A DNA stretch of 64,000 nt from Paraburkholderia caballeronis (GTDB taxonomy: Bacteria > Pseudomonadota > Gammaproteobacteria > Burkholderiales > Burkholderiaceae). The stretch covers positions 1,426,001 to 1,490,000 of the forward strand of contig NZ_FNSR01000001.1 of assembly GCF_900104845.1 (NCBI RefSeq), given 5' to 3'. The position numbers were made by a program, and so were the translations under genes. Numbering within the stretch: the stretch's first letter is position 1; every line of letters begins with the position of its first letter. Below are positions 1-64,000 of this stretch, one piece after another. The notes beneath the pieces were generated by a model, which worked only from the letters and a program-made list of their open reading frames with translations, was not told where the DNA came from and ran no database searches.

Positions 1-81
1 TCGTCGGGCGCGGCCAGCAAGGCGTCGAAGGACGTGGCAAGCCGCCCGAAGGCCGCGGCCCAGGCGCAAAAGAGCAAGTAA
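1..81 (+). CDS. C-terminal tail of an upstream protein (partial)
   Basis: Frame 1 is open from the window edge to a TAA at 79-81. It gives 26 residues rich in Ser, Ala and Lys, ending in Gln-Lys-Ser-Lys. A lysine/alanine-rich, low-complexity tail like this occurs at the ends of LysM or transglycosylase proteins and of basic nucleoid proteins. Nothing here identifies the family. A good terminator hairpin starts about 90 bases further on, which agrees with a real gene end here. Confidence 0.55.
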   Translation, partial: SSGAASKASKDVASRPKAAAQAQKSK

Positions 82-168
82 CAAGAAAAGCGGCTCGCGA
101 AGGGTGACCCCATGCGTTGCGGGGGCAACGCGTGAATTGCGCTCCGATCACTCATCGTTTTCCTGATG

Positions 169-197
169 CGCCGTCGCCTCCGGGCGGCGGCGTTTTT
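169..197 (+). terminator. Rho-independent terminator after the upstream gene
   Basis: A 10-bp stem (169-178 with 183-192, one G-U pair) closes a four-base loop and is followed directly by five T residues at 193-197. Confidence 0.75.
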
Positions 198-307
198 CGT
201 TTTCAGGCCGTCGAAGCGCCCGGTGCAAGGCCTGGCGAAGGCAGGCGGCACAGCGGCGCCGGTGCCGCGCCGGAGCCGGTATCCCTGACGGCTGGCCCAT
301 CTCCGGT

Positions 308-337
308 TTGAAGAAAAGGGTACTTTCGCGCTATAAT
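308..337 (+). promoter_or_regulatory. Predicted sigma-70 promoter for carAB
   Basis: A perfect TATAAT lies at 332-337, with TTGAAG 18 bases upstream at 308-313. This leaves a leader of about 255 bases before carA. The leader (338-599) has no convincing ORF. No clear ArgR or PurR operator was recognised by eye. Confidence 0.6.
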
Positions 338-599
338 TTCAAGGTTTGAGCTTATCAACCCGCACCCCTAGCGCCTACCTTCTCCCATCCGTTCATCCGC
401 CCGCGCGTTGCGCGCATTCCGCGGGTTGCCGGGCCAGCCGCCGGGTCGTTCGACCGCTGTGCGAGGCTTGCGCGATACCCCGGAATCGACGCTGCGAACC
501 GCGAGCGAGCCTGCCGCGAGCATTCCCCGCAATGCCCACGCCGCAAGCCGCACGGTCGGATAAACAGGTCGGCACAGGGTGTTCCCCAAGGAGTCTCCC

Positions 600-1760
600 G
601 TGTTGCCGTCTTTCTCTCCCGCTCTGCTCGCGCTCGCCGACGGCACGGTCTTTCGTGGTTACTCGATTGGCGCTCCAGGTCATACGATCGGTGAAGTCGT
701 GTTCAACACGGCGATCACCGGCTATCAGGAAATCCTGACCGACCCGAGTTATGCACGCCAGATCGTTACCCTGACGTACCCGCACATCGGCAACGTCGGC
801 GTCAACGCCGAAGACGTCGAGGCGACGAAAGTCCATGCCGCCGGGCTCATCATCCGCGACCTGCCGGTGCTCGCGTCGAATTTCCGGATGGAGCGCACGC
901 TGGCCGACTATCTGCGTGACGAAGGCGTGGTCGCGATCGCCGGCATCGACACGCGCAAGCTGACGCGCGTGCTGCGCGACAAGGGCGCGCAAAACGGCGC
1001 GATTCTCGCCGGTTCCGGCGACGAAGCAAAGGCGCTTGAGCTCGCGCGCTCGTTCCCGGGCCTCGCCGGGATGGATCTCGCGAAGGTCGTGTCCACGCAG
1101 CAGCCGTACGAGTGGACGACGACCGAATGGCGTCTCGGCGAAGGCTACCGCCAGCAGGCCGCGCCGAAGTATCGCGTCGTCGCGTTCGACTACGGCGTCA
1201 AGCACAACATCCTGCGGATGCTCGCGGAGCGCGGCTGCCACGTGACCGTGCTGCCCGCGCAGGCGAGTGCCGCCGACGCGTTCGCGCTGAATCCGGACGG
1301 CGTGTTCCTGTCGAACGGCCCCGGCGATCCGGAGCCGTGCGGCTACGCGATCCGCGCGACGCAGGAGTTCATCGCGCGCGGCATCCCGACGTTCGGCATC
1401 TGCCTTGGCCACCAGATCATGGGCCTCGCGGTCGGCGCGAAGACGATGAAGATGAAGACCGGCCACCACGGCGCGAACCATCCGGTGAAGGATCTCGCGG
1501 ACGGCCGCGTCGTGATCACGTCGCAGAACCACGGTTTCGCGGTCGATGCGGCCACGCTGCCGGCGAACGCGCGCGTCACGCACATCTCGCTGTTCGACGG
1601 CACGCTGCAAGGCTTCGAACTGACGGACAAGCCCGCGTTCTGCTTCCAGGGGCACCCGGAAGCGTCGCCCGGCCCGCACGACATCGGCTATCTGTTCGAT
1701 CGCTTCACCGCATCGATGGACGCGGCGAAAAACGGCAAGCGCGGCAGCGCGGCCGCCTGA
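600..1760 (+). CDS. carA: carbamoyl-phosphate synthase small subunit
   Basis: This is the glutamine amidotransferase subunit of carbamoyl-phosphate synthase. It releases ammonia from glutamine and channels it to CarB for pyrimidine and arginine synthesis. The 386-residue product has the N-terminal CPSase small-chain domain and a C-terminal class I GATase domain. The nucleophile Cys268 sits in GICLGHQ, and His352 and Glu354 sit in GHPEAS. GTG at 600 was chosen because AAGGAG at 588-593 lies at good spacing and the protein then begins close to the usual family start. A GTG at 579 would add seven residues. carB follows 177 bases downstream on the same strand. Confidence 0.97.
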
Positions 1761-1792
1761 CGCGAACGCGCAGGCCAATAAAAGCACACGGC

Positions 1793-1828
1793 GCGCCGGC
1801 GGGAACCGGTCACGGTTCTTCCCGGCGC
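1793..1828 (+). other. Intergenic hairpin between carA and carB
   Basis: A long imperfect inverted repeat (1793-1808 with 1813-1828) closes a four-base loop in the carA-carB spacer. No T-run follows, so it is more likely an mRNA stability or translation structure than a terminator. The carAB pair is expected to be one transcript. Confidence 0.4.
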
Positions 1829-1937
1829 CTACCCGGCGGTACGCATATAGCGTCCGGCGCGGCCTCGAAGGCGCACGAGTTGCGACGCGGGCTGCCAACG
1901 GACGAACGACACAAAGCAATACATTAGCGAGAGCGTT

Positions 1938-4900
1938 ATGCCCAAGCGGACAGACATCAACAGCATCCTCATCATCGGCGCGGGTCCGATCATCATCGGC
2001 CAGGCGTGCGAGTTCGACTATTCGGGCGCGCAGGCATGCAAGGCGCTGCGTGAGGAAGGCTACAAGGTCATTCTCGTCAACAGCAATCCGGCGACGATCA
2101 TGACCGACCCGAATACGGCGGACGTGACGTACATCGAGCCGATCACGTGGGAAGTGGTGGAGCGCATCATCGCGAAGGAGCGCCCGGACGCGATCCTGCC
2201 GACGATGGGCGGCCAGACCGCGCTGAACTGCGCGCTCGACCTGCATCACCACGGCGTGCTCGAAAAGTACGGCGTCGAACTGATCGGCGCATCGCCGGAA
2301 GCGATCGACAAGGCCGAGGACCGCCAGAAGTTCAAGGACGCGATGACCAAGATCGGTCTCGGCTCCGCGAAATCCGGCACCGCGCATTCGATGGAAGAGG
2401 CGCTGAAGGTCCACGCGGAAATCGCGGTGGCGACCGGCTCCGGCGGTTATCCGGTCGTGATCCGTCCGTCGTTCACGCTGGGCGGCTCGGGCGGCGGCAT
2501 CGCGTACAACCGCGAGGAATTCGAGGAAATCTGCAAGCGCGGCCTCGACCTGTCGCCGACGCGCGAACTGCTGATCGAAGAATCGCTGCTCGGCTGGAAA
2601 GAGTACGAGATGGAAGTGGTCCGCGACAAGAAGGACAACTGCATCATCGTGTGCTCGATCGAGAACCTCGACCCGATGGGCATCCACACCGGCGACTCGA
2701 TCACCGTCGCGCCTGCGCAGACGCTGACCGACAAGGAATACCAGATCCTGCGCGACGCGTCGCTCGCGGTGCTGCGCGAGATCGGCGTCGATACCGGCGG
2801 CTCGAACGTGCAGTTCTCGATCGACCCGCGCACCGGCCGCATGATCGTGATCGAGATGAACCCGCGCGTGTCGCGCTCGTCGGCGCTCGCATCGAAAGCG
2901 ACCGGCTTCCCGATCGCGAAGGTCGCCGCGAAGCTCGCGGTCGGCTACACGCTCGACGAACTGAAGAACGAAATCACTGGCGGTCAGACGCCGGCGTCGT
3001 TCGAGCCGACGATCGACTACGTCGTGACGAAGATTCCGCGTTTCGCGTTCGAGAAGTTCCGCGAAGCCGACCCGCGCCTCACGACGCAGATGAAGTCGGT
3101 CGGCGAAGTGATGGCGATCGGCCGCACGTTCCAGGAGTCGTTCCAGAAGGCGCTGCGCGGTCTCGAAGTCGGCGTCGACGGGCTCGACGAAAAGACCACG
3201 AGCCGCGACGAGATCGTCCGCGAGATCGGCGAAGCCGGTCCGGACCGCATCTGGTACGTCGGCGACGCGTTCCGCGTCGGCATGACGCGCGAAGAAGTGT
3301 TCGAGGAAACGTCGATCGACCCGTGGTTCCTCGCGCAGATCGAAGAGATCGTCCGCAAGGAGAAGGCGCTTGCGGGCCGCACGCTCGCGAGCCTGACGAC
3401 GGACGAACTGCGTTATCTGAAGCAGAGCGGCTTCTCGGACCGCCGCCTCGCGAAGCTGCTCGGCGCGAAACCCGCCGACGTGCGCGCGCGCCGTATCGAA
3501 CTGAACGTGCGCCCGGTGTACAAGCGCGTCGACACGTGCGCGGCCGAGTTCGCGACGAAGACCGCGTACATGTACTCGACCTATGAGGAAGAGTGCGAGG
3601 CGAACCCGACGGACAACAAGAAGATCATGGTGCTGGGCGGCGGCCCGAACCGGATCGGCCAGGGTATCGAGTTCGACTATTGCTGTGTGCACGCGGCGCT
3701 CGCGATGCGCGAGGACGGCTACGAAACGATCATGGTCAACTGCAATCCCGAGACCGTTTCGACCGACTACGACACGTCCGACCGCCTGTACTTCGAGCCG
3801 CTGACGCTCGAAGACGTGCTCGAAATCGTCGACAAGGAAAAGCCGCTCGGCGTGATCGTGCAGTACGGCGGCCAGACGCCGCTGAAGCTCGCGCTCGATC
3901 TGGAGGCGAACGGCGTGCCGATCGTCGGCACGTCGCCGGACATGATCGACGCGGCCGAGGACCGCGAGCGTTTCCAGAAGCTGCTGCAGGACCTGAACCT
4001 GCGCCAGCCGCCGAACCGCACCGCGCGCGCCGAGGACGAGGCGCTGAAGCTCGCCGACGAAATCGGCTATCCGCTCGTCGTGCGGCCGTCGTACGTGCTC
4101 GGCGGCCGCGCGATGGAGATCGTCCACGAGCCGCGCGACCTCGAACGCTACATGCGCGAGGCGGTGAAGGTGTCGAACGATTCGCCGGTGCTGCTCGACC
4201 GCTTCCTGAACGATGCGATCGAGTGCGACGTGGACTGCATCTCGGACGGCGACGCGGTGTTCATCGGCGGCGTGATGGAGCACATCGAGCAGGCGGGCGT
4301 GCACTCGGGCGACTCCGCGTGCTCGCTGCCGCCGTACTCGCTGTCGAAGGAAACCGTGGCCGAGCTGAAGCGTCAGACTGCCGCGATGGCGAAGGCGCTG
4401 AACGTGGTCGGCCTGATGAACGTGCAGTTCGCGATCCAGCAGGTGCCGCAGATGGACGGCTCGAAAGAGGACGTGATCTACGTGCTCGAAGTGAACCCGC
4501 GCGCGTCGCGCACGGTGCCGTACGTGTCGAAGGCGACGAGCCTGCCGCTCGCGAAGATCGCGGCGCGCGCCATGGTCGGCCAGAAGCTCGCCCAGCAGGG
4601 CGTCACGAAGGAAGTGGTGCCGCCGTATTTCAGCGTGAAGGAAGCGGTGTTCCCGTTCATCAAGTTCCCGACCGTCGATCCGGTGCTCGGGCCGGAGATG
4701 CGTTCGACCGGCGAAGTGATGGGCGTCGGCCAGACGTTCGGCGAGGCGCTGTTCAAGTCGCAGCTCGCGGCCGGCTCGCGTCTGCCGGAGTCGGGCACGG
4801 TGCTGATCACGGTGATGGACGCGGACAAGCCGAAGGCGGTCGAAGTCGCGCACATGCTGCACGAACTCGGTTATCCGATCGTCGCGACGAAGGGCACCGC

Positions 4901-5192
4901 GGCCGCGATCGAAGCCGCCGGCGTGCCGGTGCGGGTCGTGAACAAGGTGAAGGACGGCCGTCCGCACATCGTCGACATGATCAAGAACGGCGAGATCGCA
5001 CTCGTGTTCACGACGGTCGACGAGACGCGCGCGGCGATCGCCGATTCGCGTTCGATCCGGATGAGCGCGCAGGCGAACAAGGTCACGTACTATACGACGA
5101 TGTCCGGCGCGCGGGCCGCGGTCGAAGGTCTGCGCTATCTGAAGAACCTGGAAGTCTATGATTTACAAGGCCTCCACGCTCGCCTAAACTAA
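1938..5192 (+). CDS. carB: carbamoyl-phosphate synthase large subunit
   Basis: This is the synthetase subunit. It makes carbamoyl phosphate from bicarbonate, ammonia and two ATP. At 1084 residues it has the expected full length. It has two homologous halves: an N-terminal carboxyphosphate half with its glycine-rich ATP-grasp segment near residues 170-180, and a carbamoyl-phosphate half starting near residue 560 with [12 protein letters not shown]-terminal MGS-like allosteric domain covers about the last 140 residues. The ATG is preceded by a purine-rich GCGAGAG. It forms an operon with carA. The leader between carB and greA is structured and may terminate some carAB transcripts. Confidence 0.98.
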
Positions 5193-5244
5193 GGTTTCGA
5201 TTGCCTGTCCAACCGCGTTGAAACCCCGGTGACGCAGGCATCAA

Positions 5245-5349
5245 CCGCTAACTGCCGCGGTTAAGCGGCGTCCCTGACAGGAGCGGCTGGACGCATTGGA
5301 TTGCGCGTCCGCCCCCATCGGGATGCACTTAACCGCGGTGATTTTTTTT
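5245..5349 (+). promoter_or_regulatory. greA leader with mutually exclusive hairpins and T-run
   Basis: Two pairings compete for the same bases. A local stem pairs 5245-5252 with 5260-5268. A long-range perfect 11-bp stem pairs 5255-5265 with 5328-5338 and is followed after three bases by eight T residues at 5342-5349. An extra small hairpin lies inside at 5289-5310. The layout is that of a terminator with an alternative anti-terminator, placed 30 bases before the greA start. It could also simply be the carAB terminator. Confidence 0.5.
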
Positions 5350-5378
5350 ATGGCCGGTTTCGGCCGCATGAGTTGTCT

Positions 5379-5855
5379 ATGAGCACGATTCCCTTGACCA
5401 AGCGAGGCGCAGACCAGCTGCGCGACGAACTGCAGCGCCTGAAATCCGTCGAGCGTCCGTCCGTCATCAATTCGATCGCCGAAGCGCGTGCGCAGGGCGA
5501 TCTGTCAGAAAACGCGGAATACGATGCGGCGAAGGAGAAGCAGGGCTTCATCGAAGGCCGCATCGCCGAAATCGAATCGAAGCTGGCGGCCGCGCAGATC
5601 ATCGATCCGTCGTCGATCGACGCGGACGGTCGCGTGGTGTTCGCGTCGACCGTCGATCTCGAAGACCTCGAATCGGGCAAGAAGGTCACCTACCAGATCG
5701 TCGGCGACGACGAGGCCGATCTCGAACACGGACTGATCTCGGTCAGCTCGCCGATTGCGCGCGCGCTGATCGGCAAGTCCGAAGGCGACGTTGCCGCGGT
5801 GCAGGCGCCCGGCGGCGTACGCGAGTACGAGATCATCGAAGTGCGGTATGTCTGA
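5379..5855 (+). CDS. greA: transcription elongation factor GreA
   Basis: GreA rescues backtracked RNA polymerase by stimulating transcript cleavage through the secondary channel. The 158-residue product matches the family length. It has an N-terminal coiled coil (about residues 1-75) containing the acidic tip segment with [13 protein letters not shown], and a C-terminal FKBP-like domain. The start at 5379 was chosen because the family begins close to this Met. The frame is open further upstream, but that part falls in the structured leader. The last codons overlap the following DUF4149 gene by eight bases. Confidence 0.97.
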
Positions 5856-6387
5856 ACTGCGGTCCGAACGGCGGCCCGACGTGGATTCTGGAACCTCAGC
5901 GCCTCATGGCCTGTTCGGGTTGCTCGCGATGCTGTGGGTCGGCGGGCAGGTGACGATCGGTTATGTGGTCGCACCGGTGCTGTTCGCGTCGCTCGACCGG
6001 ATGACGGCGGGCTCGGTCGCCGCGCAACTGTTCCGGATCGAGGGCATTGCCGGCGTGCTGTTCGGTGTGTTGCTGCTCATGCTGTGCAACGGGTTGTCGC
6101 GCCGCGGCGTAGTTGCGTACCGGCGGCTGCGCTGGCTGCTCGTCGGGATGCTCGCTTGCGTGCTGATCGGCTATTTCGCACTGCAGCCGTTCATGAACGC
6201 GCTGCGCATCCAGGCGATGAGTGCGGGGATGGACGTCGGCAGTTCGCCGTATGCAAGCCGCTTCGGCATGCTGCATGGTGTGTCGAGTCTTTTTTATCTG
6301 ATCGAGAGCCTGCTCGGGATTGCGCTGGTCTGGCTGCTGCCGGCGCATGGGCTACAGGCTCGTCCCGCTGACGACGCGGCTCGTTGA
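5848..6387 (+). CDS. DUF4149 family membrane protein
   Basis: A 179-residue protein with four predicted membrane segments (about residues 20-40, 65-85, 97-117 and 150-170), matching the small DUF4149 (TMEM205-like) family of unknown function. The first segment has the pattern [18 protein letters not shown] typical of the family. The ATG at 5848 lies inside the end of greA, so translation is probably coupled. The gene converges with yhbY. Confidence 0.8.
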
Positions 6388-6436
6388 AGCGTTTCGCTGT
6401 CGCGGCGCGCGGTTTTTTACCGCGCCGTTGAGCGTG

Positions 6437-6457
6437 GGCGGCGGTCGAACCGCCGCC
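6437..6457. terminator. Hairpin between convergent DUF4149 gene and yhbY
   Basis: A perfect 9-bp stem (6437-6445 with 6449-6457) around a three-base loop sits in the 94-base gap between convergent genes. There is no strong T-run on either side, so termination is only suggested by position. A second weaker hairpin with a T-rich loop lies just upstream near 6400-6430. Confidence 0.35.
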
Positions 6458-6481
6458 TCACACCGCTTGGCTTCACACCGC

Positions 6482-7036
6482 TTATTTCGTTCCCTGATGC
6501 TGACGCTTCGCGCTCGTCTGGCGCTTCTTCGCGCGCTTGACGTTACCGCCCTGGGTCACGCGCTCGTTGCCGCGCACCACCACCTTCTGCGGCTTCGGGC
6601 GGCGCATCGGGTTGTCGCTCGGTTTGACGACCTTGACGACGCGCGGCGCGGCGCCTCGCTTGCCCGCTTCGCGGGCCTCGCGTGCACCCGGCACGTCGGC
6701 CGCGGGGCGCTTCACGGTGCCGCGTGCGCCGGCGCGTGCGGTGGTCGTCGTCGGCGCGGGTTCCTCGGGTTTCCAGATCACCAGCAGCTTGCCGATGTGC
6801 TGGATCGGCGCGGCGTTCAGCCGATCGCAGATTTCCTCGTAGATCGCGATGCGCGTTTCGCGCTCGTCGCCGAACACACGGATCTTGATCAACTGATGCG
6901 CGGAGAGGTGAACCCCGATTTCCTTCAGCACGGCGTCGGTCAGCCCCTCGGCGCCGACGAGCACAACCGGTTTGAGCGCATGAGCCGCGGAGCGCAGTTC
7001 GGCGCGCTGTTCGGCAGACAGTGAGAGGGCGGGCAT
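6482..7036 (-). CDS. yhbY: YhbY family RNA-binding (CRM domain) protein
   Basis: The first 95 or so residues form a CRM domain, as in E. coli YhbY, which associates with pre-50S ribosomal particles. The segment HALKPVVLVGAEGLTDAVLKE is followed by a GDERE-containing loop. Unlike the roughly 97-residue E. coli protein, this 184-residue product has a basic, disordered C-terminal tail rich in Arg, Lys, Pro and Ala, likely an extra RNA-binding extension. It is divergent from rlmE, another 50S maturation gene. I see no frameshift. Confidence 0.9.
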   Translation of the reverse strand: MPALSLSAEQRAELRSAAHALKPVVLVGAEGLTDAVLKEIGVHLSAHQLIKIRVFGDERETRIAIYEEICDRLNAAPIQHIGKLLVIWKPEEPAPTTTTARAGARGTVKRPAADVPGAREAREAGKRGAAPRVVKVVKPSDNPMRRPKPQKVVVRGNERVTQGGNVKRAKKRQTSAKRQHQGTK

Positions 7037-7252
7037 GGGATGTGGCAGACTCGACTAAAATGACGGCGCCCGCGCGGTCCGTCAATCGGACCGTCCGGCA
7101 GGCAGCGCGTCGGAAACAACGGAAAACCGTGAAGAAAAGCGGCGCGCGGGCGGCATCCGGAGGCAAAAGCCGGGCGGGCCGCGGCGACCGCACGAATGAA
7201 ACGCGTATTATCCGCTAAAAGCGCGGCATCACGCAGCAAGAGTTCACCTTTA

Positions 7253-7918
7253 ATGGCAAAAAACCGCTTCAACCAGTCGTGGCTGCACGACCATATCAAC
7301 GACCCGTACGTGAAGCTGGCGCAGCGGGAAGGCTACCGCGCCCGCGCCGCGTACAAGCTGAAGGAGATCGACGAGCAGGACAGGCTGATCCGGCCGGGCA
7401 TGGTGATCGTCGATCTCGGCGCGGCGCCCGGTAGCTGGAGCCAGTACGCGCGCAACAAGCTCGCGCAGAGCGCGCGGCGCGACGCGGAGCAGCAGGGCGG
7501 CGGCATCGACGGCACGATCATCGCGCTCGATCTGCTGCCGATGGAGCCGATTGCCGATGTCCAGTTCCTGCAAGGTGATTTCCGCGAGGACAGCGTACTT
7601 GCGCAACTCGAAGAAGCAGTGGGCGGCCGTCCGGTGGACCTTGTAATTTCCGATATGGCGCCCAATCTGTCGGGGGTCGCATCGGCCGATGCGGCGCGCA
7701 TCGAGCACGTATGCGATCTCGCGCTCGAATTTTCGCAGAATCATCTGAAGCCGGATGGCGCCCTTTTAGTCAAGTGCTTTCACGGCAGCGGATACAGCCA
7801 GATCGTCGAGAAATTCAAGCACCAGTTCAAGGTCGTGGCCGCCCGCAAGCCGAAGGCTTCGCGGGACAAGTCGGCCGAAACGTTTATTTTGGGCAAACAG
7901 TTGAAGCGGCCCGGCTGA
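7253..7918 (+). CDS. rlmE: 23S rRNA (uridine-2'-O)-methyltransferase RlmE
   Basis: RlmE (FtsJ/RrmJ) methylates U2552 (E. coli numbering) in the A loop of 23S rRNA late in 50S assembly, using SAM. The 221-residue product has the SAM motif LGAAPGSW near residue 60, the acidic SDMAPN motif, and the downstream lysine in [10 protein letters not shown], in the order expected for the K-D-K-E catalytic set. ATG at 7253 starts at the usual family position; the frame is open 19 codons further upstream. ftsH follows after 183 bases, the usual rlmE-ftsH pairing. Confidence 0.96.
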
Positions 7919-8101
7919 CGAAGCGATCCAGGGCTCTCGTCAAGCGCGGTTGGGCGGTCCGGAAAGCGGCTCCGACAGGCGTCGGAGGCTATTCTTGCGG
8001 TAGCTAATCGTTATGGCAGGGGCCTTCGGACTGGATTAGAATGCTTTGGTGGTGCCGCAAGGCAAATGTAGGCGCCCGTCTATGAGTGAAGGAGTGGTGC
8101 T

Positions 8102-9991
<1,890 letters not shown>

Positions 9992-10010
9992 ACGAAATCG
10001 CTTCGAATCG

Positions 10011-10048
10011 CGGGCCGGTGTGAATTCACATCGGCCCGTTTTGCTTTT
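10011..10048 (+). terminator. Rho-independent terminator after ftsH
   Basis: A 14-bp stem (10011-10024 with 10025-10038, one G-U pair) is followed by a T-rich tract at 10039-10048. It lies between ftsH and folP, so folP probably depends on read-through or its own start. Confidence 0.8.
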
Positions 10049-10072
10049 CCGGGTCCTTTGGGACTGATCGAC

Positions 10073-10957
10073 GTGTCCGACTTCTCCGTATCCGTTCTTC
10101 CACTTCCCGAGCCGCTTCAGTGCGGCCGTTTTACGCTGACCTTCGAGCGGCCGCTCGTGATGGGCATCCTGAACGCGACGTCCAATTCGTTTTCTGACGG
10201 TGGCCGTTATCTGTCGCGCGACGACGCATTGCGGCGCGCGGACGACATGATGCGCGAAGGCGTCGACCTCATCGATATCGGCGGCGAGTCCACGCGTCCC
10301 GGCGTCGAGCCGGTTCCGCTCGACGAGGAACTGGAACGGGTGATTCCGCTCGTCGAGCAGTTGCGCGGCGCGAATGTGCCGCTGTCCGTCGACACGTACA
10401 AGCCCGGCGTGATGCGCGCCGCGATCGCGGCCGGCGCCGATCTGATCAACGACGTATGGGGCTTCCGGCTGCCGGGCGCGATCGATGCAGTGCGCGACAG
10501 CCAGTGCGGGCTGTGCGTGATGCACATGCTCGGCGAGCCGCAGACGATGCAGGCGCACGAACCCGAATACGACGACGTCGTCGCGGACGTGCGGCATTTT
10601 CTCGAACAGCGCGTCGCGGAGCTTCAGGCGGCGGGCGTCGCGAAGGCGCGGATCAGCGTCGATCCGGGTTTCGGTTTCGGCAAGTCGGTGATCGAGCACA
10701 ACTACGCGTTGCTCGCGCATCTGCCGGATATCGCGCCGCGCGCGGCGCCGCCATATCCGATCCTCGCGGGGATGTCGCGCAAGTCGATGCTCGGCTCGCT
10801 CGTCGGGCGCAAGGCGCCCGAGCGCGTCGCCGCGAGCGTCGCGGCGGCGGTCTGCGCGGCGGAGCGGGGTGCGGCGATCATCCGCGTGCACGACGTCGCG
10901 CCGACCGTCGATGCGCTGAAGGTCTGGGCCGCCGTGCGCGACGCGGCGCGCGCCTGA
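10073..10957 (+). CDS. folP: dihydropteroate synthase
   Basis: This enzyme condenses hydroxymethyl-dihydropterin pyrophosphate with p-aminobenzoate in folate synthesis and is the sulfonamide target. The 294-residue product has the TIM-barrel signatures: a loop-1 motif near residue 32, GGESTRPG, DINDVWG-like, and the terminal R-x-H (IIRVHD). Loop 1 reads GILNATSNSFSDGG, where most family members have NVTPDSFSDGG, so the Val, Pro and usual Asp are replaced by Ala, Ser and Asn. GTG at 10073 was preferred because GGGA lies nine bases upstream; TTG at 10058 is an alternative. It is followed by glmM, as in many proteobacteria. Confidence 0.93.
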   Translation: MSDFSVSVLPLPEPLQCGRFTLTFERPLVMGILNATSNSFSDGGRYLSRDDALRRADDMMREGVDLIDIGGESTRPGVEPVPLDEELERVIPLVEQLRGANVPLSVDTYKPGVMRAAIAAGADLINDVWGFRLPGAIDAVRDSQCGLCVMHMLGEPQTMQAHEPEYDDVVADVRHFLEQRVAELQAAGVAKARISVDPGFGFGKSVIEHNYALLAHLPDIAPRAAPPYPILAGMSRKSMLGSLVGRKAPERVAASVAAAVCAAERGAAIIRVHDVAPTVDALKVWAAVRDAARA

Positions 10958-11032
10958 CCGGCGCCGACCGCGAGCAGATTAATGTCGGCCGGCGTCGCGC
11001 CGGCCATCAAAACAGACAAGGGAGACGACCAG

Positions 11033-12385
11033 ATGGGACGTCGTTATTTTGGTACCGATGGGGTGCGCGGCAAGGTCGGCGAGGCGCCGATCACGCCCGA
11101 TTTCGTGTTGCGGCTCGGTTATGCGGCCGGCAAGGTGCTCGCGTGTTCCGCGGCGACGTCGGGGCCGCGTCCGGCCGTGCTGATCGGCAAGGACACGCGC
11201 GTGTCCGGCTACATGCTCGAAGCCGCGCTCGAAGCGGGGCTGTCCGCGGCGGGTATCGACGTAATGCTCGCCGGCCCGATGACCACGCCGGGCATCGCGT
11301 ACCTGACACGTGCGCTGCGGCTCGCCGCCGGCGTCGTGATCAGCGCGTCGCACAACCCGTATTACGACAACGGGATCAAGTTCTTTTCGGCCGACGGCAA
11401 CAAGCTGCCTGACGACGTCGAAACCCAGATCGAAGCGCAGCTCGACCAGCCGCTCGACTGCGCGCCGTCCGAGCAGCTCGGCAAGGCGCGGCGTCTGCAC
11501 GACGCGGGCGGCCGCTACATCGAGTTCTGCAAGAGCACGTTCCCGCAGGCGTACAACCTGCGCGGCCTGAAGCTCGTGATCGATTGCGCGAACGGCGCCG
11601 CATACGACATCGCGCCGCATGTGTTCCACGAACTGGGCGCGGACGTGATCCCGATCGGCGTGTCGCCGAACGGCTTCAACATCAACGACGGCGTCGGCGC
11701 GACGGCGCCGGACGCGTTGGTCCGCGCGGTGCGCGCGAATCATGCGGATCTCGGCATCGCGCTCGACGGCGACGCGGACCGCCTGCAGATCGTCGACTCG
11801 GCGGGCCGGCTGTACAACGGCGACGAACTGCTCTACGTGCTCGTGAAGGACCGGATCGCGACCGACGGCAAGGTCGACGGCGCGGTCGGCACGCTGATGA
11901 CGAACCTCGCGGTCGAACAGGCGCTTGGCCGTCTCGGCACGAAGTTCGTCCGCGCGTCGGTCGGCGACCGCTACGTGCTCGAACAACTGCGCGAGCACGG
12001 CTGGCTGCTGGGCGCGGAGGGTTCCGGCCACATCCTGTCGCTCGACCGGCACACGACCGGCGACGGCATCGTGTCCGCGCTGCTCGTGCTCGCCGCGATG
12101 AAGCGCAGCGGCCAGACGCTCGCGGAACTGCTCGACGGCGTCGCGCTGTTCCCGCAGAAGCTGATCAACGTGCGGATCGCGCAGGGCGCCGACTGGAAGG
12201 GCAACGAGACGATCCGGCGCGCGATCGGCGACGCCGAGGCCGCGCTCGACGGCAAGGGGCGCGTGCTGATCCGCGCGTCCGGCACCGAGCCGGTGCTGCG
12301 CGTGATGGTCGAGGCCCGCGACGAGCACGACGCGGTTCATCACGCGGAATCGATTGCGGGGTCGGTGAAGCGGGCGATCTCCTGA
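11033..12385 (+). CDS. glmM: phosphoglucosamine mutase
   Basis: GlmM interconverts glucosamine-6-phosphate and glucosamine-1-phosphate for UDP-GlcNAc, and so for peptidoglycan and LPS. The 450-residue product begins [12 protein letters not shown]. It carries the catalytic phosphoserine loop with Ser106 in SASHNP, the Mg-binding DGDADR loop, and the C-terminal phosphate loop [15 protein letters not shown] at 11033 is used, with GGGAGA about ten bases upstream. The gene follows folP by 75 bases on the same strand and is probably cotranscribed. Confidence 0.97.
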
Positions 12386-12400
12386 TCGATCCGTCCCCGC

Positions 12401-12434
12401 GCGGCGGGCGCGGCGCATCGGCGCGGCCCGCCGC
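12401..12434 (+). other. GC-rich hairpin downstream of glmM
   Basis: A perfect 9-bp GC stem (12401-12409 with 12426-12434) lies 15 bases after the glmM stop. There is no T-run, so it is at best a weak or Rho-assisted terminator. The rest of the 330-base glmM-pstS gap holds only the Pho box. Confidence 0.4.
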
Positions 12435-12621
12435 ACCCCGTTCCGTCCGGGTAAAAACTGCAAAACGGCGGCGCAAACGCTTTCGATCGGCTGAGGCACC
12501 CCTTCCCCTTACGGCTCCCCGCCGGCCCGTCCCAGCGGCCGCACAGGCCCGTCCGTCGCGGCTTTCCCGGTTCCCGAACGCCCGCCTGGCGCGCCGGCGC
12601 CACCCTTTCAGGCGTAATGCG

Positions 12622-12661
12622 TTTGTCACGTTGCCTTCATGAATCGTCACGGTACTGTCAC
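12622..12661 (+). promoter_or_regulatory. PhoB-binding Pho box upstream of pstS
   Basis: Four seven-base units start exactly 11 bases apart, at 12622, 12633, 12644 and 12655. They read TTTGTCA, GCCTTCA, TCGTCAC and CTGTCAC. The last two with their four-base spacer closely fit the PhoB consensus (CTGTCAT-like units with 11-base period). The box ends 54 bases before the pstS start. PhoB would bind as tandem dimers and replace the -35 contact. Confidence 0.85.
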
Positions 12662-12715
12662 ATAGAGACCCTAAGCTTCGCGGTGTCGTTCATCCGCTCA
12701 CACACTGGAGGTCTC

Positions 12716-13750
12716 ATGAAATTGATGCAAACCGCGCTCGCTGGCGTTGCTGGCGCGCTCTTCGCGATCGCCGCGCAAGCGGCCGACATCACCGGCGCGG
12801 GCAGCACCTTCGCGGCACCGATCTACACGAAATGGGCGGACGCCTATCAAAAGTCCGGCGGCGGCAAGGTCAACTATCAAGGCATCGGTTCGTCGGGCGG
12901 CATCAAGCAGATCGTTGCGAAGACCGTTGACTTCGCCGGTTCGGACGCGCCGCTGAGCGACGAAGACCTCGCGAAAGACGGCCTGTTCCAGTTCCCGACG
13001 GTGGTCGGCGGCGTGGTGCCGGCGATCAACGTGCCGGGCGTGAAGGCCGGCGAACTCGTTCTGTCGGGCCAGGTGCTCGGCGACATCTACCTCGGCAAGA
13101 TCAAGAAGTGGAACGATCCGGCGATCGTTGCGCTGAACCCGAAGCTGAAGCTGCCGGACCTCGACATCGCCGTCGTCCGCCGTGCTGACGGTTCGGGCAC
13201 CAGCTTCATCTGGACGAACTACCTGTCGAAGGTCAACCCGGACTGGAAGTCGAAGGTCGGCGAAGGCACGACCGTCAACTGGCCGGTCGGCACGGGCGGC
13301 AAGGGCAATGACGGCGTCGCCGCGTTCGTCCAGCGTCTGCCGGGCGCGATCGGTTACGTCGAATGGGCGTACGCGAAGCAGAACCACATGACCTACACTT
13401 CGATGAAGAACGAGGCGGGCACCGTCGTCGAGCCGGCGACCGACACGTTCAAGGCCGCAGCGGCCGGCGCGGACTGGAAGAAGTCGTTCTACCAGATCCT
13501 GACGAACGAGCCGGGCAAGAACGCATGGCCGGTCGTCGGCGCGACGTTCGTGCTGCTGCACACCGCGCAGGACAAGCCGGATCAAGGCAAGGAAACGCTG
13601 AAGTTCTTCGACTGGGCGTTCAAGAACGGCACCCAGGCTGCGGACGACCTCGACTACATCTCGCTGCCGGCATCGGTCGTGACCGAAATCCGCACGCAAT
13701 GGAAGGAGAAGGTCAAGGACGCAGGCGGCAAGGCCATCGCCGCCGACTGA
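12716..13750 (+). CDS. pstS: phosphate ABC transporter substrate-binding protein PstS
   Basis: Periplasmic high-affinity phosphate-binding protein. Its 344 residues start with a signal peptide cut near residue 22 (AIAAQA before ADITGAGS). Phosphate-binding segments are visible: [21 protein letters not shown] and [15 protein letters not shown] Shine-Dalgarno precedes the ATG, which explains the choice; the frame is open further upstream through the Pho box. First gene of pstSCAB-phoU-phoB-phoR. Confidence 0.98.
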
Positions 13751-13810
13751 CTCCGGTAGTACGCATCGAGGGCCGTGCCGCGTCGTGCGCGGGCGGCCCG
13801 CATCCGATGT

Positions 13811-13850
13811 GCCGCGCGATGTCCGGCCGCAAGGCCGGGCGTCGCGCGGC
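13811..13850 (+). other. pstS-pstC intergenic hairpin
   Basis: A nested, nearly perfect hairpin: 13811-13819 pairs with 13842-13850, and an inner 13823-13828 pairs with 13833-13838 around a GCAA tetraloop. No T-run follows. A stable stem right after pstS would protect the upstream message and lower downstream expression, fitting the usual excess of PstS over the membrane subunits. Confidence 0.65.
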
Positions 13851-13915
13851 CTGAAGCATTCGCGGTATCACGCCGTCCGACCTTCGTGTCGCGCGGCAAA
13901 CGGAAACAGGTCACC

Positions 13916-14899
13916 ATGTCCGACGTCCCGCTCGTGTCGAATCCTCCCGGCAGCACCGCGCAGAAAGCGCCGAGCCCGGCTGGCGACATCATCTTCGGCG
14001 GCCTTGCACGCCTCGCCGCCATCATTACGTTGCTGCTGCTCGGCGGCATCATCGTTTCCCTGGTCGTCGCGTCGATGCCGTCGATCGAAAAATTCGGGTT
14101 CGCGTTCCTGTGGACCGCGGACTGGGATCCGCCCAGCGAGCAGTTCGGCGCGCTGGTGCCGATCTACGGCACGATCGTCACGTCCGTGATCGCGCTGATC
14201 ATCGCCGTGCCGGTCAGCTTCGGCATCGCCCTGTTTCTGACTGAACTGTCGCCCGCGTGGCTGCGCCGTCCGCTCGGCATCGCGATCGAACTGCTCGCCG
14301 CGATTCCGTCGATCGTGTACGGCATGTGGGGCCTGCTCGTGTTCGCGCCGATCTTCGCGCAGTGGTTCCAGAAGCCGCTGCAGTCGATTCTCGGCGGCAT
14401 GCCGATCGTCGGCACGCTGGTGCAGGGTCCGCCGATCGGCATCGGCATCCTGTGCGCGGGCGTGATCCTCGCGACCATGATCATTCCGTACATCGCGTCG
14501 GTGATGCGCGATGTGTTCGAAGTCACGCCGGTGCTGCTGAAGGAATCCGCTTACGGGATCGGCTGCACGACGTGGGAAGTGATGTGGCGCATCGTGCTGC
14601 CGTTCACCAAGACCGGCGTGATCGGCGGCGTGATGCTCGGCCTCGGCCGCGCGCTTGGCGAAACGATGGCCGTGACGTTCGTGATCGGCAATACCAACCT
14701 GCTCGACAACATCTCGCTGTTCTCGCCGGGCAACAGCATCACGTCCGCGCTCGCGAACGAGTTCGCGGAAGCGAGCCCCGGCCTGCACACGGCCGCGCTG
14801 ATGGAACTGGGCCTGATCCTGTTCGTGATTACGTTCATCGTGCTGGCGATCTCGAAGCTGATGCTGCTGCGCCTCGAAAAAGGGGAGGGCGCGCGATGA
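13916..14899 (+). CDS. pstC: phosphate ABC transporter permease PstC
   Basis: One of the two membrane subunits of the Pst importer. It has 327 residues with about six membrane segments; the first is at about residues 33-57. The ABC permease EAA-type loop contains the ESAYGIGCT...[10 protein letters not shown] pattern. The start at 13916 gives a short hydrophilic N-terminus typical for PstC; the longer open frame upstream runs through the intergenic hairpin. Its stop overlaps the pstA start in ATGA. Confidence 0.97.
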
Positions 14900-15792
14900 G
14901 CGAGCCGACCATCAAGATTCCGGGCGCGATCTACGGCCCGAAGCTCGAAGCCATGCGCGCGCGGCTGCAAGGCCGCCGTCGCGTGAAGAACGCGATCGCG
15001 CTGACCGCGTCGCTCCTCGCGATGGCGTTCGGCCTCGTGTGGCTCGTGTGGATCCTGTACACGACGCTGAAGCTCGGCGTGGGCGGGCTGTCGGTCGAGC
15101 TGTTCACGCAGTCGACGCCGCCGCCGAACACCGATGGCGGCGGCCTCGCGAACGCGATCGTCGGCAGCCTGCTGCTGGTCGTGATCGCGACGCTGGTCGG
15201 CACGCCGATCGGCATTCTCGCGGGCGTGTATCTCGCCGAATACGGCCAGAAGTCGTGGCTCGCGAGCGTCACGCGGTTCATCAACGACATCCTGCTGTCG
15301 GCGCCGTCGATCGTGATCGGCCTGTTCGTCTATGCGCTCGTCGTCGCGAAGCTCGGCCATTTCAGCGGCTGGGCGGGCATGGCGTCGCTCGCGCTGCTGC
15401 AGATCCCGATCGTGATCCGCACGACCGAGAACATGCTGAAGCTCGTGCCGAACGCACTGCGCGAAGCGGCGTTCGCGCTCGGCACGCCGAAGTGGAAGAT
15501 GGTGACGGCGATCACGCTGAAGGCGTCGGTGGCGGGCATCGTGACCGGCGTGCTGCTCGCGATCGCGCGGATTGCCGGCGAAACCGCGCCGCTGCTGTTC
15601 ACCGCGCTGTCGAACCAGTTCTTCTCACTGGACATGAATCAGCCGATCGCGAACCTGCCGGTCACGATCTTCAAGTTCGCGATGAGCCCGTTCGCGCAGT
15701 GGCAGTCGCTTGCGTGGGCTGGCGTGTTCCTGATCACGCTGGGCGTGCTGGGTCTCAACATCCTCGCTCGCACGGTCTTTTCGAAAAAATAA
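14896..15792 (+). CDS. pstA: phosphate ABC transporter permease PstA
   Basis: Second membrane subunit of the Pst importer, 298 residues, about six membrane segments from residue 33 on. The permease loop includes [14 protein letters not shown]. It starts in the ATGA overlap with pstC, so the two subunits are translationally coupled, as expected for a heterodimeric channel. Confidence 0.97.
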
Positions 15793-15807
15793 GGGCGGAA
15801 GTCACCG

Positions 15808-16659
15808 ATGAACATGGCAGAAAGTCACCTCAATACGACGGGTACGGCCGCCTCGGCGCCGACCGGTCAGGACCCCGCCCAGGGCTCGCAATCGCCGGTA
15901 CAGGGCAAGCCGAAGATCGAAGTCAAGAACCTGAACTTCTTCTACGGCAAGTACCACGCGCTGAAGAACATCAACCTGCTGATTCCGGAAGGCAAGGTGA
16001 CCGCGTTCATCGGTCCGTCCGGCTGCGGCAAGTCCACGCTGCTGCGCACGTTCAACAAGATGTACGCGCTTTATCCGGAGCAGCGCGCGGAAGGCGAGAT
16101 CCTGATGGACGGCGAGAACCTGCTCGCCGCATCGCGCGACATCTCGCTGCTGCGCGCGCGCGTCGGCATGGTGTTCCAGAAGCCGACGCCGTTCCCGATG
16201 TCGATCTACGACAACATCGCGTTCGGCGTGAAGATGTTCGAGACGCTGTCGCGCCCGGAGATGGACGACCGCGTCGAGTGGGCGCTCACGAAGGCCGCGC
16301 TGTGGAACGAAGTGAAGGACAAGCTGGGCCAGAGCGGCTACGGCCTGTCCGGCGGTCAGCAGCAGCGGCTGTGCATCGCGCGCGGCATTGCGATCCGTCC
16401 GGAAGTGCTGCTGCTCGACGAGCCGTGCTCGGCGCTCGACCCGATCTCGACCGGCCGCATCGAAGAGCTGATCGCGGAGCTGAAGAGCGACTACACGGTC
16501 GTGATCGTCACGCATAACATGCAGCAGGCCGCGCGTTGCTCGGACTACACTGCCTACATGTATCTCGGCGAGCTGATCGAATTCGGCGACACCGAAAAGA
16601 TCTTCATCAAGCCGGTCCGCAAGGAAACCGAAGACTACATCACCGGCCGCTTCGGTTGA
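15808..16659 (+). CDS. pstB: phosphate ABC transporter ATP-binding protein PstB
   Basis: ATPase of the Pst importer, 283 residues. Walker A is GPSGCGKST (about residues 70-78), followed by the Q-loop [11 protein letters not shown], the signature LSGGQQQR, Walker B VLLLDEP and the switch His in VTHNM. The first 30 residues are a low-complexity Ala/Gly/Gln stretch before the conserved core. ATG at 15808 is used; a second Met two codons later is possible. Sixteen bases separate it from pstA. Confidence 0.98.
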
Positions 16660-16680
16660 TGGCGCATCAGGGAGCCTCAC

Positions 16681-17385
16681 ATGTCCGATAAGCATCTGTC
16701 CAGCCAGTTCGACGCCGACCTCAACCTCGTTTCGTCGAAGGTCCTCGAAATGGGCGGCCTCGTCGAGTCGCAGATCGTCTATGCGATGCAGGCGCTGAAC
16801 GACTTCGACGGCGAAGCCGCCGACCGCGTGATCACCGCGGAAGAGCGTCTCAACGCGATGGAAGTCGAGATCGACGAAGAGTGCAGCAACATCATCGCGC
16901 GCCGCCAGCCGGCCGCGCGCGACCTGCGTCTGCTGCTCGCGATCTCGAAGTCGATCACCAACCTCGAACGCGCCGGCGACGAAGCCGAAAAGATCGCCAA
17001 GCGCGTGAAGCGTCTGATGGAAGACGGCACGTCGCGCACGGTCAACATCGCCGAAATCAAGGTGTCCGGCGAGATGGCGGTGACGATCCTGCGCCGCGCG
17101 CTCGACGCGTTCGCGCGTCTCGACACGGTGGCCGCCGCGCAGATCGTGCGAGACGACAAGGCGATCGACGAGGAATTCCGTGCGTTCGTGCGCAAGCTCG
17201 TCACGTACATGATGGAAGACCCGCGCACGATCTCGGCGGGCCTCGACTTCCTGTTCATCGCGAAGGCGATCGAGCGGATCGGCGACCACGCGAAGAACAT
17301 CGCCGAGTTCATCATCTACATCGTGAAGGGCACCGACGTGCGGCACAAGTCGCGCGACGCGCTCGAACGCGAAGCGCTCAGTTAA
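16681..17385 (+). CDS. phoU: phosphate signalling protein PhoU
   Basis: PhoU links the Pst transporter to PhoR and keeps the Pho regulon off in phosphate excess. The 234-residue all-helical protein has two PhoU repeats; the conserved signatures ERAGDEAEKIA and ERIGDHAKNIAE mark the two metal-binding E/D-rich helices. An AGGGAGCC lies before the ATG. It sits between pstB and phoB in the expected order. Confidence 0.97.
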   Translation: MSDKHLSSQFDADLNLVSSKVLEMGGLVESQIVYAMQALNDFDGEAADRVITAEERLNAMEVEIDEECSNIIARRQPAARDLRLLLAISKSITNLERAGDEAEKIAKRVKRLMEDGTSRTVNIAEIKVSGEMAVTILRRALDAFARLDTVAAAQIVRDDKAIDEEFRAFVRKLVTYMMEDPRTISAGLDFLFIAKAIERIGDHAKNIAEFIIYIVKGTDVRHKSRDALEREALS

Positions 17386-17414
17386 TTTCGTCCAGGAAAG
17401 GTCAAGAGGTGCCG

Positions 17415-18116
17415 ATGCCCAGCAGCATTCTCGTCATCGAAGATGAGCCCGCGATTTCGGAGTTGATTTCCGTGAATCTCCAGCACGCGGGCCACTGCCC
17501 GATCCGCGCGTACAACGCGGAGCAGGCGCAGAACCTGATCAGCGACGTGCTGCCCGACCTGATCCTGCTCGACTGGATGTTGCCGGGCAAGTCGGGTGTC
17601 GCCTTCGCGCGCGATCTTCGCAACAACGAGCGTACCAAGCACATTCCGATCATCATGCTGACCGCTCGCGGCGACGAGCAGGACAAGGTGCTCGGCCTCG
17701 AACTCGGCGCCGACGACTACGTGACGAAGCCGTTTTCGCCGAAGGAGCTGATGGCGCGGATCAAGGCGGTGTTGCGCCGGCGCGCGCCGCAGCTGACCGA
17801 GGACGTCGTCGCGATCAACGGCCTGAAGCTCGACCCGGCGACGCATCGCGTCGCCGCGCATGCGGACGGCAGCGAGATCAAGCTCGACCTCGGCCCGACC
17901 GAATTCCGCCTGCTGCATTTCTTCATGACCCATCCGGAGCGCGTGCACAGCCGCACGCAACTGCTCGACCAGGTGTGGGGCGATCACGTGTTCGTCGAGG
18001 AGCGCACGGTGGACGTGCACATCAAGCGCCTGCGCGCCGCGCTCAAGCCCGCGGGGTGCGATGCTATGATCGAGACCGTGCGCGGCAGCGGCTACCGGCT
18101 CGCGAAGAGCGCCTGA
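17415..18116 (+). CDS. phoB: phosphate regulon response regulator PhoB
   Basis: OmpR-type response regulator of phosphate starvation. It has 233 residues: a receiver domain with acidic pocket Glu9/Asp10-Glu11, phosphoacceptor Asp53 in LLDWMLPG, and Lys in VTKPFSP, then a winged-helix DNA-binding domain from about residue 130 ending in TVRGSGYRLA. ATG at 17415 is used; the frame is open upstream only as a shadow of phoU. It would bind the three Pho boxes noted in this window. Confidence 0.98.
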   Translation: MPSSILVIEDEPAISELISVNLQHAGHCPIRAYNAEQAQNLISDVLPDLILLDWMLPGKSGVAFARDLRNNERTKHIPIIMLTARGDEQDKVLGLELGADDYVTKPFSPKELMARIKAVLRRRAPQLTEDVVAINGLKLDPATHRVAAHADGSEIKLDLGPTEFRLLHFFMTHPERVHSRTQLLDQVWGDHVFVEERTVDVHIKRLRAALKPAGCDAMIETVRGSGYRLAKSA

Positions 18117-18218
18117 TCTGCGTCGTCGTTCGTTCCGTCCGATGTCCACGCAGCATCGGCCGTCGCGGAGCGGGGTCGCGTCCGCGGCGCGTACCGTCCT
18201 TTCTTCGATCGCTCGAAC

Positions 18219-19532
18219 ATGAACATCATCTGGGCGCGCTCCCTCGTATCGATCGCGCTGCTGGCCATCGCCTGCACGGCGATCGGTGCGATCTTCGGCG
18301 TGAAGGCGGCGCTGGCGCTCGCCGTCGTCGTGCTGCTCGCGCAGAGCATGTTCGGCGTGTTTCACAAGCAGCGGCTGTGGCGTCTGCTCGACGCGCCGGT
18401 CTACGGCGAGGTGCCGAGCGCCCCCGGCATCTGGGGCGAAATCTACTACCGTCTGCACAAGCTCGCGAAGCGCTGGCACGCGCAGGTGCGCCAGGTCGAG
18501 CAGCAGCACTCGCGCTTCATCCAGGCGATCCAGGCGTCGCCGAACGGCATCGCGATGCTCGACGACCACGACCAGATCGAGTGGTGCAACGCGATCTCCG
18601 AACTGCACTTCGGCCTCGACGCGAAGCGCGATCTGCGGCAGCACATCACGCACCTCGTGCGCCGTCCCGAGTTCATCCGCTATCTGAATTCGCAGCAGTA
18701 CGCGGAGATGCTGATCATGCGCGGGATGGGCGAGAAGCGGCAGAACGTGCTGTCCGTGCAGGTGTTCCCGTACGGCGACAACCGCAAGCTCGTGCTGTCG
18801 CAGGACATCACCGAACTCGAACGCACGGATGCGATGCGGCGTGACTTCGTCGCGAACGTGTCGCATGAACTGAAGACGCCGCTCACGGTGCTGTCCGGCT
18901 TCCTCGAAACGATCCGCGAACTGCCGCTGTCCGAGTCCGAGCGCCAGCGTTATTTCGAGTTGATGGAGCAGCAGGCGGCGCGCATGCGCCATATCGTGAA
19001 CGACCTGCTGGTGCTCGCGAAGCTCGAAGGCGAAGGGCATCCGCCGGGAGACCACACCGTCGACATGCGCGCGGTGCTGTGCCACGTGCGCGAGGATGCG
19101 GAGAGTCTGTCGGGCGGCCATCACCGGATCAGCGCCGACCTCGACGATTCGCTCAGCGTCACGGGGGCCGAAAGCGAGATCATGAGCGCGCTCGGCAACC
19201 TCGTGACCAACGCGATCCGCTATACGCCGAACGGCGGCAGCGTGCATGTGCACTGGCGCAGCGAGGCGGGGTGCGCGGTGTTCTCGGTGACCGACACCGG
19301 CCTCGGCATTCCGGCGAACGACATTCCGCGGCTGACCGAGCGGTTTTATCGCGTCGATCGCAGCCGTTCGCGCGACACCGGCGGCACCGGCCTCGGTCTC
19401 GCGATCGTCAAGCACGTGCTGCAACGGCACGACGCGGCGCTCGAAGTGAAGAGCGACGAAGGGCGCGGCAGCACGTTCACCGTGCGTTTCCCGGCGTCGC
19501 GGACCACGAGGCGGCATCCGACGCCGGCGTGA
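18219..19532 (+). CDS. phoR: phosphate regulon sensor histidine kinase PhoR
   Basis: Membrane sensor kinase partner of PhoB, 437 residues. Two N-terminal TM helices (about residues 7-45) enclose almost no periplasmic loop, as usual for PhoR, which senses through Pst/PhoU. A PAS-like region follows (about 95-200), then the HisKA dimerisation helix with His216 in NVSHELKTPL, and the HATPase domain with N box TNAIRYTP and G boxes DTGLGIP and GGTGLGLAIV. A perfect bidirectional terminator follows. Confidence 0.97.
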   Translation: MNIIWARSLVSIALLAIACTAIGAIFGVKAALALAVVVLLAQSMFGVFHKQRLWRLLDAPVYGEVPSAPGIWGEIYYRLHKLAKRWHAQVRQVEQQHSRFIQAIQASPNGIAMLDDHDQIEWCNAISELHFGLDAKRDLRQHITHLVRRPEFIRYLNSQQYAEMLIMRGMGEKRQNVLSVQVFPYGDNRKLVLSQDITELERTDAMRRDFVANVSHELKTPLTVLSGFLETIRELPLSESERQRYFELMEQQAARMRHIVNDLLVLAKLEGEGHPPGDHTVDMRAVLCHVREDAESLSGGHHRISADLDDSLSVTGAESEIMSALGNLVTNAIRYTPNGGSVHVHWRSEAGCAVFSVTDTGLGIPANDIPRLTERFYRVDRSRSRDTGGTGLGLAIVKHVLQRHDAALEVKSDEGRGSTFTVRFPASRTTRRHPTPA

Positions 19533-19572
19533 CGCGTCGCGAAGACGCTCCGGAAAGACGCCTCTGGGCAAA

Positions 19573-19606
19573 CGCAAAAGCCGCGCATCGATGCGCGGCT
19601 TTTGCG
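19573..19606. terminator. Bidirectional terminator between phoR and ppk
   Basis: A perfect 34-base palindrome with A-rich and T-rich ends lies between convergent phoR and ppk. It can act as a Rho-independent terminator in both directions. Confidence 0.9.
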
Positions 19607-19638
19607 TGGTGCGACGGAAAACGATAGTCAGCGACCGG

Positions 19639-21702
19639 TCACGAACAGAACTTCGTCAGCAAACTCAACTGCGCGTTGCGCGACGCCTTGCCCGGACGGC
19701 GACGCCGGTAGTGACCGTCGCTCTGCATCAGCCATGCGGACTGGTTGTCGCCGAGGAGCGCGGACAGCCCTTCGGCGATCACGCGCCGCTTCAGGCGCCG
19801 GTCGTGGATCGGGAACGCGACTTCGACGCGGCGGAACAGGTTGCGATCCATCCAGTCGGCGCTCGACAGGTACACGTTTTCCGCGCCGCCCGCATAGAAG
19901 TAGTAGATGCGGTGATGTTCGAGGAAACGCCCGACGATCGAGCGCACCGTGATGTTCTCCGACAGCCCCGGCACGCCCGGTTGCAGCGAGCACACGCCGC
20001 GCACGATCAGGTCGATCTTCACGCCGGCCTTCGACGCCTCGTAAAGCTCGTCGATCACCGTCGGCTCCAGCAGCGCGTTCATCTTCGCGACGATGCGCGC
20101 CTTCCGGCCGGCGCGCGCCGCTTCCGCTTCGGCGCGGATCGATTCGACGAGGCGCGGATGCAGCGTGAACGGCGACTGCCACATCTCGTGCAGCTGCAAC
20201 TCGCCGCCGATGCCGGTCAGTTGCTGGAACACGTGATGCACGTCCTCGCAGATGCGCTGCTCGGACGTCATCAGGCCGAAGTCCGTGTACATCCGCGCGG
20301 TGCGCGGATGGTAGTTGCCGGTGCCGAGGTGCACGTAGCGGCGCAGCGTCATGCGGCCGTCGACCGGCACGCGCCGCACGATCAGCATCATCTTCGCGTG
20401 GCACTTGTGGCCGACCACCCCGTACACGACGTGCGCGCCGACTGCTTCGAGCTGCGACGCCCAGTTGATGTTCGTCTCTTCGTCGAAGCGCGCGAGCAGT
20501 TCGACGACCACCGTCACTTCCTTGCCGTTGCGCGCGGCCTGCATCAGCGCGTCCATCAGCGGCGAGTCGGTGCCGGTGCGGTAGATCGTCTGCTTGATCG
20601 CGACCACGTTCGGATCGTTCGCGGCCTGCAGCAGCAGTTCGAGCACCGGCTGGAAGCTCTCGTACGGGTGATGCAGCAGCACGTCGCCCTGGTCGATCAC
20701 GTCGAACAGGTTGCCGCCGGTCGCGATGCGCTTCGGAATCGCCGGAATGTGCGGCACGAACTTCAGCTCGGGCCGGTCGACCTTCTCCGGCAGCTGCATC
20801 AGCCGCACCAGGTTGACCGGACCATCGACGTAGTAGCAGTCCTTGTCGCTCAGCGCGCTTTCGTCGAGCAGACGCTTGACCAGATGAACCGGCGTGTCCG
20901 CCGACACTTCGAGCCGCACCGCGTTGCCGAGGTGGCGCGCGGGCAGTTCGCCCTGCAGCGCGACGCGCAGGTTGGTGATTTCGTCCTCGTCGACGAACAG
21001 TTCGCTGTTGCGCGTGATGCGGAACTGGTTGCAGCTACGCACGACGAGGCTCGGAAACAGTTCGCCGACGAAGCGTTGCAGCAGCGAGCCGAGCAGCACG
21101 AAGCCGTGCTGGAAGCCGGACAGTTCCTGCGGCATCCGCACGAGCCGCGGCAGCGCGCGCGGCGCCTGCACGATGCCCATCATCGCCTGGCGGCCGAATG
21201 CGTCCTTGCCTTCCAGTTCGACGACGAAGTTCAGGCTCTTGTTCAGCACGCGCGGGAACGGGTGCGCGGGATCGAGGCCGATCGGCGTCAGCACCGGCAG
21301 CAGTTCGTCGAGGAAGTATTGGCGCGCCCAGGCGGTCTGCGCTTCGTTCCACGAGTCGGTGCCGTGGAAGTAGATGCCTTCCTGTTCGAGCGCGGGCAGC
21401 ACGATGTCGTGCAGCATCCTGTATTGTCGATGCACGAGCCGCTGCGCGCGCTCGACGACGAGTTCGTACACGTGCTGCAGCGACATCCCGTCAGGGGACA
21501 GTGCGCCGGGATTGTCGCGCATCTGCTCCTGCAGACCCGCCATGCGGACTTCGAAGAATTCGTCGAGATTGCTGCTCGTGATGCAGATGAAGCGCAGGCG
21601 TTCCAGCAACGGGACGGCGGGATCGGCCGCCTGCGCGAGCACGCGCTCGTTGAAACCCAGAATGCCCAGTTCGCGATTGAGTAGGGGGTAGCGGATGGAC
21701 AT
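19639..21702 (-). CDS. ppk: polyphosphate kinase 1
   Basis: PPK1 polymerises the gamma-phosphate of ATP into inorganic polyphosphate. The 687-residue product matches the E. coli length. The N-terminal domain begins with PLLNRELGILGFNERVLAQA, and the catalytic C-terminal half holds the autophosphorylated-His region (GHKCHAKMML) and a YHPRTARMYTDFGLM segment. The Met at 21702 was taken as start because homologues begin here; the frame is open 19 codons further. It is divergent from ppx and preceded by a Pho-box-like array. Confidence 0.96.
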   Translation of the reverse strand: MSIRYPLLNRELGILGFNERVLAQAADPAVPLLERLRFICITSSNLDEFFEVRMAGLQEQMRDNPGALSPDGMSLQHVYELVVERAQRLVHRQYRMLHDIVLPALEQEGIYFHGTDSWNEAQTAWARQYFLDELLPVLTPIGLDPAHPFPRVLNKSLNFVVELEGKDAFGRQAMMGIVQAPRALPRLVRMPQELSGFQHGFVLLGSLLQRFVGELFPSLVVRSCNQFRITRNSELFVDEDEITNLRVALQGELPARHLGNAVRLEVSADTPVHLVKRLLDESALSDKDCYYVDGPVNLVRLMQLPEKVDRPELKFVPHIPAIPKRIATGGNLFDVIDQGDVLLHHPYESFQPVLELLLQAANDPNVVAIKQTIYRTGTDSPLMDALMQAARNGKEVTVVVELLARFDEETNINWASQLEAVGAHVVYGVVGHKCHAKMMLIVRRVPVDGRMTLRRYVHLGTGNYHPRTARMYTDFGLMTSEQRICEDVHHVFQQLTGIGGELQLHEMWQSPFTLHPRLVESIRAEAEAARAGRKARIVAKMNALLEPTVIDELYEASKAGVKIDLIVRGVCSLQPGVPGLSENITVRSIVGRFLEHHRIYYFYAGGAENVYLSSADWMDRNLFRRVEVAFPIHDRRLKRRVIAEGLSALLGDNQSAWLMQSDGHYRRRRPGKASRNAQLSLLTKFCS

Positions 21703-21754
21703 CGGCGGTGAGAATGGAAGGTCGTGTAAAGACTCGAAAGGACGCTCGGAAATT

Positions 21755-21783
21755 CTCACAGTAAGATGACATTATGATGAAAA
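21755..21783 (-). promoter_or_regulatory. Pho-box-like array upstream of ppk
   Basis: On the minus strand three units in strict 11-base phase read TTTTCAT (21783-21777), ATGTCAT (21772-21766) and CTGTGAG (21761-21755), matching the PhoB half-site at 5, 6 and 5 of 7 positions. A plus-strand CTGTCAT also lies at 21789-21795, pointing toward ppx, but without a second phased unit. Confidence 0.6.
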
Positions 21784-21971
21784 CCGGACTGTCATAAATT
21801 CTACGCTGCATTTTCACGGTATCGACAGCGTAGGCCGTAATCATGCAAAGTGGTTCATGCCACGCCCGCAGGAGCGACAACATGACGGCCGGTACGCTTA
21901 AAATGCAGAATTTGAACAGCGCGGCCGCTGCGAGAGCGGCCGCGCTCGCACGCATGGAGCCCGCACAATCG

Positions 21972-23483
21972 ATGGTAAATAATCCGCAACTGCTCGCCGC
22001 GGTCGATCTCGGTTCGAACAGCTTTCGCCTGATCGTGGGTCGGGTCGAAGAGTCCGGAGCGGGAACCCAGATCTATCCGGTCGACGCGCTGCGCGAGCCG
22101 GTCCGGCTCGCGGCCGGGCTGTCGAGAGACAAGATGCTCGATCGCGCGTCGCAGGTGCGCGGCTGGGACGCGCTGCGCCGCTTCGGCGAGCGGTTGCGCG
22201 ACTTCCATCCGGATCACGTGCGCGCGGTCGCGACCAACACGCTGCGCATCGCGAAGAACGCGCGCGAATTCCTGACGGAGGCCGAAGCGGCGCTCGGGTT
22301 CCCGATCGAGGTGATCGCCGGCCGCGAGGAAGCGCGGCTCATCTATGCGGGCGCTGCGCATTCGGTGCCGGCGAGTCCGGGCAAGCGGCTCGTGGTCGAC
22401 ATCGGCGGCGGCTCGACCGAATTCATCATCGGCTCGCACTACACGCCGATCCGGATGGAGAGCCTGTACATCGGCTGCGTGAGCCACAGCCGTCAGTTCT
22501 TTCCGTCGGGCAACGTCGATGAATACACGATGCGCCAGGCCGAACTCGCGGCGACGCGCGAAATCCAGCTGATCTCCGCGGACTACAAAAAAACCGGCTG
22601 GGATCAGGCGATCGGCTCGTCGGGCACCGCGCGCGCGCTCGCGGAACTGGTCGAGGCGAACGGCTTCAACGATCCGGGCATCACGCACGGCATCTCGCGC
22701 GGCGGCCTCGAACGGCTGAAACGCGCGCTGATCAAGGCCGAGAACGTGAACCGGCTGAAGCTCGTCGCGCTGAAGCCGGACCGCGTGCCGGTGCTCGCGG
22801 GCGGGCTGTCGATCATGATCGCGGTGTTCGAGGAACTGGGCATCGATTATGCGGACACCACCGACGCCGCGCTGCGCCTCGGCGTGCTGTACGACCTGCT
22901 CGGCCGGGCGCAGCACGAGGACATGCGCACGGTGACAGTCGGCGCGTTCATGCGGCGTTATGGCGTCGATCGCGCGCAGGCCGCGCGGATCGGCGCGCTC
23001 GCGACGAAGTTCTACGACCAGTTCGACGAACCGGACGACGAGCGCCGCGAGGAGAACCGGATGTTCCTCGGCTGGGCCGCGTCGCTGCACGAGATCGGGC
23101 TGTCGATTTCGCACAGCGCTTACCACAAACATTCGTCGTATATCGCGAGCAACGCCGACATGCCGGGTTTCTCGCGTACCGACCAGGCGCGGCTCGCGGC
23201 GCTGGTGCTCGGGCACGTCGGCAAGCTCGGCAAGCTGTCGCAGACGCGCGACGTCGAATGGCCGCTGCTGTTCTGCCTGCGGCTCGCGGTGCTGCTGTGC
23301 CGCCGCCGCACGGACGTCGGGCTGCCCCACATCACGGTCGCGCGCGAAGGCAACGGCTTCGAAGTGCTGCTGCCGAACGCGTGGGTCGGCAACAACCCGC
23401 TGACCGACTACAACCTCGTGCAGGAAGCGGCGGAGTGGGGGAAGGTCGGCATTCCGTATCGCGTCGTTTATACCGACGAGTGA
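21972..23483 (+). CDS. ppx: exopolyphosphatase (Ppx/GppA family)
   Basis: It hydrolyses terminal phosphates from polyphosphate, or pppGpp in the GppA branch. The two actin-like ATPase-fold signatures are clear: DLGSNSFRLIVGR near the start and the DIGGGSTEF motif near residue 142. An HD-like helical C-terminal region includes LHEIGLSISHSAYHKHSSYI. ATG at 21972 gives a 503-residue protein of normal length; upstream ATG/GTG codons in the same frame (to 21843) would add up to 43 low-complexity residues. Divergent from ppk, forming a polyphosphate synthesis/degradation pair. Confidence 0.93.
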   Translation: MVNNPQLLAAVDLGSNSFRLIVGRVEESGAGTQIYPVDALREPVRLAAGLSRDKMLDRASQVRGWDALRRFGERLRDFHPDHVRAVATNTLRIAKNAREFLTEAEAALGFPIEVIAGREEARLIYAGAAHSVPASPGKRLVVDIGGGSTEFIIGSHYTPIRMESLYIGCVSHSRQFFPSGNVDEYTMRQAELAATREIQLISADYKKTGWDQAIGSSGTARALAELVEANGFNDPGITHGISRGGLERLKRALIKAENVNRLKLVALKPDRVPVLAGGLSIMIAVFEELGIDYADTTDAALRLGVLYDLLGRAQHEDMRTVTVGAFMRRYGVDRAQAARIGALATKFYDQFDEPDDERREENRMFLGWAASLHEIGLSISHSAYHKHSSYIASNADMPGFSRTDQARLAALVLGHVGKLGKLSQTRDVEWPLLFCLRLAVLLCRRRTDVGLPHITVAREGNGFEVLLPNAWVGNNPLTDYNLVQEAAEWGKVGIPYRVVYTDE

Positions 23484-23508
23484 CGGTGTGGTCTGCGAGG
23501 CGCGGATG

Positions 23509-23537
23509 AAAAAAGCCCGGCAATCGCCGGGCTTTTT
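23509..23537 (+). terminator. Terminator after ppx (bidirectional)
   Basis: A 7-bp GC stem (AGCCCGG with CCGGGCT) is flanked by six A residues on the left and five T residues on the right. It lies between convergent ppx and the OlsB-like gene and can serve both. Confidence 0.85.
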
Positions 23538-23561
23538 GCTTGAGACCGAACAGCGGTTCGC

Positions 23562-24371
23562 TTACGCGTCGGCGAGGAAATGCCGCGCGTAACGCGCGTT
23601 GATTTCCGACAGGCGGAACAGCGTCAGGAAATCGGCCGTGTTGAAGTCCGGGTCCCATGCGGGCGCGCCGCAAATCTTCGCGCCGAGGCGCAGATAACCC
23701 TTGATCAGCGGCGGCGGCACCGCGGTCGTGCCGGTGCGCAGTTCGTCGACCGGCAGCGGCGTATGCGGGAACGCGCGGTACTCGGGGTCCGTCAGCGCGC
23801 TTGCGTCGAGCGAGCAGTACAGGTTCGCCGCGTAGTGGCCGCCGTCGGCCATCGCGACGCTCGCGCAGCCGAGCATCGTCTCGTAGCCGTTGTACGTCAT
23901 GTACGCGCCGAGGCCGCCCCACAGCGACATGATCACCGAGCCGCTGCGGTAGTCCGGATGCACGCACGAGCGGCCGACTTCGACCATCTTCGGGCGCAGA
24001 TGCGCGAGCCGCGACACGTCGAATTCGCTTTCCGCGTACAGACGGCCGGCGCGCAGCGCCTCGTGCGGCGGCAGCACGCGGTAGGTGCCGACGACCTTCA
24101 GCGTGTCGAGGTCGCGGACCAGCAGGTGATCGCAGTAGTGGTCGAACGTATCGACGTCGAGGCCGGCCGGGCCGGTGAGGCGCGCGCCCATTTCCTCGGC
24201 GAACACGCGATAGCGCAGCCGCTGCGCTTCGCGCAGCTCTTCGTCCGTGCGCGCCCATGCGACCTGCAGACGATGCTGCGCGGTCACCGTTTCCGCGGCG
24301 CGCGGGAGCCGCCGGTGCGACTCGAACGGGTTCGAAACGAGGGGCGGGGTGGGCGTCGGCAAATCTCGCAT
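23562..24371 (-). CDS. olsB: OlsB-like L-ornithine N-alpha-acyltransferase
   Basis: A 269-residue GNAT-type acyltransferase of the OlsB/hemolysin-like family. These enzymes move a 3-hydroxyacyl chain from ACP to ornithine, the first step to ornithine lipids, which can replace phospholipids when phosphate is scarce. Family segments include RYRVFAEEMGA, D-x-FDHYCDHLLV, VEVGRSCVHPDYRSG and LIKGYLRLGA. No OlsA partner is in the window. A Pho-box-like array lies about 70 bases upstream, and the gene sits beside the pho/ppk/ppx cluster. Both support a role in phosphate-limited membrane remodelling. Confidence 0.85.
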   Translation of the reverse strand: MRDLPTPTPPLVSNPFESHRRLPRAAETVTAQHRLQVAWARTDEELREAQRLRYRVFAEEMGARLTGPAGLDVDTFDHYCDHLLVRDLDTLKVVGTYRVLPPHEALRAGRLYAESEFDVSRLAHLRPKMVEVGRSCVHPDYRSGSVIMSLWGGLGAYMTYNGYETMLGCASVAMADGGHYAANLYCSLDASALTDPEYRAFPHTPLPVDELRTGTTAVPPPLIKGYLRLGAKICGAPAWDPDFNTADFLTLFRLSEINARYARHFLADA

Positions 24372-24994
24372 GGTGCGTTCCTCGTCGAAAGGTAATTAAA
24401 CTTTTTCGGCAAATGTAGTAACGCGCGGTTACCGTCGGATGGCAAGCCGGTGACGGTTTGATGACGGTGTGTAAGGATGAGCCAGTTCGCGTGTCGCGTC
24501 AAATACGGGGCGCATCGAATCGTGACGGATATCGTTGCGCAATGGCGCGGCAGCGCGGGATGGGGCAGGATGGCCGGGAGCAATTGTCGCAGGTTTGAGA
24601 TCGTGTTGACGGCCTTTCGGGTGATGATCGAGTGCGTTGCAGAAATGCCGCATTGCCGCGAATCGGCCGTGGGCGGGCGTCGATCGCATAACCGGTCGGC
24701 CCATTTCCGGCAGGGAATTAATCCGTCATCCGTATTGATTGTGAGTAAATCGGATTCCGTTTATTCGGGCGAGTGAATAGCGGCGTGAATATGCCATTCG
24801 TTTAACTGGATTCACGCCGATCGTTTGCGGATTACCGCGTGACTAAAAGCATTCCGGCCAACAGGTCGGCATCCCGGTCCCGTCTCATCGCAAAATTTCT
24901 CACATATCGGTGAGAATTGCTCGTTATGCGCCGCGCCGCCCGACGCTTACGATTACCCCACGCGTCTCCTTCGGCGCGCACCACCGCTCATTCC
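24372..24994. other. Intergenic region between olsB and DMT exporter
   Basis: About 620 bases without a convincing gene, lower in GC than the flanks from 24480 on. It holds the olsB Pho-box array (24439-24467), a 10-bp inverted repeat with a 19-base loop (24781-24790 with 24810-24819), and a 7-bp inverted repeat TTCTCAC/GTGAGAA (24897-24916) with a six-base gap, placed like an operator 79 bases before the exporter start. Confidence 0.5.
24439..24467 (-). promoter_or_regulatory. Pho-box-like array upstream of olsB
   Basis: On the minus strand three units start 11 bases apart: CCGTCAT (24467-24461), CCGTCAC (24456-24450) and TTGCCAT (24445-24439). Against the half-site CTGTCAT/C they match at 6, about 6 and 5 of 7 positions. 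The array ends 68 bases before the olsB start. Confidence 0.55.
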
Positions 24995-25930
24995 ATGAAT
25001 CCCGCAGACATCGTCCAGTTGCTCGTCCTCGCCGCCGTGTGGGGCGGTTCGTTCCTGTTCATCCGCGTCGGCGTGACCGACTTCGGCGTCGCGCCGCTCG
25101 TTGCGCTGCGCGTCGGCGTCGGCGCGCTGTTCCTGCTCGCGGTCCTGTTCACGCGGCGGCCGGCGCGCGAAGTGCTCGCGACACTGCGTTCGCGTGCGAA
25201 GCCGCTGCTGATCGTCGGCATCCTGAACTCGGCCGCGCCGTTCAGCCTGTTCGCGTGGGCCGAATTCACGCTGTCGGCCGGCGTCACGTCGGTGCTCAAC
25301 GCGACCACGCCGCTGTGGGGCGCGCTCGTCGCGTATCTGTGGCTGAAGGACCGGCTCGGCGGGATGCGGATCGCGGGCCTCGCGATCGGCTTCGCGGGCG
25401 TCGTCGCGCTGGTGTGGGACCAGGTCGCCGCACCGCCGCCCGGCGGCGCGACCGCGACGACGACTGCGCTCGCGGCCGCCGCCGGCCTCGCGGCGGCGCT
25501 GCTGTACGGCGTTGCGGCGACCTATACGAAGCGTCACCTGACCGGCGTCGAGCCGCTGACGGTCGCGGCCGGCACGATGACCGGCGCGTCGCTCGTGCTG
25601 CTGCCGTTCGCGGCGTTCACGTGGCCGAGCGGGCCGGTGTCCGCGCAGTCGTGGGGCGCGGTGCTCGCGCTCGGCGTCGTGTGCACCGGCCTCGCGTATC
25701 TGATGTTCTTCCGGCTGATCGCGTCGATTGGTCCGTCGCGCACGATCACCGTCACGTTCGTGATCCCGGTGTTCGGCATCCTGTGGGGCGCGCTGTTTCT
25801 CGGCGAGCACGTGTCGGCCGGCATGGTCGAGGCGTGTGCCGCGATCCTCGCGGGGACGGTGCTCGCGACCGGCTTCGTGTCGCGGCTGCCGGGCCTGCGG
25901 GTCGGCCGTCGCGCGGACGCGAAGCGTTAG
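24995..25930 (+). CDS. EamA/DMT family transporter
   Basis: A 311-residue membrane protein with ten predicted TM helices in two EamA repeats (about residues 5-140 and 155-295), the drug/metabolite transporter family. Repeat 1 starts with LVLAAVWGGSFLFIRVGV. Substrates in this family are mostly exported metabolites or amino acids; none can be read from the sequence. The Met at 24995 begins right before TM1, so it is preferred over upstream starts. It converges with the broken MFS gene four bases downstream. Confidence 0.85.
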   Translation: MNPADIVQLLVLAAVWGGSFLFIRVGVTDFGVAPLVALRVGVGALFLLAVLFTRRPAREVLATLRSRAKPLLIVGILNSAAPFSLFAWAEFTLSAGVTSVLNATTPLWGALVAYLWLKDRLGGMRIAGLAIGFAGVVALVWDQVAAPPPGGATATTTALAAAAGLAAALLYGVAATYTKRHLTGVEPLTVAAGTMTGASLVLLPFAAFTWPSGPVSAQSWGAVLALGVVCTGLAYLMFFRLIASIGPSRTITVTFVIPVFGILWGALFLGEHVSAGMVEACAAILAGTVLATGFVSRLPGLRVGRRADAKR

Positions 25931-25933
25931 CCG

Positions 25934-26510
25934 TTATGGGCGGGCCGCACGCCGTGTCGGCCCGCCCATCGGCAGCGTGACGACGATCGCCGCGCCGATT
26001 GCGAGCAGGATCGCCGCATAGAACAGGCTCGCCGCGTAGCTGTGCGTGACGTCCTTCAGCCAGCCGACGACGAGCGGATTCGCGGCCGAGCCGAGGTTGC
26101 CGATCGCGTTGATCACCGCGAGCCCGACCGCGCGCGCCTCGATGCTGAACGCCTGGTCGGGCGTGGTCCAGAAGATCGACATCGCGGTATAGGCGCCCGC
26201 CGACGCAAGGCACACGCCGAGCAGTTGCAGCGACGGCAGCGTTCCCTGTGCGGTCAGCACGCAGCCGACGGCGGACAGCAGCATCGGCGCGACGAGGTGC
26301 CCTTTGCGCTCCTGCCGGCGGTCGGAGCGGCGTCCCCACACGATCTCGCGGCGATCGTCGCGATCTGGGGCATCGTCGCGAGCAGGCCAACTGTCAAGTT
26401 GTTCGCGCTGGCGCTGATGCTCTTCACGATCAGCGGCGCCCACACCGCGAGCGGTCCGCGCGAAACCCCACGCCACGACCGCATTCGCCAGCCCATCGCC
26501 GCTCATATCC
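25934..26510 (-). pseudogene. MFS transporter remnant, truncated and frameshifted
   Basis: The minus strand encodes the C-terminal half of an anion:cation-symporter type MFS transporter in two frames. The segment with LAVWAPLIVKSIS and GLLATMPQIATIAA (about 26490-26350) is followed, in another frame, by IVWGRRSDRRQERKGH and four TM helices to the TAA at 25934. The switch falls near 26346-26349 and is explained by loss of two bases. A further frame change lies near 26490, and the N-terminal half is missing where the next gene's upstream region begins. It is a decayed gene, not functional. Confidence 0.75.
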
Positions 26511-26639
26511 ATATCAGCATGTCTTCGTTCGTCGCGCGTGCGCGCGTTGCTACGATCTGCGTTCCGCACGCCCGCCGCATGCGCATCGTGTGATTCACGA
26601 CGCCGCGATGCGCCTCCCGATCGAACAGGAATCCTCCCG

Positions 26640-28244
26640 ATGTCCGGCTTCACCCGACGCGAATTCATTCTTTCCTCCGGCGCCGCGCTCGCGGCCGCCG
26701 GGCTGCCGGCGCTCGCCCGCGCGCAGGACGCCGCCCAGACGCCGCGTCGCGGCGGCACGCTGAACGTGCTGATCAACCCCGAGCCGCCGGTGCTCGTGTC
26801 GATCTTCCAGACCACCGGCCCGGCGCTCGCGGTCAGCTCGAAGGTGATCGAAGGGCTGCTCGCATACGACTTCGACATGCGTCCGAAGCCGCAGCTCGCG
26901 ACCGCGTGGCAGACGAGCCCGGACGGCCTCAAATACACGTTCACGCTGCGCGACAACGTGAAGTGGCACGACGGCAAGCCATTCACGTCGGCGGACGTCG
27001 CGTTCTCGATCGACCTGTTGAAGCAGGTGCATCCGCGCGGGCGCAGCACTTTCGCGAATGTCGTGCGCATCTCGACGCCGGACGCGCGGACCGCGGTGAT
27101 CGAACTGTCGAAACCCGCGCCGTATCTGCTGAAGGCGCTGTCGGCCGGCGAGTCGCCGATCGTGCCGAAGCATCTGTACGCGAACGGCGACCCGCTGACG
27201 AACCCGCACAACAACGCGCCGGTCGGCACCGGCCCGTATCGCTTCAGCGCGTGGCAGCGCGGCTCGAACATCGTGTACGAGCGCAACCCCGACTACTGGG
27301 AGCCGGGCAAGCCGTACATCGACCGTCTCGTCTACAAGGTGATTCCGGACGGCGCCGCGCGCTCGGCCGCGTTCGAAACCGGCGCGCTCGATCTCGGCGG
27401 CGAGAACCCGGTGCCGCTGAACGACCTCGAACGGCTGTCGCAACTGCCGCAACTGAGCGTCGAGACGCGCGGCTATCGCTTTCTCGAACCACTGTCCGAA
27501 ATCGACTTCAATCTTCAGCATCCGGTGCTGAAGGACGGCCGCGTGCGCGAGGCGATCGCGCATGCGATCGATGCGCGCGTGATCCAGCGCACGATCGCGT
27601 ATGGCTACGCGGATGTGTCGCCGACGCCGATCACGCCCGCGTCGCCGTATCACGACGCCGCGCTGAAGCCGTATGCGTTCGACGTCGCGCAGGCGGAAAA
27701 GCTGCTCGACGCGGCCGGTTATCCGCGCAAGGCGGGCGGCGTGCGCTTCACGCTCACGCACGACTATCTGCCGTACGGCGACCTGTATCGCCGCCAGGCC
27801 GACTACGTGAAATCCGCGCTCGCGCGCGTCGGCATCGACGTGACCGTGCGCGCGCAGGACCTGCCCGCGTTCCTGAAGCGCGTGTACGCGGATCGCGACT
27901 TCGACTTCACGAGCATCGGCGTGAACACGCTGTTCGACCCGAGCGTCGGCGTGCAGCGGCTCTACTGGTCGCAGAGCATCCGCCCCGGCGTGCCGTTCTC
28001 GAACGCGCCGCACTACAGCAACCCGCAGGTGGACAAGCTGCTCGAACAGGCGTCGATCGAGACCGACGAAGGCAAGCGCGTGCAGCTTTACACGCAGTTC
28101 CAGCAGATCGTCTATCAGGACCTGCCGATCCTGCCGCTCGTCGCGCCGCGGATGGTCACGCTCGCGAACCGCCGCGTGCGCAATCACACCGTTTCCGCGC
28201 AGGGCCTCGAAGGCAACCTCGCGGACGTGTGGCTCGCGTCCTGA
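26640..28244 (+). CDS. ABC transporter substrate-binding protein (family 5, peptide/nickel type)
   Basis: A 534-residue extracellular solute-binding protein of the SBP_bac_5 (DppA/OppA/NikA) family. The N-terminus has a twin-arginine-like signal (TRREFILSSGAALAAAG, cut near residue 28 at ARAQ). Family features are RGGTLNV, the early lobe with YTFTLRDNVKWHDGKPFTSADV, and the late YSNPQVDKLLEQA. It starts a four-gene importer operon. The importer's neighbour on the far side is a DszC/SfnB-like oxidoreductase, which hints at an organosulfur or modified peptide substrate, but the sequence does not define it. Confidence 0.9.
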   Translation: MSGFTRREFILSSGAALAAAGLPALARAQDAAQTPRRGGTLNVLINPEPPVLVSIFQTTGPALAVSSKVIEGLLAYDFDMRPKPQLATAWQTSPDGLKYTFTLRDNVKWHDGKPFTSADVAFSIDLLKQVHPRGRSTFANVVRISTPDARTAVIELSKPAPYLLKALSAGESPIVPKHLYANGDPLTNPHNNAPVGTGPYRFSAWQRGSNIVYERNPDYWEPGKPYIDRLVYKVIPDGAARSAAFETGALDLGGENPVPLNDLERLSQLPQLSVETRGYRFLEPLSEIDFNLQHPVLKDGRVREAIAHAIDARVIQRTIAYGYADVSPTPITPASPYHDAALKPYAFDVAQAEKLLDAAGYPRKAGGVRFTLTHDYLPYGDLYRRQADYVKSALARVGIDVTVRAQDLPAFLKRVYADRDFDFTSIGVNTLFDPSVGVQRLYWSQSIRPGVPFSNAPHYSNPQVDKLLEQASIETDEGKRVQLYTQFQQIVYQDLPILPLVAPRMVTLANRRVRNHTVSAQGLEGNLADVWLAS

Positions 28245-28266
28245 CCGCCATGACCCGGGAGTCCCG

Positions 28267-29247
28267 ATGAACCGCTCTTCGCGTATCGCGTCGGTGCTGC
28301 GCCGCACCGCATGGCAGGCGCTGCCGACGGTGCTCGGCATCGTCGTGCTGAACTTCCTGCTGCTGCGGCTGATGCCCGGCGACGCGGCCGACGTGATGGC
28401 GGGCGAGGCGGGTTCCGCGACCGCCGAGACGATGCACGCGCTGCGCGCGAAGTTCGGTCTCGACCAGACGCTGCTGCATCAACTGGGCGCGTACCTGAAC
28501 GGGCTCGCGCATCTGAGCCTCGGGTACTCGCCGCGCTTCGACACGCCGGTGATGACGCTGATCCTGTCGCGGCTGCCGAACACGCTGCTGCTGATGGGCG
28601 TCGCGCTCGGTTTCGCGATCGTGGCCGGCATCGCGCTCGGCGCGGTGATGGCGCACTGGGCCGGCAAATGGCCGGACCGCGTGCTGTCGGTGCTCGCGCT
28701 CGTGTTCTATTCGACGCCGGGGTTCTGGATCGGGCTGCTCGCGATCGTGCTGTTCTCGGTGCGGCTCGGCTGGCTGCCGAGCGGCGGCAACCTGACGATC
28801 GGCGCATCGCTGACCGGTTTCGCATATTTCGTCGACGCCGCGAAGCACGTGGTGCTGCCGGCCCTGACGCTGTCGACGTTTTTCATCGCGATCTACGCGC
28901 GCCTGACGCGCGCCGCGATGCTCGAAGTGCAGCGCCAGGACTTCGTGCGGACCGCGCAGGCGAAAGGGCTGTCGCCCGCGCGCGTGACGGTGCGGCACGT
29001 GCTGCGCAACGCGCTGGTGCCGCTGACGACGCTCGCGGGCCTGCACTTCGGCACGCTGCTCGGCGGCGCGGCCGTCACCGAGACGGTGTTCAGCTGGCCG
29101 GGCCTCGGCCGCCTCGCGCTCGACGCGGTGATGGGCCGCGACTTCAACGTGCTGCTCGGCGTGCTGCTGCTGTCGTCGCTGCTGGTGATCGCCGCGAACG
29201 TCGCGGTCGATCTGGTGCAGGCGTGGCTCGATCCGCGCATCGGCTGA
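28267..29247 (+). CDS. ABC transporter permease (DppB type)
   Basis: A 326-residue permease with six predicted TM helices. The N-terminus contains the DppB-type VLNFLLLRLMPGD segment, and the permease loop has QAKGLSPARVTVRHVLRNALVPL. It follows the binding protein by 22 bases and is preceded by GGGAGTCCC. It would pair with the DppC-like permease downstream. Confidence 0.92.
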   Translation: MNRSSRIASVLRRTAWQALPTVLGIVVLNFLLLRLMPGDAADVMAGEAGSATAETMHALRAKFGLDQTLLHQLGAYLNGLAHLSLGYSPRFDTPVMTLILSRLPNTLLLMGVALGFAIVAGIALGAVMAHWAGKWPDRVLSVLALVFYSTPGFWIGLLAIVLFSVRLGWLPSGGNLTIGASLTGFAYFVDAAKHVVLPALTLSTFFIAIYARLTRAAMLEVQRQDFVRTAQAKGLSPARVTVRHVLRNALVPLTTLAGLHFGTLLGGAAVTETVFSWPGLGRLALDAVMGRDFNVLLGVLLLSSLLVIAANVAVDLVQAWLDPRIG

Positions 29248-29311
29248 CGCGCTTTTTCTTGCGCGTTTTCTCTCACATTTTTCCCGCCGTTCGTTTTCGA
29301 GGAGAACCCCG

Positions 29312-30283
29312 ATGTCCTCCGAATCCTCGGACCTGCTTTCCGCCGACGACGCGCCCGCCGGCGCGTCGCCGTGGCGTCGCCAGCTGTTCGGCGTGCTGGC
29401 CGGCTCGCGCGCCGTGAAACCGGCGCAGACGTCCCGCGCGTCGCGCCGCGTGTGGTCCGCGCTGTGGCGCAATCCGTCCGCGCTTGCCGGACTGATCCTG
29501 CTCGCGGCGATCGTGCTCGTCGCGGCGTTTGCGGGGAAGCTCTTTCCCGGCGATCCGCTCGACATGGTCGCCGCGCCGTTCGAATGGCCGGGCGCCGATC
29601 CGCAATACTGGCTCGGCACCGATTCGATGGGCCGCGACGTCGCGGCCGGCATCGCGCACGGCGCGCGCGTGTCGCTGCTGATCGGCGCGTCGGCCGCGCT
29701 GGTCGGCCTCGCGATCGGCACGCTGGTCGGCGCGCTCGGCGGTTTTTTCGGCGGCGTGCTCGACAACGTGCTGGTGCGGATCACCGAATTGTTCCAGACC
29801 GTGCCGTCGTTCCTGCTGGTGATCGTGATCGTCGCGATCGGGCATCCGGACGTCACCGTGATCGCGCTTGCGATCGGCGTCGCGTCGTGGCCGACCGTCG
29901 CGCGGATCGTGCGCGCCGAGTTCCGCACGCTGCGCCACGCGGACTTCGTGCTCGCCGCGCGCACCCAGGGTTTCGGCAACGCGCGGATCATCTTCGGCGA
30001 GATCCTGCCGAACGCGTTGCCGCCGGTGATCGTCACCGCGTCGGTGATGGTCGCGAGCGCGATCCTGATCGAATCGTCGCTGTCGTTCCTCGGCATGGGC
30101 GACCCGAACGTGCAGAGCTGGGGCGCGATGATCGGCGCGGGCCGCGAGTCGCTGCGCACCGCGTGGTATCTGACCGCGATTCCGGGCGCGGCGATCGTGC
30201 TCGCGGTGCTCGCGCTGAACCTGCTCGGCGACGGGCTGAACGACGCGCTGAATCCGCGCCTGAACCGGCGCGGCGGGGAGTGA
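29312..30283 (+). CDS. ABC transporter permease (DppC type)
   Basis: A 323-residue permease of the DppC/OppC group. It has a hydrophilic N-terminus of about 60 residues, then six TM helices. The family marker GTDSMGRDVAAGIAHGAR and the loop RTQGFGNARIIFGEILPNALPP are present, and it ends near LGDGLNDALNPRL as usual. A GAGGAGAA Shine-Dalgarno precedes the ATG. The stop lies two bases before the GTG of the ATPase gene. Confidence 0.92.
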   Translation: MSSESSDLLSADDAPAGASPWRRQLFGVLAGSRAVKPAQTSRASRRVWSALWRNPSALAGLILLAAIVLVAAFAGKLFPGDPLDMVAAPFEWPGADPQYWLGTDSMGRDVAAGIAHGARVSLLIGASAALVGLAIGTLVGALGGFFGGVLDNVLVRITELFQTVPSFLLVIVIVAIGHPDVTVIALAIGVASWPTVARIVRAEFRTLRHADFVLAARTQGFGNARIIFGEILPNALPPVIVTASVMVASAILIESSLSFLGMGDPNVQSWGAMIGAGRESLRTAWYLTAIPGAAIVLAVLALNLLGDGLNDALNPRLNRRGGE

Positions 30284-30285
30284 GC

Positions 30286-31995
<1,710 letters not shown>

Positions 31996-32033
31996 GGTTT
32001 CGCGACGAAGCGAATCGTCGTCGCATCGCGTAA

Positions 32034-32070
32034 AAAAGCGCCGGCTGCATTCGATGCAGCCGGCGCTTTT
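32034..32070. terminator. Bidirectional terminator after the ABC operon
   Basis: A perfect 17-bp stem (32034-32050 with 32054-32070) with a three-base loop, A-rich on the left and ending in four T residues on the right. It separates the ABC operon from the convergent oxidoreductase gene. Confidence 0.9.
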
Positions 32071-32090
32071 CGCATGGATTGCCGCGTGTG

Positions 32091-33347
32091 TTATCGAGCG
32101 GGCCGCTCGACGTTGAACCGCTCGTTGTGGCCTTCGCCGTTCAGATAAAAATGGCCGATCGCGGCCTCGCGCAGCGTCGCCGGATTATGCGACGCGAGCA
32201 CGCGCGCATTGCGCCAGTAGCGGTCCAGACGCAGCGCCTCGCTGGTCGCCGACGCGCCGCCCGTTTCGAACAGCAGCGTCGCCGCTTCGAGCGTCTGGTC
32301 GATCACGATCTGCTGCGCCTGGAACGTCTGGATGTCGAGGCGCACGTAGGTGTCGGTGTCCGCGCGGCCTTCGGCGCGCGCGGCGGCCACGTCGTCGAAC
32401 CCGCGCGCGAGCGTCGCGACGATGCTCTGCGCCGAATATGCGAGGCTCGCGATGCGGCCGACCACGCGCTGCACGAGCGGGTTGTCGCGCGGACGCGATT
32501 CGCCCGGCACGCCGAACGTGCGGGTCTTTGCACGCGTGAACGCCACCGCGTCGCGCAGCACCGCGCGCGTGATCCCCGCGAGGTTCGCGAGATGGAGCGT
32601 CTGGTAATAAGGCGTGAGAATCGAGTTGCGGCGCGGCTGCGAGCCGTCGAAGCGGCGGTACAACTGGTCGGCCGGCACCTCGACGCCGTGAAAGCGCGTC
32701 GTGCCGCTGCCGGTCAGCCGCTGGCCGAAGCCGTCCCAGTCGTCGACGCGCTCGACGCCCGGCGCGTTCGCATCGACGAGGATGCGCACGTCGCTCTGGC
32801 CGTCGTTCGCGGACACGTCGATCCAGTCCGCGTACAGCGTGCCGGTCGTGTAGTACTTTTCGCCGTCGAGCTGCACGACATCGTCGCGATGCGTGACCTT
32901 CACGCTGTTGCCGGTGACCGCCGTGCGCTCGGACACCGCGCCGCCGATGATCTCGCCGCGCGCGATCCGCGCGAACCAGCGCTCGCGCAATGCTTCGTCG
33001 TCGCTCTCCAGCAGCGCCTCGACGAAACCGCCGTGCACGCGCAGGATTTGCGGCAGGTTCGAGTCCGCTTCGCCGAGCCGGGCGACCAGCGCGAAATAGT
33101 CCGCAAAGCCGATTCCCTCGCCGCCGTATTTGCGCGGCACGCGCAGCCGCGTATAACCGGCGTCGCGCAGCCAGCCGACCGCGTCGAACGCGAGCGTGCG
33201 CTGCTGCTCGCGTTCGACCGCGCCTTCGGCGATCCGCTCGAAGACCGGCGCGAAGCGGCGCGTCAGTTCGTTGTCCCCCGCGATGCGGGCGGCGTCGGCG
33301 ATGTCTTGTGCGCTGGTCGGCGCAACGGAAGTGTCGTGTGAGGTCAT
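32091..33347 (-). CDS. acyl-CoA dehydrogenase-fold flavin monooxygenase (SfnB/DszC-like)
   Basis: A 418-residue protein with the three-domain acyl-CoA dehydrogenase fold: N-terminal helices with RVPRKYGGEG, a middle beta domain with GGAVSE and GEKYYTTGTLYADW, and a C-terminal helical bundle. The YYTTG and AxW pattern and the end (LREAAIGHFYLNGE) resemble the DszC/SfnB/dibenzothiophene monooxygenase branch, which uses reduced flavin and oxygen on sulfur compounds rather than dehydrogenating acyl-CoA. No flavin reductase lies nearby. It converges with the ABC importer, so a shared organosulfur substrate is possible but not shown. Confidence 0.75.
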   Translation of the reverse strand: MTSHDTSVAPTSAQDIADAARIAGDNELTRRFAPVFERIAEGAVEREQQRTLAFDAVGWLRDAGYTRLRVPRKYGGEGIGFADYFALVARLGEADSNLPQILRVHGGFVEALLESDDEALRERWFARIARGEIIGGAVSERTAVTGNSVKVTHRDDVVQLDGEKYYTTGTLYADWIDVSANDGQSDVRILVDANAPGVERVDDWDGFGQRLTGSGTTRFHGVEVPADQLYRRFDGSQPRRNSILTPYYQTLHLANLAGITRAVLRDAVAFTRAKTRTFGVPGESRPRDNPLVQRVVGRIASLAYSAQSIVATLARGFDDVAAARAEGRADTDTYVRLDIQTFQAQQIVIDQTLEAATLLFETGGASATSEALRLDRYWRNARVLASHNPATLREAAIGHFYLNGEGHNERFNVERPAR

Positions 33348-33906
33348 GGTGACACGCGCAGAAAGGGAAAGCCGTTAGCGTGGGGGATTCGGCGTTCCGC
33401 AGGCAACCAAGCATTTGTCGAATCGTTATCACCGGCCTTGTTTGCGTGACCGGCGCCCATGACCGCTTCGGTCTTGCACGTGGATCGTCGGTAAAAAAGC
33501 AGCGCCGTTTGACCGATGCCCGGAAAACGATACCGTTCGTAAGGTCGATGTTGGCATTGGTTGATGCAACGGCAGCGAGCGCGCCGCGTGATTGCCGGAA
33601 CGCGCCCCGTGATCCGGTTTTCCCGTTTAAACTGGCGAACTTGATCGCAGCGTCGATCGTAGCGGTTTCGCTCGCGGCTCGACTGGCCGCGCAATGTTGT
33701 TCGTGTTCATGGCCGGAGACGCTTCACTGCAATGGCTTGAGCAGTGCCCCGTCCGTGTCACTGGCGTAATGATGAATTGCGGCATTGAAGCTTTATCGGT
33801 TGCGGCTCGACCGGTAGCTTTTAGCCCCTCGCGGGCGTGCGGCCTTGACGGCGAACGTCATGGTCCCGCGCGCTGTGGACTTCGGTTCGTATCGGGGAAT
33901 TTTTTC
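33348..33906. other. Intergenic region upstream of pagL-like gene
   Basis: About 560 bases between divergent genes. Open frames cross it but none has a family signature or good start context. Composition is mixed, with several AT-richer patches near 33470-33640. A GGGGAA about eight bases before 33907 serves the next gene. I recognised no clear promoter, repeat or riboswitch. Confidence 0.4.
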
Positions 33907-34473
33907 ATGACGGAAAAAAAATCGATCTGGCAGGGACTGGCCGTGCGCGGCGCACTCGTCACCCTGCTTTCCATCGGTTCCGCGGGAGCGTACGCGGACC
34001 AGTTCGGCGTCCAGTTCGCGGCCGGCGTTGCCGACCATGACGTGAAGAAACTGGATCTCGGCGGCGTGTGGGACCCGGGCCTCCAGTGGTGGCACTTCGC
34101 CGGCTTCCATTTCACCGTGGTCGGCGAGGCGCACGTGTCGTACTGGGACCTGCAGGCCGACGACGCCGTCCGGCGCAATATCTGGGAATTCGGCTTGACG
34201 CCGGTATTCCGCATCATCAAGGACACCGGGTGGATTCGCCCGTACTTCGAGGCCGGCGCCGGCGTGCGGCTGCTTTCGCATGCGCGGCAGACCCCGGATC
34301 GCACGATGTCCAGTTCCTTCCAGTTCGCCGATATGGTCGGCGTCGGCGCGCAGTTCGGCGAACACCAGAACTACCAGGCCGGCTTCCGCTTCCAGCATCT
34401 GTCGAACGCCGGCATCAAGAAGCCGAACCCCGGCATCAACTTCAGCCAGATCTACGTGCAGTACAACTTCTGA
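33907..34473 (+). CDS. pagL: PagL-like lipid A 3-O-deacylase
   Basis: A 188-residue outer-membrane beta-barrel protein with a signal peptide cut near residue 30 (SAGAYA before DQFG). The C-terminal strand pair carries the PagL active-site motif HLSNAGIKKPNPGI, with His164, Ser166 and Asn167. PagL removes the 3-O acyl chain from lipid A. In P. aeruginosa PagL the third triad member is a Glu 12 residues after the Ser; the equivalent residue here is Asn178. The protein ends in Phe, as outer-membrane barrels do. It stands alone, with no lipid A genes beside it. Confidence 0.85.
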   Translation: MTEKKSIWQGLAVRGALVTLLSIGSAGAYADQFGVQFAAGVADHDVKKLDLGGVWDPGLQWWHFAGFHFTVVGEAHVSYWDLQADDAVRRNIWEFGLTPVFRIIKDTGWIRPYFEAGAGVRLLSHARQTPDRTMSSSFQFADMVGVGAQFGEHQNYQAGFRFQHLSNAGIKKPNPGINFSQIYVQYNF

Positions 34474-34578
34474 AGCCGGCCGCGCGGGTGGCATACTGTG
34501 GCGCAGGGTGCATCAGGCGCCGCCGGCCGCCCGCGAACGCGATGGCCGGCCGCGCCGCCGAACCGGCAGGAGAAGGGC

Positions 34579-34902
34579 ATGGCAACCGGCAGTCAACTCA
34601 CGCTGTACGCGAACCGCAACCAGCGCAGGGGCAATCACACCGTCGTCGAGTGGATCCTTGAGACCGCGAAGACGGCCGGCGTGCACGGCGCGACCGTCGT
34701 CGAGGGCAGCGAGGGCGTCGATGCGCGCGGCCGTTTTCATGCGGCGCGTTTCTTCGAACTCGCGGACGAGCCGGCGGTGGTCGTCGTCGTGTCCGACGAC
34801 GCGGCCATCGACGCGCTCGTCGCGAAGCTCGCGCAGGGCGGCGTCAAGCTGTTCTACACCCGCACGCCGATCGAGTTCGGCCATCTAGGCGACGCCTCCT
34901 GA
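34579..34902 (+). CDS. DUF190 family protein
   Basis: A 107-residue cytosolic protein of the DUF190 family, with the PII-like ferredoxin fold expected from segments HTVVEWILETAKTAGVHGATVVEG, PAVVVVVSDD and a final pair of strands. The ATG at 34579 has AGGAGAAGG just upstream and is preferred over an ATG/GTG at 34498. DUF190 genes often sit beside the fluoride channel gene crcB, but none is here. Function unknown. Confidence 0.8.
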   Translation: MATGSQLTLYANRNQRRGNHTVVEWILETAKTAGVHGATVVEGSEGVDARGRFHAARFFELADEPAVVVVVSDDAAIDALVAKLAQGGVKLFYTRTPIEFGHLGDAS

Positions 34903-35068
34903 GCCCGGCGCTGCGCGCATTGCCGCGCAGCCGCTTTCTTTCCTCGCGACCCGCTACACTTGTCGGCGATCGATGCGGCATGGCAGCATGCCGCGCGTGA
35001 CGACGTCACAGGCAGGTGTCATCAATGGGCGATGCGCGGCATCGCGGGAATGGAGTGGGGAGCAGCGA

Positions 35069-35929
35069 ATGGCAATCGAATCCGTAGGTATCGTCGGCGC
35101 GGGCACGATGGGTAACGGCATCGCGCAGGCCGTCGCCGTCGCCGGCCTGAAGGCCGTGATGATCGACGTCAGCGACGACGCGTTGAAGAAGGGCGTCGCG
35201 ACGCTCGCGCACAGCATGGAGCGGCTCGTGTCGAAGGGCAAGCTCGACGCGGCCGTGCGCGACGCGGCGCTCGCGCGCATCGAGACGTCCACCGACTATC
35301 AGCGTCTGGCGAGCGCCGACCTCGTGATCGAGGCGGCGACCGAGAACGCGGAACTGAAGACGCGCATCCTGAAGCAGATCGAGGCGGCCGCGCGGCCGGA
35401 CGCGATCATCGCGTCGAACACGTCGTCGATCTCGATCACCGCGCTCGCGACGACGCTCGCGAACCCGTCGCGGTTCATCGGGATGCACTTCTTCAACCCG
35501 GTGCCGATGATGCCGCTGGTCGAGGTGATTCGCGGGTTGCAGACCGGGGCGGATACTTTTGACGCGGTGCGCGAGCTGGCGCTGCGGCTGGAAAAGACGC
35601 CGATCGGTGTCAAGAACGCGCCGGGGTTTGTCGTGAACCGGATTCTGGTGCCGATGATCAACGAGGCGTTTTTCGTGCTGGCGGAAGGGACCGCGTCTGC
35701 CGAGGAGATCGACGCGGGGATGAAGCTCGGCGCGAATCATCCGATCGGGCCGCTGGCGCTGGCGGATCTGATCGGGCTCGATGTTTGTCTGTCGGTGATG
35801 GACGTGTTTTTGAAGGACTTCGGGGATTCGAAGTATCGCGCGTGTCCGCTGCTTAGGGAGATGGTGGCGGCGGGGCGGTTGGGGAGGAAGACGGGGCACG
35901 GCGTTTACGATTACGGGAAGGGGGCTTGA
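35069..35929 (+). CDS. 3-hydroxybutyryl-CoA (3-hydroxyacyl-CoA) dehydrogenase
   Basis: A 286-residue NAD-dependent dehydrogenase of the Hbd/PaaH type, oxidising L-3-hydroxyacyl-CoA in fatty-acid, butanoate or phenylacetate catabolism. An N-terminal Rossmann fold begins GIVGAGTMGNGIA. The catalytic region has SNTSSISIT and IGMHFFNPVPMMPLVE with the active His, and the C-terminal domain has GFVVNRILVPMINEA. It stands without other beta-oxidation genes. The last 300 bases use GGG and T-ending codons more freely than the first part, on the side facing the AT-rich islet. Confidence 0.93.
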   Translation: MAIESVGIVGAGTMGNGIAQAVAVAGLKAVMIDVSDDALKKGVATLAHSMERLVSKGKLDAAVRDAALARIETSTDYQRLASADLVIEAATENAELKTRILKQIEAAARPDAIIASNTSSISITALATTLANPSRFIGMHFFNPVPMMPLVEVIRGLQTGADTFDAVRELALRLEKTPIGVKNAPGFVVNRILVPMINEAFFVLAEGTASAEEIDAGMKLGANHPIGPLALADLIGLDVCLSVMDVFLKDFGDSKYRACPLLREMVAAGRLGRKTGHGVYDYGKGA

Positions 35930-35950
35930 GAGCGGGACAGTTTTAGAGAG

Positions 35951-35985
35951 AACGCGGCGGGTAGGTGACGGCCGCGTTTGTTTTT
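35951..35985 (+). terminator. Terminator after the hydroxyacyl-CoA dehydrogenase gene
   Basis: An 8-bp stem (35951-35958 with 35971-35978) with a 12-base loop is followed by a T-rich tail at 35979-35985. The next 160 bases, to the end of the hydrolase gene, hold nothing recognised. Confidence 0.65.
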
Positions 35986-36147
35986 CGCGTGGGCACTTGC
36001 TTCGTATGCTCACCATGTCCGAGAGTTGGGCGTTATGGCCATCTTCGGCGCAACGGCACATGATGTTGACCCATCGCAGACACTGGGTTCACCGCTACAC
36101 TAGCGATCGTGTACATATTGGCGTTGACCACGCATGCATTGAAATCC

Positions 36148-37647
36148 TCAGGCTATGTTTTGAGAGATTGCATGCGGCTTCTTGTTTCGTGCGTCCCCGG
36201 CCTCTTCGGCGTCAAGGCGAGAGTCTAGCCACGAAGCAACATTCAGTACCGCTTCCGGGTGCGAATGCGTTGAGTGAACCATTGTGCCATCGGTTTGAGG
36301 CGCGAATTTCAGTACCTGATGAGGTCCTGCCGGTGTTTCGGACGAGGAAACGAGGATCTCCGGACAGAAGATCAGACGCCAGTCGCCGAAAGCTATCGCT
36401 TTCGCAGCAGCCAGCCAAAATGAGAACGTGACAATCGGCAGGGCTGCCGCCACCAGCACCGGCGGATCGTCTGTAGACGAGTGAAACCTCTGCATTACGT
36501 GAACCGCGATAGTTACTCCCAGACCTATCAAATTCACCGCCATCCAAATCTTCGATACCGATGGAAAAAAAGCCACATAGCCGATAGTGCAGATAAAAAA
36601 GACGTAGGCCGCCACATAAGGCCAGTGAAACTTGCTCTTGGCCAACTTCGCGGCGGCTTTGAGCTGGGATAGGACGCCAAAGCAGGCTTCGTGCAGAAAA
36701 CTCACGAATCTTAGCCCAGAGTCGGCCTCGTCACCGATAGCGTGGTAGATCTGGACATCCCGTAAGTCCATCATTTCGTTCGCCACCTTCAATTCTTGGG
36801 CATACGAACGGCGACAGTATTTTGACAGTACCAATTCCACAATAAACGCGATAATTGAAGCTATGATTAGCGCGTCCGGTAAATATGCGTTGAAACGAAA
36901 GAGCAGGGTCGCGGCGGTGACCGGAATCAAGGTGGCAAATATAAAACCGATGCTGTTCAGGTAGATGAAATTCCCTGCCGTACGATTGATTTCCCTGCGG
37001 AAAATAAACGGCGTCGATAGCAAACAGACCCCATGAATTTTGCTCGCGATCTCAGGGTATAAGTGGGACATTTCACGGACAATGTTGCCGCCATGGCTGT
37101 GCGCGACGATGTAGTGTCGCCTGCTAGGCGAAGCTTTTAGCTTTTGGGCCAAGGCCTGAGCAGCGCGACTGCGTGCTGCAGGAGAGTTTTTTCCGCTCCA
37201 GGAGAAGCGCGCAATTTTCACCTTGTGTTTGATGCCCTCGATCGCCTTTCGCATCTCCGATCCAGGCAGCGTCCACGGCGCGCGGCGTTCAAACGTGCCA
37301 TGCACGAGATGAACGGTCACCTCTGCTGTATCCGCGGGATCGTCGTCGCATGTGTCCTCGGTTGGCTTGAATCCGAATATCCGTCGCGAAACGGCACCGA
37401 CGACTCGAAGACTCTTGCGTGCCGCCATAGTTACCACATAAGAAGCAGACGCTAGTGTTAAAAGAATCGCCACAGGAACGGTCAACAGACCGATAACAAC
37501 GGTCTTCGCCGCGTAGCCTGCGGTACCGGCGCGATGCATGGAGATGAAATAGATAATTGAAGCGCCGAAGAGAGCGCCTATGGCGAAAATAATACCCATC
37601 CACAGCACTAGAATAGACTCTATTAATAATATTATTAAGCTCGTCAC
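36148..37647 (-). CDS. multi-pass membrane alpha/beta hydrolase, unknown function
   Basis: A 499-residue protein in an AT-rich islet. Two TM helices occupy about residues 2-35 and 48-72. A hydrolase segment follows, with the oxyanion-type HGTF at 116-119 and nucleophile Ser184 in AHSHGGN. Then come two TM helices (about 226-275), an acidic motif GDEAD at 305-309, three more hydrophobic stretches (about 343-418), and a late HSTHSH at 458-463 that could give the catalytic His. So a Ser-Asp-His triad may be split by membrane segments. GTG at 37647 was chosen because AGGGA lies seven bases upstream and the predicted promoter would place the TTG at 37668 outside the transcript. Lipase, esterase or peptidase activity is plausible; the role is unknown. 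Confidence 0.75.
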   Translation of the reverse strand: MTSLIILLIESILVLWMGIIFAIGALFGASIIYFISMHRAGTAGYAAKTVVIGLLTVPVAILLTLASASYVVTMAARKSLRVVGAVSRRIFGFKPTEDTCDDDPADTAEVTVHLVHGTFERRAPWTLPGSEMRKAIEGIKHKVKIARFSWSGKNSPAARSRAAQALAQKLKASPSRRHYIVAHSHGGNIVREMSHLYPEIASKIHGVCLLSTPFIFRREINRTAGNFIYLNSIGFIFATLIPVTAATLLFRFNAYLPDALIIASIIAFIVELVLSKYCRRSYAQELKVANEMMDLRDVQIYHAIGDEADSGLRFVSFLHEACFGVLSQLKAAAKLAKSKFHWPYVAAYVFFICTIGYVAFFPSVSKIWMAVNLIGLGVTIAVHVMQRFHSSTDDPPVLVAAALPIVTFSFWLAAAKAIAFGDWRLIFCPEILVSSSETPAGPHQVLKFAPQTDGTMVHSTHSHPEAVLNVASWLDSRLDAEEAGDARNKKPHAISQNIA

Positions 37648-37670
37648 GGAATGGTCCCTATTTGCCAATT

Positions 37671-37698
37671 TATATAAATATTAACGATTGTATGTAAA
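37671..37698 (-). promoter_or_regulatory. Predicted sigma-70 promoter for the membrane hydrolase gene
   Basis: On the minus strand TTTACA (37698-37693) and TATATA (37676-37671) are 16 bases apart in an AT-rich stretch. Transcription would start near 37664, giving a leader of about 17 bases before the GTG start. The rest of the gap to galM (37699-37883) shows no further feature. Confidence 0.55.
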
Positions 37699-37883
37699 AT
37701 ACTGCGTAATTAATTGTGGGGGAACTTTTCTGTCAATCTGTAAGGAATTATCTTTTTTATGCTTACCCGGTAAGCAAGTGCTCAGAAAAGGCATGCGGCT
37801 CCACTACAGAACCACGTGTTCGGTCTGATAGAGCCTGACGGCGGAATCCAAAGCTCTCTATTTGCCAGCAACCTGGATATCCC

Positions 37884-38978
37884 TCACCCCCGCACCCCCA
37901 CCCGATACTGCGTAACCTGCCGATAAGTCATCCCAGGCCGCAGAATCACTTCGTCTTTGAGCGGCGCATCCATATTGACCTGATCGGGAAACCCCCCGGC
38001 TTCGAGACACATCCCCGCATGCTTCACGCAAGCCGCGCCATGCCTGCCAGGCGCACCGGCAAGATAGTTACCCGTATAACACTGCAACCCCCGCTGATCC
38101 GTAGCGACGGTCAACTCCCTCCCGCTCCCAGGCTCGTAAACCCGGGCGACAGTCCGCACGGCCTCGCCGCCGCGCCGATCCCGCAACACATAACAATGAT
38201 CGAACCCACCGGCCCTGGCCAGTTGCGCATGCGGCCAATCGAGCCTCGCGCCAAGCGGCGCCCCATGCCGAAAATCAAACGCACTCCCTGAAACATCCGC
38301 GACCCGCTGCGGAATCATCTGCGCATCGACTTCAAAAAACGCATCCGAATCGATCATCAGCATATGCCCGCGAATATCGGTCCCCGGCTCCCCGGTGAGA
38401 TTGAAATACGGATGACTCGTCAGATTCAACGGCGTAGGCGCATCCGTAACGCCTTCATAATCGATCGTCAGCGTGCCGTCGTCGTCGAGCGAATACCGCA
38501 CCCGCACGCCGACGTTCCCCGGAAACCCCGCATCCCCCTCCGGCGATTCGAGCCGCATCACCAGCGCCCCCTGATCCTCCTCGACCTGCCACAACGCGCG
38601 ATGAAACCCGCTCGCGCCGCCATGCAGCAGATTCCCGCCTTCGTTGCGGTCGAGCGCGTGTTCGATGCCGTCGAGCGTGAAGCGCGCCGCCCTGATGCGG
38701 TTCGCCCAGCGGCCGATCAGGCCGCCCATGTAGGTCGACGCGGCGCAGTAGTCGGCCGGCGTGTCGTGGCCGAGCACGATGTCCGCGAGGCGGCCCGCGC
38801 GGTCCGGCGCGTGCCACGACACGAGCGTCGCGCCGAGGTCGCTGATCGCGACTTTCATCCCGTGCGCGTTGCGCAGCGTGTAGAGCCGCACCGGGTCGCC
38901 GCCGGGCAGCGCGCCCCACGGTTCGGAAGAGAGTCGGGCAGTGCTGATCATGGGAGCGAGAGGTTCGGACGGAATCAT
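37884..38978 (-). CDS. galM: aldose 1-epimerase (mutarotase)
   Basis: GalM interconverts alpha and beta anomers of aldoses, here probably xylose before XylA. The 364-residue product has the galactose mutarotase fold with GRWANRI, the catalytic His in NLTSHPYFNLTG, the FDHCYVL segment, and the late Glu in MCLEAGGFPDQVN. It lies 16 bases after xylR on the same strand, so it is likely cotranscribed. A second Met nine codons in is an alternative start. The 3' third uses GGG, GTT and TTT codons unlike the 5' part. Confidence 0.92.
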   Translation of the reverse strand: MIPSEPLAPMISTARLSSEPWGALPGGDPVRLYTLRNAHGMKVAISDLGATLVSWHAPDRAGRLADIVLGHDTPADYCAASTYMGGLIGRWANRIRAARFTLDGIEHALDRNEGGNLLHGGASGFHRALWQVEEDQGALVMRLESPEGDAGFPGNVGVRVRYSLDDDGTLTIDYEGVTDAPTPLNLTSHPYFNLTGEPGTDIRGHMLMIDSDAFFEVDAQMIPQRVADVSGSAFDFRHGAPLGARLDWPHAQLARAGGFDHCYVLRDRRGGEAVRTVARVYEPGSGRELTVATDQRGLQCYTGNYLAGAPGRHGAACVKHAGMCLEAGGFPDQVNMDAPLKDEVILRPGMTYRQVTQYRVGVRG

Positions 38979-38994
38979 CGGACGCGGGACGATT

Positions 38995-40194
38995 TCAGTT
39001 GGCGGAGGACGGGGCGACCTGTTCCTGGTATTCGCGCGGGGTGCAGCCGAGTTCGCGCTTGAACACCGCGTACATGTATTGCAGCGAAGTGAAGCCGCAG
39101 CGGATCGCGACTTCGGCGCTCGACGCGTCGCGGCTCGCGAGCAGCGCCTTCGCGGCGTCGAGCTTGTGGCGCAGGATCTCCTGGTGCACGGTGCATTGCA
39201 GTTCGCGGCGGAAATGCTCTTCGAGCGACGAACGCGACACGCCGACGTAATCCGCGACCTGTTCGGTCTTGATCCCCTGGCACGCGTACTGGCGGATGAA
39301 GTGCCGCGCGCGCATCACGTGCGGGCTCGACAGCGGTTCGTGCCGCGTGGATTCGAGCACGTTGATGCCGACTGGCGGCACGAGGATGCGCTGGCCGGGA
39401 AACCGCGCGCCGCGCAGCATCTGGTGCAGCAGGTGCGCGGCGGTGCGGCCCATTTCCTCGGTGCCCTGGATCACGGACGACAGCGGAATGCGCGTCAGCG
39501 TGCGCGTGAGCGGATCGTTGTCGATGCCGATGATCGCGACCTGCTCGGGCACCGGAATGCCGGCGGTCAGGCACGCCTGCAACACGTGCCGCGCGCGGCC
39601 GTCGGTGACGGCGATCACGCCGACGGGTTTCGGCAGCGCGCGCAGCCACTCGGTCAACTGCTCGATCGACTGGTTCCAGACCGGCGCGCTGGTCGGCAGG
39701 CCGCGATGGATCTGCGCGTCGAGTCCTTCCGCGCGCAACAGCTTCTCGAACGCGAGTTCGCGCTGCTGCGCCCAGCGGTTCTCCTGCGCGGCGGGCAGGC
39801 TGTACATCGCGAAGTTCTGCAGGCCGGCGCCGATCAGATGGGTCCAGGCGAGCGACACGAGTTTCTCGTTGTCGGTCGCGATGTACGGCACGTCGGACGG
39901 ATAGTGCGACGGGTCCTCGAACGACGAGCCGACCGCGACGACGGGCAGCGGCGAGCCGCGCAGCGCGTCGGCGACGGCGGGGTCGTCGAAGTCGGCGATG
40001 ATGCCGTCGCCGGCGAAGCGTTCGATGCCCGCGAGCCGGCAGCGGAAGTCCTCTTCGAGAAAGAGATCCCACGCGACGCGCGTCGAGCGCAGGTAGTGGC
40101 CGATCCCGGTGATGATCTCGCGGTCGTACACCTTGTTCGCGTTGAACAGCAGCGCGATGCGGTGCGGCGTCTGGGCGGAAGGGGCGCGGTTCAT
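38995..40194 (-). CDS. xylR: xylose operon transcriptional activator XylR
   Basis: A 399-residue regulator in the E. coli XylR layout. An N-terminal periplasmic-binding-protein-like xylose sensor domain covers about residues 10-275 (HRIALLFNANKVYDREIITGI at the start, VAIIGIDNDP later). An AraC-type double helix-turn-helix follows at about residues 295-395, with QVADYVGVSRSSLEEHF and CGFTSLQYMYAVFKRELG. The Met at 40194 has GGAGAGGA upstream; the frame is open far beyond it by chance. Divergent from xylABFGH, whose 551-base upstream region holds four hairpin repeats. Confidence 0.93.
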   Translation of the reverse strand: MNRAPSAQTPHRIALLFNANKVYDREIITGIGHYLRSTRVAWDLFLEEDFRCRLAGIERFAGDGIIADFDDPAVADALRGSPLPVVAVGSSFEDPSHYPSDVPYIATDNEKLVSLAWTHLIGAGLQNFAMYSLPAAQENRWAQQRELAFEKLLRAEGLDAQIHRGLPTSAPVWNQSIEQLTEWLRALPKPVGVIAVTDGRARHVLQACLTAGIPVPEQVAIIGIDNDPLTRTLTRIPLSSVIQGTEEMGRTAAHLLHQMLRGARFPGQRILVPPVGINVLESTRHEPLSSPHVMRARHFIRQYACQGIKTEQVADYVGVSRSSLEEHFRRELQCTVHQEILRHKLDAAKALLASRDASSAEVAIRCGFTSLQYMYAVFKRELGCTPREYQEQVAPSSAN

Positions 40195-40532
40195 GTCCTC
40201 TCCTGCGCGGGTTTGCCCTGGGTGTTCGCGGGGCATTGGGTGTCCGCGCAATCGTCTCCGTATGTAGGCTGATGCGTCGCGCGCGGCGCTTGTCTGCCGC
40301 GCGGCGCGGCCGGCACGGCGGCCGGCGTTTTTTAAGCGTCCGGTTATTCTAGGCCGACAATCGTCGCCGCGTGCAGCGCATCGCAGTGCGCTGGCAAGAA
40401 ACATTAGCGTCGCCGCGCAATTTCGCAATTGCCCCCTGTTACGGGGCGCGGGCAGTATGGCGTCGAACGACAGGCGGGTATCGCTCGCGTGCAGCGCACG
40501 ATGCGCCGCGACAAGAAAATCAATCAACCTGC
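40195..40532. promoter_or_regulatory. xylR-xylA divergent control region (upstream part)
   Basis: About 340 bases before the hairpin array. No gene is seen. It must hold the promoters and the XylR site. An AT-richer stretch with a short inverted repeat lies near 40410-40432 and a small 5-bp hairpin at 40431-40447, but I could not place -35/-10 elements or a XylR site with confidence. Confidence 0.4.
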
Positions 40533-40729
40533 ATGGGATCAGGGTAAGCACCAAGGCGTCAACCCGGATCGACACGGCAATCATTTACGTGGGACCGGAG
40601 TAAGCGCTGAAGCGCTAACTCTGATCGACAGCTTTACATGGGATCAGAGTAAGCGCTGAAGCGCTAACTCTGATCGACAGGTTTTACATGGGACCGGAGT
40701 AATCGCTAAAGCGATAACTCCGGTCGACA
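40533..40729 (+). repeat. Four tandem 34-nt hairpins upstream of xylA
   Basis: Four hairpins, each 34 bases, lie at 40537-40570, 40593-40626, 40642-40675 and 40692-40725, so the unit repeats every 49-56 bases. Each is preceded by (A/G)TGG and followed by GACA; the last three also have TTTAC before them. Copies 3 and 4 fold into 14-16 bp stems with one A-A mismatch at the same place and differ by paired, compensatory changes. Copy 2 is mixed and copy 1 is degenerate. In every copy the 5' flank reads ATG or GTG, GGA, two codons, TAA. The last hairpin ends six bases before the AGGAG of xylA. Function unknown. Confidence 0.85.
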
Positions 40730-40745
40730 TAGGAGACAACACAGC

Positions 40746-42068
40746 ATGTCGTACTTCGAACACATCCCGGCCATCCGCTACGAAGGCCCGCAGTCGGACA
40801 ACCCGCTCGCATTCCACTACTACGACCGCACGAAGAAGGTGCTCGGCAAGACGCTCGAAGAGCATCTGCGCATCGGGGTCTGCTACTGGCATACGTTCGT
40901 GTGGCCAGGCCTCGACATTTTCGGTCAGGGCACGTTCCATCGTCCGTGGCAGCAGCCCGGCGACGCGATGGAGCGCGCGAAGCAGAAGGCCGACGCGGCG
41001 TTCGAATTCTTCTCGAAGCTCGGCGCGCCGTACTACACGTTCCACGACACCGACGTCGCGCCGGAAGGCAAGGACCTGAAGGACTACACCGAGAACTTCG
41101 CGCGGATGGTCGATTACCTCGAAGCGCGTCAGCAGGCAACCGGCGTCAAGCTGCTGTGGGGCACCGCGAACCTGTTCTCGCATCCGCGCTACGCGGCGGG
41201 CGCGGCGACGAGTCCCGATCCGGAAGTGTTCGCGTATGCGGCGACCCAGGTGCGCCACGCGCTCGACGCGACGCAGCGGCTCGGCGGCGAGAACTACGTG
41301 CTGTGGGGCGGCCGCGAAGGCTACGACACGCTGCTGAACACGGACCTCGCGCGCGAGCGCGAGCAGTTCGCGCGGTTCCTGTCGATGGTGGTCGAGCACA
41401 AGCATCGCATCGGCTTCAAGGGCACGCTGCTGATCGAGCCGAAGCCGCAGGAGCCGACCAAGCACCAGTACGACTACGACGTCGCGACGGTGCACGGCTT
41501 CCTCACGCAATACGGGTTGCAGAATGAGATCCGCGTGAACATCGAGGCGAATCACGCGACGCTCGCGGGCCATTCGTTCCATCACGAGATCGCGACGGCG
41601 TTCGCGCTCGGCGTGTTCGGCAGCCTCGATGCGAACCGCGGCGATCAGCAGAACGGCTGGGACACGGACCAGTTTCCGAACAGCGTCGAGGAACTGACGC
41701 TCGCGTTCTACGAGATCCTGCGCCACGGCGGCTTCACGACCGGCGGGATGAACTTCGATTCGAAGGTGCGCCGCCAGAGCGTCGACCCGGAGGATCTGTT
41801 CTACGGCCATATCGGCGCGATGGACGTGCTCGCGATCGCGCTGGAACGCGCGGCGGCGCTGGTCGAGAACGACCGCCTCGAACAGTTCCGTCGCCAGCGT
41901 TATGCGGGCTGGGACACGGAGTTCGGCCGCAAGATTCTCGCGGGCGGCTACTCTCTTGAGACGCTTGCCGCCGACGCCGCCGCGCGCGGCGTGAATCCGC
42001 AGCATGCGAGCGGTCAGCAGGAACGGCTCGAAAACGTCGTGAACCAGGCGATCTACGCGCCGCGCTGA
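40746..42068 (+). CDS. xylA: xylose isomerase
   Basis: XylA converts D-xylose to D-xylulose. The 440-residue class II enzyme has the catalytic His in YTFHDTDV (near residue 101), metal-binding residues in [15 protein letters not shown] and [17 protein letters not shown], and DANRGD further on. It starts with [30 protein letters not shown] sequence as in E. coli (shown here only by its first residues). AGGAG lies ten bases before the ATG, directly after the last hairpin repeat. First gene of the xylABFGH run. Confidence 0.97.
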
Positions 42069-42134
42069 ACGTCGCGCGGCACGCGCCGGGCCATGAGCGG
42101 TCGAGCGGTCCGGCGCGAACGAAGTGGGTCCGTC

Positions 42135-42171
42135 GGCCGTCGATCTCGCGACAGGGCGAGATCGAACGGCC
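42135..42171 (+). other. Hairpin between xylA and xylB
   Basis: A stem of about 15 bp with a one-base bulge (42135-42149 with 42156-42171) around a six-base loop lies 37 bases before xylB. There is no T-run. It probably affects stability or relative expression within the xyl message. Confidence 0.5.
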
Positions 42172-42207
42172 ACGGCGCGCAGCAGCGCGAATAAAAAGGA
42201 TGGAGAC

Positions 42208-43686
42208 ATGTTCATCGGTATCGACCTCGGTACGTCCGGCGTCAAGGCGGTGCTGCTCGACCGCGACGGCGCGGTGCGCGGCAGCGCAGTGGCGCCGCTC
42301 GTCGCGAGCCGGCCGCAGCCGCGCTGGTCCGAGCAGAAACCCGCCGACTGGTGGGACGCGACGCGCAGCGCGCTCGGCGCGTTGCTGACGGGCGCGCGCG
42401 CCGAAGGCATCGACGCGGCGCAGATCGAGGCGCTCGGCCTGACCGGCCAGATGCACGGCGCGACGCTGCTCGACGCGCAAGGCAACGTGCTGCGCGACGC
42501 GATCCTGTGGAACGACGGCCGCTCGGACGCCGAATGCGTCGAACTCGAACGCGCGGCGCCGGAGCTGCATGCGATCGCGGGCAATCTCGCGATGCCGGGT
42601 TTCACCGCGCCGAAGCTGCTGTGGGTGCGCCGTCACGAGCCGGATGTGTTCGCGCGGATCGCCCACGTGCTGCTGCCGAAGGACTACCTGCGCTACAGGC
42701 TGACCGGCGGTTTCGCGACCGATCCGTCCGACGCGGCCGGCACGCTGTGGCTCGACGTTGCGAAGCGCGACTACAGCGACACGCTGCTCGCCGCGTGCGG
42801 GCTGTCGCGCGAGCAGATGCCGGCGGTCTACGAAGGCAACCGCGTGACCGGCACGCTGCTGCCGCAGGTCGCGCGCGAATTCGGGCTGCGCGAGATTCCG
42901 GTGGTCGCCGGCGGCGGCGACAACGCGGCGGGCGCGGTCGGCGTGGGCATCGTGCGGCCGGGGCAGGCGATGCTGTCGCTCGGCACGTCCGGCGTCTATT
43001 TCGCGGTGTCGGACGGCTTTCTCGCGAATCCGGCGTCGGCGGTGCACAGCTTCTGCCACGCGCTGCCCGACACATGGCATCTGATGTCGGTGATGCTGAA
43101 CGCGGCCGGCTGCATCGACTACACCGCGCAACTGACCGGTTATCCGGACGTCGCCGCCTTGCTCGCGGACGCCGAGGCGAACGCGCGCGACGCGCGTCCG
43201 TGGTTCCTGCCGTATCTAAGCGGCGAGCGCACGCCGCACAACAACGTGAACGCGAAGGGCGTGTTCTACGGCCTCGCGCCGCAGACGACCCGCGCGGACC
43301 TCGCGAACGCGACGCTCGAAGGCGTTGGTTTCGCGCTGCTCGACGGGATGGACGCATTACACGCGGCGGGCCTCGTGCCCGACGACATCACGGTGATCGG
43401 CGGGGGCTCGCGCAGCGCGTGGTGGACGCAGATGCTCGCGGACTTGAGCGGCCGCTCGCTGACGCTGCGCGCGGGCGGTGAAGTCGGCCCGGCGCTCGGC
43501 GCGGCGCGGCTCGCGCATCTGGCGCTCGCGCCCGATGCGCCGCTCGACGCGGTGTGCCCGCAGCCGCCCATCGTCGCGGTGCGCGAGCCGGACGCCGCGC
43601 GCCATGCGTGGTATCGCGACGCGCGCCGTCCGACCTTCCAGGCGCTCTATCGCGCGCTCGAACCAGTATTCGCAACCGGCGCATGA
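42208..43686 (+). CDS. xylB: xylulokinase
   Basis: XylB phosphorylates D-xylulose to xylulose-5-phosphate for the pentose phosphate pathway. The 492-residue FGGY-family kinase starts MFIGIDLGTSGVKAVLLD (ATP-binding strand pair) and has TGQMHG, the catalytic Asp in GGGDNAAGAVG, SGVYF, and the late GGGSRSAWWTQ adenosine-binding motif. The ATG at 42208 has AAGGATGGAGA upstream; the frame is open 28 codons before it. A 195-base gap precedes xylF. Confidence 0.97.
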   Translation: MFIGIDLGTSGVKAVLLDRDGAVRGSAVAPLVASRPQPRWSEQKPADWWDATRSALGALLTGARAEGIDAAQIEALGLTGQMHGATLLDAQGNVLRDAILWNDGRSDAECVELERAAPELHAIAGNLAMPGFTAPKLLWVRRHEPDVFARIAHVLLPKDYLRYRLTGGFATDPSDAAGTLWLDVAKRDYSDTLLAACGLSREQMPAVYEGNRVTGTLLPQVAREFGLREIPVVAGGGDNAAGAVGVGIVRPGQAMLSLGTSGVYFAVSDGFLANPASAVHSFCHALPDTWHLMSVMLNAAGCIDYTAQLTGYPDVAALLADAEANARDARPWFLPYLSGERTPHNNVNAKGVFYGLAPQTTRADLANATLEGVGFALLDGMDALHAAGLVPDDITVIGGGSRSAWWTQMLADLSGRSLTLRAGGEVGPALGAARLAHLALAPDAPLDAVCPQPPIVAVREPDAARHAWYRDARRPTFQALYRALEPVFATGA

Positions 43687-43881
43687 CGCGACGCGCGAGC
43701 GTCGCCGTGCGCCGGTGAAGAGAAGCCGCGCGGCCTTATGCAGCCGCACGGCAAACGGGCAGTCCTGTGGAATCGCCGCAGCGTGGCGAAGCGTGAACGA
43801 CCTCCGGTGGTTCGCGTCCTCGCAGCAGTCGTCGCGCCGGCCAATGATCTGGTTGTTCCGACCATCAAGAGGAGTGGAGAC

Positions 43882-44910
43882 ATGAAATTCGCAACACGTC
43901 GTTCGGTTCTGGGGTCTCTCGTCGCCGGCGCGGTGCTCGCCAGCCTGTCGCTCGCCGCGCCGCTCGCGCACGCGAGCAAGGACAAGCCGGAGATCGGCTT
44001 CTGCATCGACGACCTGCGCGTCGAGCGCTGGTCGCGCGACCGCGACTACTTCGTCGCGGCGGCCGAGAAGCTCGGCGCGAAGGTGTCGGTGCAGTCGGCC
44101 GACGCGAGCGAGGAGCGGCAGATCTCGCAGATCGAAAACCTGATTTCGCGCGGCGTCGACGTGATCGTCATCGTGCCGTTCAACTCGAAGACGCTCGGCA
44201 ACGTCGTCGCGGAAGCGAAGAAGGCGGGCATCAAGGTCGTGTCGTATGACCGGCTGATCCTCGATGCGGACGTCGACGCGTACATCTCGTTCGACAACGA
44301 GAAGGTCGGCGAACTGCAGGCGCAGGGCGTGTACAACGTGCAGCCGAAGGGCAACTACTTCCTGCTCGGCGGCGCGCCGACCGACAACAACGCGAAGATG
44401 CTGCGCCAGGGCCAGTTGAAGGTGCTGAAGCCGGCGATCGACCGCGGCGACATCAAGGTGGTCGGCCAGCAGTGGGTGCCGGAGTGGAGCGCGTCGACCG
44501 CGCTGCGCATCACCGAGGACGCGCTGACCGCGAACAACAACAAGATCGATGCGATCGTCGCGTCGAACGACGGCACCGCCGGCGGCGCGATTCAGGCGCT
44601 CGCCGCGCAGCACCTCGCGGGCAAGGTGCCGGTGTCGGGCCAGGACGCGGACCTCGCGGCGGTGAAGCGCGTCGCGGCCGGCACCCAGACGATGACGGTG
44701 TACAAGCCGCTGAAGCTGATCGCGGGCCAGGCCGCGAAACTCGCGGTCGATCTCGCGAAGGGCGACAAGCCGGACTTCAACGCGCAGTACGACAACGGCA
44801 AGAAGAAGGTCGACACGGTGCTGCTGCAACCGACGCTGCTGACGAAGAGCAACGTGGACATCGTCGTGAAGGACGGCTTCTACACGCAGGCGCAACTGGC
44901 GAGCCAGTAA
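43882..44910 (+). CDS. xylF: D-xylose ABC transporter substrate-binding protein XylF
   Basis: Periplasmic xylose-binding protein, 342 residues, of the sugar-binding family 4 (RbsB-like) fold. The signal peptide runs to AHAS near residue 31 and carries a twin-arginine-like TRRSVLGSL. Family segments are IGFCIDDLRVERWSRDRDYF, the hinge region VSYDRLILDADVDAYISFDN, and SNDGTAGGAIQAL. GAGGAGTGGAG precedes the ATG. It delivers xylose to XylGH. Confidence 0.95.
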   Translation: MKFATRRSVLGSLVAGAVLASLSLAAPLAHASKDKPEIGFCIDDLRVERWSRDRDYFVAAAEKLGAKVSVQSADASEERQISQIENLISRGVDVIVIVPFNSKTLGNVVAEAKKAGIKVVSYDRLILDADVDAYISFDNEKVGELQAQGVYNVQPKGNYFLLGGAPTDNNAKMLRQGQLKVLKPAIDRGDIKVVGQQWVPEWSASTALRITEDALTANNNKIDAIVASNDGTAGGAIQALAAQHLAGKVPVSGQDADLAAVKRVAAGTQTMTVYKPLKLIAGQAAKLAVDLAKGDKPDFNAQYDNGKKKVDTVLLQPTLLTKSNVDIVVKDGFYTQAQLASQ

Positions 44911-45047
44911 GCGCGCCGCCGTCGGCGGACGAACGCGCGCGGGCGGTTGCGCCGCGCGCGTTTTGTCCGCGGACGGTGAACCGGCATGAAGCCGAACCTG
45001 CAGCCCGGCATGTAACCGGGAATGCAAGCGGCCTGGAAACGCAAATA

Positions 45048-45081
45048 AGCGGACACAGGCGGACACAAGCGGACACAAGCG
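45048..45081 (+). repeat. Tandem 10-nt repeat at the xylG translation start
   Basis: AGCGGACACA, GGCGGACACA and AGCGGACACA follow each other at 45048-45077, plus a partial AGCG, ending one base before the xylG ATG. The repeat fills the place of the ribosome-binding site, where no normal GGAG is present. Confidence 0.85.
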
Positions 45082-45082
45082 A

Positions 45083-46642
45083 ATGACCGAACCCCTGCTG
45101 ACGATGCGCGGCATCGTCAAGTCCTTCGCCGGCGTGAAGGCGCTCGACGGCATCGACCTCGTCGTGCATCCCGGCGAATGCGTCGGGCTGTGCGGCGAGA
45201 ACGGCGCCGGCAAGTCGACGCTGATGAAGGTGCTGTCCGGCGTGTACCCGCACGGCACCTGGGACGGCGAGATCCTCTGGGAAGGCGCGCCGCTGAAGGC
45301 GGCGAGCGTGCGCGACACCGAGCGCGCGGGCATCGTGATCATCCACCAGGAACTGATGCTCGTGCCGGAACTGTCGGTCGCGGAGAACATCTTTCTCGGC
45401 AACGAGATCACGCTGCCGGGCGGCCGGATGAACTACGCGGCGATGTACCAGCGCGCGGACGAACTGCTGCGCGAGCTGCGCATCGACGCGATCAACGTCG
45501 CGCAGCCGGTGATGAACTACGGCGGCGGCCACCAGCAACTGATCGAGATCGCGAAGGCGCTGAACAAGCGCGCGAAGCTGCTGATTCTCGACGAACCGTC
45601 GTCGTCGCTGACGTCGACCGAGACGAAGATCCTGCTCGACATCGTGCGCGACCTGAAGCGGCGCGGCGTCGCGTGCGTGTACATCTCGCACAAGCTCGAC
45701 GAAGTGGAGGCCGTCTGCGACACGGTCACGGTGATCCGCGACGGCCGGCACGTCGCGACCGAACCGATGAAGGACCTGACCACCGACCGCGTCATCTCGA
45801 TGATGGTCGGCCGCGAGATCCGCAACCTGTTTCCGCGCGAGCCGCACGAGATCGGCGACGTCGTGTTCGAGGCGCGCAACGTGACCTGCTACGACATGAC
45901 GAACCCGCGCCGCAAGCGCGTGGACGACGTGTCGTTCAAGCTGCGGCGCGGCGAGATTCTCGGCGTCGCGGGCCTCGTCGGCGCGGGCCGCACGGAGCTG
46001 ATGCAGGCGGTGTTCGGCGCGTATCCGGGCGCGAGTTCGGCGACCGTGCTGCTCGACGGCCGGCCGCTCAACATCCGCTCGCCGCTCGACGCGATCCGCG
46101 CGGGCATCGCGATGGTGCCCGAGGACCGCAAGCGCCACGGGATCGTGCCGCAACTGGGCGTCGGCCACAACATCACGCTGTCGGTGCTGCACCGCTTCGC
46201 GAAGCGCGGCCGCATCGACGCGGCCGCCGAACTCGACACGATCCACACCGAGATGCAGCGGCTCGCGGTGAAGGCCGCGCATCCGATGCTGTCGATCGCG
46301 AGCCTGTCGGGCGGCAACCAGCAGAAGGCGGTGCTGACGAAGATGCTGCTGACCGACCCGCAGGTGCTGATCCTCGACGAGCCGACGCGCGGCGTCGACG
46401 TCGGCGCGAAGTACGAAATCTACAAGCTCGTGTTCATGCTCGCGAAGCGCGGCGTCTCGATCATCGTCGTGTCGTCCGAGTTGCCGGAAGTGCTCGGCCT
46501 GTCCGATCGCGTGCTCGTGATCGGCGAGGGCGAGTTGCGCGGCGACTTCGTCAACGACGGACTCACGCAGGAACACATTCTCGGCGCCGCGATCCAGAGC
46601 GCGAAGCGTCCCCCGCATCCAACCGCAGCGAGTGCAGCATGA
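45083..46642 (+). CDS. xylG: xylose ABC transporter ATP-binding protein XylG
   Basis: A 519-residue sugar ABC ATPase with two ABC domains, as in XylG/RbsA. Domain 1 has Walker [10 protein letters not shown] near residue 38 and a signature region [15 protein letters not shown]. Domain 2 lacks a canonical Walker A (GLVGAGRTE) but has the signature [11 protein letters not shown] and Walker [15 protein letters not shown]. This arrangement is normal for the family. Its stop overlaps the xylH start in ATGA. The start codon directly follows a 10-base tandem repeat instead of a normal Shine-Dalgarno. Confidence 0.96.
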
Positions 46643-47832
46643 CACCCGACGTCACTTCCCGGCCGGCGGCCGGCGCGCAAGGCCGCCCAGGCGGTTCCCG
46701 GCAATTCCAGCAACTGTTTTCGCGCTACAAGATCCTCGCGCTGCTGCTCGCGGTCGCCGCGATCTGGGTCTTCTTCTCGGTGCTGACGAACGGCGCGTTC
46801 ATCACGCCGCGCAACGTGTCGAACCTGCTGCGGCAGATGTCGATCACCGGCATGCTCGCGTGCGGGATGGTGTTCGTCATCATCGCGGGCGAGATTGACC
46901 TGTCGGTCGGCTCGCTGCTCGGGCTGCTCGGCGGCGTCGCGGCGATCCTCGACGTGCAGCGGCAATGGCCGATCGGCGTGACGGTGCCGGCCGTGCTGCT
47001 GCTCGGCGTGCTGGTCGGCCTCTTCAACGGCTGGTGGTCGACGTACCGGCGCGTGCCGTCGTTCATCGTCGGGCTGGGCGGGATGCTCGCGTATCGCGGC
47101 ATTCTGCTCGGCGTGACCGGCGGCTCGACCATCGCGCCGGTGTCCGATCCGTTCGTGTTCCTCGGCCAGGGCTACCTGCCGCGCCTCGTCGGCGATTCGC
47201 TCGCGGTCGTGCTGTTCCTGCTGCTCGCGGTGCTGACCGTGCGCCAGCGCGCGAACCGCCGACGTTATCAACTCTCCGTCGTGCCGGTGTGGCAGGACGC
47301 GGTGAAGATCGTCGCGGCCGGCGTGGTCGTGTTCGCGTTCGTCGCGACGCTCGACCGTTACGGCGGCATTCCGGTGCCGGTGCTGCTGCTGCTCGCGCTG
47401 CTCGGCATCTTCTCGTGGATCGCGACGCAGACCGTGTTCGGCCGCCGCATCTACGCGGTCGGCTCGAACCTCGAAGCGACCCGGCTCTCCGGCGTGAACA
47501 CGAACCGCGTGAAGCTCGCGATCTTCGCGCTGATGGGGCTGATGTGCGCGTTCGGCGGGATCGTGAACACCGCGCGGCTCGCGGCGGGGTCGCCGTCGGC
47601 CGGCTCGATGGGCGAACTCGACGCGATCGCCGCGTGCTTCATCGGCGGCACGTCGATGCGCGGCGGCTCGGGCACCGTGTACGGCGCGCTGATCGGCGCG
47701 CTGGTGATGGCGAGCCTCGACAACGGGATGTCGATGCTCGACGTCGACGCGTACTGGCAGATGATCGTGAAGGGCGGCATCCTCGTGCTCGCGGTGTGGA
47801 TCGACGTGGTGTCGGGTTCGAACCGCCGTTGA
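46639..47832 (+). CDS. xylH: xylose ABC transporter permease XylH
   Basis: A 397-residue permease of the ribose/xylose family with about ten TM helices. It starts with a 30-residue hydrophilic tail, and the family motif [20 protein letters not shown] lies near residue 75. A late segment [20 protein letters not shown] is typical. Translation is coupled to xylG through ATGA. It ends the xyl transcript, followed by a hairpin. Confidence 0.96.
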
Positions 47833-47862
47833 GCGGGTCGCAGGTTCGCATTTCACGATTCT

Positions 47863-47907
47863 CCGGCCGGTTTTCCACATGAATTTTGTATGCGGAAAAC
47901 CAGCCGG
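47863..47907 (+). terminator. Hairpin terminator after xylH
   Basis: A 14-bp stem with one mismatch (47863-47876 with 47894-47907) and a 17-base loop, followed by an AT-rich stretch with a short T-run about ten bases later. Confidence 0.55.
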
Positions 47908-48233
47908 ATTACGGATTTTATGATTGATGTTTTATGAATCCGGAAGCAATTAAGATGCCGAAAACGTCGGCCGCGAATAAAGCACTTCTTTATTTTTAAC
48001 CGGATTGGGCCGGTCACTTAAATAAAACGATCTTCTGACAAATTTCCTACAATAATTTACAGTTCTCCGATCTTAAAAATCCGGCGTACTGATTAACATC
48101 GGCAGGCGAAGCAGCGAGCGGCCAGTCCGGTGTCGAACGGTTATCGAAAAAACCTGTTGGTTTCAGGCCCGCCTGCCGTGCGGATGCACGGTTGCTCTCC
48201 CTTCGCATTCGAAACGGATTGGGGAGCGAGATC
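47908..48233 (+). promoter_or_regulatory. AT-rich upstream region of the adhesin gene
   Basis: About 325 bases with clearly lower GC than the flanks, a sign of foreign or regulatory DNA. A possible promoter is CTGACA at 48035-48040 with TACAGT 17 bases on at 48058-48063, leaving a leader of about 165 bases. No ORF with family features is seen. Confidence 0.4.
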
Positions 48234-50933
48234 GTGGGACATTCCAGCAATTTCAGTGATTTTTATGCGGCGGTATCGGAGACCGCGCGCCGCATGCGCG
48301 GCGGCAGGTTATCCGGTATTGTGTCGATCCGGCATTTGATTGTGCATGCGGCATTCGTCGCATTACAGGGCGGCGTTGCGGCTGCGCACGCGCAGGTTCT
48401 TCACAATTACAGCGTGAATTCGACCAGTCCGTCCACCGACACCAATTACAACAACGGCGGCGCAACCGGCGCGAATGCGCTCGCGGCCGGCACGAACGCG
48501 GGCGCGACGGGCGCGGGCAGCGTGTCGGTCGGCAACGGCGCGAGAACGTCGCAGGCCGGCGACGTCGCGCTCGGGCAGGGCGCGACCGCGAGCGGCGCGA
48601 GCGGGGGCTCGCCGCAGACCGGCGCGGTCGCGCTCGGCAACGGCGCGCGCGCGGTCGGCTCGGCCGTGATCGCGATCGGCGCGGGCGCGGGCGTCGGGGC
48701 GAGCGCGCTGAACGCGTACAACGTGTCGATCGGCCCGTCGGCCGGCATCAACGTGAATGGCAGCTACAACCTGCTGACCGGCAACAACGCCGGCGCGAAC
48801 ACGGTGGGCAGTTACAACATCGCGTCGGGCGACGGCGCGGGAACCGGCATCACCGGCAATCACAACCTGTCGAACGGCAACTTTTCCGGCGCGAACACGG
48901 TCGGCAACCTGAACATTGCGACCGGCTACCAGGCGGGCACAGGCGTGCGCGGCAGCTACAACCTCGCGAGCGGCTACTCGGCCGGCTACAACGTGGCCGG
49001 CAACCACAACCTCGCGAGCGGCATCTACGCGGGCCTGTCGGGCAACGGCAGCTTCAACACGATCAGCGGCGCGGGCGCCGGCGTGTTCGTGACCGGCAGC
49101 AACAACGTGGCGCTCGGCAGCGGGGCGGGTACGCGCTCGTCGTTCACGTATGCGGCGGACGGCACCGTGATCGGCAGTTCGATCACGTCGCTTGTGGTCA
49201 GCAACACGGTCGCGGTCGGCAACGCGGCGGTCGCCGGCAGCGACGAAGCGGTCGCGATCGGCGACGCCGCGGCCGCGAACGGCGCGGGCGACATCGCGCT
49301 CGGCCAGCGCGCGCTGACCGGCGCGGTCGGCGGCAGCGCGGCGAACAACATCGCGATCGGCGTCGGCGCGCAGGCGACCGGCGGCGGGTCGATCAGCATC
49401 GGCGCGGGCAACGTCGTGAGCGGCGCGAACTCGGGCGCGTTCGGCGACCCGAGCGTCGTGTCCGGCAGCGGGTCGTATTCGGTCGGCAACGACAACACCG
49501 TCGCGACCGACAACACGTTCGTCGTCGGCAACCACGTGACGACGACCCAGGCCAACAGCGTCGTGCTCGGCAACGGCTCGACGGACCGCGCGGCGACCAC
49601 CGTCAGCAGCGGCACGATCAACGGCACCACGTATGCGTATGCGGGGCCGGGGTCGGCGGCGAACGGCGTGGTCAGCGTCGGCGCGGTGGGGGCGGAGCGG
49701 CAGTTGATCAACGTCGCGGCGGGGCAGGTCAGCGCGACGAGCACCGATGCGGTCAACGGCTCGCAGCTGTACGCGACGAACCAGGCCGTGGACAGCCTCG
49801 GCACGACCGTGAACGGGATCATGACCGGCGGCGGCATCCGTTATTTCCACGCGAACTCGACGCTGGCCGATTCCAACGCGGCGGGCGCGAACTCGGTCGC
49901 GGTCGGGCCGGCCGCCGCCGCCTACGGCGACGACAGCATCGCGCAGGGCCGCGATGCGGTGGCCGGCCTCGCCGGCGCGCCGGCCGCCGCGACTGGCGAC
50001 GTCGCGATCGGCGCGGGCGCGAGCGCGACCGGCGGGTCGTCGACCGCGCTCGGCACGAACGCGGCGGCGTCCGCGGCGGGCGGCGTCGCGCTGGGTGCGG
50101 GGTCGGTCGCGACGCGCGCGGCCGGCAGTTACGTGGACCCGGTGACCGGCGCGAGTTTTTCGACGCTGATGGGCGCGGTGTCGGTCGGCGCGCCCGATGC
50201 GCTGCGGCAGCTCGTGAACGTCGCGCCCGGCACGCAACTGACCGACGCGGTGAACCTCGGCCAGTTGCAGGGCGCGGTTTCGTCGGTGAACGAAACGTTC
50301 GAGACGCGCATCCAGCAGATCATCAACCAGGGCGGCAGCGGCGGGGGCGGCGGGTCGTCGTCGAACACGACGATCGCGGGCAATCCGGAGAACTACGTGC
50401 CGCCGTCCGCGACCGGGACCAACTCGGTGGCGGCCGGCAGCGGCAGCGTCGCATCGGGCAACGGCAGCACCGCGCTCGGCGACAGCGCGCGCGCGACCGG
50501 CGCGAACTCGGTCGCGATCGGCGCGAATTCGGTCGCCAGCCAGGCGAACTCGGTGTCGGTGGGCGCGCCGGGTTTCGAGCGCACGATCACGAACGTCGCG
50601 CCGGGCGTGAACGGCACCGACGCGGTGAACCTGAACCAGTTGAACAGCGGCCTCGGCAATCTGCAGAACCAGATCACGGACAACCGGAAGGCCGCGTATG
50701 CGGGCGCGGCGGCCGCGATGGCGGTCGCGGGGCTGCGCTACGACGAGCGGCCGGACAAGATCTCGGCCGCGGCGGCGACCGGGTATTACCACGGGCAGGT
50801 GGGCGTCGCGATCGGGGTCGGCGGCACGTCGAGCAACGGGTTATGGCGCGTGAACGGCGGGTTGACGCTCGCGCCGACGCTCAGTTCGCCGGATGTGGGG
50901 TTCGTCGTGGGGGTGTCGCGGACGCTTAATTGA
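48234..50933 (+). CDS. YadA-like trimeric autotransporter adhesin
   Basis: An 899-residue trimeric autotransporter (type Vc). The GTG at 48234 was chosen because GGGGAG lies seven bases upstream; TTG at 48192 is an alternative. An extended signal region ends at AAAHAQ near residue 55. A long head follows, built from YadA-type repeats of the form SVAIGxNA/ALGxGA, with an inner block of about eight G-(S/N)-(Y/H/F)-N-(L/I/T)-x-(S/T)-G repeats. Two neck motifs (DAVNGSQL, DAVNLNQL) follow. The C-terminal YadA anchor (last about 80 residues, from RKAAYAGAAAAMAVAG) forms the outer-membrane barrel. It is probably involved in binding surfaces or host matrix. Confidence 0.93.
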   Translation: MGHSSNFSDFYAAVSETARRMRGGRLSGIVSIRHLIVHAAFVALQGGVAAAHAQVLHNYSVNSTSPSTDTNYNNGGATGANALAAGTNAGATGAGSVSVGNGARTSQAGDVALGQGATASGASGGSPQTGAVALGNGARAVGSAVIAIGAGAGVGASALNAYNVSIGPSAGINVNGSYNLLTGNNAGANTVGSYNIASGDGAGTGITGNHNLSNGNFSGANTVGNLNIATGYQAGTGVRGSYNLASGYSAGYNVAGNHNLASGIYAGLSGNGSFNTISGAGAGVFVTGSNNVALGSGAGTRSSFTYAADGTVIGSSITSLVVSNTVAVGNAAVAGSDEAVAIGDAAAANGAGDIALGQRALTGAVGGSAANNIAIGVGAQATGGGSISIGAGNVVSGANSGAFGDPSVVSGSGSYSVGNDNTVATDNTFVVGNHVTTTQANSVVLGNGSTDRAATTVSSGTINGTTYAYAGPGSAANGVVSVGAVGAERQLINVAAGQVSATSTDAVNGSQLYATNQAVDSLGTTVNGIMTGGGIRYFHANSTLADSNAAGANSVAVGPAAAAYGDDSIAQGRDAVAGLAGAPAAATGDVAIGAGASATGGSSTALGTNAAASAAGGVALGAGSVATRAAGSYVDPVTGASFSTLMGAVSVGAPDALRQLVNVAPGTQLTDAVNLGQLQGAVSSVNETFETRIQQIINQGGSGGGGGSSSNTTIAGNPENYVPPSATGTNSVAAGSGSVASGNGSTALGDSARATGANSVAIGANSVASQANSVSVGAPGFERTITNVAPGVNGTDAVNLNQLNSGLGNLQNQITDNRKAAYAGAAAAMAVAGLRYDERPDKISAAAATGYYHGQVGVAIGVGGTSSNGLWRVNGGLTLAPTLSSPDVGFVVGVSRTLN

Positions 50934-50956
50934 GCGGTGGCGCGCGTGTCCGGTTC

Positions 50957-50983
50957 GCGGCGTGACGGGGGAGGTCACGCCGC
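50957..50983. other. GC-rich hairpin after the adhesin gene
   Basis: A perfect 10-bp stem (50957-50966 with 50974-50983) with a seven-base loop lies 24 bases after the adhesin stop, between convergent genes. There is no T-run. The remaining bases to 51207 show no gene. Confidence 0.45.
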
Positions 50984-51207
50984 CGGTGCGGGTTTGCGTG
51001 TCGTTGTCTTTGGCGCTGGCGGTATTCGTCTATCTCGATCGTGCCGCCTGACCAGTCCATCAGCGCGCCGAGGTCCCGGACGCGCTTTCCCGCTTTCGTT
51101 GTTCCGGTAGCAGAAGCATTGCATCTGCGCGGCAAGCGCGTTCAAGCTGTTTGCACAAGTGCTCAATCGCTCGCGCAGCGAATGCAGCGGCGTGACGAAC
51201 CGCGACG

Positions 51208-53514
51208 TCAAACATCGCCGCCCCGTCCTCCTTCGATCCTCCACCACCCCGGCAACAACGCCCGCACCTCCGCGCGCGCAAACCGGTCGTCGAGCAGATG
51301 CACGACTCCGCGATCGCGCTCGGTGCGGATCACGCGGCCCGCGGCCTGCACGACCTTGCGCAGCCCCGGAATCAGATACGTGTAGTCGAAACCCGCGCCG
51401 TACAGCGTGTCCATCCGCGCGCGCAACTGCTCGTTGACCGGATTCACCTGCGGCATCCCGAGCGTCGCGATGAACGTGCCGATCAGCCGCGTGCCGGGCA
51501 GGTCGATCCCCTCGCCGAACGCGCCGCCGAGCACCGCGAAGCCGATCCCGCAGCCGTCCTCGACGAAACGCGCAACGAACGCGTGCTGCGCGGCTTCGTC
51601 CATCGTGCGCGACTGCCGCCACGTAACCACTTGCGGATGGCGCGCGACGAACGCGTTCGCGGCCCGCTCCAGGTAGTCGTAGCTGCTGAAGAAGCACAGG
51701 TAATTGCCCGGCCGCGCGTCGTACTGCGTCGCGATGCGTTCGACCAGCGCGTCGAGCGAACGCTCGCGGTCGCGATAGCGCGTCGAGATCCGGCGCGCGA
51801 CGTGCACTTCGAGCTGGTCCGCGGCGAACGGCGCGTCGATGTCGAGATGGACGGTGTCGGCGGGCAGCCCGAGCATGTCCGCGTAGTAGTGCGACGGCGC
51901 GAGCGTCGCGGAGAACAGCGTGACGCTGTGCGCGGCCGCGATCCGCGCGCGCAGCGCGCCGGCCGGCACGACGTTGCGGATGCATAGCGTCGTGCGCGGC
52001 CCGCGCCGTCCGCGTGTCGTTGGCGCGGCGATGGGCGTCACGTCGAACAGCGACTGCGTATCGAAGCGTTCGGCGATGCGCACGAAATGCAGCGCGTCGA
52101 AATAGAAGCGTTCGAGTTCGGGATCGCGGAGCAGGGCGGGCTCGGCGGGTTCGGCGAACTGGTCGCCGAGCGCCGCGATCAGTTCGCCGAGCGCGGCGAG
52201 CAGGTCGGACGGCAGCATGTCGGTCGCGCGATAGACGCCGGGCTGCACCGCGTTCAGCGTATTCCAGTGACGTTGCAGCCGGGTCAGCGCGCGTTTCACC
52301 GGCGCATTCGCGCTGTGCCGCACCGCGTCGATCTGCGTCTGCGCGAGTTCGGCCGAATACATTGCGCGCGCCCGTTCGGGCAGGTTGTGCGCCTCGTCGA
52401 CGAGCAGCGCGGTGCACCACTGGTTGTGCGCGGCGAGCATGAACAGAATCGCGCTCGTGTCGAAGTAGTAGTTGTAGTCGCCGACGATCACGTCGCTCCA
52501 GCGCGCGAGTTCCTGGCCGAGGTAATACGGGCAGACGCGATGCTCGCGCGCGACGTCGGCCAGTGTCGATCGATCCAGACGCCGATGTTCGAGGGCGGCC
52601 GCGCGCGCGGCGGGCAGGCGGTCGTAGAAGCCGCGCGCGAGCGGACACGATTCGCCATGACACGCGAGGTCCGGGTGCTCGCAGGACTTGTCGCGCGCGA
52701 CGAGTTCCAGCACGCGCAGCGGCAGCGTCGCGCCGTCCGGCTGCGCGGCGGCCAGCGTGTCGAGCGCATCGAGCGCGAGTTGCCGGCCGGAGCTTTTCGC
52801 GCTCAGGAAAAACACCTTGTCGAGCGCCGCGCGCGGCGCGGCCTTCAGCATCGGGAACAGCGTGCCGATGGTCTTGCCGATGCCGGTCGGCGCCTGCGCG
52901 AGCAGGCAGCGTCCTTGCGACGCCGCACGCCACACCGCCTCCGCGAGTTCGCGCTGGCCGCGCCGGAACGACGGATGCGGCAGCCGCAGTTGCGCGAGCG
53001 CCGCGTCGCGCGTCGCGCGATGCGCGCTTTCCTGTTCGGCCCACGCGACGAAGCGGCGGCACTGGTCGTCGAACGCGCGCTTCAGTTCGGCGGCGCTCGC
53101 GTGTTCGACGAGGGCGGTTTCGCGTCCGGAGCCGACGTCGTAATAGACGAGCGCAAGCTCGATCGAATCGACGCGCTGGCGCTCGCACATCAGCCAGCCG
53201 TAGACGCGCAACTGCGCCCAGTGCAGCGCGCGCTGGTTCTCGCGCATCGAATCGAGGTCGCCGCGATAGGTCTTGAACTCTTCGAGCCGGTGCGCGGCCG
53301 GATCGTAGCCGTCCGCGCGGCCGCGCACGGTCAGCGCGCCGAACGTGCCGCTGAGCGCGATTTCGGTTTCGTAGCCATTGGGGCGGCGGCTCGCGATCGC
53401 GAGGTGTCCCGCGCGTCCTTCGTTCGCGTCCGGCGACGGCGTGAAGCGCAGGTCGAGGTCGCCGCGCTTCGCAGTGAATTCGCACAGCGTGCGCACCGCG
53501 ACCGTGTACGTCAT
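51208..53514 (-). CDS. XPD/DinG-family ATP-dependent DNA helicase
   Basis: A 768-residue superfamily 2 helicase. The N-terminal 200 residues contain a RecB/Cas4-nuclease-like region (LEEFKTYRGD, LHWAQLRVYGW), as in helicases fused to PD-(D/E)XK-type domains. Then come Walker A QAPTGIGKT near residue 206, four cysteines of an XPD-type iron-sulfur site (C-x7-C-x4-C near 277-290 and a fourth near 326), the DEAH box near 370, and the C-terminal motifs LFSATLAP, GGAFGEGID and QAAGRVIRTERDRG. It is coupled by a 4-base overlap to the VRR-NUC nuclease gene upstream, pointing to a joint DNA repair role. Confidence 0.9.
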   Translation of the reverse strand: MTYTVAVRTLCEFTAKRGDLDLRFTPSPDANEGRAGHLAIASRRPNGYETEIALSGTFGALTVRGRADGYDPAAHRLEEFKTYRGDLDSMRENQRALHWAQLRVYGWLMCERQRVDSIELALVYYDVGSGRETALVEHASAAELKRAFDDQCRRFVAWAEQESAHRATRDAALAQLRLPHPSFRRGQRELAEAVWRAASQGRCLLAQAPTGIGKTIGTLFPMLKAAPRAALDKVFFLSAKSSGRQLALDALDTLAAAQPDGATLPLRVLELVARDKSCEHPDLACHGESCPLARGFYDRLPAARAAALEHRRLDRSTLADVAREHRVCPYYLGQELARWSDVIVGDYNYYFDTSAILFMLAAHNQWCTALLVDEAHNLPERARAMYSAELAQTQIDAVRHSANAPVKRALTRLQRHWNTLNAVQPGVYRATDMLPSDLLAALGELIAALGDQFAEPAEPALLRDPELERFYFDALHFVRIAERFDTQSLFDVTPIAAPTTRGRRGPRTTLCIRNVVPAGALRARIAAAHSVTLFSATLAPSHYYADMLGLPADTVHLDIDAPFAADQLEVHVARRISTRYRDRERSLDALVERIATQYDARPGNYLCFFSSYDYLERAANAFVARHPQVVTWRQSRTMDEAAQHAFVARFVEDGCGIGFAVLGGAFGEGIDLPGTRLIGTFIATLGMPQVNPVNEQLRARMDTLYGAGFDYTYLIPGLRKVVQAAGRVIRTERDRGVVHLLDDRFARAEVRALLPGWWRIEGGRGGDV

Positions 53515-55316
53515 CGCGCGGCTCCGGCGGGTTCGCGATGCGCGTCGGCGGCGTCGTGCACATCCTCCGCATATGGGTCTGCTTCGGACCAGCGCACCTG
53601 CAACACGGACACCGGCATCCGATGCGCGACGCAGTACGCGAGCCAGCGCCGCTGGTTGTCCTGCAGCCGGTCGCCGGGGCCTTTCACCTCGACGAATTCG
53701 TAGCGGTGTTCGCGCGGCCAGAAACGCACGAGGTCGGGCAGGCCCGAGCGGTTCGTCTTGAGGTCCGCCAGCAGCCGCGCGAACCACAGCCGCAGATGCG
53801 CGGCCGGCAGGCAGTCGAGCGCGAGATCGAGCAGAGCGGGCGTCAGCGCGCCCCACGCGACGAACGGCGACTGGGTGCCGGCCTTGTCGCGATGGCGGCG
53901 CACGATCGTGTCGCGGTATGCGTCGCTGTCGAGTTCCGCGAGACACGCGTCGAACAGCGCCGCGCGGCGGGCGACGAAGTCGGGCGCATGCAGGTCGGCG
54001 GGACCGCGCTGGAACGGATGGAAGAACGCGCCGGGCAGCGGCGCGAACAGCGCGGGCCAGCACAGCAGGCCGAACAGCGCGTTGATCAGCGTGTTCTCGA
54101 CGTAGAACGCGGGCGAGTCCGCGGACGACAGCCACGCGCGCGCCGCTTCCTCGACGCGGATCGCCGGGTCCGGCGCGGGCAGCACGATTTCGCGGATCAC
54201 CAGCGATGCTTCGTTCGCTGCGGGAGCGGCGTCCGCACGATCCGGCGCCGCGCCGCCGCCGTGTTTGCCGTGTTTGCCGCGCCTGCCGTGCAGGCGGCCG
54301 AGCGTGCGCGTCGCGCGTTGCGCTTCCTCTTCGTTCGCGGGCGACGCCGCGATCTGTTGCGCGAGTTCGAGCGCGTCGTCGCGCCGGCCGAGTTGTTCGA
54401 GCACGCGGATGCGCCGGTAGCGCGCGTCGGGGTGCGCGCAGTCCGCATACGCGCGCCACGCGATCGACGGCTCCCGCAGCCGCTCCGCGTGCTGGCCGGT
54501 CGCGTAGCGCAGCCTGTCGTGCCGCGCGCGCAGCCACGCGTTGTCGTGCGTTTGTGCGGCGAGGCGGTCCAGCGTGTCGAGCGTGGCGTCGAGCGCGCTC
54601 GCGACGTTCGACGGTGCCGCCGGCGCGGCCAGAACGGTTTCCAGCGCGTCGCGGCAGTCGCGCAGCGCGAGATACGCGTCGATGTCGTCGCGCCGGCGAA
54701 ACGCGCGCGACGCGTCGTCGAACGCGACGCGCTCGTAGCGGAATACGCCGAGATCCGCGAGCACGAATTCGGACCAGTCCTGATGCAGATTGCCGAAGAA
54801 CATCAGCCGCAGCCGTTCGCACAGCGGCGCGACCGCGAGATGCAGCACCGCGTCGGCGGAATCCGGATACCAGTGTTGCCACGCGCGCGGCGCGAGGTTC
54901 GCGGCGCTCAGCGTATCGACGAGTTGCGCGCGCGTGGGGCGCGGGCCGGTTTCGATGCGGAGGTTCGCGGCGAGCGTCTGCAATTCGGCTTTCGTGACGA
55001 GCGGCGCGAGCGCGTCGAACGGGAGCGCGGGCGCGTCGTCGAGCCAGCCCGCCGCGACGAGCGGCGCGGCTGCGCTCAGAGGGCAGCCGATTTCGGCGTA
55101 GTCGAGGCGGGATACGCGGAAGCACGGCCCCTTGCGCATCAGCATCCGCACGAGCAGCGCCTGCGCGGCGCGGGGCGTGTCCGCGAAACCGTCGGCGAAG
55201 CGGCGCTCGGCGTCGTCGAGCAGGTCCGCGCAGCGCGCATCGAGCCACGCGAGCGCCCGCTGGAAGTTCGCAAGGTAATAGAACGGATCGGGCGGCGGAG
55301 CGTACACGCGAGGCAC
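53511..55316 (-). CDS. VRR-NUC domain nuclease (FAN1-like)
   Basis: A protein of about 601 residues resembling bacterial FAN1, a structure-specific 5' flap and interstrand-crosslink nuclease. The N-terminal region is SAP-like (PTRAQLVDTLSAANL near 115), a helical TPR-like middle follows, and a C-terminal VRR-NUC domain has GLPDLVRF then FVEVKGPGDRLQDNQ, the PD-(D/E)XK catalytic residues (Asp, Glu, Lys). No ATG fits; GTG at 55316 or 55307 is the likely start, without a good Shine-Dalgarno. Its stop overlaps the start of the helicase gene (ATGA), so they form a two-gene operon. Confidence 0.87.
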   Translation of the reverse strand: MPRVYAPPPDPFYYLANFQRALAWLDARCADLLDDAERRFADGFADTPRAAQALLVRMLMRKGPCFRVSRLDYAEIGCPLSAAAPLVAAGWLDDAPALPFDALAPLVTKAELQTLAANLRIETGPRPTRAQLVDTLSAANLAPRAWQHWYPDSADAVLHLAVAPLCERLRLMFFGNLHQDWSEFVLADLGVFRYERVAFDDASRAFRRRDDIDAYLALRDCRDALETVLAAPAAPSNVASALDATLDTLDRLAAQTHDNAWLRARHDRLRYATGQHAERLREPSIAWRAYADCAHPDARYRRIRVLEQLGRRDDALELAQQIAASPANEEEAQRATRTLGRLHGRRGKHGKHGGGAAPDRADAAPAANEASLVIREIVLPAPDPAIRVEEAARAWLSSADSPAFYVENTLINALFGLLCWPALFAPLPGAFFHPFQRGPADLHAPDFVARRAALFDACLAELDSDAYRDTIVRRHRDKAGTQSPFVAWGALTPALLDLALDCLPAAHLRLWFARLLADLKTNRSGLPDLVRFWPREHRYEFVEVKGPGDRLQDNQRRWLAYCVAHRMPVSVLQVRWSEADPYAEDVHDAADAHREPAGAAR

Positions 55317-55715
55317 TGTATGGATATACAGGCGCGATGATAGCAGGCGGGAAGCGGAGCGGTGGGGCGGGTGAGTTACGAGGAATCGGCGGAACACGCT
55401 AACCCGTGGATCGGGATGGGCGTGAAGCCGAAAGGCCCGCTGACCGGCGATGTAGCCTGCGGCGGGCGAGTTTGACGACGCAACCGGGTACGAAGAGCCG
55501 GCGGAGCGGGGCGGCCCGCAGCCGGAAAGGGCCGTTGGAGAGCGCTCGAAGCGATAACCCACTGCCCGGCGACCGGCACGGCAGGCCGGAGCGGCGCGGA
55601 AAGCGATAGCGCAAGCCTGTGCGATGCCCCCTGCCGCCTGCCATCGGCCGCCGATACCGCCCGGCCCCAAACGACCCGTAGGCTACAATTGCGCGAGCCT
55701 GAAAACGGAACCTTC
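55317..55715. other. Intergenic region between nuclease and lipoprotein genes
   Basis: About 400 bases between divergent genes, with many short inverted GC stems. One plus-strand micro-ORF (55371-55475, GTG start, 34 codons) reads like ordinary protein. A TACAAT at 55684-55689 could be the -10 of the lipoprotein gene, without a clear -35. No known ncRNA or riboswitch core was recognised. Confidence 0.4.
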
Positions 55716-56363
55716 ATGATCAAACGGAACGCCAGCATCGTCGGCCTCGCGGCCGCTGCCGCCCTGCTCACGGGCTGCGCCGCGCAGTATCGCAATCCCG
55801 CTTCGTGCGTCGCGGAGATGCGCAGCCGGCTCGGGGATACGTCGCTCGGCGAGTTGTCGGTCACGAATCGCGCGGTGTCGTATCGCGGCCAGCGCGTGGT
55901 GATCGAAGGGACGCTCAAGCCGGCGGCCGCGTCTGCAACCGCTTCGACCGGCGGGGCCACGGCGGCGAAACCGGCGTCGGCCGCGCCGGGACAGCCGGCA
56001 AGCGGCACGGCCGACGCGGGCGCGCCCGCGAGCGGCGCGGTCAGTCATGCGGATGGTTCGTCCGGCGCGACTCGCGCGGCGACTGCCGCCGGCGCCGCAA
56101 GCGCGACGGCTTCGACCGGGTCTTCGACTACGCCGCTCGCTACGACCCGCGCGGCCACGCCCACCGCCGCGTCGCAACCCGCGCCGGCTCACCCGAGGAC
56201 GCCGATCGGCGCGCTCGTCGCGCATTTCTCGCAGCCGCGCAAGACGACGCCGACCGCGGCGGAGTGCACGTTCGACGAGTCCGGCCTGACGTCGTTCCGG
56301 TGGATCGCGCCAGCGGATCTCGCGAAAACGACGGCCGCGCGTCCGGCAAGCCGCAACGACTGA
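55716..56363 (+). CDS. lipoprotein with low-complexity Ala/Thr/Ser region
   Basis: A 215-residue predicted lipoprotein with lipobox LLTGC, Cys21. The first 70 residues have ordered sequence (RNPASCVAEMRSRLGDTSLGELSVTNRAVSYRGQRVVIEGTL). Residues 70-165 are an Ala/Thr/Ser/Gly/Pro-rich linker. A short ordered C-terminus (TAAECTFDESGLTSFRWI) ends the protein. No family recognised. The composition suggests a surface or periplasm-spanning linker. It lies 334 bases before bamC on the same strand. Confidence 0.75.
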   Translation: MIKRNASIVGLAAAAALLTGCAAQYRNPASCVAEMRSRLGDTSLGELSVTNRAVSYRGQRVVIEGTLKPAAASATASTGGATAAKPASAAPGQPASGTADAGAPASGAVSHADGSSGATRAATAAGAASATASTGSSTTPLATTRAATPTAASQPAPAHPRTPIGALVAHFSQPRKTTPTAAECTFDESGLTSFRWIAPADLAKTTAARPASRND

Positions 56364-56608
56364 CCGCCAGGCGCGGTGACGCCCCGCGCGGACGACCGGT
56401 CCGCCCGCGCGGGAACGCCAGCGTCAGCAACACCACGCCGAAACAATGCTGCGCGCCTACCCGCGCGGCAGCGCAGGAAAGTGCGGCGAACGACGAAGCT
56501 GCCGCACGAACGACGCGAAACAGCCCCGAACCCAGGCCGCCACTCCACCCCGACCCACCGACGCCACGCCAGCTTCTCCTGTCCAAACGGCCAATAACCC
56601 CGCAGTTT

Positions 56609-56638
56609 TTGCACAGCGCGCCGCCGCGCCGGTAAAAT
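56609..56638 (+). promoter_or_regulatory. Predicted sigma-70 promoter for bamC
   Basis: TTGCAC at 56609-56614 and TAAAAT at 56633-56638 are 18 bases apart and 59 bases before the bamC start. The rest of the 334-base gap from 56364 is GC-rich with no gene seen. Confidence 0.6.
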
Positions 56639-56697
56639 GGCTGGTTGATCCACGGAAACTGGCCGTGGGCGTAGCCGAAGCGAAGGATTACCCGAAC

Positions 56698-57933
56698 ATG
56701 AGTGATTTTCATCAACGTCTTGCCAGCCGGGCCGCAGCACTCCTGATGGCGGGCGGGCTGGTCGCCGGCTGCAGCTCGCCGTCGCCGGGCAAGATCGATT
56801 ACCGCAGCGATTCGAGGACGAAGCAGGTCTCGCTCGCCGTTCCGCCGAACATGCTGGACGAGAACCCCGACCAGCGCTCGCTGCCGCCGGCAGGCGGGCA
56901 GACGTCGCTGTCCGCGCTGAAGGAAGTGCAGGAGGCCGCGCCGGCGGACGACAATTCCGTGCTGCCGCCGGTCCCGGGGATGCACATCCAGCGCGACGGC
57001 ACCGAAAGCTGGCTCGTGATCGACAGCCGCACGCCGGGCGACGTGTGGGCGCAGGTCCGCCGCTTCTGGCAGGAGCAGGGTTTCCTGCTGGTCGTCGACC
57101 AGCGCGACAAGGGCGTGATGGAAACCGACTGGAACGAGACCCATCCGAAGATCAACGACGGCCTGATCCGCAACACGCTGACGTGGGCGACCGGCAACTC
57201 GTACGTGACCGCCGAGCGCAACAAGTACCGCACGCGCCTCGAAGCGGCGCCGGGCGGCGGCACCTACGTGTTCATCAGCCAGAAGGGTCTGCGCGAGGCG
57301 TTGAGCGGCAACAACAACGACACCAGCACATGGCAGCCGAAGCCGAACGACCCGGCGCTCGAAACCGAATACCTGAAGCGCCTGATGATCACGCTCGCGC
57401 GCGCGAAGCCGGGCGTGCCGGACGCGCAGATCGCGGCCGAGGCCGACGCGCCGGCGTCCGGCGCGAAGGCGGCGGGCGCGCCCACTGCGGCGCCTGACAC
57501 GGCCGCGGCCGCGACCGCCGCGCAGAACGTGATCGCGTCCGCCCAGCCGCAGCGCGGCAACGCGTCGTCGCGCGACGCGTCGGGCCAGTACTCGCACACT
57601 GAGCTGACGCTCGGCGAGCCGTACGACCGCGCGTGGCTGCGCGTCGGCGTCGCGCTCGACCGCGCGAACTTCACGGTGGACGATCGCGATCGCACGAAGG
57701 GTCTGTACTACGTGCGTTACGTCGATCCGCGGGACATGACGTCGGCCGAGCAGGGCTTCTGGAACCAGGTGTTCCACGGCCGCAAGGAAAAGGTCGCGAA
57801 GCAGTATCTGCTGAACGTGCGCGCGGTCACCGAGAGCCAGACCCGCGTCGCGATCGTCGATACGAAGGGCAATGTCGACACGTCGCGTCCGGCCCAGGAG
57901 ATCATGGCGCTCGTCGTCGATCAGCTGCACTGA
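56698..57933 (+). CDS. bamC: outer membrane protein assembly factor BamC
   Basis: BamC (NlpB) is a lipoprotein of the BAM complex that folds outer-membrane proteins, such as the adhesin and PagL-like protein here. The 411-residue product has lipobox VAGC with Cys25, an extended N-terminal segment with IDYRSDSRTKQVSLAVPPNML that binds BamD, and two helix-grip domains (about 95-220 and 300-405) joined by an Ala-rich linker. In many relatives dapA lies directly upstream; here an unrelated lipoprotein gene does. Confidence 0.93.
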   Translation: MSDFHQRLASRAAALLMAGGLVAGCSSPSPGKIDYRSDSRTKQVSLAVPPNMLDENPDQRSLPPAGGQTSLSALKEVQEAAPADDNSVLPPVPGMHIQRDGTESWLVIDSRTPGDVWAQVRRFWQEQGFLLVVDQRDKGVMETDWNETHPKINDGLIRNTLTWATGNSYVTAERNKYRTRLEAAPGGGTYVFISQKGLREALSGNNNDTSTWQPKPNDPALETEYLKRLMITLARAKPGVPDAQIAAEADAPASGAKAAGAPTAAPDTAAAATAAQNVIASAQPQRGNASSRDASGQYSHTELTLGEPYDRAWLRVGVALDRANFTVDDRDRTKGLYYVRYVDPRDMTSAEQGFWNQVFHGRKEKVAKQYLLNVRAVTESQTRVAIVDTKGNVDTSRPAQEIMALVVDQLH

Positions 57934-57957
57934 GTTCGCCCGGCGTCAGCCGGAACG

Positions 57958-57999
57958 AAAAACCCGCCTGCGCGCAGAAACGCACAGGCGGGTTTTTTA
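57958..57999. terminator. Terminator after bamC
   Basis: A 12-bp stem (AAAACCCGCCTG with CAGGCGGGTTTT) around a short GC-rich loop ends in six T residues. It separates bamC from the convergent lactate permease gene and may work both ways. Confidence 0.88.
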
Positions 58000-58052
58000 T
58001 TGCCGTCGCCGCGGCGGCGATAGCCATCGAAAGCCGCGCGGCGCCGCCCCGC

Positions 58053-59651
58053 TCAATGCGGAATCATCCACGTCAGCACGTTCTGCTGGAGCCACACGAG
58101 GATGCCGAGCACCACCGTCAGCAGGATCGAGTGCTTGAACGTCTTCGCGAACACGTGGCCTTCCTTGCCCTTCAGTTCGGTCGTCGCCACGCCGGTCGAG
58201 ATGTTCTGCGGTGAGATCATCTTGCCCATCACGCCGCCCGACGAGTTCGTCGCGGCCATCAGCACCGGGTTCAGGTTCAGTTGCTGTGCGGCGACGACCT
58301 GAAGGTTGCCGAACAGCGCGTTGCCCGACGTATCGCTGCCGGACAGGAACACCGCGACCCAGCCGAGGAACGCGGACACCAGCGGGAAGAACGGCCCGAC
58401 CGACGCGACGCCGAGGCCGAGCGTGTACGTGAGCCCCGAATAGTTCATCAGGTACGCGAGGCCGACGATCGTCGCGACGGTCAGGATCGCGATGCGCGTC
58501 TGCACCCACGTGTCGCCGATCGCGCGGAAGAAGTCCGACGGCTTCAGCTTCACGACGAAGGCGGTGATGATCGCCGCGACGAGGATCGCGGTGCCGGTCG
58601 CGAGCGGCTGGAAGTCCCAGATCGCGCCGTACGGCGTGTTGTACAGCGTGATGAACACGGCCTTGTCGAGCCCCGGCCACGGAATCTTCACGTCGCCGAT
58701 CATGAACACCTTCGCGACCGTCCACACGATCACGACGACCGACACGATGATCCACGGATACCAGCCCTGCGCGCCGCTGATCTCGCCGCGCACCTCCTTC
58801 GCGCGGTCGACGCGAATCTCGTAGCGCGGGTCCGGTGCGGGTTTCCACACGCGCAGGAACGCGATGGTCAGGATCAGCGACACGAGCGACGACAGCACGT
58901 CGGTCAGGCTGTAGTTCACGAAGTTGGACGTGACGAACTGCGTGAGCGCGAAGCTGCCGCCCGCGACCAGCAGCACCGGCCAGATCCGCAGCATGTCGCG
59001 GATGCCCGCGTAGAAGCCGATCACGTAGAACGGCAGCAGCAGCGCGAAGAACGGCAACTGGCGGCCGACCATCTGCGCGAGCGCGTCGGACGGCAGGTGC
59101 GTGACCGCGCCGAGCACCGTGATCGGCACGCCGAGCGCGCCGAACGCGACTGGCGCGGTGTTGAAGATCAGCGTGTAGGTCAGCGCCTCCAGCGTCGGGA
59201 AGCCGAGCATGATGAGCAGCGAACTGGTGATCGCGACCGGCGTGCCGAAGCCCGAGATGCCTTCGAGCAGCGCGCCGAACGAGAAGCTGATGACGACGAG
59301 CACGATGCGCCGGTCGTTCGGCAGGTTGTCGAGCAGCCACATGCGGAACGCGGCGAAGCGTTGCGAGCGTTGCGCGATGTTGTACAGCAGGATCGCGTTC
59401 ACGACGATCCACATCACCGGCCACAGCGCGAACACCGCGCCGGCGACGACCGAATTGATCGCGAGCCCGGCCGGGAACTGCCAGCCGAAGATCGCGACGA
59501 TGAGACCGACCAGCAGCCCGGCGAGCGACGCCTGCCACGCGGGGCGCCGCGCCCAGCCTAGCAGTACGAGCACCGTTGCGATGGGCAGCGCGGCGACGAT
59601 GAAGGAAGGCAACAGCGCGTTGCCGATGGGGGTGAGCAACTGATGGAACAT
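58053..59651 (-). CDS. lctP: L-lactate permease
   Basis: A 532-residue inner-membrane protein of the lactate permease family (LctP/LldP), with about 13 TM helices. It takes up L-lactate, and probably D-lactate and glycolate, with protons. Family features are ISFSFGALLEGISGFGTPVAI, FNTAPVAFGALGVPI, and the late SGSDTSGNALFGNLQ plus NSSGGVMGKMISPQN. AAGGAGACG lies before the ATG. No lactate dehydrogenase or LldR regulator gene is in the window. Confidence 0.95.
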   Translation of the reverse strand: MFHQLLTPIGNALLPSFIVAALPIATVLVLLGWARRPAWQASLAGLLVGLIVAIFGWQFPAGLAINSVVAGAVFALWPVMWIVVNAILLYNIAQRSQRFAAFRMWLLDNLPNDRRIVLVVISFSFGALLEGISGFGTPVAITSSLLIMLGFPTLEALTYTLIFNTAPVAFGALGVPITVLGAVTHLPSDALAQMVGRQLPFFALLLPFYVIGFYAGIRDMLRIWPVLLVAGGSFALTQFVTSNFVNYSLTDVLSSLVSLILTIAFLRVWKPAPDPRYEIRVDRAKEVRGEISGAQGWYPWIIVSVVVIVWTVAKVFMIGDVKIPWPGLDKAVFITLYNTPYGAIWDFQPLATGTAILVAAIITAFVVKLKPSDFFRAIGDTWVQTRIAILTVATIVGLAYLMNYSGLTYTLGLGVASVGPFFPLVSAFLGWVAVFLSGSDTSGNALFGNLQVVAAQQLNLNPVLMAATNSSGGVMGKMISPQNISTGVATTELKGKEGHVFAKTFKHSILLTVVLGILVWLQQNVLTWMIPH

Positions 59652-59947
59652 CGCGTCTCCTTTGTGCTGGTTCGAATCGGCGCGTTGCCGCTGCGCTGCT
59701 GCGCCGGACGGCGTGCAGGGCGGGTAGCCTCGCGTGCCCGCTTCGCGCGAGGCCGGCTTTTAAGACGATGCTTCACTACGGTGCCATCTAGCAGCATAGA
59801 AAACCGCGCCCCCGCGTCAAGGAGGGAAAGTACGGTCGGATACTCAATTCGGGCGGAAAAGGGCGAGCGGACGCGGCCCGGCATGGCGCGCGGGCGAGGC
59901 GGACTGACTCAGGAGGCGGGACGGAAAGGAACGGAGGGAAGGGCCGC
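59652..59947. other. Intergenic region upstream of lctP
   Basis: Nearly 300 bases that hold the lctP upstream region and the 3' flank of the YPA-rich lipoprotein gene. AT-richer patches are near 59755-59805. I recognised no operator or promoter with confidence. Confidence 0.35.
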
Positions 59948-60286
59948 TTAACGACGCCAGCGCCGGCCGCCGCCGCCCCAGTAGCCGCCGAAGCCGAGCG
60001 ATACGGACGGATACGCGTAGTAGCCGGGATAGGCGGGATACACGGCAGGGTACGCGGGATAGGCCGGATAAGCCGGATACGCGGGCGCGACCGCTACGCC
60101 GGCCGGCGCGGGCGCGGTTGCGTAATAGGGCGACGAATCGTAGCCGTATCCGTACGCGGGCGGATAGTAGTAGCAGCCGGACAGCAGGAACAGCGACGCG
60201 CCCACGCAGACGGACGCACGCAGCGATGCACGGACAATGCGCGAACGGGGGGAGGGTGACGCGGTACGACGGGACGAACGGTTCAT
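59948..60286 (-). CDS. small lipoprotein with Tyr-Pro-Ala repeats
   Basis: A 112-residue predicted lipoprotein with lipobox LLSGC, Cys38, after an unusually long, Arg/Ser-rich signal N-terminus. The mature part is low complexity: YYYPPAYGYGYDSSPYY, then a run of about five AYP units and a Gly/Tyr/Trp-rich end GGYWGGGGRRWRR. Such Tyr/Pro/Gly-rich envelope proteins are common and poorly characterised. The coding repeat (GCGGGATAG/GCCGGATAA-type on the plus strand) may vary in length. Confidence 0.7.
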   Translation of the reverse strand: MNRSSRRTASPSPRSRIVRASLRASVCVGASLFLLSGCYYYPPAYGYGYDSSPYYATAPAPAGVAVAPAYPAYPAYPAYPAVYPAYPGYYAYPSVSLGFGGYWGGGGRRWRR

Positions 60287-60443
60287 GGAGCAACTCCGCG
60301 GATCGGCCAGCTTCGAGCGGCCGGCGACGAGGATATTACGCCGCTGCCCGTCTACGCGGCGCATAACTATGTTACGGCGCGTTGCATGCGCAGCGCATCG
60401 GCGCCGATGCTGCGTTGGCCGGACCGCACGCACAGCACGCCAA

Positions 60444-60482
60444 TAAAAACGCGGCGCGCTTCCGGACGGAAACGCGCCGCGT
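60444..60482 (-). terminator. Terminator for the glycine-zipper lipoprotein gene
   Basis: Read leftward, a 10-bp GC stem (60482-60473 with 60458-60449) extended by an inner four-base pairing is followed by a run of five T residues. It lies 82 bases after the stop of the lipoprotein gene at 60565. Confidence 0.85.
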
Positions 60483-60564
60483 AGTCCCGTGAGGCCATGG
60501 CCTCGAAGCCTCAACGCACGACAACAACAATGCGCCGCGATGCGCAACGCGCCGGCGCGTCACG

Positions 60565-60786
60565 TCACTTGCCGACCTGGTTGCCGATCACGCCGCCGAC
60601 GGCCGCGCCGCCGAGCGTCGATAGCGCGCCGCCGCCGATCACCGCGCCCGCGACGCCGCCGACGCCCGCGCCGATCGCGGTATCGCGCTGGCGTCTCGTC
60701 ATGTTGTCGCACGCGGAGAGGCTGGACACGGCGGTCACGAGCGCCGCGACGGTCAGCACGACCCTGGCTTGCCGGATGGTCTTCAT
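60565..60786 (-). CDS. glycine-zipper 2TM lipoprotein (OsmB-like)
   Basis: A 73-residue lipoprotein with lipobox SLSAC, Cys26. The mature part starts DNMTRRQRDTAIGAG and continues with a glycine zipper (GAGVGGVAGAVIGGG, then a second GGAAVGGVIG), as in OsmB and other small stress lipoproteins. The Met at 60786 has GAGGAG nearby upstream. It is downstream of thiC on the same strand but 188 bases away and has its own terminator. Confidence 0.85.
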   Translation of the reverse strand: MKTIRQARVVLTVAALVTAVSSLSACDNMTRRQRDTAIGAGVGGVAGAVIGGGALSTLGGAAVGGVIGNQVGK

Positions 60787-60973
60787 GATGTTCGACTCCT
60801 CGTGGATGGCGGCGCGGTTCGCGCATCGCGATGAACGATGCGAACCGCGCGTCGATATCCACGATGGTATCGACGCAAACGGTATCCGGTTGTGTGCGCT
60901 TGTCAGCGGAGTGCAGGTTTCGTAAAGAAGTGTTTCTTCGCTGGTCTCGCGCACACGGTCCTGCATGGACGCG

Positions 60974-64000
<3,027 letters not shown>

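Follow-up and report, generated by a model that had tools for sequence, protein, structure and literature searches.

Tandem units of a mobile hairpin family before the ribosome sites of xylA and other genes in Paraburkholderia caballeronis

Results and discussion

The xylA locus and its four hairpin units

The analyzed window was a 64,000-nt stretch of the P. caballeronis genome (contig NZ_FNSR01000001.1, positions 1,426,001 to 1,490,000). The xylA gene (40746..42068, + strand) began with an ATG at 40746 and encoded a xylose isomerase of 440 residues with a Pfam xylose isomerase-like TIM barrel. It was followed by a putative sugar kinase gene (42208..43686, +; start assigned by hand within the frame 42124-43686), which is presumably xylB-like. 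The divergent gene (38995..40194, −; start codon assigned by hand within the longer frame 38995-40584) lies at what we take to be the xylR position. Two promoter-proximal blocks were conserved in the xylA upstream regions of the best 70 of 93 matches. The first, CGCAATTTCGCAATTGC (40416..40432, +), a putative operator, contained a 14-nt core that was found with at most one substitution in 69 of the 70 regions. The second, GGGCAGTATGGC (40450..40461, +), a putative −10 region, was likewise present, with no more than one letter changed, in 69 of 70.

The stretch between these blocks and the xylA ribosome site contained four units of 49 nt within 40528-40731, which confirmed the four 34-nt inverted repeats that the original prediction had placed at 40537, 40593, 40642, and 40692. 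The distal unit 1 (40528..40576, +; hairpin 40537-40570) was decayed and scored 44.1 bits with the covariance model. Unit 2 (40584..40632, +; hairpin 40593-40626) contained one mismatch and one wobble and scored 67.2 bits, and unit 3 (40633..40681, +; hairpin 40642-40675) scored 74.5 bits. The hairpin of the gene-proximal unit 4 (40683..40731, +; hairpin 40692-40725; 70 bits) was followed by GGAG 6 nt on. The unit starts were spaced by 56, 49, and 50 nt in a repeat search, and the stretch 40525-40760 folded with a z value of −9.0 against 200 shuffles. The paired changes noted between the third and fourth copies were real: ATCAG/CTGAT was replaced by ACCGG/CCGGT, and a G-C pair nearer the loop by T-A. 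The last copy was also correctly placed just before the xylA ribosome site, since the array end directly abutted AGGAG (40731..40735, +).

A GGAG-type site close to the 5' side of the xylA ATG was present in relatives without units as well. The distance from the 14-nt core of the promoter block to the ATG had a median of 94 nt (80-165) in 60 xylA regions without units and was 131-314 nt in nine regions with units. This longer distance indicates that the xylA units probably extend the leader downstream of the promoter block.

Unit architecture and covariation

The unit of about 49 nt was composed of a linker, TTTGCATGG, a 34-nt hairpin, and a tail, GACAGC. The hairpin consisted of nine base pairs, an internal A.A mismatch, five base pairs, and a tetraloop, usually URAA. 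Among 38 units selected from the window's genome, eight of the 14 stem pairs varied on both sides, and 95.3% of the pair cells were paired, compared with 89.6% after shuffling. Four of five covariation measures were reached by none of 500 shuffles, which here as in the tests below ignore the relatedness of the units, and the fifth was reached by 15. Covariation was also found between species at atpC, in an alignment of 13 units from 12 genomes that omits the atpC unit of the window's genome (L256, longer by one nucleotide) and the nested L263. There, 93.4% of the cells were paired against 86.4% in shuffles (0 of 500), and seven of the 14 stem pairs had changed on both sides (1 of 500); further pair types were no better than shuffled (304 of 500). 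These results showed that the units covary as hairpins.

The diverged copies retained pairing as well. In 32 own 49-nt units below 65 bits, the stem letters matched the consensus in 76% of cases and pairing was 89%, against 78% in shuffles (0 of 1000). Agreement in the same units was 91% for GCATGG of the linker, where it is affected by the unit-finding model's preference for intact linkers, 93% for GACA, and 90% for the loop. At 68% and 78%, respectively, linker positions 1-3 and the A.A mismatch were conserved no better than the stems.

In most units, columns 6-20 of the 49 read as ATG GGA NCN GAG TAA/TAG, a four-codon frame (ATGGGNNCNGAGTAA), before which no ribosome site was seen. The first unit was preceded in many arrays by the letters AGCAACCAT. 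At L085 (G000 C2:20811-20986), the standard units were preceded by a junction of another kind, AACCAGCAACCAATTTATGGG, which is related to theirs and has a period of about 44 nt.

The unit family in the genome and its relatives

The recurrence of the unit elsewhere in the genome, in 45 arrays in all, had been missed in the first reading. A 261-nt stretch at xylA gave 49 BLAST matches in its own genome, itself included. A covariance model built from the 38 own units gave 146 matches, which corresponded to 134 units in 45 arrays after 12 opposite-strand echoes of the palindrome were left out. The arrays comprised 17 single units, eight doubles, three triples, four of four units, four of five, seven of six, and two of seven. 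When the model search was restricted to the 45 arrays, 138 units remained of 219 matches after removal of the opposite-strand echoes and of two partial matches.

The units within an array were not equally preserved. In the 20 arrays of at least three units, the outermost unit was the weakest in 17 (4.1 expected) and the gene-proximal unit in one, with mean scores of 49.8 bits for outermost, 72.3 for middle, and 72.7 for proximal units. This usual decay of the outermost unit indicates either that new units arise near the gene or that selection keeps the proximal ones.

The covariance-model search of relatives, proposed earlier as a check, matched 35 of 59 genomes, all 35 of the window's genus, and none of the 24 genomes from other families. 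In a sample of the family, at least 125 of 299 genomes and at least eight of 25 genera matched under strict filters; genome G312, of the window's own genus, gave no match under these filters. Unit counts per genome in both samples are lower bounds, since the number of candidates scored in each genome was capped. In the samples searched, matches came only from the window genome's own family. The unit was present in 14 records of Burkholderia, Paraburkholderia, and Caballeronia in a plasmid collection. A phage-borne element was not supported, with no match at E 1e-5 among 50,697 phage records and no exact pattern match in viral contigs.

Position before ribosome sites

In 41 of the 45 own arrays, a purine-rich ribosome site came directly next, with a start codon 7-16 nt past the unit on the same strand, and the last paired base was usually 4-7 nt from GGAG. 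In two further arrays (L076 and L097), the ribosome site and start came after a decayed or partial unit; at L083 the ribosome site was tens of nucleotides further on, and at L092 none was in reach. Scatter without a link to gene starts, which had been set beforehand as the refuting result, was thus not found in this genome. Three start codons among the 41 opened short frames that preceded the expected gene or took its place (14 codons at L068, 35 at L080, and four at L088).

The same position was common in other records. Among the matches listed from an exact-pattern scan (120 loci), 104 of 133 arrays stood before a same-strand ribosome site and start by a lenient test; of those remaining, 16 lay inside another repeat, two at a contig end, and 11 elsewhere. 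The 80 loci with names listed were all from Burkholderia, Paraburkholderia, Caballeronia, or Trinickia, and all seven named arrays inside another repeat were from Trinickia.

A same-strand gene lay upstream of 27 of the 45 own arrays, as judged by a purpose-made codon score, and 13 arrays were located 28-94 nt past the stop codon of such a gene, including the array of atpC behind atpD. A Pfam scan covered the downstream proteins of 44 of the 45 arrays (all except L092), of which 39 matched. Most of these were enzymes or parts of energy metabolism, together with three transport proteins and one helix-turn-helix domain. The products included xylose isomerase, ATP synthase epsilon, a GlmU/GlgC-type nucleotidyl transferase, galactarate/altronate dehydratase, short-chain dehydrogenases, GMC oxidoreductase, transhydrogenase and alanine dehydrogenase, CoA transferase, enoyl-CoA hydratases, E1 dehydrogenase, cytochrome c, and a YbgT-like protein. 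The original interpretation was supported in part. For its suggestion of an RNA regulator of sugar genes, position, strand, and covariation fit the RNA level, but the downstream genes were varied and mostly metabolic. A restriction to sugar genes was not supported, as genes of many kinds followed the arrays. In other records, the classes of 70 genes behind arrays did not differ clearly from those of 80 controls, the latter called with a simple purpose-made gene finder. Among the 25 commonest families listed, the regulators GerE (3) and LysR (2) were present in the controls and absent from the array list, as raw counts.

Gain, loss, and movement of units

Units were present before xylA in nine of the 70 genomes, four of them weak (G018, G230, G368, and G365), and before the divergent gene in seven of 70, three of them weak (G025, G006, and G378). 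The several weak or decayed copies in relatives indicate that there is no strong constraint at each gene. G017 had one unit at xylA, and G317, with nearly the same flank, had none. At atpC, units were found in 14 of 30 genomes, a set that represents 30 of 81 matches to a query whose reading frame was off by one base. On a tree built from the flanking genes, eight changes were needed, at least six of which were forced by well supported branches, and the presence of units showed hardly any clustering (70 of 500 shuffles were as low).

In Trinickia, the 49-nt unit interrupted a different dispersed repeat at one point. Nine filled copies were found, along with two uninterrupted ones (L119 and L139) that differed from them by about one base at the insertion point. 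The host repeat was GC-rich and often ended at ATGAAC on the other strand (L119, L135, L141, L172, L185, and L339-L354). The unit is mobile, as is evident from the unit-free orthologous sites at xylA and atpC and from its location inside another repeat in Trinickia. A strict target word, CAG|GAG, was suggested by atpC and was not upheld at xylA, where the distance to GGAG differs.

In G092, 17 identical units, which were picked as best-scoring and hence alike, had 28-nt flanks that were on average only 84 and 82% identical. A whole unit lay within the loop of another at L252, L314, and L263; such nesting was seen at xylA in G007 and at the divergent gene in G019. Tandem units shared junction letters in the window's genome and in G078. 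The G078 junction repeated letters that are native at xylA in other genomes, which suggests local duplication.

Comparison with known systems

REP/BIME palindromes are moved by RAYT (Y1) transposases. The unit resembles them as a short, dispersed, multicopy, hairpin-forming, and mobile palindrome, and differs in that its arrays run head-to-tail along the strand of the gene and stand immediately 5' of ribosome sites. At E 1e-5, the Y1_Tnp family (PF01797) matched neither the window's genome nor the unit-rich genomes G092, G071, G009, G018, and G140. It was found in eight of 15 further genomes, among which the unit-rich G092 and G009 were without it and the unit-poor G034 and G142 had one each. 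At 13 Y1 loci, a set that leaves out six loci from the 15-genome search, the best unit score beside a Y1 gene was 5.9 bits, which is chance level. Of the proposed REP-like mobile palindrome, mobility was upheld by the unit-free sites and the insertion in another repeat; the REP/RAYT identity conflicts with the orientation and position of the arrays and with the lack of PF01797. Movement by Y1/RAYT was not supported, as Y1_Tnp gave no match at this threshold in the window's genome and some unit-rich genomes.

No match at the gathering score was found for the 4227 Rfam families in 13 of the 45 array loci, which were those scanned; the xylA stretch gave nine matches up to E 10, all below the cut-off. 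No name for the unit was found in the open-licence literature, and the accessible text of Sass 2015 (PMC4603805) held no statement on the unit repeat. According to the accessible passages of PMC4679880, the TAACTGA direct repeats of marine Beggiatoaceae are heptamers that mostly stand in place of the ribosome site, and a translational role is suggested there as unproven. Like the unit, they are tandem, on the gene's strand, and just before the start codons of many genes; unlike them, the unit is a covarying hairpin of 49 nt beside the ribosome site. These repeats are the nearest functional parallel among the systems seen. In the accessible part of PMC2864571, the pan motif RNA is tied to pantothenate genes and thought to bind a protein. 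It shares with the unit simple stems, a mostly tandem arrangement, and a position upstream of genes, but is bound to pantothenate genes, and the passage on it makes no mention of mobility. Burkholderiales-1, which a table of the same source lists as a candidate RNA motif of Burkholderiales with no Rfam number, may be a counterpart of the unit (PMC2864571).

A published list of Paraburkholderia CRISPRs contained the core of the unit (PMC5968390, Table 4; 21 of its 32 rows compared). Row 23 matched the unit exactly; in a 25-nt comparison with its core, rows 2, 3, and 20 showed 2-3 mismatches, and row 6 read the same as row 2. Among the 21 rows compared, 17 others differed at 11 or more positions. 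Although these five rows (2, 3, 6, 20, and 23) are near to or part of the unit, the unit itself is no CRISPR repeat, and their match to the hairpin unit indicates that their CRISPR label is probably false, with regular spacing as the likely cause.

Proposed role of the units and alternative explanations

The array is best described as a mobile hairpin module in mRNA leaders, probably read as RNA by a putative trans-acting factor (probability about 0.5). The position, the strand, the paired changes, and the largely fixed single-stranded parts favor a docking array at the RNA level. Since the fold of an inverted repeat is much the same whichever strand it is read from, the one-strand bias suggests that the linker and loop are read, or else that insertion is strand-specific. 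The transcript would carry the units as tandem hairpins, about 4-7 nt 5' of a single cistron's ribosome site, and any action of theirs would be post-transcriptional. They would most likely be repeated docking sites for a putative trans-acting RNA-binding factor, which may change translation start or mRNA stability, with the copy number of the units setting the dose. Through movement of the units, many metabolic genes could acquire a shared leader. We infer the regulatory step in this reading of the leader.

The main rival is a purely selfish hairpin, whose mobility needs the hairpin and its ends, which chooses its targets strand-specifically, whose other insertions are purged, and from which the host gains nothing. 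This alternative has a considerable chance of being correct, although one below even. It is favored by the unit within another dispersed repeat in Trinickia, the identical units in differing flanks of G092, the weak or decayed copies at xylA and the divergent gene of relatives, and the repeated gain or loss at the single site of atpC. However, the distance from the unit end to GGAG varies by several nucleotides and the compared insertion points share little beyond AG/AGC, so a simple target word fails to explain the link to ribosome sites. The rarity of arrays in which the gene-proximal unit is the weakest (one of 20) also argues against it, and the search for a moving enzyme, directed at Y1_Tnp, yielded none for the unit. 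A DNA-level array, in which each palindrome would be occupied by a dimeric protein that acts as a repressor or bends the DNA, would account for palindromic, evenly spaced, and multicopy units. The original prediction had offered such a tandem protein-binding array as one option, but it appears improbable: the half-site letters change in pairs, unlike those of an operator read by its bases, and the xylA array is downstream of the promoter block while other arrays follow closely behind a same-strand gene (the 13 of 45 at 28-94 nt past its stop).

A structure switch, either a thermometer or a riboswitch, in which opening of the hairpin would let CTCC in the last unit's 3' arm pair with the ribosome site, is more improbable still. 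CTCC could indeed pair with GGAG, but the arm was CTCT or CTCG in several arrays in which GGAG stayed, and the scanned array loci had no Rfam match at the gathering score. The predicted unpaired fraction of the ribosome site in 41 arrays was 0.41 with the array, 0.47 with the array cut out (P 0.053), and 0.44 with the array shuffled; predicted folding thus showed no clear hiding or freeing of the ribosome site by the array. A degenerate or orphan CRISPR array is scarcely credible. The repeats are regular, and the published CRISPR rows match the unit core, but the "spacer" part, linker included, is conserved within the 49-nt unit and unique spacers are lacking. Moreover, at most of the 45 sites in one genome an array is followed by a ribosome site, and the five matching table rows are listed without cas genes (PMC5968390).

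A broader version of the docking-array reading is, as a whole, less likely than not. In it, a 49-nt hairpin would move to ribosome sites and stack in adjustable numbers, one dedicated putative factor would control dozens of metabolic cistrons, and species of the Burkholderia group would change the control of xylose, ATP synthase, and further genes through gain and loss of copies. Among the common short mobile palindromes, a family placed just before ribosome sites in most hosts, on one strand, in tandem, and with covarying stems would offer an unusually direct example of a mobile element at work through mRNA leaders. Orphan CRISPR calls in Burkholderia-type bacteria need re-checking. Orthologous genes with none to several units represent natural experiments. 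In the atpD-atpC gap (L256-L285), a further inverted repeat was seen by eye soon past the atpD stop, and its letters varied between species.
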